Of a stretch of DNA of 24,014 nucleotides, positions 1 to 24,014 are shown piece by piece. The stretch lies in the IMG/VR virus record IMGVR_UViG_3300030339_000238, positions 1 through 24,014 of that record. One strand, given 5' to 3'. The notes under the pieces are model-generated. The model had not been told where the DNA came from and did no database searches. It saw only the letters and a program-made list of their open reading frames with translations. How positions within the stretch are numbered: the stretch's first letter is position 1; the number at the start of each line of letters is the position of its first letter. The translations under genes were made by a program, and so were the position numbers. The stretch comes from a virus.

Positions 1-2
1 TG

Positions 3-119
3 TCATGTAGTATGATATATTGGGGCGAAGATTATGAAAAATTTTTTGATTTGTTTATTGAATATGGCGCAGTTGTAAATATAAAAAATTTAAAAAATAA
101 AAATCACAGAACCCTGTGA
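3..119 (+). CDS. C-terminal end of a 5'-truncated protein, possibly ankyrin-repeat
   Basis: An open frame enters from the left edge and runs 38 codons to a TGA at 117-119. Its last residues include FFDLFIEYGAVVNIKN, which resembles the second helix and turn of an ankyrin repeat (typical form LLLEYGADVNAKN). The stop lies inside a terminator hairpin, as expected at a real gene end, and the frame converges on the minus-strand cassette that follows. Only one repeat-like unit is visible and the start lies outside the window, so both the reading frame and the ankyrin assignment are tentative. Confidence 0.4.
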   Translation, partial: SCSMIYWGEDYEKFFDLFIEYGAVVNIKNLKNKNHRTL

Positions 120-124
120 TTTTT
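99..124. terminator. bidirectional intrinsic terminator
   Basis: A perfect hairpin has left arm 99-109 and right arm 114-124 around the loop AACC. It is A-rich on the left and T-rich on the right, so it can work in both directions. It sits exactly where a plus-strand gene end (119) meets the end of the minus-strand cassette (145). Confidence 0.8.
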
Positions 125-144
125 ATTAAACTTTAAATATTTTT

Positions 145-453
145 TTATAAGGTGCGATAGTTGTATTGTTTGTTATAATTCCAATATACAATATGATATT
201 TTTGATTTCCTGTAGGCTCACGTTTGATTACAACTTTACCTTTAAAATTATCATTTTTTGCTTGATCTAGAAGTTGTTGACGTAATGTATCTTCATCAAA
301 TTTTACAAATGCGTCTATATTTTGTTTAGCTTTTTCAAGTTTTTGATTAATTTGTATCAAAATTTCTTCTTTTGCTTTTGAATTATCTTCTTGACCAAAC
401 CACTCATTAACTGTGTCATTATTATGCTGTTCAAACTTTTTTAAGTGTTTCAT
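145..453 (-). CDS. cassette A small protein, MKHLKKFE N-terminus
   Basis: This 102-residue protein has no fold I recognise. It begins MKHLKKFEQH, the N-terminal signature shared by the neighbouring cassette A genes and resembling the T4 capsid-targeting peptide. The middle (about 25-65) is charged and probably helical, and the C-terminus is aromatic (YWNYNKQYNYRTL) without the KYNL ending of its relatives. It is the last gene of the minus-strand run, 54 bases after the previous gene, and is followed by the terminator at 99-124. The start is the ATG at 453. Function is unknown; packaging in the head is only an inference from the N-terminus. Confidence 0.7.
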   Translation of the reverse strand: MKHLKKFEQHNNDTVNEWFGQEDNSKAKEEILIQINQKLEKAKQNIDAFVKFDEDTLRQQLLDQAKNDNFKGKVVIKREPTGNQKYHIVYWNYNKQYNYRTL

Positions 454-507
454 ATTGTTTTAAAATTATTTTTTATTATTATATATATTAATATTTTTAT
501 TCAATTT

Positions 508-957
508 TTATAAATTATATTTTCTTGCTACAACTCTTATATCATCTGGATTAAATATTTCTAAAACATCAAGAAATAGATTGCCATCTTGAACTAATAT
601 CCTAAGTGTTGGATTTTTTAAAAGTTTTTCTGTTTGTTTATCCTTATCCAAAACTCTTAAAAAATGACTAATAAATTGTTCAATATTATAGTAATGATCA
701 ATATTAAGTATATTTAACAATTCTTTATTTTTAGCAAAATCAAAAAATTTAATATCAAATGTTCTTTCACTTTTTGCACAATATTTTAAATCACATATTG
801 TAAATTTGTATTCCTCTATAATATAATAAAAATTATCTTCATATTTTGAATTATCATGTTTTATTGGTGTGCCATCATAATGTGATTCAGCATGTTTAAT
901 ATTATAGCGTGAATACTCATGTGATGTTTTATTAAATTTTTCAAATGTTTTAATCAT
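508..957 (-). CDS. cassette A small protein ending in KYNL
   Basis: This 149-residue protein is not recognised. It starts MIKTFEKFNK, sharing a 19-base stretch with the start of the upstream gene (MKTFEKFIE), and ends ARKYNL. The body is soluble-looking, rich in Tyr, Asp and Lys, with no membrane segment. Its ATG overlaps the TGA of the upstream gene by four bases (ATGA), which suggests translational coupling. The shared start joined to an unrelated body fits a modular, recombining cassette. Confidence 0.75.
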   Translation of the reverse strand: MIKTFEKFNKTSHEYSRYNIKHAESHYDGTPIKHDNSKYEDNFYYIIEEYKFTICDLKYCAKSERTFDIKFFDFAKNKELLNILNIDHYYNIEQFISHFLRVLDKDKQTEKLLKNPTLRILVQDGNLFLDVLEIFNPDDIRVVARKYNL

Positions 958-1277
958 AAATTATATTTATTTGATGATATTAATTCGTTTTTTAATTCTT
1001 CAAGATTATTTGATTGATATAAAACCGAATTCATGTTCATATTTGTAAAAAAATTTTCACCATTTGCATAATAATCTTCGAGTGTATTTGTTTCAGAATT
1101 ATATTTATAAATTGTTTCAGACCAATATCTTATATCTGGTTCATATGTTATTTCTGTCATTTCTAATATTTCATATGTGTTAAAATCTTTGTATTCATCG
1201 GAATTATCAAACCATAAAATATATCTTTTATTAATTAATATTTTTTCTTTTTCAATAAATTTTTCAAATGTTTTCAT
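954..1277 (-). CDS. cassette A small protein with close capsid-targeting-like N-terminus
   Basis: This 107-residue protein begins MKTFEKFIEKEK, the closest match in the window to the T4 capsid-targeting peptide MKTYQEFIAE (same K2, T3, aromatic 4, F7, I8). It ends SSNKYNL. The body is acidic and aromatic (IRYWSETIYKYNSETNTLEDYYANG) and unrecognised. It overlaps the upstream stop by one base (TAATG) and the downstream start by four. Cleavage near FIE or EKE by a prohead protease would be the prediction if the homology is real. Confidence 0.75.
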   Translation of the reverse strand: MKTFEKFIEKEKILINKRYILWFDNSDEYKDFNTYEILEMTEITYEPDIRYWSETIYKYNSETNTLEDYYANGENFFTNMNMNSVLYQSNNLEELKNELISSNKYNL

Positions 1278-1858
1278 TATTCAATTATTTTTAATTTAGC
1301 ACCAGATCGTATAATATCTTTGATACTATCGGTATTTAAATTTTCTTTAAATTTATCAGTCTTTTTATCTTTATCTTTTAATAACCAATTATTTCCAGAA
1401 TTTGATGTTTCATATACATAAGTGATATTATTATCAGTTAATTCAATTGTTTTTGCGGTTAATTTTTTGTAAAAATCTTCAACTTTACCTTTAATTGTAT
1501 AAATTTCAATAGGAGACCATTTATCATCTTTATAATATTGCAAAATTAAAAAATCAGGATTATCTAATATTGATTCATTCCTACTATAAAGAAAGAAAAA
1601 TTTCATATCTATATCTTTTTTCAAAAAATTTTCAATGTCAGTTGTAGATTCCATTTCGCCTTTTTTTAAATGGTCTTTAAATAATTGTTTATTAAAATTA
1701 GCATCATCATATAGATACTCAATAGTTTTATTTAAGTAATCACTATTAGATAGATGAATTATAAAAAAGTCACCTTTTTTATCATTGATACTATCTAATA
1801 GTCCATCGACGTCTGTTGTGATAGACTCTTTAATATATTCTAAATATTTTTTTATCAT
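1277..1858 (-). CDS. cassette A protein of unknown function, 193 aa
   Basis: It starts MIKKYLEYIKESI, with an I-K-E|S site at residues 9-12 that matches the [LI]-x-E cleavage rule of T4 prohead protease. The upstream neighbour also carries YIKESI, with similar codons. The body looks like a compact alpha/beta domain (FFIIHLSNSDYLNKTIEYL; MKFFFLYSRNESIL) but I cannot name it. Unlike most neighbours it ends KLKIIE rather than KYNL. Its start overlaps the upstream stop as ATGA. Confidence 0.75.
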   Translation of the reverse strand: MIKKYLEYIKESITTDVDGLLDSINDKKGDFFIIHLSNSDYLNKTIEYLYDDANFNKQLFKDHLKKGEMESTTDIENFLKKDIDMKFFFLYSRNESILDNPDFLILQYYKDDKWSPIEIYTIKGKVEDFYKKLTAKTIELTDNNITYVYETSNSGNNWLLKDKDKKTDKFKENLNTDSIKDIIRSGAKLKIIE

Positions 1859-2154
1859 AAATTGTATTTTTTTGTTATGATTTCTTCCGGTGCTGCTAAT
1901 CTAAATCTATTTGGTTCCCAATATCGTCTAACATTAACTAATTTTAATTGCTCAATTGGTTCACAATCATCAAATTTTTTTATATTTTCTATTTGATAAA
2001 TATTATTCATTTTTAAATATTTACTATAATTATAATCGGATATTGTTGAAGAATTATCAATACATATAACTATATCTCCAATTTGAAAATTTTTAGTATT
2101 TTCAAATTTGATAGATTCTTTAATGTATTGTGTATAAAGTTTTAAATGTTTCAT
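1855..2154 (-). CDS. cassette A protein, SH3-like small domain
   Basis: This 99-residue protein starts MKHLKLYTQYIKES, with an I-K-E|S potential prohead-protease site ending at residue 13, and ends KKYNL. Residues about 24-85 (FQIGDIVICIDNSS...NNIYQIENI...EPNRFRLA) follow the pattern GDxVxCIDNS-...-YxV-...-RF of small beta-barrel, SH3-like phage proteins. The next gene downstream has the same pattern, so the two are probably paralogues. Function is unknown. The ATG lies within a junction element. Confidence 0.75.
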   Translation of the reverse strand: MKHLKLYTQYIKESIKFENTKNFQIGDIVICIDNSSTISDYNYSKYLKMNNIYQIENIKKFDDCEPIEQLKLVNVRRYWEPNRFRLAAPEEIITKKYNL

Positions 2155-2167
2155 AAATTATATTTAT

Positions 2168-2182
2168 TTAGGTCTGTTTCAT
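2168..2182 (-). other. four-codon micro-ORF between duplicated junction elements
   Basis: Two junction elements lie 28 bases apart here (2151-2165 and 2179-2193). The ATG of the first to be transcribed opens a four-codon frame, MKQT-stop. It looks like the residue of a deleted cassette gene whose start and KYNL end have been brought together. Confidence 0.45.
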
Positions 2183-2445
2183 AAATTATATTTTTGAATA
2201 TTGTTTCTAATTTCTGATATAAATCTATCACAAGAAAATGTTCCAAAAGTTTCTCCAATTTTTCCTAATTTACTATTTACTTTGCAAACATAATAACCAT
2301 TTTTATTTTTGAATATTTTTTTCACTAAGTATCTCATATCTTTAGTTAAGCATGAGTCTTCATTATCTATACAAATAACATCATCACCTTCTTTGAATTT
2401 TGGTGTATCTTTTTCTGAACTTTCGTATTTTTTCAAGTATTTCAT
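2179..2445 (-). CDS. cassette A protein, SH3-like small domain, paralogue of neighbour
   Basis: This 88-residue protein starts MKYLKKYESS and ends IQKYNL. Residues about 17-75 (FKEGDDVICIDNEDSCLTKDMRYLVKKI...CDRF) repeat the GD-x-VICIDN...YxV...RF layout of the protein encoded at 1855-2154, so a local duplication followed by divergence is likely. No catalytic motif is seen. Its ATG overlaps the upstream TAA by one base. Confidence 0.75.
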   Translation of the reverse strand: MKYLKKYESSEKDTPKFKEGDDVICIDNEDSCLTKDMRYLVKKIFKNKNGYYVCKVNSKLGKIGETFGTFSCDRFISEIRNNIQKYNL

Positions 2446-2867
2446 TAATCCCGATTATAATTTTTTAATTTTTTAACTCTATCTTTAAATTTGACACCAC
2501 CTAAGACAGAAGTTGGTATTGTATTATGATATTGTAAAATTGACGATGTTATTATATTCACACTGGCTCCATATGTTTGTATCTCTGGATTAACCCATTC
2601 ATCATCTTGTAATACCCATACATTCTCTCTTGGATAGCAAGATATTATAAACGGATTTTCAGTAACTACTGATTTAACATAATGTCTATAATCAACAGTA
2701 TCAGCAAATGTCATTGCTCTTTCAGGATAAAGTATTAAATTATCATTTTTACTTTCACGAACTAAATCATAGTAATGCTCCATATTAGCATCATTTCCTT
2801 GAAGAAAAACAAAACATTGTTCTTTTTCCATTATATTTTCTGATTCAAATTTTTTTAAATATTTCAT
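2445..2867 (-). CDS. cassette A protein, possible ATPase-tail remnant
   Basis: This 140-residue protein starts MKYLKKFESENIMEKE; I-M-E at 12-14 could be a processing site, and M13 is a possible alternative start. The centre (ENPFIISCYPRENVWVL... and EIQTYGASVNIITSSIL) faintly recalls the last strand and the TYG-x-S-V-N-x-I segment of ABC/OLD-type phage and defence ATPases. There is no Walker A, so at most it is a C-terminal fragment. It ends KNYNRD, a variant of the KYNL tail. The ATPase link is a weak resemblance only. Confidence 0.7.
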   Translation of the reverse strand: MKYLKKFESENIMEKEQCFVFLQGNDANMEHYYDLVRESKNDNLILYPERAMTFADTVDYRHYVKSVVTENPFIISCYPRENVWVLQDDEWVNPEIQTYGASVNIITSSILQYHNTIPTSVLGGVKFKDRVKKLKNYNRD

Positions 2868-2913
2868 AAATTATATTTTTTTGATAATTTTTTTTTAAAG
2901 TTTCATGTTTCAT
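2845..2913 (-). pseudogene. remnant micro-ORF between two cassette A genes
   Basis: The stretch between junction elements at 2910-2924 and 2864-2878 opens with ATG and reads MKHETLKKNYQKN, then runs out of the KYNL frame into the next gene. Adding one A in either of two A-runs (9 and 7 long on the minus strand) would give a 16-residue peptide ending KKYNL. It is therefore probably a shrunken, frameshifted cassette member. Confidence 0.4.
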
Positions 2914-3257
2914 AAGTTATATTTAATTTTATTCTTTTTTAATTCAAATTCTTCAATTTCTTTTGGTGTTAATTTTCTTTCAATTGAATCAAATTTGTCT
3001 CTTGTGCCTAAAATAAAAAATTTTGCATCTTTATCATCTTCTAAAGGATTATGTACAATAATTTCAAATGTACATTCACGTCCAATATGATCTTCACTAT
3101 TTATATCAATAATTTTAGCATATTTAAATATGTATAATCTATTATTAAATTTATACATATCTAATCTTGAATTTTTAAATAATATATAATCACCTTCTTT
3201 ATAAGCATCGCGCCACTTTTCTTGATCGTATGCTTCAAATAATTTGATATGTTTCAT
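2910..3257 (-). CDS. cassette A protein, SH3-like, MKHIKLFE N-terminus
   Basis: This 115-residue protein starts MKHIKLFEAYDQEK and ends KIKYNL. An N-terminal beta segment (WRDAYKEGDYILFKNS) is followed by FEIIVHNP and a charged C-terminal helix (KLTPKEIEEFELKKNK), a layout I associate with hypothetical phage SH3-like proteins whose tail reads like R-x-A-T-P-E-E-I. The start and the 14 bases upstream are part of a 38-base sequence identical to that at the start of the gene at 3924. No enzymatic motif is seen. Confidence 0.75.
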   Translation of the reverse strand: MKHIKLFEAYDQEKWRDAYKEGDYILFKNSRLDMYKFNNRLYIFKYAKIIDINSEDHIGRECTFEIIVHNPLEDDKDAKFFILGTRDKFDSIERKLTPKEIEEFELKKNKIKYNL

Positions 3258-3271
3258 TACTTATATATTAA
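3234..3271 (-). repeat. 38-base exact repeat, copy 1 (5' leader plus first eight codons)
   Basis: This stretch is identical to 3901-3938. It covers 14 bases upstream of the ATG and the codons for MKHIKLFE. Identity that extends into non-coding leader points to recent duplication or recombination at gene starts, not to protein-level selection alone. The leader (TATATAAGTA before ATG) may be part of a start signal. Confidence 0.85.
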
Positions 3272-3411
3272 ATATTATATTTATGTACAGATAGTAGAAA
3301 TTCTGAATCTTTCATAAATTTACTAATAAAATCATCTTCTTTCATTATTACATTCCAACCAGAATGAAATTGAGTAAATATATAATCATCACTTTCTTTG
3401 TACCGTATTAT
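3268..3411 (-). pseudogene. 3' continuation of the preceding gene after an in-frame TGA
   Basis: After the TGA at 3412-3414 the same frame stays open for 47 codons: IIRYKESDDYIF at the start and LLSVHKYNI before the TAA at 3268-3270. It has no start of its own near the 5' end. The KYNI ending matches the KYNL tail of sibling genes, which shows that this segment was, or is, the true C-terminus of the gene at 3924. A TGG to TGA change would explain it; stop-codon readthrough is the alternative. Confidence 0.7.
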
Positions 3412-3924
3412 TCAACTGTCACCTTTTGCACTTGTTTTAATTTCTCCTTTTTTATTAACAATTAAAGTGTTTTCTTCAATAATTGTTTCTTTATCCATCA
3501 TTCTTACAATTTGTTTATCGTCAATTGGATTAAACATTTTATCCCAAATTGTATTTGTATTTTTTGTTATATCTAATTTTGGATTACCATCAATAGCAAC
3601 ATTAATAACGTTACTACTACCATATTTTTTATTAACTTTATTAGTTAATGATCTCATGTATAATGTATCACACAGTCCATCATCTTTAGCGTTTCTTATA
3701 AATTTTTCTAATTGTAAGTCACCAACAATAATATAGCCGAAGTTATCAACAGGATTTTCTGCAATAGAAACATATTTACCTGGTCCTATATTATTATTAT
3801 AAAATATAGATTTATTTGAATAACCTTTTTCTTTATTATAAATTTTTGCAAAATTAATTATACCATCATTTATAATTTTAGGAACTTCAGTAATATATTT
3901 TTCAAATAATTTGATATGTTTCAT
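3412..3924 (-). CDS. cassette A protein interrupted by an in-frame TGA
   Basis: As annotated to the first stop it has 170 residues. It begins MKHIKLFEKYITEV, with I-T-E|V (11-13) as a possible prohead-protease site. The body (IINFAKIYNKEKGYSNKSIFY; GPGKYVSIAENPVDNFGYIIVGDLQLEKFIRNAKDDG; YGSSNVINVAIDGNPKLDI) looks like a folded alpha/beta domain but is not recognised. It stops at KTSAKGDS-TGA, then the frame continues for 47 codons to a KYNI end, giving 217 sense codons in all. It is the first gene of the minus-strand run and lies divergent to the glycosyltransferase gene. Confidence 0.7.
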   Translation of the reverse strand: MKHIKLFEKYITEVPKIINDGIINFAKIYNKEKGYSNKSIFYNNNIGPGKYVSIAENPVDNFGYIIVGDLQLEKFIRNAKDDGLCDTLYMRSLTNKVNKKYGSSNVINVAIDGNPKLDITKNTNTIWDKMFNPIDDKQIVRMMDKETIIEENTLIVNKKGEIKTSAKGDS

Positions 3925-3938
3925 TACTTATATATTAA
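3901..3938 (-). repeat. 38-base exact repeat, copy 2
   Basis: This is the second copy of the leader-plus-start sequence at 3234-3271. It lies at the start of the first gene of cassette A, next to the divergent promoter region. Confidence 0.85.
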
Positions 3939-3945
3939 TTTAAAC

Positions 3946-3965
3946 TATCAAAAAATTATTTGATA
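3946..3965. promoter_or_regulatory. inverted repeat in divergent intergenic region
   Basis: TATCAAA and TTTGATA form a perfect 7-base inverted repeat around AAATTA. It lies in the 60 bases between the divergent starts at 3924 (minus) and 3985 (plus), so it could be an operator or overlap a promoter. No clear -7 box could be assigned for either gene. Confidence 0.3.
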
Positions 3966-3984
3966 TAAAAAATAAACATTTAAT

Positions 3985-4623
3985 ATGAGCAATCCGTTTG
4001 ATTATTTTGATGAGATATATTGTATCAATTTAGACACAAGAATTGATAGATGGAATCATGCACAGGAGGAGTTCAAAAAGGCTGATATTTTAGATAGAGT
4101 TCAGAGATTTTCAGCTATAAAAGAAGATGATGGTAGAGTTGGTGTAATAAAATCTAATCTTGCTATTGTAAAAATCGCAAAGGAAAAAAAATTAAAAAAT
4201 GTTTTAGTTTTTGAAGATGATTTTGAATTTATTGTTGATAATCCTCAAAAAGTATTACAAACTTCTATTAACCAAGCACAAGGAATAAAGTGGCATTTAT
4301 TTTATTTAGGTGCAAATACACATGAAAAATTAATTAAATTTAAACCAAATCTAATTTTATTAAAAAATGCTTTTGCGGTTCATTCAATGGCATATAGTAA
4401 TCTTGTCTACGACTCTTTTATAAATAAATATGATGGAATTAAAATTATAAAAAATTTTGATGATATACTTGATGTTTATCTAGCTAAAAATATTCAGACA
4501 AAAGGCATTTGCCTTATGACAAATCCTATGATGACAACTCAAATTAATTCTTTTTCTGATATTGAGCAACGAGTAGTTGATTATTCTTTTATTGAAGAAA
4601 GATATAAAAATAATATAAAATAA
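3985..4623 (+). CDS. glycosyltransferase family 25-like protein
   Basis: At 212 residues it is within the usual size of short GT25 (LPS-biosynthesis type) enzymes. The N-terminal YCINLDTRIDRW (12-23) is the family hallmark. GVIKSNLAIVKIAKEKKL (53-70) followed by VLVFEDDFEF (73-82) gives the acidic EDD metal/nucleotide-sugar motif. A histidine segment (AVHSMAY, 131-137) lies where the family has its G-x-H-A-Y motif. The family transfers sugars, often galactose or glucose, to LPS or glycoprotein; the substrate here is unknown. It heads a three-gene plus-strand operon and overlaps the next start by one base. Surface-sugar or DNA-base glycosylation are both possible. Confidence 0.8.
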   Translation: MSNPFDYFDEIYCINLDTRIDRWNHAQEEFKKADILDRVQRFSAIKEDDGRVGVIKSNLAIVKIAKEKKLKNVLVFEDDFEFIVDNPQKVLQTSINQAQGIKWHLFYLGANTHEKLIKFKPNLILLKNAFAVHSMAYSNLVYDSFINKYDGIKIIKNFDDILDVYLAKNIQTKGICLMTNPMMTTQINSFSDIEQRVVDYSFIEERYKNNIK

Positions 4624-4955
4624 TGACCGATAAAAAAATGAATAAAAAGGATGTAATGAATCAATATAAAGAAATTGCTGAAAGTTATCAATCATTTGAA
4701 GATTGTTATAAATTGATAATAGAGACAAATAATATTGAAATATGTAAATTTTGTTTAGATTCAGATGGTATATGGAAAAGACTAGAATTAAAATGGATGC
4801 TAAAATATTTTCAAAATTTAGAAGAATATGAAAAATGCTCAGTATTATCAATTCTAATTAAAGATAATTTTATTGCTGATAAATATAAACAGTATGAATT
4901 AAATATGAGTTTATTTTCATATCTTACATATATGAATTCTTTACCACATAATTAA
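4623..4955 (+). CDS. hypothetical helical protein
   Basis: This 110-residue protein is not recognised. It is mostly helical by composition, with Cys at C28, C41, C44 and C72 and a charged N-terminus. The ATG overlaps the glycosyltransferase stop (TAATG), so it is likely co-translated. The GT25 partner and the downstream terminator place it in one transcription unit. No metal-binding spacing is convincing. Confidence 0.65.
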   Translation: MTDKKMNKKDVMNQYKEIAESYQSFEDCYKLIIETNNIEICKFCLDSDGIWKRLELKWMLKYFQNLEEYEKCSVLSILIKDNFIADKYKQYELNMSLFSYLTYMNSLPHN

Positions 4956-4973
4956 ATTTACCACATAATTAAA
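4941..4973 (+). repeat. short tandem duplication at a gene end
   Basis: A 16-base unit (TTACCACATAATTAAA) occurs at 4941-4956 and again at 4958-4973. The first copy contains the last codons and stop of the gene ending at 4955; the second is non-coding. It looks like a slippage duplication. Confidence 0.8.
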
Positions 4974-4986
4974 ATAATATAAAATA

Positions 4987-5292
4987 ATGAATAGAATTGA
5001 TGCTAAAAAAATTGCTGAAATTGTAACAAATGAGCAATTAGACGAAATGTTTAATGTTGCAAAAATTGGCATAAAGGATTGGACAAAAGTGAGTAATGTT
5101 AATAAAGGTATGTCTAAAGGTTCTGCTTGGAATATACTTGCTAAAAATTTTGATGTAAATATTAAGCATCATATTATGGCTAAAATTAATATGATTAGAG
5201 AATTTGGTGAATTTTTACCAGAAGAACTGAAGATAAAAAAGAAAAGTAAAGTGAGTCAATTACGACCATTTCATCAAGAACCAGAATTTTAA
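4987..5292 (+). CDS. hypothetical protein, small basic
   Basis: This 101-residue protein has alternating helices (DAKKIAEIVTNEQLDEMFNVAKIGIKDW; SAWNILAKNFDV; IKHHIMAKINMIREFG) and a basic tail (KIKKKSKVSQLRPFHQEPEF). It resembles small phage regulators or DNA-binding proteins in size and charge only; no motif settles it. It is the last gene of the 3985-5292 operon and its TAA is inside the left arm of the terminator. Confidence 0.65.
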   Translation: MNRIDAKKIAEIVTNEQLDEMFNVAKIGIKDWTKVSNVNKGMSKGSAWNILAKNFDVNIKHHIMAKINMIREFGEFLPEELKIKKKSKVSQLRPFHQEPEF

Positions 5293-5346
5293 ACACAACA
5301 AATCTGTCAATAAATCATCTTTATTGACAGATTTGTTGTGTTTTTT
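5291..5346 (+). terminator. strong intrinsic terminator
   Basis: There is a perfect 24-base stem, 5291-5314 with 5320-5343, around the 5-base loop TCATC. It is followed by a run of T that continues to 5346. It closes the plus-strand operon that begins at 3985. Confidence 0.92.
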
Positions 5347-5367
5347 CAGAAAAATTAATTATCTTTG
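5333..5367 (+). promoter_or_regulatory. Bacteroidota-type promoter overlapping the terminator
   Basis: TATCTTTG at 5360-5367 matches the TAnnTTTG -7 box of Bacteroidota housekeeping promoters. A TTG -33-like element at 5336-5338 lies 21 bases upstream, inside the right arm of the preceding terminator. The start codon at 5383 is 16 bases past the box, giving a very short leader. Confidence 0.55.
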
Positions 5368-5382
5368 TTAAAAATATAAAAC

Positions 5383-6177
5383 ATGGAAAAAAGATTTCGC
5401 ACAAATAATCCGATAATGGAAGATTTTATTGATCGTAATGAGGATCAAATTGATTTAATTGGTTGGTCATATGATGGGTCTGGAGAGGTAACTATAAAAA
5501 ATTGGAAATTTATCAATTATAAGGGTACACGATATGATATTATTGATAAATGGGTTCATTTGAATAAAATAACTTTTGTTGATTGTACTTTTAAAGATGT
5601 GAATTTTGCTGGTGCTGTTCCAATGGATAATGCTAAATTTAGAAAATGTAGTTTTGAAAATTGTATATTGACTGATCATATTAGATGGACAACTTTTGAT
5701 AATTGTTCTTTTAAATTTTGTTTATTTTCTGGATATTTTCATGGTAGTACATTTAAGAAAAATTGTACTTATGAAAATGTGTTATTCGAATTTTATGGTG
5801 ATGATTCATTTTTTAATGGTAAAAAAATAACTAATAAAGATTATGATATTTTCAAAAAAAATATTTTATCAAAAAATACAAAGAGTAGGAATGAAATATT
5901 AGAATATTTTTATCCAATTGAAATACTAGAAATGAAAAAATATATTATAGGAAATAAATATTATATTTTAAAACCAAAACCATTACCAGCGTCAGATTGG
6001 TTATCGTCTCTTAGTATTAATTTTCCTAAATCAAGTATAGTACTTATAAATGGTGTTGAATATTTTTCTGATATTATAAAGGATATTCATATTAAATTGG
6101 AACATTTTAAACCAGAAATAAGAATTGAAGGTAAATATCATATGAAAATTGAAGAATGTAAATATAAGGTAGAATAA
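5383..6177 (+). CDS. pentapeptide-repeat protein
   Basis: This 264-residue protein has a run of A(D/N)Lxx-like five-residue steps at about 62-137: FVDCTFKDVNFAG, NAKFRKCSFENCIL, WTTFDNCSFKFCLF, GSTFKKNCTYENVLF. The central F or L and Cys/Asn pattern is typical of the right-handed quadrilateral beta-helix. The C-terminal 120 residues (from about 145) form a separate, unrecognised domain (YYILKPKPLPASDW, INGVEYFSDIIKDIHIKLE). Such proteins can mimic DNA (as MfpA/Qnr bind gyrase) or act as adaptors; the role here is unknown. It is expressed from the promoter at 5333-5367. Confidence 0.75.
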   Translation: MEKRFRTNNPIMEDFIDRNEDQIDLIGWSYDGSGEVTIKNWKFINYKGTRYDIIDKWVHLNKITFVDCTFKDVNFAGAVPMDNAKFRKCSFENCILTDHIRWTTFDNCSFKFCLFSGYFHGSTFKKNCTYENVLFEFYGDDSFFNGKKITNKDYDIFKKNILSKNTKSRNEILEYFYPIEILEMKKYIIGNKYYILKPKPLPASDWLSSLSINFPKSSIVLINGVEYFSDIIKDIHIKLEHFKPEIRIEGKYHMKIEECKYKVE

Positions 6178-6210
6178 AATAAATTGTAAAAAATTATATA
6201 TAATTCTGAA

Positions 6211-6669
6211 ATGAAAATTAATGATTTTTGTAAATTTAATGAAAGCTCACACAATGAGGAATCTATGATAAATTATATGCTTATGCTTGGCTCTATATTA
6301 ATATGTCCTGGTGTTCTTCTTTTGAATGATTGTTATATTGTTTTTCATATTACTTCTGAGGTTTTTGTTTTAGATTTAATAACAACTATATCTGAACATA
6401 GAAGACTTGGTAATTGTTCAACTGCCCTTAAATTTTTATGTAAAAGTGCTGATGCTACTAACACTACTATTGAGCTATTAGTTGATTCACAACTATCTTG
6501 TAATACGTCTTCTTTACAAGAATTTATTCCAAGTTCTTGTAGAACTATTGCTTTTATGCATGCTTCTAAAGGACCTAAAATGAATAATAATCTACTTCAT
6601 AAATTATATTCTAAATATGGCTTTGTGAATATGTATGATAATTATATGATAAGGAAACCTAATTTGTGA
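6211..6669 (+). CDS. GNAT-like acetyltransferase with cassette A-type N-terminus
   Basis: In this 152-residue protein, residues 51-95 (VFVLDLITTISEHRRLGNCSTALKFLCK...IELLVD) follow GNAT strand 4, the acetyl-CoA loop R-R-x-G-x-(G/C)-S/T-A, and helix 3. LYSKYGFVNMYDNYMIRKP (132-150) is the usual C-terminal strand 6-7 segment. The loop has Cys (C69) where Gly or Ala is normal, so activity is uncertain. The N-terminus MKINDFCKFNESS matches the cassette A signature although the gene is on the other strand and outside the cassette. That suggests a GNAT enzyme delivered with the same signal. The acceptor is unknown. It ends directly against the convergent gene at 6670. Confidence 0.65.
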   Translation: MKINDFCKFNESSHNEESMINYMLMLGSILICPGVLLLNDCYIVFHITSEVFVLDLITTISEHRRLGNCSTALKFLCKSADATNTTIELLVDSQLSCNTSSLQEFIPSSCRTIAFMHASKGPKMNNNLLHKLYSKYGFVNMYDNYMIRKPNL

Positions 6670-7647
6670 TTATTTCTTATTAAGTTCCACAATATTTTTA
6701 AATTCTTGTAAAATTCTTGTCTTATTTTCAGATGGTGATTGATTTATATAATCAATTACCATTTCATTTAATGATAATGAAGATTCATTTAATTCTAAAA
6801 TATCTTCTTTATCTTTCAAAATTTCATTATCAATATAGTTCACATTAACAATATCATGCTCAGATATTAACATTTCTATTTTCAATTTATTATCAATTAA
6901 TAATTGCTTATTTATATTTAAACTGACATAATTGTTGATAAATGTTTCAGTTGGAATGTTTAGATCAGATTCTATTTCTATATTTATTTTTTTGAAATTT
7001 GGACTTAATTTATTTTGAATAAATTTATCTTTATCAGCATAAACATCTAACACAATAAATCCTTTTTTACTATCACTATCAATATTATATGGTGACGCTA
7101 AATTTTTTATATTTGCAGTTACACTATTTTTTTCATAAAATCCATTATAACATTTTTTATATGATTTAAGTTTATTTACAATAATGTCTCTTTTCGGTGT
7201 ATTCATATAATCAAAATTAAAAAAACAATAATTAGAATCAAATTTATCAAGATCCTCTATTTGTGTATTTCTTGGAAGTGCAACAAAACTTTCAGTTAAA
7301 AGTATTTCTATTTTTTTAGGCTCTTTAATAATTTCAATATTGCTTATATTTTTAAGAATATTTAATGATAGTGTATCATTTTCTCCTTCTATAATATATA
7401 CTGGAAGTATTTTTGATATTTTTTCGAATATGTCTTGAATGAATTTTAAGACTGTTAAATCAATTGTTTTTGTTTTGCATAGTAGATTACCTAAATGAAT
7501 TAATATATCATTGGGCTCAGCATTATTAGTCAAATAAGGCATGAATTCATTGTAGAAATAGTAGTCCATATTTTTTAACCATTCTCTAGAAGAAAGGTTT
7601 TTTGATAGGTTGAAATTTGTGTTACTTATTATGAATATTTTTGACAC
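6670..7647 (-). CDS. Mre11/SbcD (gp47)-like metallophosphoesterase with degenerate active site
   Basis: This 325-residue protein follows the order of phage Mre11/SbcD nucleases: IFIISNTNF (4-12), EFMPYL...DILIHLGNLL (34-56), ILPVYIIEGEND (80-91), FFNFDY (142-147), YNGFYEKN...ASPYNIDSDSKKGFIVLD (167-201). The usual ligands are replaced: D-x-H by N9-x-N11, G-D by G-N54, G-N-H-D by G-E-N-D91, and the later H and GHxH by N144 and NGFY. Only D91 remains. It thus looks like a catalytically dead relative, perhaps structural or regulatory, with an intact reading frame. The start is GTG at 7647, with no nearby ATG; the frame is also open upstream into the tnpB tail. Confidence 0.7.
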   Translation of the reverse strand: MSKIFIISNTNFNLSKNLSSREWLKNMDYYFYNEFMPYLTNNAEPNDILIHLGNLLCKTKTIDLTVLKFIQDIFEKISKILPVYIIEGENDTLSLNILKNISNIEIIKEPKKIEILLTESFVALPRNTQIEDLDKFDSNYCFFNFDYMNTPKRDIIVNKLKSYKKCYNGFYEKNSVTANIKNLASPYNIDSDSKKGFIVLDVYADKDKFIQNKLSPNFKKINIEIESDLNIPTETFINNYVSLNINKQLLIDNKLKIEMLISEHDIVNVNYIDNEILKDKEDILELNESSLSLNEMVIDYINQSPSENKTRILQEFKNIVELNKK

Positions 7648-7666
7648 GATATAAAATTTATTTTTG

Positions 7667-7684
7667 TCAAAGATTAATCTTTGA
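7667..7684 (-). mobile_element. palindrome at the tnpB 3' end, candidate element end or guide-RNA hairpin
   Basis: TCAAAGATTAATCTTTGA is an 18-base perfect palindrome covering the last codons and stop of tnpB, 20 bases before the GTG start of the next gene. Hairpins near the right end are usual for IS200/IS605 elements, and the omega RNA ends there. The exact element borders could not be fixed because there is no target duplication to see. Confidence 0.45.
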
Positions 7685-8881
7685 TGGCCAAATCGCTTGA
7701 CCTCTACACCTTTTAGTTTGGATAATTTCTTTTCCCTTATCTGGTGCTACTTTCCTTAATATATTTAAAGCTCCATTCAAATCAGCATTAATCTTTATCC
7801 CTTTTGAACTCACAAATAAACCTCTTTTAACTCTTTTACCAACGTAATTTTCATGTTTACTTAATGACTCCAAATCCAATGCTGAACATTTACTAGTATA
7901 ACTTTCTTCGTTCTGAATAAAATTTATACCATCTAACTTGCATTTATACTCTAACATATTTAATAATGATCCGTGTGGTATATTTACAAAGTTTTGGTTA
8001 TGTCTTTTACCAATATTTATTTCTTGTTTCCATTCTTTATTATATCCAACAACCAAATTAGATATTTGATTATTCACGCAATAATTGACTATAAACCTGG
8101 AACTTTTGTGGAGATAGTCTGTAATTTTATTATTTCGTTTTAATGTTAGATTATTTAACCTATTTGAACTATATTTATTATGATTTTTTATTAATTTTGA
8201 TTGTATTTTAGTTTTCTTTTTATTATAATATTGATTTATTGATTTTACTGGTTTACCATTTATAATTAATGATTTGTTATTTTTTGTATCGTAACAAGTC
8301 ATTAAATTATTTAGACCAAGGTCTATAGATAAATAATTATCATTAATTATTTTTTCTTTTTCTTGCTTTTCATAAACTATTTCAATTACATAACAAGATG
8401 ATTGAGGAATAATTCGCACTTGTTTTAATGATTCTACATTTGTTTTTATAGGTTCGATTAATGATTTTTTAGGAAAATGTATATATTCATTTTTTAATTT
8501 AGCTTGACTAATAGTAAATATTACAGGAAATCTACCTGTAATTTTATCTTTATAATGCGGAAATTGAGGACAACCGTTTAATGATTTTTTATCTTTTTTC
8601 CATTTAGATAACAACTTGAAATATGATATTAAAGATTTATCTATTAACATAAGAGTTTGTTGTGACGATGATATTGGCAAATTTCTATAATCAGGTTGGT
8701 CATTTAATTTAAATTCTCTTTCTAAATCATTATATCTAATAAATTTACCAGTTTCTTCTTTATGCTTTCTTATATAATATAACGCAGAATTATAAAGATT
8801 TTTAGATAAAAAACAAATATTATCTAATGATTTCCATCTTTTATCTGATTTTTTAATAATATGTCGTTCTACTATTTTCAT
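7667..8881 (-). CDS. tnpB: TnpB-type RNA-guided nuclease / IS200-IS605 family OrfB
   Basis: This 404-residue protein has the TnpB layout: an N-terminal wedge/recognition part (KNLYNSALYYIRKH, GCPQFPHYK) and RuvC motifs I SIDLGLNNL (D187), II FIQNEESYTSKCSALD (E325/E326) and III NADLNGALNIL (D367). All three acidic positions are present, so cleavage activity is plausible. The zinc ribbon normally between motifs II and III (two CxxC pairs) is absent; only C332 remains, within SKHENYVGKRVKRGLF. That feature is shared, to my knowledge, by a subgroup of these proteins. No tnpA is present. Any guide RNA should overlap the 3' end and run toward 7640. The start is ATG at 8881. Confidence 0.88.
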   Translation of the reverse strand: MKIVERHIIKKSDKRWKSLDNICFLSKNLYNSALYYIRKHKEETGKFIRYNDLEREFKLNDQPDYRNLPISSSQQTLMLIDKSLISYFKLLSKWKKDKKSLNGCPQFPHYKDKITGRFPVIFTISQAKLKNEYIHFPKKSLIEPIKTNVESLKQVRIIPQSSCYVIEIVYEKQEKEKIINDNYLSIDLGLNNLMTCYDTKNNKSLIINGKPVKSINQYYNKKKTKIQSKLIKNHNKYSSNRLNNLTLKRNNKITDYLHKSSRFIVNYCVNNQISNLVVGYNKEWKQEINIGKRHNQNFVNIPHGSLLNMLEYKCKLDGINFIQNEESYTSKCSALDLESLSKHENYVGKRVKRGLFVSSKGIKINADLNGALNILRKVAPDKGKEIIQTKRCRGQAIWPSKINL

Positions 8882-8925
8882 AAATATATAGTTTTAATCA
8901 TTTTCTATATATAAATAAATTTAAG

Positions 8926-9174
8926 TTATATTTGACATATTTTGTTTAATTTTTTTAATCTAATTTCTTTTTCGTTGTAGAATATTTCAAAAAAATCTAT
9001 ATAGTTAAAAGTGTGAAATTTATTACTATGATTACCATTGTTAGAAAAAGCTGTAATATTATAAGGTATAATATTTTTATGATAGGTATAATGTGTTTTA
9101 TATATTTCATTTGTGATAAACATATCTGAAAAATTGTTTTTACATATATAGTTTTTTACTTCTATTTTTGACAT
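8926..9174 (-). CDS. cassette B small protein
   Basis: This 82-residue protein starts MSKIEVKNYIC and ends IRLKKLNKICQI, the cassette B tail. The body is aromatic (Tyr, Phe, His, Asn) with no recognisable motif. It is the last intact cassette B gene before the TnpB insertion. Its end overlaps a new ATG that opens only MSNIT-stop (8921-8938), possibly the broken start of a gene once present downstream. Its start overlaps the upstream gene by 13 bases. Confidence 0.65.
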   Translation of the reverse strand: MSKIEVKNYICKNNFSDMFITNEIYKTHYTYHKNIIPYNITAFSNNGNHSNKFHTFNYIDFFEIFYNEKEIRLKKLNKICQI

Positions 9175-9515
9175 ATTATATTTAGTTTTTTTAATTTTTG
9201 TTTTCTTTGTAGTAATATTTTAGCATTATCAGTAAAATCATTAAGAATAATAATAATTTCATTAATATCATTAATTTCATTATTATAGAAGGTTTTTGTT
9301 ATTGGAGTTGGATTATAATGGGCACTACTTATATTATTTTCTAATATTCTGAAGATATCTATTTTAAAGTATTTTCGAATTTTTTTAAAATAACCAAAAT
9401 TGTTGTTTTCAATTTTGATTATTGGATAACCATTTATTTTAGAATAATGTATATCAGTTATTTCTATTCCCAATTTTAATAAAAAATCTGTAGATTCTGT
9501 TATGAATTCTGACAT
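9162..9515 (-). CDS. cassette B small protein
   Basis: This 117-residue protein starts MSEFITEST and ends RKQKLKKLNIICQK. The middle has beta-like stretches (INGYPIIKIENNNFGYF; IDIFRILENN) and an acidic, isoleucine-rich segment (NEINDINEIIIILNDF). It is unrecognised. Its start overlaps the upstream stop region by 16 bases, with ATA-TGT-CAG (ICQ) of one frame giving ATG-TCA (MS) in the other, as at the other cassette B junctions. Confidence 0.65.
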   Translation of the reverse strand: MSEFITESTDFLLKLGIEITDIHYSKINGYPIIKIENNNFGYFKKIRKYFKIDIFRILENNISSAHYNPTPITKTFYNNEINDINEIIIILNDFTDNAKILLQRKQKLKKLNIICQK

Positions 9516-9922
9516 ATTTTGTTTAATCTTTTTAATTTTTCTTTTCTTAATTCTTTTAATTTGAATAATGAAAAATCACCATTTATATAATCTGCAGAAA
9601 ATGTTACATTTATTTTATATTGATTAAAGGTATAGTCTATAGGAAATATTCCTCCAATAAAAATTCCATTATAATTTATATCTTGTTTATAATTTCTAAT
9701 AGAGGAATAATATGAAGATTCAATCCAATTATTTAATGCTATATAATTGTTATTTGAAGTTTCTGCTGATATTTTTATACATTTCTGTGGTGATGGCATA
9801 ACATAATTATTATGATTTCCAAACATTGTAATTGTATTAATTTCAATATCAATATCCTTTATATCAAATACTATATTATTAATTTTTATACTTAAATTTA
9901 GATTTTTAATATTTTCTAACAT
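9500..9922 (-). CDS. cassette B protein, possibly tail-tube-like beta fold
   Basis: This 140-residue protein ends LKELRKEKLKRLNKICQNS, the fullest form of the cassette B tail. Residues about 85-118 (YNGIFIGGIFPIDYTFNQY, KINVTFSADYINGDF) recall the strand pair of small phage tube-like proteins, where G-x-F/Y-P-x-x is followed by x-V-T-F-S-x-D-Y. The N-terminal half is beta-rich with a MFGNHNNYVMPSPQ segment. If correct it is a structural protein, which fits its position near the baseplate block. The evidence is pattern-level only. Confidence 0.65.
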   Translation of the reverse strand: MLENIKNLNLSIKINNIVFDIKDIDIEINTITMFGNHNNYVMPSPQKCIKISAETSNNNYIALNNWIESSYYSSIRNYKQDINYNGIFIGGIFPIDYTFNQYKINVTFSADYINGDFSLFKLKELRKEKLKRLNKICQNS

Positions 9923-10350
9923 ATAGTTTTAATTTCTAACAATTTTTTATAATAATTTTCACTTAAAAATTCTTTACCTTCTAAAATATGATTTTTATAT
10001 TCTTCTGTAGCTTCTAATTCATTAACTGTTGTCCATTCATCATTTGCAACATAAACTACACATTCTTTATTGTTAATACGATGACTTTCACGACGATAAT
10101 GCTTAGGCGCACCCTCATATTTATCCAATTTTAATATATCATCTTGATTAAGCTCATAAATAATTCCTTCAACGTGAGAAGAATTATCTTTAATAATGTT
10201 AGCAAATCCTATATTTGGATTTTTTTGAGATTTTTTATTGATAATAAATCTATAACCTTTGAGTGATCCTTTTTCTTTTGATGTGAAATTTACACCACGT
10301 TCGATCATTCTTGATGAATCTAGGTTACTCCCATACGCGAAATAATTCAT
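9916..10350 (-). CDS. gamma-glutamylcyclotransferase-like (AIG2/GGCT fold) protein
   Basis: This 144-residue protein has the full family layout: YFAYGSNL (3-10) binding loop, GFANI (48-52), V-E-G-I-I-Y-E-L (60-67), and LDKYEGAPKHYRR (75-87), where E79 is the expected catalytic glutamate. Members remove the gamma-glutamyl group from glutamyl-amines as 5-oxoproline. Phage homologues are common but mostly of unknown substrate. It sits inside cassette B and overlaps both neighbours (4 and 7 bases). Its end, KKLLEIKTIC, is a shortened form of the cassette tail. Confidence 0.85.
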   Translation of the reverse strand: MNYFAYGSNLDSSRMIERGVNFTSKEKGSLKGYRFIINKKSQKNPNIGFANIIKDNSSHVEGIIYELNQDDILKLDKYEGAPKHYRRESHRINNKECVVYVANDEWTTVNELEATEEYKNHILEGKEFLSENYYKKLLEIKTIC

Positions 10351-10613
10351 AACTTTTCTAGTTTTTTTAGTTTTTCTTTCCTTAATTCTTTTAAATATTT
10401 TATTCCTGCCTCTAATTCAACCCATCTGGCATGATTTTCTTCTATTTGATAAATATAAAATATTGATTTGTATTCATTTGATTTAATATGTTCAATTGTT
10501 GGATTATCAAAATCATAAACAGCTAAAAAATTAGAGTTAATCATTCCTTCATTTGGAATACTTACTATTTTTACGTTTTTAAAATTACTTACTTTATTAA
10601 TTAAATTTGACAT
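10347..10613 (-). CDS. cassette B small protein
   Basis: I place the start at the ATG at 10613, giving 88 residues (MSNLINKV). The frame is open back to 10679, but the extra 22 residues are low-complexity and the MS- start matches its neighbours. The body (VKIVSIPNEGMINSNFLAVYDF, EYKSIFYIYQIEENHARWVELEAG) is probably a small alpha/beta domain and is not recognised. It ends YLKELRKEKLKKLEKL, a clear cassette B tail, and overlaps the next start as ATGA. Confidence 0.65.
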   Translation of the reverse strand: MSNLINKVSNFKNVKIVSIPNEGMINSNFLAVYDFDNPTIEHIKSNEYKSIFYIYQIEENHARWVELEAGIKYLKELRKEKLKKLEKL

Positions 10614-10715
10614 TATCAATAAATATTTTTTATTTTTATATAAACTTTTATAATAAATGTTTAAATAAAATAACAGCAAATTGGTGATTATATGGTAGAT
10701 AAATTTTGAAATATT

Positions 10716-10997
10716 TTAAAAATTTTCCGCCTCTTTTTTTGCTGCATCTTCTCTTGCCTCTATTGCCTTTCTATGAGCGAGCGCATCTCTTTTTAATTGT
10801 TTTGCAGTCTGTATAATTATTTCCAAATCTTGTCTTAATCTAATAGATGCGACTTTATAATTTTTTTTATATAGTTTATAATAATTTAATCTACAATTGT
10901 TCAATCTATCAATTATGTCTTCAATTGGGTTTATTTCATCATTATAATCATCTTCATTGGTGGATGAAATTTTTCCACTTCTTTTAGTTTGTTCCAT
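10716..10997 (-). CDS. small coiled-coil protein, possibly histone H1-like
   Basis: This 93-residue protein has an acidic N-terminus (12-27), then two long helices: IEDIIDRLNNCRLNYYKLYKKNYKVASIRLRQDLEIII and AKQLKRDALAHRKAIEAREDAAKKEA. The turn YKLYKKNYKVASIRLRQDL aligns by eye with the F-x-K-F-Y-x-K-x-N-K-A-A-G-T-R-x-R-K-x-L of Bacteroidota Hc1/H1-like proteins, which bind DNA. Several phages carry such genes. The classic Lys/Ala-rich tail is missing, so a plain coiled-coil structural protein is also possible. It overlaps the upstream gene end by 14 bases and lacks the cassette B tail. Confidence 0.6.
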   Translation of the reverse strand: MEQTKRSGKISSTNEDDYNDEINPIEDIIDRLNNCRLNYYKLYKKNYKVASIRLRQDLEIIIQTAKQLKRDALAHRKAIEAREDAAKKEAENF

Positions 10998-11172
10998 ATA
11001 AATGTTCTAATTTTTTCTTTCTTAATTTTCTTAATTTTTTTATTTTATCTTGTAAACTATTTTGAATAACAATGTTTAAGTTTATAGATTGTACAGTATT
11101 TTTTGGTTGTATATAAATATCAACATTTATAATTTTATATTTATAATAGATAAAAATTATAAAATTTTTCAA
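10984..11172 (-). CDS. cassette B very small protein with non-ATG start
   Basis: This 62-residue frame starts at a TTG (11172), six bases after the heptose-kinase stop; no ATG exists in the frame. It begins with a hydrophobic stretch (NFIIFIYYKYKIINVDIYI) and ends DKIKKLRKLRKKKLEHLYGTN, matching the lysine-rich cassette B tail. The last 14 bases overlap the start of the next gene. The tail match is the main reason to call it real. Confidence 0.45.
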   Translation of the reverse strand: MKNFIIFIYYKYKIINVDIYIQPKNTVQSINLNIVIQNSLQDKIKKLRKLRKKKLEHLYGTN

Positions 11173-11178
11173 AAAATT

Positions 11179-12156
11179 TTAGATAATATTTAAAATATCA
11201 ATCTCTTTCATCAATTTATCTTTATTAATTGTCCCAACTCCGATTTCTTCACAAACCATTCCACCAGCAATATTTGCAATTTTTGCAATTTTTTCTATGT
11301 CTAACTCATCAAGTAAAAATGGAATTATGCTTAAAACCACATCTCCTGCGCCAGACACATCTACAACATTTATGATAGATGCTGGTATTATTTTGTTTAT
11401 TATATTATCATCTTTTTTATAGGATACAAAAATTCCATCTTCTGAGAGAGTTACAAATATAATTTCAATACCTTTTTTATGTAATATTTCTGCTCCATTT
11501 TTAAGTAATTCATCACGATTAGATGAATTAATATTTATACTTTCTTTAAATTCTTTGAAATTTGGTTTGAATAGTGTTATATTTTTATAAAAATTAAAAT
11601 TATTTTTCTTAGGATCTGCTATTATTGGAATATTTAAAGATTGCGCTAAATTTGTAATATAGTTTATAATATATTCGTTTAATATTCCCTTATCATAATC
11701 TTGAAATAGAATACAATTAATTTTAAATTCATTTTGTCGTTCAAACACACTATTTATTATTTTTAATAAATAATTTTGATCTTCCTCAACTATTTCTGTT
11801 TTTATTTCTTCGTCTATCCTTACCATTTGATGATTATTTCCAATTATTCTGGTTTTATTTGTTGTGATTCTATTACTTGATTGATGTATTTGATGTGTTG
11901 AAATTTTTATTTTATTTAATAATGATAAAAAAATTTCACCATTTTGATCGTTACCTATAATAGAACATAATATTGGATTTCCACCCAAATTTATTATGTT
12001 TGCTGCTACATTAGCTGCACCACCTAATTTATATTGTTTTGATGTGACATCTATAATTGGAACCGGAGCTTCAGGCGAAATTCTTTCAACGGTACCGAAT
12101 AGATAAGAATCTAACATAACATCACCTATAATTAAAATATTTTTATGTTTGAACAA
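11179..12156 (-). CDS. hldA: D-glycero-beta-D-manno-heptose-7-phosphate kinase-like (HldE/RfaE kinase domain)
   Basis: This 325-residue PfkB/ribokinase-family protein has the family N-terminus IIGDVMLDSYLFGTVERISPEAPVP (9-33), LGGAANVAANIINLGG (44-59), and the anion hole with catalytic Asp DVSGAGD (266-272, D272). The R-I-S-P-E-A-P-V-P block is specific to heptose-phosphate kinases. These make heptose-1,7-bisphosphate, a step toward ADP-heptose for LPS core or other glycans. There is no nucleotidyltransferase domain, so it would depend on the host or another phage gene. The start is TTG at 12156. The in-frame upstream codons LKKLSEL would extend it toward the E. coli N-terminus from an ATT at 12177, so the start is uncertain. 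A phage role in surface-sugar change is inference. Confidence 0.88.
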   Translation of the reverse strand: MFKHKNILIIGDVMLDSYLFGTVERISPEAPVPIIDVTSKQYKLGGAANVAANIINLGGNPILCSIIGNDQNGEIFLSLLNKIKISTHQIHQSSNRITTNKTRIIGNNHQMVRIDEEIKTEIVEEDQNYLLKIINSVFERQNEFKINCILFQDYDKGILNEYIINYITNLAQSLNIPIIADPKKNNFNFYKNITLFKPNFKEFKESININSSNRDELLKNGAEILHKKGIEIIFVTLSEDGIFVSYKKDDNIINKIIPASIINVVDVSGAGDVVLSIIPFLLDELDIEKIAKIANIAGGMVCEEIGVGTINKDKLMKEIDILNII

Positions 12157-12204
12157 TTCTGATAACTTTTTTAAAATATTATATTAAAAAATTATTAGAA
12201 AGTT

Positions 12205-14247
12205 TTATGTACATTGATTCATTTGTTTTTTAGTAGAAGACATCACTTCTTTTATTTCATCATCTGATGTCCCTACGTGTTGACCATAATATGATCTTCC
12301 ATTTGTTGGTGATGCTATTGATGACCATTCTTTAGCTAAATTTTCTTGAAAATTATCATCTGATATACTTCCATTTAACCAATTATCATAACCTCTTTTT
12401 AGTCTTAATAATTGATATGCCATTTTATCTTGTGTATCAGGAGAAAATAGAGTATTATCATCCATATTTAACGCTTGTTGAATATCAGGTATATTTTGTA
12501 ATACAATTTGATATTTACCCATAGATGTAGATTTTGATCCATTTCTAAGCATAATGTGTTGAACTTGTTTTAGTTCACCTAGTGTTAAAGAAGTAATAGG
12601 ATTAATTTGCTTGCTTCCAATATAATCTGGAGTATATTTTCCATAAGAATATGTTATATCATATGCACTATTAAATCCATATTTTGCAGCAAGAGTATCT
12701 GTAGCGCCTTCACCTTTTGCTATTCTATCCAATAATATTTTTGTTGCTAATTCTATACAAGAAAGATTTGCTATTCTTTCTTCTTCTTCTTTTGTTGGTG
12801 CTGATTCACTTTCATCACTTTTATTATTAGAATTTGATTTATTTTGATCTGCATCTGATCTATTGAATGCTTTCATACCTTCACATGGCTTACTAACTGA
12901 ACTTGAAGGATTTATTGAATAATTTTGTCCATTAAGTTGATTATTTGTTGTTGGTACTTGAGTATTTGGTCCTAAATTAACATAACCATTGAGCACATCC
13001 CCCTGATCAAATTTATTTTTTAATTGTGTAGTAGAAAATCCAAATGACATGTCATAATGCCATCTTTCACTTTTTGGATTTTTGAAATGAATACCCCATC
13101 TAAATCCTAATGATTCCGCAATTTCACCTGTATCTCCCCATTTATTATTTGATGGTTTTACATCTATTGCTAATCCATAATTATGATAACTGAATCCTGG
13201 TTTAGCTGCATTTCCAGTTTTTTGTAGAGATTGTTGATATGCTATTGATCTATATCCACTTGTTATTTCTAAATCAAATCCAGAAGCTTTACATTTATTA
13301 ATAAATGCTATTACATATGGTTTTATATCTGGATGTAAATTATCTATTTTACTTTTTGTTTTTTTGCTTGATATTAAATTTATTGCATTTGGATCTCTAG
13401 CACTATCATTTAAATCTATTTGATCAGTAGGTGCAGCATTTTTCAATGTTTCACAAGCTTTATCATTTTGAGCTTTTATCGCATCATTTAAAATTTTTCT
13501 ATTGGATTCATTTATGTCTGGCGGTATTACTAAATCTATATCATTTTTATTATTAATAACATCAGGATTTCTACTTAGTATTTTTACTTTACCATTATCT
13601 GCAATTTTTACATAATTAGATACAAAATTAGGTCTTAATAATTTATATTGTGAACATAGCATGTTTAGTCGAGGTTTAATAATTGCTGCACCATTACTAT
13701 CAATCAATGAACCTGGCTTACTTAATTCATTTATAAAGTTGTCCATCCATTGAAAAAAATTTGTACCTAACACAGCATCTTGATCTGCTCCTTTTGATGC
13801 CAAATTTAATTTTTGTGTATTATCTTTTAATTCAAGATTAATAGAAGTATTATTAATTGTTACTTTATTAAGTAACTGATCTATTGTTAACTCTTTGCCT
13901 TTAATAAATATTTGTGTTGATTCATCAAATAGTAGTGAAGTAAAGTTTACGTATTCTTCATCATTTAAACTTTTAAGTTTATTTTGAAGATTTATGTTAT
14001 AATTTTCAGAATATATGTAGTATGGTGAATATAAATCATCTGACAGAAAAAGTACGTTTACTAATTTACCTATTGCAGGAACTTGAAAATCTTTTCCAGC
14101 AATTCCACCCCATGGATATGCGTATGGTATATCTTCAACAGGTATATTATGATAAAGTGTTTGTACTCTTATTTTAACTCTACCTTTTCTGTTTGGGTCT
14201 TTATTATCTTCAACTAATCCAACGTAAAAATCTCTTGCGAGTTCCAT
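12205..14247 (-). CDS. gp5-like baseplate spike/hub with M15 peptidase and muramidase-like domains
   Basis: This 680-residue protein has an N-terminal OB-type gp5/VgrG domain (FYVGLVEDNKDPNRKGRVKIRVQ, about 7-85). A linker follows, then an M15 D-Ala-D-Ala or L-Ala-D-Glu peptidase domain (about 295-405) with ITSGYRS (328-334), H355, D362 and WHYD (H397), the three zinc ligands. A low-complexity Ser/Asn linker (430-490) leads to a lysozyme-like domain (about 495-665) with DRIAKGEG (E513 as likely acid) and SMGKYQIV. It should puncture the envelope and cut both peptide cross-links and glycan. T4 gp5 carries one lysozyme; two different hydrolases is richer. It is the last gene of the baseplate run. 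Confidence 0.85.
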   Translation of the reverse strand: MELARDFYVGLVEDNKDPNRKGRVKIRVQTLYHNIPVEDIPYAYPWGGIAGKDFQVPAIGKLVNVLFLSDDLYSPYYIYSENYNINLQNKLKSLNDEEYVNFTSLLFDESTQIFIKGKELTIDQLLNKVTINNTSINLELKDNTQKLNLASKGADQDAVLGTNFFQWMDNFINELSKPGSLIDSNGAAIIKPRLNMLCSQYKLLRPNFVSNYVKIADNGKVKILSRNPDVINNKNDIDLVIPPDINESNRKILNDAIKAQNDKACETLKNAAPTDQIDLNDSARDPNAINLISSKKTKSKIDNLHPDIKPYVIAFINKCKASGFDLEITSGYRSIAYQQSLQKTGNAAKPGFSYHNYGLAIDVKPSNNKWGDTGEIAESLGFRWGIHFKNPKSERWHYDMSFGFSTTQLKNKFDQGDVLNGYVNLGPNTQVPTTNNQLNGQNYSINPSSSVSKPCEGMKAFNRSDADQNKSNSNNKSDESESAPTKEEEERIANLSCIELATKILLDRIAKGEGATDTLAAKYGFNSAYDITYSYGKYTPDYIGSKQINPITSLTLGELKQVQHIMLRNGSKSTSMGKYQIVLQNIPDIQQALNMDDNTLFSPDTQDKMAYQLLRLKRGYDNWLNGSISDDNFQENLAKEWSSIASPTNGRSYYGQHVGTSDDEIKEVMSSTKKQMNQCT

Positions 14248-14262
14248 TTATTTTATTTATTT

Positions 14263-15741
14263 TTAAAAGTTTGCAGCGTTTCTTGTAGTATTTTCTAAAT
14301 CTGCTAATAATCCAGATCCAATAGATTTTCCAAAGTTTTTTAAACTAGTACGATCATTAAAATCAGGAGTATATACATTATCTGGCTCTATTTTATTTAG
14401 ACCAGTTAAAGTTGTGAATTGATTTAAAAGGTTGTTTACAGTGCTTCCTCTAACATTTCTTAATTTGGTTTCTAAACTATCCATATAATTGAGACTATTG
14501 TTAGCAATTGTTTGACCAGCTTTACTTAATAATTGATTTGTAAATCCTTTTTGAGCAATTGGATTAGTTGAGCTTAGTCTATCTAAATTATCATAGTATT
14601 CTTGTTTACTACTAGATTTAAATTCTAATTCCCAAGGATTAATGTTTTTAACATCTCCTGAATATAATAATGGAAATGTACTCCAACGAGTTACAGATTT
14701 ATAATAAATATCAAAAGATAATGTTTGTGGTTTATTAGATATGGTAGATCCATATCCACCTATTTCCATTTCATTTTCATAATTTTTACTTTTTTCAAAA
14801 TTAAAATTACAATCATGTAATGTATATACAATTTGTGATTTTGGTGATATAGTATTTTTTATTTCATGCTGCGGATCAACTTTACTATCATTTTTATTAG
14901 GCATTGTGAAATTTCTAAAATCATTAATTTTTATAGTCATATTAAATCTTATTAAATTTTCAGGAAACATATGTCTTTGATTTTTATAACTATAAATTAT
15001 ATTATTATATAATTCAGATAAATACCATGCTATCATAGACACATCTTCATTTAAAGTTATTGTAATTTTATTTGTTTCACCATCTTTACCATTATAATTT
15101 ATAAATTTATTATTAAGATTTTCTAATCCTGCAATTTTTGTTATATAATATGCTTTGTTTGAAAAATTTCTATTTCTATTATTTAAAAGATCAGTTTCAA
15201 ATATTTTAAAAAATACATTTCTAAATTCGGTCCATAAATTACCTCTATTTTCATAACCATAAGAGTCAATGTTATTTCCATAATGGTTTATAAACCACAT
15301 TAAACTATTGTTTGAATCTGCTGTTGAAAAAAATGGAGAATTTTGATCAAAGAATAATTCAAACGCTGGAATAAATGGATCTTCATACCAAAAATCATTT
15401 CCTCTAAATCCAGCTTGTGAATATAGTCCTTTTTTAAAGGTATTTGTATCATCATCATATTCTTGAATTGTGCTTGCTTTCATTTGTGATCCATCATCAG
15501 AATACCAACCTTCTTCGTTTTTTGCATCTGAAGTATGATAAGGATCATAGTTATCTAATTTTTTATCTTCAATACCAAGTGTTTGTTTAAATAAACCTTT
15601 ATTGATATTTAATGAGTTTGCCAATGCTTCAATTCCACTATCTTGAGCATATCCTTTAATATATCTAGCTGATGTTGAATTTTTATCACCTAGAGAACTT
15701 GATAATTGATCGTTTAAAATATTTTTATAGCTTAATCCCAT
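14263..15741 (-). CDS. putative baseplate/tail-tube-junction structural protein
   Basis: This 492-residue protein sits between hub and spike genes. A central beta-rich part (about 220-355: IRFNMTIKINDFRNF, IVYTLHDCNFNFEKS, QTLSFDIYYKSVTRWSTFPLL) has the alternating pattern of tail-tube or tube-initiator folds such as T4 gp48/gp54. The N-terminus is rich in Asn, Asp and Tyr, and the C-terminal about 130 residues are helical (LLSKAGQTIANNSLNYMDSLETKLRNVRG). A G-x-G-x-L-x-x-x-L segment (SIGSGLLADLENTTRN) ends it. I cannot name it with certainty; context says baseplate. It lies 15 bases from each neighbour. Confidence 0.7.
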   Translation of the reverse strand: MGLSYKNILNDQLSSSLGDKNSTSARYIKGYAQDSGIEALANSLNINKGLFKQTLGIEDKKLDNYDPYHTSDAKNEEGWYSDDGSQMKASTIQEYDDDTNTFKKGLYSQAGFRGNDFWYEDPFIPAFELFFDQNSPFFSTADSNNSLMWFINHYGNNIDSYGYENRGNLWTEFRNVFFKIFETDLLNNRNRNFSNKAYYITKIAGLENLNNKFINYNGKDGETNKITITLNEDVSMIAWYLSELYNNIIYSYKNQRHMFPENLIRFNMTIKINDFRNFTMPNKNDSKVDPQHEIKNTISPKSQIVYTLHDCNFNFEKSKNYENEMEIGGYGSTISNKPQTLSFDIYYKSVTRWSTFPLLYSGDVKNINPWELEFKSSSKQEYYDNLDRLSSTNPIAQKGFTNQLLSKAGQTIANNSLNYMDSLETKLRNVRGSTVNNLLNQFTTLTGLNKIEPDNVYTPDFNDRTSLKNFGKSIGSGLLADLENTTRNAANF

Positions 15742-15756
15742 AGTTTATTTATTATT

Positions 15757-17154
15757 TTATTTTAATAGTTTTCTTAAATCACTTTTTTCATCATTTGCAT
15801 TACCATAATTTATACTTAATTCTCGTCTCATAAGTGTAATTTCTTGTTCAACACCACCACTTCTTTTATATAAATAATTTATACCTGTAACAAACCAATA
15901 CCCAGATAATTTTGGATTTATGTTATCAAGTGGTTTTTTGATATTTGCGTTACTTGAAAGTAAATCATTTTGATTATATATTTCAACTTTAATGTTCTGA
16001 AATCTTTTTACAGAAAAATTTACTTGATTTAATATGACAATCATTTTCATTTTTTCCATACCATTTAGATGAAATTGATTGGCAACTTTTGCTAATGAAT
16101 AATTTTGATGTACATTATTATCCGTGTCAATTTTACCTGTAAAATATTCATCATTTACACATTCTTCATATAGTTTTGAACTTCTATCCGTTAAATCTTT
16201 TAATTCTTCATGTTCTGTTCCAAGTTCTTTTATAAATTCTTTATAAACAGTATTATTACTTTTATCATACCATGTAGATGTAACTTGATAAAATCTTTCT
16301 AAGTTGACTTTGTATGATTGATTAACTAAATTAAATTTGCTTATGTAATTATTTGTCATATGAAAAGCACTATTATTAGTTAAATATAACTCACTGTTTT
16401 TTTCTTCATCATTTTTAATTATCTGAGAATTTGTAATGGTTCCACTTTCTCCTTTAATAAATTCATTCATTTCTAATTGAATATTTATATAATTTATATT
16501 ATATTGAAAATCAATAAAGGTCCATACAAACGCATCTTTTGATATGAAAGAATATTTTGTTATATCTTTAATAAATTCAGGATATGTATCACTACAATTT
16601 ATCCATGACATACTATCATTACTTGATTGTACATTTGATGCAAATCCAAGATTTAAATCAAATGCTATTCCTTTTATTACATCATAACTTGTTCCTTTTC
16701 TAGATTCATATTTTGTATAAAATAATTCATCTAAATCTAATATTCCTTTAATTAAATATTTTAAATTATTACTATTAATATCACCTTTTACTGTTTCATA
16801 AGATGTAACTCTAAAATCCATTCTTATTGGCATTGTGTTTTCTGAATTTGATTTAACAAAAATGCTTAATATCATGTCATGATCAGATGGATAAGAATCA
16901 TTAAACAATATTCCTTTTGAATCATCACAATATAATTCAATTTCAGGTAAAAACTTACTATTGTGAAGTTTTACATATATAACATCTTTTGCATCAATTG
17001 TGGTTCCGTTAAAATTTGGGTCATTAACTTTGCTAATAAATAAATATGGAACATAATTAAATGATTGCACAAGAATATCCGCTGATATAGGATCATTTAC
17101 TTTTATATTTAATTCTTTAAGTTTTACACTAGCTTTATTTAAAATTTTTATCAT
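15757..17154 (-). CDS. baseplate hub protein, gp27/gpD-like
   Basis: This 465-residue protein fits hub proteins of the T4 gp27 / P2 gpD type: a beta domain (DVIYVKLHNSKFLPEIELYCDD, about 57-78; MPIRMDFRVTSYE), then ELFYTKYESRKGTSYDVIKGIAFDLNLGFASNV, and SMSWINCSDTYPEFIKDITKYS, which is the usual Ser-x-x-W-I-N...F-I-x-x-I segment. A C-terminal SGYWFVTGINYLYKRSGGVEQEITLMRREL is typical of the strand that joins the spike. It would form the ring that binds the spike encoded at 12205-14247. It overlaps the upstream gene by four bases (ATGA). Confidence 0.75.
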   Translation of the reverse strand: MIKILNKASVKLKELNIKVNDPISADILVQSFNYVPYLFISKVNDPNFNGTTIDAKDVIYVKLHNSKFLPEIELYCDDSKGILFNDSYPSDHDMILSIFVKSNSENTMPIRMDFRVTSYETVKGDINSNNLKYLIKGILDLDELFYTKYESRKGTSYDVIKGIAFDLNLGFASNVQSSNDSMSWINCSDTYPEFIKDITKYSFISKDAFVWTFIDFQYNINYINIQLEMNEFIKGESGTITNSQIIKNDEEKNSELYLTNNSAFHMTNNYISKFNLVNQSYKVNLERFYQVTSTWYDKSNNTVYKEFIKELGTEHEELKDLTDRSSKLYEECVNDEYFTGKIDTDNNVHQNYSLAKVANQFHLNGMEKMKMIVILNQVNFSVKRFQNIKVEIYNQNDLLSSNANIKKPLDNINPKLSGYWFVTGINYLYKRSGGVEQEITLMRRELSINYGNANDEKSDLRKLLK

Positions 17155-17645
17155 TGAAATGAATTTATAATTTGTATATTGTTGTCACTACCAACCTTAA
17201 TTTGTTTTAGATTAGATGGTTTAATAGTTGGAGACAGATTTTCATCACTCACATTTAAGTCTGTTGATATTTTTGTATTTGATTTTGAAGAATTTATTAA
17301 ATTATTTCTTGCTGTTGTACTTGTTAAATTTTGTAAATTATCGGTTGTGTATAGCTTTGGTAAATTATCAACTTGACAGAAATAAATATATTGACCTTCT
17401 TTAACTGAGTATGGATTAATAATATCATTTAATACCATTAATTCTTCTACATAATTAGGAGAACCATAAATAAAATTAGATATTCTATCTAGTCTCATTT
17501 CAAATTCTTGTGGTACAATATATATTTGTAATAATATATTATCTATATTTATTATATTTTTTTGAAATAAATCAAAAAGATCATTTTGATTAGAATCTCT
17601 TTTTATTTTATTACTGTTGGTATCATCAAAGGATAGAATATTCAT
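17151..17645 (-). CDS. baseplate protein with LysM-like domain
   Basis: I place the start at the ATG at 17645 (164 residues), 13 bases after the upstream stop. A longer frame reaches 17750 but overlaps the upstream gene and reads poorly. Residues about 46-92 (QEFEMRLDRISNFIYGSPNYVEELMVLNDIINPYSVKEGQYIYFC) follow the LysM pattern R-x-D-x-I-S-x-x-x-Y-G-x-x-x-Y-x-x-E-L-x-x-x-N-x-I-x-x-P-x-x-V-x-x-G-x-x-I. Such proteins lie beside hub genes in many myophages (gp53 or gpX-like). The C-terminal 60 residues are Ser/Thr/Asn-rich and probably disordered. Confidence 0.75.
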   Translation of the reverse strand: MNILSFDDTNSNKIKRDSNQNDLFDLFQKNIINIDNILLQIYIVPQEFEMRLDRISNFIYGSPNYVEELMVLNDIINPYSVKEGQYIYFCQVDNLPKLYTTDNLQNLTSTTARNNLINSSKSNTKISTDLNVSDENLSPTIKPSNLKQIKVGSDNNIQIINSFQ

Positions 17646-17658
17646 AATTTTAATTATT

Positions 17659-19461
17659 TTATTTTGTATTTCCTGTTCCTGATTTTTGATTGGAAACAGG
17701 AATACCAGGTTTAGGTGGATTTTGTTGTATATTATCTGAATTTTTAGCATTTTTGACAGACGTAGAATTTGATGCTTCTGTACCAGGAGGCGGTGAATTA
17801 TAAGTCCTTCTATATGTGTTATTGAACATTCTCATCAATTCTTGCTTACCTAAAGCTCTTGAAAATTTACAATTGAAAGTAGCAGTTAATCTTTGTGGTT
17901 GATCATTAAATCCCATTTCGTTGCTTGTTTCTACTGATGCTGAATGTACAATAATATGATTTGTAGCTAACCATGGTGCGTATGGATTTCCTAATGATAA
18001 ATACCAAGGTGTTGAACTCATTTTACCACCAACCATTAATTCAATAGACCCTCGTAATTCAAACCTCCATATAGATACTGTACTTGTTAGAACAGATTGC
18101 AAAAATGGTGCAAGATAGTTAGCAGCATCAGCAAGTTTCTTTTTAGCAGCATCTGTTACAGATTGTTCTTTTGTTGAGATATCATCTTTTTTAAGTTTAG
18201 CTAATTCTGTTTGTAAAGTTTTTAATTTTGGTTGATCTGGTGTTTTTTTAGTATTTTCTATATCTATTTGGTTTTGTAAATCTTGTTCTTTATCTGTTCT
18301 AGGTTTATTTGCATCCTCTTTACTTTTGTTGGTGTCAATTGTGTCATTATAGTTTTTTTCCAATTTTGTAAATTCATCTTTAAAAAAATCTGCTATTACT
18401 GTCCAAAAAGATTCTAATGTTAAAGATATCATATCCCACCACGCATTTAAATTATTGGCTTTATAACTGCTAGCTTCCCTGGCTTTTTTCATAACAGCTG
18501 AATTATCACCCCAATAAAATTTCATATTAGATGTGCCCATTGCATAAATATTATCTAAAATATCTAGCATTGCTGAACCTGGATCAACATCTCCTAATAA
18601 TTTTTGTTCATATGTTGTTTCTAATATAAATTCAAAGGTTGATGTTATATTTTGTCCTGCCGGATCTCTAAATGGCCCTTCTTGTAATACATTAGGATCC
18701 CCAATAGGTATATTATTAAGGCCCCAACTATTAGTTGTAGTTGGACCTTTACCGTTAGTTACATCGGTGTAAGATGTTGGTTGTTTTATAGTGCTAGGAT
18801 CAAAATTTTCATAAGCTTCATCTGTTGTCTCATTTGTACTATCACTATTTAAAAGTCCGGCATTTTTGTAAAGTTGAAATAACATACCTTGCGCAAAATC
18901 AGGAACTGGTATTATTGGTAATAATCCACCTGTTGCAGTTTCTATCATTTTAGATATCATTTGATCAAATCTTTTAGATGTGGTTGCCCAATTTTCATGA
19001 AATTCAACTTTACCAAAATTGTCACTTGGTTTAATCCAGCCAACAATAGTTGAGATTGGTTCTCTAATCATTTCATTTAGGTCTTCTGGAACAAAGCAAC
19101 CTTCTGGAAATCTTCTAAGAATAGCCATTCTATTTATAGGATAAACACCTAATTCTCTTAAATATGCTAAATCTGCAGCTTTTATTCTTAACCCGGCTCC
19201 AGGTTGACCATCAACACTATCAAAATCCATTACTAATTGTACATAAGGATTTATAGATTTGTCTTCATTTTTATATACTTTATCTTTTATATATTTTTTG
19301 ATATTAGTTGTACCAGCACCAGAATTATTTTTATTTTTATATACAACATATTTTGATTCATCAAATATATTAGCAGAATTATTTCTATTGCTTGTTTGAA
19401 GATTTATATAATCTTTAGTAATATTATTAAAAAGAAAATCTATTTCAGAATAATGTGACAT
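17659..19461 (-). CDS. putative baseplate structural protein, 600 aa
   Basis: The N-terminal half has a folded region (NPYVQLVMDFDSVDGQPGAGLRIKAADLAYLRELGVYPINR, 71-111; EGCFVPEDLNEMIREPISTIVGWIKP, 120-145). A charged coiled coil follows (about 364-445, rich in Lys, Asp and Gln). Then comes a beta-rich segment (IWRFELRGSIELMVGGKMSSTPWYLSLGNPYAPWLATNHIIVHSASVE, 464-511; LTATFNCKFSRALGKQELMRMFNN, 525-548), resembling baseplate tube-cap proteins. The tail is Pro/Ser/Asn-rich. It is the first gene of the baseplate run. The name gp48/gp54-like is a guess from position and the C-terminal strand pattern. Confidence 0.7.
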   Translation of the reverse strand: MSHYSEIDFLFNNITKDYINLQTSNRNNSANIFDESKYVVYKNKNNSGAGTTNIKKYIKDKVYKNEDKSINPYVQLVMDFDSVDGQPGAGLRIKAADLAYLRELGVYPINRMAILRRFPEGCFVPEDLNEMIREPISTIVGWIKPSDNFGKVEFHENWATTSKRFDQMISKMIETATGGLLPIIPVPDFAQGMLFQLYKNAGLLNSDSTNETTDEAYENFDPSTIKQPTSYTDVTNGKGPTTTNSWGLNNIPIGDPNVLQEGPFRDPAGQNITSTFEFILETTYEQKLLGDVDPGSAMLDILDNIYAMGTSNMKFYWGDNSAVMKKAREASSYKANNLNAWWDMISLTLESFWTVIADFFKDEFTKLEKNYNDTIDTNKSKEDANKPRTDKEQDLQNQIDIENTKKTPDQPKLKTLQTELAKLKKDDISTKEQSVTDAAKKKLADAANYLAPFLQSVLTSTVSIWRFELRGSIELMVGGKMSSTPWYLSLGNPYAPWLATNHIIVHSASVETSNEMGFNDQPQRLTATFNCKFSRALGKQELMRMFNNTYRRTYNSPPPGTEASNSTSVKNAKNSDNIQQNPPKPGIPVSNQKSGTGNTK

Positions 19462-19513
19462 TTAATTTATAGTTTTTCTTTATATATAAAAAAAATATTT
19501 CTCTGATATTGAT

Positions 19514-19915
19514 TTAGTAATCTCTAATTATTTGAATAGCGTCAAATAATGATATATTAGATAGAAGATTTTCATACATTTTTTGATTGTCTTTAAAATC
19601 TTCAAAAAAGAAAAGTAAATTAAAATTAATTTTTCCAGTTAAATTTTCTTTAATTTGAAAAATATCATCAATTTCTAAAGTATTAATTTTACCTATATTT
19701 GGTATATAGTACACATCTTTATTTTTCCTGATAGTTTGAGTTATTTTGGTATATATTATAAGATTGAAATATTCCCGCCATTCAGTGACATCTTCTAATC
19801 CGTGATCATCTAATTGCTGTTTTATATCTATAATTGTCTTATTTCGTACCTTATTGACTTTAATATATTTGTCAAGTTTTTTCCTATTTTTAACGAATAC
19901 TATATAGAACTCCAT
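19514..19915 (-). CDS. hypothetical protein, 133 aa
   Basis: It is not recognised. It has a basic N-terminal third (FVKNRKKLDKYIKVNKVRNKTIIDIKQQL) and an aromatic, acidic C-terminal part (INFNLLFFFEDFKDNQKMYENLL). WREYFNLIIYTKITQTIRKNKDVYYIPNIG in the middle looks like a structured core. It has no Cys and no membrane segment. It lies between the baseplate run and the divergent uvsX gene, so it could be a baseplate assembly factor or an early gene. The start is the ATG at 19915. Confidence 0.7.
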   Translation of the reverse strand: MEFYIVFVKNRKKLDKYIKVNKVRNKTIIDIKQQLDDHGLEDVTEWREYFNLIIYTKITQTIRKNKDVYYIPNIGKINTLEIDDIFQIKENLTGKINFNLLFFFEDFKDNQKMYENLLSNISLFDAIQIIRDY

Positions 19916-20048
19916 ATTCTTATCTTATTTTGGAATTATATATATATTCAGTTAGGTTCTAAATTTATTATATTTTAAACATAAAACTTTTTATTAAGTT
20001 TTTTCTATAATAACTTAGAATCAATCTAAATAAAAATAATAATATATT
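19916..20048. promoter_or_regulatory. divergent promoter region, motif not assigned
   Basis: These 133 bases separate the minus-strand structural run from the plus-strand replication genes, so promoters for both sides are expected. I see a 7-base hairpin (AAAACTT 19983-19989 with AAGTTTT 19996-20002) and a 5-base inverted repeat (TTAGA/TCTAA near 20015-20029). No TAnnTTTG box and no exact T4 late TATAAATA box were found. Confidence 0.35.
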
Positions 20049-21296
20049 ATGGCAAAGACAACTAAAACCTCACAAAAGAAATCAAATGGTTTTGATTTTT
20101 CAAAAATATCTAATCTTATAGAAAATATTTCAAAGAAAGATATCATATCAATTGAAGATTTTGAGAAAGAAAAAACATTTATATCAACTGGAATTCATAT
20201 TGTAGATGCACTTTTATCTAAAAGCATTTTAAAAGGTGGAATACCAAATAATAAAATAACAATTATTGCTGGACCAAAGCAGACTGGAAAATCTTTTATT
20301 TCTTTAAATATTGCAAGAAATGCCCAAAAAATGGGATATAATATTGTGTGGATTGACACAGAGTATTCTATTGAAAAATCTGATTTTGATATGTATGGTA
20401 TTGATACATCAAATAAAGATAATTTTATGTTAATACGAACTAATATTGTTGAAAAGATAAAAATGTTTATGATGTCTTTTTTAGATGCTTTGCAAAAACT
20501 AAAAGATACCGGAGTTGATGTGTCAAAAACAATATTCTTTTTAGATTCTATTGGTATGTTATCCAGTGAGAAAGAAAAAGAAGATACTCTTAAATTAAAT
20601 GTTAAACAAGATATGACCCGCGCAAAACAAATAAAATCTCTTGTTAGATTGATTACTAATGATTTGGGATATTTAAATATTCCATTAGTAGCAACAAATC
20701 ATGTTTATTTAACACAAGATATGTTTCCACAAACTATTATGAGTGGTGGCGAAGGTTTATATTATGCTGCGAGTGTGATCTTATTTTTAAGTGATGCAAA
20801 ATTAAAAACAGGTGAAGAAGATGAAATGGATCTTGGTAGATCCGGCTCAGTAATCACTGCGAAATCAGCAAAAAATAGATTAGCAAAACCAAAAAAAGTT
20901 AAATTCGAAATTGATTATAGTAAAGGTATTAATCCTTATAAGGGATTAGATTTGTTTTGTACATTTGAAAATTTTCCTAAAATTGGTATTGCACAGGTAA
21001 AAAAGAATATTGATAAAGAAACAGGTGAGATAACATTTCAACCATCTAATCGTTGGTATGTTAAACATTTAGATAAAAGTGTAGCAGCAAATCAACTTTT
21101 TAATAGAAAGGTATTTAATGCAGATGTATTAAAAGCAATGGAACCAATAATTTATGATTATTTCAAATATCCTTCTTATGATGAGTGTCTTAAAGAGTTA
21201 GAAGATATTGATGAAAGATTAAATGAAATAGAAGATAAAGATATGTTATCTTCTGATGAATTTAATCTTGAAGATGATGGAAATCTATTTAATTAA
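20049..21296 (+). CDS. uvsX: UvsX/RecA-like recombinase
   Basis: This 415-residue protein has the RecA core: Walker A GPKQTGKS (75-82), VWIDTEYS (100-107), Walker B TIFFLDSIGML (161-171), then VATNHVY and the L2-like region (about 215-245, TIMSGGEGLYYAAS). Strand exchange on ssDNA during recombination-dependent replication and repair is the known role. The acidic tail (LEDIDERLNEIEDKDML...) is typical of RecA-type proteins. It heads a plus-strand replication run, 45 bases before the helicase gene. Start ATG fits the A-rich leader. Confidence 0.92.
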   Translation: MAKTTKTSQKKSNGFDFSKISNLIENISKKDIISIEDFEKEKTFISTGIHIVDALLSKSILKGGIPNNKITIIAGPKQTGKSFISLNIARNAQKMGYNIVWIDTEYSIEKSDFDMYGIDTSNKDNFMLIRTNIVEKIKMFMMSFLDALQKLKDTGVDVSKTIFFLDSIGMLSSEKEKEDTLKLNVKQDMTRAKQIKSLVRLITNDLGYLNIPLVATNHVYLTQDMFPQTIMSGGEGLYYAASVILFLSDAKLKTGEEDEMDLGRSGSVITAKSAKNRLAKPKKVKFEIDYSKGINPYKGLDLFCTFENFPKIGIAQVKKNIDKETGEITFQPSNRWYVKHLDKSVAANQLFNRKVFNADVLKAMEPIIYDYFKYPSYDECLKELEDIDERLNEIEDKDMLSSDEFNLEDDGNLFN

Positions 21297-21300
21297 AAAA

Positions 21301-21338
21301 AGTATTTTGAACTTTTAAAAAATAATCTATAAAATACT
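21301..21338 (+). promoter_or_regulatory. inverted repeat just upstream of the helicase start
   Basis: AGTATTTT (21301-21308) and AAAATACT (21331-21338) are perfect 8-base inverted repeats, 22 bases apart, ending three bases before the ATG at 21342. In RNA they could form a hairpin that hides or spaces the start; no T-run follows, so it is not a clear terminator. Confidence 0.3.
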
Positions 21339-21341
21339 CAT

Positions 21342-22682
21342 ATGGCGGAAGCAATGAATACAAATATGGAGAAGCATTTTTTTATCTATATTTTAGATAC
21401 TCCAGATCAATTTTCTAAGGTAGAACCTTACTTTTTTAAGAATTCAGATATAATGTTTGTATATACTGTAATTAGAGAAGAATATTTAAGAAGTGAAAGT
21501 CATATTGTACCAAGCACACAACAAATTGTCGCAATGGTCAAACTAGCTGACCAAGAAAATAAAATTAGTGCGGCAGTTTTAAAATTACTCCTTCAATCCG
21601 ATAATAGCGATATAAGCACGGAATGGTTATTGCCTAGATTTAAGGCTTGGAAAATACAAAATCAATTAAATGGTGATATGCTTAAAACTATTGATATGGT
21701 TCGTAATCTTAAAGAAATTGATTATGAAAATGTTGTAGATATAGCACAAAAAATTAAAGGAATGTTCGGTAATGTTCTTTTAGTTGATGATGATGATAGT
21801 GATTTAGGTATGGATTTTGATGATCCTGAATCACATAAACAATTAATTAGTAAAAATACTATTCATACTGGATGGCCTTGTATTGATTCAATATTAGGTG
21901 GTGGTTGGAGTAAATCAACATTAAATGTTATAATGGGTGAGACAAATGTTGGAAAAAGCATGTGGTTGCATAATATCGCAACAAATGCAGCAAATGCTGG
22001 CGCTAATGTATTAGTTATTACATTAGAAATGGCAACTAGAAAAGTGATGAAAAGATTAGGATCTATGAGACTTAAAATTAATTCTGATGAATATGATGAA
22101 AAATCAAAAGATTCGGTTTTTATGAAACAAAGATTAAATAATTTAAAATCCCAATCTAGTACTGGAGGTTTATTTGATTCTCAACCAGGTAAGATTTATG
22201 TTAAAAAATATAATACAAGTGATTGTACAGTAACTGATATAGATAACTATATTAAAAAATTTGAAGAAGTTAAAAGACTTAAAGTAGGAATGGTAATTGT
22301 TGATTATATAAATATTATGTCAATTGAAAAAGGTTTTGATATTACTAATATGTTATATTTAAAAGGAAAACACTTAGCAGAAGGTTTAAGAAGAATTGGA
22401 GATAAATATGAATGTTCAGTTATAACTGCAACACAAACTGATAAAGCAGTTTGGGGTGCATCTGACATTAAATTAGGTGATATTCCTGAAAGTAAGGCTA
22501 TTGCTGACACTGCTGATTCAGTTTGGGGTATTATTCGTAATCCAGAAATGAAACGTAATAATATTTATAGATTAAAAATATTAAAATTAAGAGATGGTGA
22601 GCATCACGAAGAACAAGTTCGTTTTGATTTTAATACTAAATTTTTAACTATGGAGAACGATCAGTTGGTTGGCGCGAAATAA
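21342..22682 (+). CDS. DnaB/gp41-type replicative helicase
   Basis: This 446-residue protein has an N-terminal helical domain (about 1-145), an acidic hinge (LLVDDDDSDLGMDFDDPE, 146-163), then a RecA-fold motor: TGWPCIDSILGGGWSKSTLNVIMGETNVGKSM with Walker A 199-206, TLEMATRKVMKR, Walker B VIVDYINIM (318-326), and TATQTDKAVWG as the polymerisation-sensing H4-type Gln motif. It unwinds DNA 5' to 3' at the fork as a hexamer. The layout matches T4 gp41. It lies directly after the recombinase, as in T4-like replication modules. Confidence 0.9.
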   Translation: MAEAMNTNMEKHFFIYILDTPDQFSKVEPYFFKNSDIMFVYTVIREEYLRSESHIVPSTQQIVAMVKLADQENKISAAVLKLLLQSDNSDISTEWLLPRFKAWKIQNQLNGDMLKTIDMVRNLKEIDYENVVDIAQKIKGMFGNVLLVDDDDSDLGMDFDDPESHKQLISKNTIHTGWPCIDSILGGGWSKSTLNVIMGETNVGKSMWLHNIATNAANAGANVLVITLEMATRKVMKRLGSMRLKINSDEYDEKSKDSVFMKQRLNNLKSQSSTGGLFDSQPGKIYVKKYNTSDCTVTDIDNYIKKFEEVKRLKVGMVIVDYINIMSIEKGFDITNMLYLKGKHLAEGLRRIGDKYECSVITATQTDKAVWGASDIKLGDIPESKAIADTADSVWGIIRNPEMKRNNIYRLKILKLRDGEHHEEQVRFDFNTKFLTMENDQLVGAK

Positions 22683-22703
22683 TATCTAAAAATAATATTA
22701 TAT

Positions 22704-23384
22704 ATGATACAAAAGAGAGTTATTTTAGATGATGATGATTTAAATAATAATTTAGATGAGGAATTAGGTGAAGATTTTATTGATGATGTTATTATAGATG
22801 AAGAGTTTGGTGATGGTGATATTGTTGAAATTATGGTATCTGATGAGGATGAGGATATAGATACTGAAGATGATGTGATGTTTAAATTTAATACAAATAA
22901 TCATAAACTTGAAGGTAAACATTCATTGAATAGAGATACTATTTTTAAGGGTAAACTAGATGAGATTTCAGAACAATCTGAATATTATATAGGTTATCAA
23001 GAAGAAAATTATAGTTATGATGGTCTACCAATTGAGGTTGGCACTAATTACGAGTTTGAGTCTAAATATCACGAAGAATATATAGGTAGACTTAATTTAT
23101 CTAAAGATGTCTATGATTTATTAACTGAAAAAACATCTTTAGATTTTTCTTCTAATAGAAGAAAGCCTAATAAACAAGCGTTTAACGACTATTATAAGAT
23201 GTTATTGGATAATATTGGTAAAGAATATACAAAATCGGAAATTTTTGTTGAATTATCTTATTATTTTACTGATAATATATTTAATATGTTTAAATTATTG
23301 GATAAAGAATATGCAACACAAATTATAGTAGAATTAAAACAAAGTGGATATTTGAGTAATCTCAATAATATCAACTTCATATAA
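22704..23384 (+). CDS. hypothetical protein with acidic N-terminus
   Basis: This 226-residue protein has a strikingly acidic N-terminal 65 residues (LDDDDLNNNLDEELGEDFIDD; VSDEDEDIDTEDD). A middle part (GKLDEISEQSEYYIGYQEENYSYDGLPIEVGTNYEF) is followed by a helical C-terminal domain (LNLSKDVYDLLTEK...FNDYYKMLLDNIGKEYTKSEIFVELSYYFTDNIFNMFKLLDKEYATQIIVELKQSGYL). It is not recognised. Its place between helicase and ribonucleotide reductase suggests a replication or transcription accessory, such as a loader or DNA-mimic regulator. Confidence 0.7.
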   Translation: MIQKRVILDDDDLNNNLDEELGEDFIDDVIIDEEFGDGDIVEIMVSDEDEDIDTEDDVMFKFNTNNHKLEGKHSLNRDTIFKGKLDEISEQSEYYIGYQEENYSYDGLPIEVGTNYEFESKYHEEYIGRLNLSKDVYDLLTEKTSLDFSSNRRKPNKQAFNDYYKMLLDNIGKEYTKSEIFVELSYYFTDNIFNMFKLLDKEYATQIIVELKQSGYLSNLNNINFI

Positions 23385-23400
23385 AAATAAAAGAAATAAC

Positions 23401-24014
23401 ATGAGTTTTTTTAAAAGAGATGAAGCGTATGATGCATCATTAAAATATTTTAACGGTGATACATTAGCTGCTGATGTTTGGGTTAATAAGTATGCATTAA
23501 AAGATACAAAAGAAGGTGAAACTGTATATTATGAAAGAACACCAGATGATATGCATTGGAGACTTGCAAAAGAAATACATAGAATAGAAGATAAATATGA
23601 AAATCCATTATCAGAACAGTTTATATTTGATTTGATAAAAGATTTTAAGTATATAATTCCACAAGGCTCACCAATGTCAGGAATTGGTAATAATAGACAA
23701 GTTGTATCATTATCAAATTGTTTTGTTATAGGTAGTTTATTTGATTCATATGGATCAATTATGCAAGTTGATGAAGAACAGATACAACTTATGAAACGTA
23801 GAGGTGGTGTAGGACACGATCTTTCTCATATTAGACCAGCTGGAATGCCAGTCAAAAATTCTGCATTAACTTCTACAGGCTTGGTTCCATTTATGAATAG
23901 ATATTCAAATTCTACAAATGAAGTTGCCCAAGGTGGAAGAAGAGGTGCATTAATGTTGACTTGCTCCGTAAAACATCCAGATTCAGAAGATTTTATTGAT
24001 GCTAAATTAGAACA
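23401..24014 (+). CDS. ribonucleotide reductase large subunit, class II-like (5' part)
   Basis: The first 204 codons lie in the window and the gene runs off the right edge. It begins FFKRDEAYDASLKYFNGDTLAADVWVNKYALKD, the usual N-terminus of adenosylcobalamin-dependent (class II) enzymes. SLSNCFV with the first redox Cys follows, then KRRGGVGHDLSHIRPAG, STGLVPFMNRYSNSTNEVAQGGRRGALM, and CSVKHPDSEDFIDAK. The enzyme reduces ribonucleotides to deoxyribonucleotides, supplying the replication genes just upstream. Class I is less likely because of the N-terminus, but the diagnostic B12-binding region lies outside the window. Confidence 0.88.
   Translation, partial: MSFFKRDEAYDASLKYFNGDTLAADVWVNKYALKDTKEGETVYYERTPDDMHWRLAKEIHRIEDKYENPLSEQFIFDLIKDFKYIIPQGSPMSGIGNNRQVVSLSNCFVIGSLFDSYGSIMQVDEEQIQLMKRRGGVGHDLSHIRPAGMPVKNSALTSTGLVPFMNRYSNSTNEVAQGGRRGALMLTCSVKHPDSEDFIDAKLE

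Follow-up and report, generated by a model that had tools for sequence, protein, structure and literature searches.

The locus at positions 145 to 3924 raises the question of why nine consecutive genes with different bodies should encode proteins that start in a common way. The window, that is, the whole stretch of DNA analysed here, is a complete IMG/VR virus record of 24,014 bp and represents a genome fragment. An earlier note on this DNA had described nine consecutive minus-strand genes with a common N-terminus, and we confirmed this observation, as all nine ORFs fit the pattern M(I)K-x-[LIFY]-x-x-[FY] (Table 1). A leader profile of 11 positions was trained on genes of the window, of its relatives and of MaF61, with T4 left out. 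The nine cassette genes scored 7.9 to 21.1 and every other window gene scored 0.5 or less, and 0.3 matches per window were expected from residue-shuffled N-termini.

The bodies behind these N-termini had been called unrelated, which agreed with our comparison within the cassette, where blastp gave nine separate families for the nine genes. No significant match was found for the nine bodies in Pfam and PHROGs, nor for two of them in PDB sequence searches, and the AlphaFold model of the 193-aa protein, the most widely conserved of the cassette members, had a mean pLDDT of 52. An in-frame TGA cuts leader gene 1 short; the related locus L231 has an intact homologue of 219 aa, which ends in NKYNI. 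Where the earlier note spoke of I-x-E in several members, [LI]xE by residue 14 is found in only five of the nine (the genes at 1277, 1855, 2445, 2910 and 3412).

Table 1. Leader genes and proposed promoter elements in the window; a slash marks the end of the [LI]xE site
Feature	Positions	Strand	N-terminus	Product and remarks	Profile score
Leader gene 1	3412..3924	-	MKHIKLFEKYITE/V		15.9
Leader gene 2	2910..3257	-	MKHIKLFE/AYDQ	115 aa; C-terminus KYNL	17.4
Leader gene 3	2445..2867	-	MKYLKKFESENIME/K	140 aa; body conserved in relatives	18.9
Leader gene 4	2179..2445	-	MKYLKKYE	88 aa; C-terminus KYNL; no [LI]xE site	16.7
Leader gene 5	1855..2154	-	MKHLKLYTQYIKE/S		15.6
Leader gene 6	1277..1858	-	MIKKYLEYIKE/S	193 aa	9.1
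Leader gene 7	954..1277	-	MKTFEKFIEKE	107 aa; C-terminus KYNL	10.5
Leader gene 8	508..957	-	MIKTFEKFN	149 aa; C-terminus KYNL	7.9
Leader gene 9	145..453	-	MKHLKKFE	102 aa	21.1
Weak tenth candidate	6211..6669	+	MKINDFCKFNESS	152 aa; ATATATA at 6196-6202	-0.5 only
ATATATA, proposed late promoter element of gene 3412-3924	3929..3935	-			
ATATATA, proposed late promoter element of gene 2910-3257	3262..3268	-			
ATATATATA, proposed late promoter element of gene 145-453	480..488	-			

At the other end of the proteins, a C-terminal [KR][FY]N[LI] was seen on five of the nine. Across the window's clade (window 508-3257, G001, G002, G006 and G013), [KR][FY]N[LIV] closes 67 of 131 leader genes versus 27 of 936 others, and it is absent in W01. 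An origin of KYNL as a mere overlap with the next start codon was rejected, as 43 of 94 cases have no same-strand start within 15 bp.

The largest phages known so far come from the lineage to which the window belongs, judged from its UvsX, which shares 60% identity with the UvsX of LR756501 (735 kb) and 49–52% with those of genomes of 634–642 kb. Its other genes include a DnaB-type helicase, ribonucleotide reductase and T4-like baseplate genes, and no head gene lies within the 24,014 bp. Mahaphage is the clade name in the paper reporting genomes of such sizes, and the hosts predicted there are Bacteroidetes (PMC7162821), in line with the proposal of the earlier note that this is probably a Bacteroidota phage.

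Leader-bearing genes are abundant in this lineage. At one common profile threshold they numbered, in three whole genomes, 89 of 1018 in LR756501 (shuffled expectation 4.0), 73 of 920 in LR756504 (5.4) and 43 of 682 in LR756500 (2.9), and, in clade contigs, 52 of 395 in G001 (3.2), 22 of 187 in G002 (0.8) and 23 of 138 in G013 (0.9). The leader share is 6–17% of the genes in most related genomes and long contigs, versus about 1–2% in five control phages, namely PTm1 (3/301), crAss001 (1/106), T4 (5/269), MaF61 (4/189; itself part of the training set) and Lak-A2. The expansion was not found in Lak-A2 (7/509), which has been assigned to the same Mahaphage clade (PMC7162821). The contig G016 holds only two leader genes among 55, so the density varies along genomes. 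Additional motifs were enriched on the leader proteins of single genomes: DPYGEE as a second motif in W01 (24/89 vs 68/929), a C-terminal DDFGF in W05 (9/43 vs 2/639) and an acidic (D/E)WDDE in W02 (7/73 vs 1/847). Our literature search, which took in the smaller part of the subscription papers, turned up no earlier account of leaders like these in huge phages.

T4 was used to test the profile on a genome from beyond its training set. When the 269 T4 ORFs were ranked by the profile, gp61.1 (13.8), IPIII (10.7), IPII (9.2) and IPI (8.6) came first, followed by a short ORF at 24279-24428 (6.6) without an annotated counterpart. A simple count puts the probability that three named proteins all rank among the first four of 269 at about 1e-6. 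Residues 4 and 7 were a requirement for the seeds, which makes the profile partly circular; this T4 ranking and the promoter-only test given below are free of that circularity. The statement that IPI-III and Alt begin with MKTYQEFIAE was right for IPII and IPIII, but IPI begins with MKTFKEFTST, and for Alt it found no support, as this protein is absent from the first 14 T4 ORFs in the ranking. Mutations in T4 IPIII have assigned residues 4 and 7 to targeting and residues 8 and 10 to processing (PMC9026906).

The leaders studied here have about 10–19 residues and, like those of IPI, IPII and IPIII, are short N-terminal stretches with a hydrophobic residue 4 and an aromatic residue 7, often followed by a candidate [ILV]xE site. 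As with these gp21-processed proteins, the bodies behind the conserved leader are unrelated and variable, and the phage lineage has an S77 protease and a T4-type coat protein. However, T4 has three or four such proteins, whereas the megaphage relatives have tens per genome, with a second, longer leader register (site at residue 13), many members lacking a clear site, extra lineage-specific motifs and enzyme bodies. Membership in the T4 IPI family was ruled out, because the mature domain (PF11634) had no match in eight related records, T4 itself being matched. From these sequence features, the leader probably acts in the manner of the capsid-targeting sequence of T4; a candidate processing site is seen in only about half of the members, which limits their assignment to the T4 class.

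The top-ranking T4 protein, gp61.1, is a hypothetical protein of 54 aa (NC_000866, 18966-19130) that joins a T4-type leader to a copy of the N-terminus of mature gp23; we found no published role for it. It aligns ungapped to gp23 residues 57-93 (E=6e-9) and places its leader Glu10 on gp23 Glu65, a known cleavage site (PMC9026906). Proteins built in the same way, with a leader and then sequence resembling the mature coat-protein N-arm, were found in four relatives (G002:24112, G001:62681, W01:730457 and W04:93266; best E-values 1e-13 to 8e-9), and in the G002 protein the leader Glu falls on the coat-protein Glu or one residue off, depending on the coat protein compared. The window itself has no such mimic. 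As these mimics carry the leader, the leader is tied to head assembly in the window's lineage. For T4 as a model phage, the capsid-targeting reading predicts that gp61.1 is processed and located inside the head.

The leader genes also have a promoter element in common with the head genes. Among genes with an intergenic start, ATATATA occurs within 60 nt upstream of 148 of 165 leader genes versus 435 of 1450 others (30%; p=7e-52), while TAnnTTTG, which we take to be a host-type promoter, is depleted before leader genes (8/165 vs 240/1450). Of 72 coat-protein genes taken from viral contigs, 67 have ATATATA upstream as well, and it also precedes most inspected head genes in W01, W02 and G013, and tail operons; none was found before the uvsX, dnaB and nrdA homologues. 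We infer that ATATATA is the late promoter of the window's lineage. Of 63 hydrophobic/aromatic residue pairs tested, the pair 4/7 was the strongest (22% vs 6%, p=1e-21) when genes were chosen by promoter only and those with ATATATA were compared with those without it. The T4-type late promoter TATAAATA was rejected as a candidate, as it showed no enrichment upstream of leader genes. In the leader genes of W01, W02, G001 and G013, ATATATA stands at two favoured distances from the ATG, about -27 and about -12; with the element at about -12, late mRNAs would be almost leaderless.

The leader could be an assembly or localisation tag for some other late structure, such as the tail, the baseplate, a membrane or a replication compartment, and not for the head interior. 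The promoter element upstream of tail operons and the presence of two lysozymes with a hydrophobic segment among the leader proteins would fit this. Nevertheless, the profile picks out exactly the head internal proteins of T4, the coat N-arm mimics bear the leader, and residues 4 and 7 are the targeting residues of T4, and we regard this alternative as unlikely.

Targeting to the head interior is also consistent with the protease and coat-protein sites of the relatives. Matches to the gp21-type (S77) protease were found in all five huge genomes and in two clade contigs, within an ORF of about 600–800 aa that adjoins the portal and coat genes in W01 and W02; most of these matches are under Pfam's curated cut-off, so synteny bears part of the argument. 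In the relatives, cleavage of the coat protein after Glu is predicted as well, as the propeptide ends in [IML]NE/N in 72 of 72 coat proteins, at the position of the T4 gp23 cleavage point. The candidate site [ILVM]xE[ASGNQD] lies at residues 5-20 in 40–59% of leader proteins versus 8–13% of others, which overstates the independent evidence since the profile itself favours Glu at residues 8 and 10; further into the leader proteins, the site was not enriched.

Large sets of head proteins with propeptides are known from phiKZ and SPN3US, whose inner-body proteins are ejected after cleavage by a protease related to S77 (PMC9026906). The set proposed here would share these features. Their sites are S/A-x-E, however, and P3 of the coat proteins here is I, M or L in 72 of 72, so the cleavage specificity of the phiKZ-type inner-body class does not fit; no common short leader of this kind was described for them.

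The cassette had been proposed to be hypervariable, and this was borne out by 13 related loci, in which its content varies beside recurring neighbour genes. Leaders are also swapped between bodies. At L231, the 193-aa body has the leader MKHLKLYTQYIKES, which in the window fronts another body, that of leader gene 5, in identical form. Identity of the DNA between the two loci sets in about 15 nt upstream of the ATG and breaks off at about codon 14. As leaders recombine as DNA, the N-terminus might be a by-product of a conserved DNA junction (a start-codon context, a translation or promoter element, or a recombination site), the peptide having no role; a repeated DNA stretch, AAATATAATTTATGAAACA, across gene junctions and the frequent position of ATATATA just about 12 nt before the ATG would agree with it. 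On the other hand, codon choice at residues 4, 7 and 8 is mostly that of the genome as a whole, which indicates a constraint on the peptide, with deviations at K2 and a few other cells. The same peptide pattern is encoded by other DNA in genomes of 24–32% GC and in T4, and in eight orthologues of the 193-aa protein with swapped leaders Y8, I9 and E11 are invariant and the remaining leader differs. This explanation thus seems decidedly improbable to us. Shared descent from one duplicated ancestor, with the N-terminus retained and the bodies diverged past recognition, deserves hardly any credence: some bodies are related (clusters of 12 and 10 members) and a loose '[FY]KxGDxVI'-like stretch is common to those of 1855, 2179 and 2910, but the 347 leader proteins fall into 264 clusters with 228 singletons, the bodies have differing known folds, and one identical leader fronts two unrelated bodies.

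The domains found on leader proteins were methyltransferase, GNAT, HD, NUDIX, NADAR, NT5C, ART-PolyVal, AAA_28, lysozyme and transglycosylase, although some of these matches may belong to false members with low scores. In the cases checked, the enzyme domain begins directly behind the leader (at residue 13 for NT5C and at residue 17 for AAA_28), and complete domains in this position favour the leader's being an addition. The two leader-bearing lysozymes, and enzymes of NT5C and AAA_28 type with no obvious reason for injection, are counter-cases. T4 IPI is a precedent for counter-defence (PMC3012670), and by analogy the cargo may have such a role.

The capsid-targeting reading of the earlier note is supported by the out-of-sample ranking of T4, by the promoter-only recovery of residues 4 and 7 and by the promoter shared with head genes; further support comes from the prohead protease and coat propeptide sites of the relatives, the leader-bearing N-arm mimics and the hypervariable, leader-swapping cassette. 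We consider it likely that the leader of the nine proteins is an exchangeable capsid-targeting signal like that of the T4 internal proteins, and that their mature cargo is packaged and delivered into a Bacteroidota host. We infer packaging, cleavage, ejection and cargo function as follows. The leader genes would be expressed late in infection, alongside the head genes, and residues 4 (hydrophobic) and 7 (aromatic) would dock the cargo on the scaffold core of the growing prohead. The S77 prohead protease would then cut the leader off those members with [ILMV]-x-E at about residues 8-14. The mature cargo would be packed together with the DNA, enter the next Bacteroidota host cell and act there on host defence or metabolism.

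With less assurance, we lean towards a wider reading, in which one swappable leader delivers 40–90 head-packaged proteins per genome in the largest known phages, whole enzymes included, and T4 gp61.1 belongs to the class but has been overlooked. It suggests that megaphages reach the host carrying a large, swappable set of helper proteins. If true, this delivery set would be about as large as the effector repertoire of a bacterial secretion system, and it would account for 6–17% of the mostly unannotated genes of giant phages. It would also provide a sequence rule that predicts virion cargo and make the response of giant phages to host defence at entry testable.

Two other features of the window were observed. 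The gene at 7667-8881 on the minus strand, amid phage genes, matches the PHROG transposase family phrog_506 (E=3e-49). Another group of small genes (window 8926-11172, minus strand) ends in a basic C-terminal tail, [IL]RKxKLxx[IL], for example LKELRKEKLKRLNKICQ. Counting the clade contigs as well as the window, 48 genes have this tail, none of them with the leader, and it was not found in W01, W02 and W05.

Follow-up and report, generated by a model that had tools for sequence, protein, structure and literature searches.

Purifying selection on a phage gp47 of the Mre11/SbcD family whose two-metal nuclease site is gone

The closest described relatives of the gene studied here are the T4-type gp47, SbcD, and Mre11 proteins, and the contact of Mre11 with Rad50 is made by a C-terminal helix-loop-helix (PMC3175470). 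In the yeast MRX complex, as PMC4762649 presents it, tethering is promoted by the ATP-bound state, in which the nuclease is hidden, and the complex is opened by hydrolysis. Proteins in which Mre11 and Rad50 are fused are already known; PMC3175470 describes them in cellular organisms as occurring mostly alongside normal separate genes and in Mimivirus and a Bacillus phage as the only form. Inactive phosphoesterases acting as scaffolds in polymerases are known as well. According to PMC4996933, these B-subunits of eukaryotic polymerases are calcineurin-like phosphoesterases without catalytic motifs that belong to another family of the superfamily, carry an OB domain, lost their catalytic motifs long ago, and have a known role. 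A search of one literature library turned up neither a dead gp47 nor the combination of one with a fused enzyme.

The window analyzed here, a 24,014-nucleotide stretch of viral DNA, encodes a protein that is like the T4-type gp47/SbcD/Mre11 proteins in its full-length homology, its Mre11 fold, its capping domain, and its C-terminal helices. It differs from them in that the metal ligands and the catalytic histidine are lost and the active-site loops are shortened. In lacking catalytic motifs, it resembles the polymerase B-subunits.

A gp47 homolog without its metal site

The gene lies on the minus strand at positions 6670 to 7647, with a GTG start at 7647, a stop codon at 6672 to 6670, and no internal stop, and it encodes 325 amino acids, the full-length frame that the sequence-only reading had described. 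Searches of the window protein against Pfam and PHROGs gave no match at E ≤ 1, and a profile of dead sequences only found no Mre11 among PDB sequences at E ≤ 10, so relatives and fold were needed to identify the family. With tblastn, the window protein matched gp47 of huge phages, with LR756502 at 28.6% identity over 86% of its length (E = 1e-20), followed by LR745206, LR756500, and the Lak phages and, weakly, by T4-like gp47s. In the reverse direction, the intact gp47 of LR756502 recovered the window clade with E values of 1e-24 to 1e-29.

Alignment against intact relatives located each of the former motifs. The D-x-H motif is now N9-T10-N11 (7615 to 7623), G-D is G53-N54 (7486 to 7491), and G-N-H-D is G88-E89-N90-D91 (7375 to 7386), which retains the final aspartate and is followed by a deletion of about eight residues. 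The later metal-binding histidine is N144 (7216 to 7218), part of the loop past it is also deleted, and S-G-H-x-H has become N168-G-F-Y-E172 (7132 to 7146), all on the minus strand. The aspartate of "YDNR," present in 72 of 72 intact sequences, is gone as well.

We then compared 90 aligned rows, made up of the window with 17 close loci, another 66 IMG/VR loci, and 6 reference phages. The residues of the two-metal nuclease (DxH, GD, GNHD, H, and GHxH) failed in all 18 rows of the clade, that is, the window and its 17 relatives, and were kept at all nine scored positions in the other 72, with no intermediates. (L005, the Lak-A1 locus, looks intact and stands outside this table.) The ligand losses that had been noted from the window alone thus extend across the motifs of the clade, with the qualification that the dead rows read N-x-N except in L014, which retains the H of D-x-H, and L085, which has Q there. 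The rows further read GN, GEND, and N, and the last two histidines are replaced by F/Y and D/E/S. GEND was read from a separate alignment with intact relatives, the H and D of GNHD being gaps for dead rows in the 90-row table. Ligands resupplied at shifted positions, which had been named as a possible objection, were ruled out because the dead proteins contain only one to four histidines (8 to 13 in intact ones), of which just H51 is invariant, and H51 is common in intact relatives.

The gene is nonetheless maintained without catalysis, as had been proposed. None of the 18 clade rows has an internal stop, the substituted residues are themselves conserved, and even L085, at 54% identity, still has the gene. 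Of the 55 pairs of dead sequences, 52 had a dN/dS of 0.063 to 0.184, and the remaining three were saturated; dS exceeded 1 in many pairs, so these ratios are rough. The phosphoesterase and cap halves behaved alike in the five pairs tested. The distinct set used here omits L008, L009, L016, L019, L020, and L084, identical or near-identical copies that are all within the 90-row table, and the truncated L012 was excluded from A2, dN/dS, and the trees. The loss of the metal site and the purifying selection on dead gp47 are therefore both observed, and it is very unlikely, judging from these sequences, that the standalone gp47 of this whole lineage is a nuclease.

The predicted structure also places the protein in the Mre11 family rather than in a nonmetallophosphoesterase fold. 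AlphaFold2 models were built from 28 sequences (pLDDT 84.5) and from the 11 dead sequences alone (pLDDT 75.3), and the top Foldseek match of both was Mre11 (3qg5_C, E = 1.0e-11 and 2.2e-11). Against Staphylococcus aureus SbcD, VIA-align gave Z 22.8 and rmsd 3.1 over 261 aligned residues for the model with intact relatives and Z 18.7 and rmsd 3.5 over 256 for the dead-only model. The modeled Mre11 fold with cap and C-terminal helices thus emerges even from dead sequences alone. The C-terminal helices (residues 287 to 325; 6673 to 6789, minus strand) are conserved, are visible in the models, and were aligned to Thermotoga maritima Mre11 by way of a mixed profile of clade and intact sequences. 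Dead gp47 accordingly appears to retain the capping domain and helices that correspond to the helix-loop-helix with which Mre11 binds Rad50, and binding would be predicted. Taken together, the window gene is an ortholog of phage gp47, the Mre11/SbcD subunit, whose two-metal nuclease site is lost, and the gp47/SbcD ancestry first read from the sequence holds.

Several features of the surrounding DNA were recorded separately. An IS605-type OrfB/TnpB gene (7667 to 8881, minus strand) ends 19 bases ahead of the GTG start of gp47; among the loci compared, full-length identical copies are confined to L008, L009, and records that cover this stretch, and L010 to L015 have gp47 with an ATG start and no OrfB/TnpB gene. 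Consecutive small frames with LxKLNxIC-like tails occupy 8926 to 11172 (minus strand), and just before gp47 in L010 to L012, the tail DNA (AAATTAAACGAAATATGTC) overlaps the start codon, which suggests that the tail may serve as a common translation-start leader. Between the baseplate genes and gp47 lie a PfkB-family sugar kinase (11179 to 12156) and a γ-glutamyl cyclotransferase-like protein (9916 to 10350), both on the minus strand, whose families (F3 and F2) are each found in nine clade loci. Small proteins otherwise unlike one another share an M-K-x-x-K-x-F-E-like start in the window (145 to 3924, minus strand), L015 (10893 to 15981), and L083 (11301 to 15527). This start resembles T4 capsid-targeting sequences. 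The same proteins often end in K-Y/F-N-L, and the DNA of this common ending may contain a signal that belongs to the next gene.

Distribution of the dead form and its co-occurrence with fused Mre11-Rad50

The DnaB-like helicase of the window is closest to that of phage LR756501 (59.5%), as is a baseplate-region protein (35.9%), and these similarities indicate that the window derives from a relative of this 735-kb phage. Other huge phages are of similar scale (LR756502, 642 kb; LR745206, 634 kb; LR756504, 636 kb), and PMC7162821 assigns the largest genomes of its survey, with a top size of 735 kb, and the Lak phages to the clade Mahaphage.

LR756501 itself carries a 240-aa dead gp47 relic (E = 2.5e-5 with the dead-only profile), which reads, partly by eye, N-I-K, a retained GD, and GND and in which the cap region is kept but the metal site is missing its second half. 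An AAA-ATPase of family F6 is encoded near both this relic and the gp47 gene in six clade loci. A further contig, G030, encodes a 296-aa dead gp47 with relatives that are 67 to 100% identical (L266 to L269), and in the sister group, the position of E89 is S, A, or T. A 42-row gp47 tree unites all 15 of its dead sequences in a single group (support 98/90); support drops to 85/57 without the ligand columns and their neighbors, and the LR756501 branch is long. Outside this group, the gp47 of G045 (596,785 bases) has been crippled separately: it reads GN and GNRD but retains D-x-H as well as the later H and GHxH, and it nests among intact sequences (100/97).

Relatives do have a second, putative nuclease, but it is a fused Mre11-Rad50 from a different lineage; a second T4-type gp47 was not found in the same records. 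Two contigs of the window clade, G003 and G004, whose gp47 is 72% identical to that of the window, encode identical 1,250-aa fused proteins that combine an ABC ATPase and a CPSC hook with a phosphoesterase half bearing the motifs D-V-H, GD, GNHD, H, and GDIH; Pfam PF00149 and PF13476 both match within a single 1,257-codon frame. The G003 fusion matches PHROG 35725 and PHROG 77 and not the gp47 family, PHROG 100. LR756501 has a homolog of 1,202 aa. Dead gp47 and fusion therefore share a contig in G003 and G004 and a genome in the complete LR756501. In a 9-row tree (SH-aLRT 100), the 1,312-aa fusion of G045 falls together with the fusions of Tenacibaculum phages pT24 and PTm1 and outside the G003/LR756501 group. 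Since both gp47 and fusion of G045 are separate from those of the window lineage, two gp47 losses accompany two differently derived fusions. These probable replacement enzymes are of the kind described for Mimivirus R555 (PMC3175470), a gene different from that of the window and one that here co-occurs with dead gp47. They depart from the canonical motif, with GDIH in place of GHxH and DxQ in G045, so their nuclease activity is putative.

We searched for the fusion in nine large records with intact gp47 (436 to 642 kb; W01 to W05, G024, and G046 to G048). It was not detected in W01, G024, or G046 to G048 with the fused protein as query, the lone G046 match being its own gp47 frame. For W02 to W05, its absence is taken from the lack of long-frame phosphoesterase or AAA_23 matches, with frames less certain in W04, which reads through TAG. 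Ten dead-gp47 fragments of 25 to 147 kb (G001, G002, G005, G006, G008, and G014 to G018) have no fusion and, being fragments, are uninformative either way; conversely, five contigs (G009 to G013) have the fusion and no gp47 on the fragment. Phosphoesterase frames of 236 to 237 aa lie near gp47 in G001, G002, and G008 and, on reading the G002 sequence, appear to be of a different type. In a 484-kb phage, neighboring separate frames related to the fusion, a 239-aa phosphoesterase and an 863-aa SbcC-type protein (L153; LR756508.1, 122583 to 126724), possibly represent the unfused state of the fusion lineage; the profile of dead gp47 sequences found nothing in LR756508.1.

The presumed gp46 partner and a possible division of labor

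The window record, a 24-kb fragment, has neither gp46 nor fusion, and these genes are seen in relatives only. A search for gp46, which had been suggested as a check, found a T4-type gp46 in the complete relative LR756501. This 566-aa protein has Walker A, hook, signature, and Walker B motifs, and the sequence "IIATP" replaces the H-loop histidine found in others. This histidine is generally needed for ATP hydrolysis by ABC ATPases. It is missing in 17 of the 80 gp46 rows that cover the H-loop, all of them from the LR756501 group, and in a tree of 31 of the 84 rows, the 13 histidine-less rows included all fall in one 16-row group with LR756501. L181, L183, and L190 also belong to this group, and L181 and L183 have the histidine. 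Of 77 gp46 loci, 22 were searched for gp47 and fusion. Among the samples with window-clade dead gp47, 4 of 16 contain a histidine-less gp46 and 2 more a partial gp46. No window-clade contig was found to carry both gp46 and dead gp47, and a search for contig-end overlaps gave no link; the gp46 subgroup is thus provisionally assigned to the window's clade from separate contigs, by tree position and shared samples. In ten gp46 frames (L190, L196, L225, L227, L229, L233, L249, L250, L252, and L256), Walker A is interrupted by a sequence ending in HNSS, presumably an intein in the P-loop.

Our preferred explanation, which we hold to be somewhat better than even, is that the fusion took over cutting and that dead gp47 stays as the noncutting structural partner of gp46 at DNA ends. 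The fused Mre11-Rad50 would have taken over DNA-end cutting, dead gp47 would have remained as the structural partner of the gp46 ATPase, and the two together would bind or bridge DNA ends without cutting them, perhaps as an end tether. Because most gp46 proteins of this group lack the H-loop histidine, a slow-hydrolyzing, ATP-closed clamp is suggested. The boldest step, made by analogy with the yeast complex, is that losing both the nuclease site and the hydrolysis residue would leave the complex in the tethering state. The resulting split of the Mre11-Rad50 job, with an imported fusion cutting and gp46-gp47 forming a nuclease-free, ATP-locked clamp in the lineage of LR756501 and the window and with a partial parallel, on the gp47 side only, arising separately in G045, is a more tentative proposal that we would not yet expect to hold. 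Against the takeover and clamp stand G030, the contig of L183, in which gp47 is dead, gp46 keeps its histidine, and no fusion is present on the fragment, and G045, whose gp46 likewise has the histidine.

Alternative explanations and biological meaning

Dead gp47 might instead act on the host, capping DNA ends or poisoning host SbcCD in the manner of λ Gam and N15 TelN, an explanation we consider improbable. Host Mre11-Rad50 is inhibited by both phage proteins (PMC12624138), end protection would be a possible shared effect, and the retained, putatively Rad50-binding C-terminal helices make binding to host SbcC conceivable. However, the parallel change in gp46 and the association with a fused nuclease suggest the phage's own complex, and the sequence is conserved over a clade found in numerous samples, although variation would presumably mark a decoy aimed at the host. 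PMC12624138 does not describe Gam or TelN as an SbcD homolog; the fold of the window protein is Mre11's own.

A role as scaffold or regulator of the fused Mre11-Rad50 in a mixed assembly, by analogy with the polymerase B-subunits, seems just as improbable. The two proteins occur together in G003, G004, and LR756501, polymerases do use inactive phosphoesterase domains as scaffolds (PMC4996933), and the Pol δ B-subunit appears in the Foldseek lists of both models, although it is absent among the 50 best VIA-align matches listed. Yet the fusion, as its sequence reads, has a capping and helix-loop-helix region of its own, and the expected partner, gp46, is still present in LR756501.

Less probable again is a rebuilt pocket, in which the conserved Asn/Glu set would bind another ligand or a single metal in a new enzyme or sensor role. 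N9, N54, E89, N90, D91, and N144 are invariant in all 11 distinct dead sequences, but at 6 of 9 site positions vs. 105 of 325 overall, the excess over background is modest, and we give it little weight. E89 also varies in the sister group, LR756501 retains GD while lacking half of the site, and almost no histidines are left. Functionless decay, to which the shortened, long-branched LR756501 copy might point, is highly implausible given the stop-free frames of all 18 clade rows, the dN/dS of 0.06 to 0.18, and the retention of the gene in sequences as distant as L085.

Since the gp47 of this lineage, that of the 735-kb LR756501 included, very probably has no nuclease activity, annotation by the presence of the gene alone would mislead. 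The roles of Mre11-Rad50 that need no cutting are usually examined through engineered mutants; should gp46 remain functional with a dead gp47, the pair would provide a natural test of such roles, among them end tethering and recombinase loading. Should the split of the job prove true, this lineage would hold a natural separation-of-function form of the Mre11-Rad50 complex.
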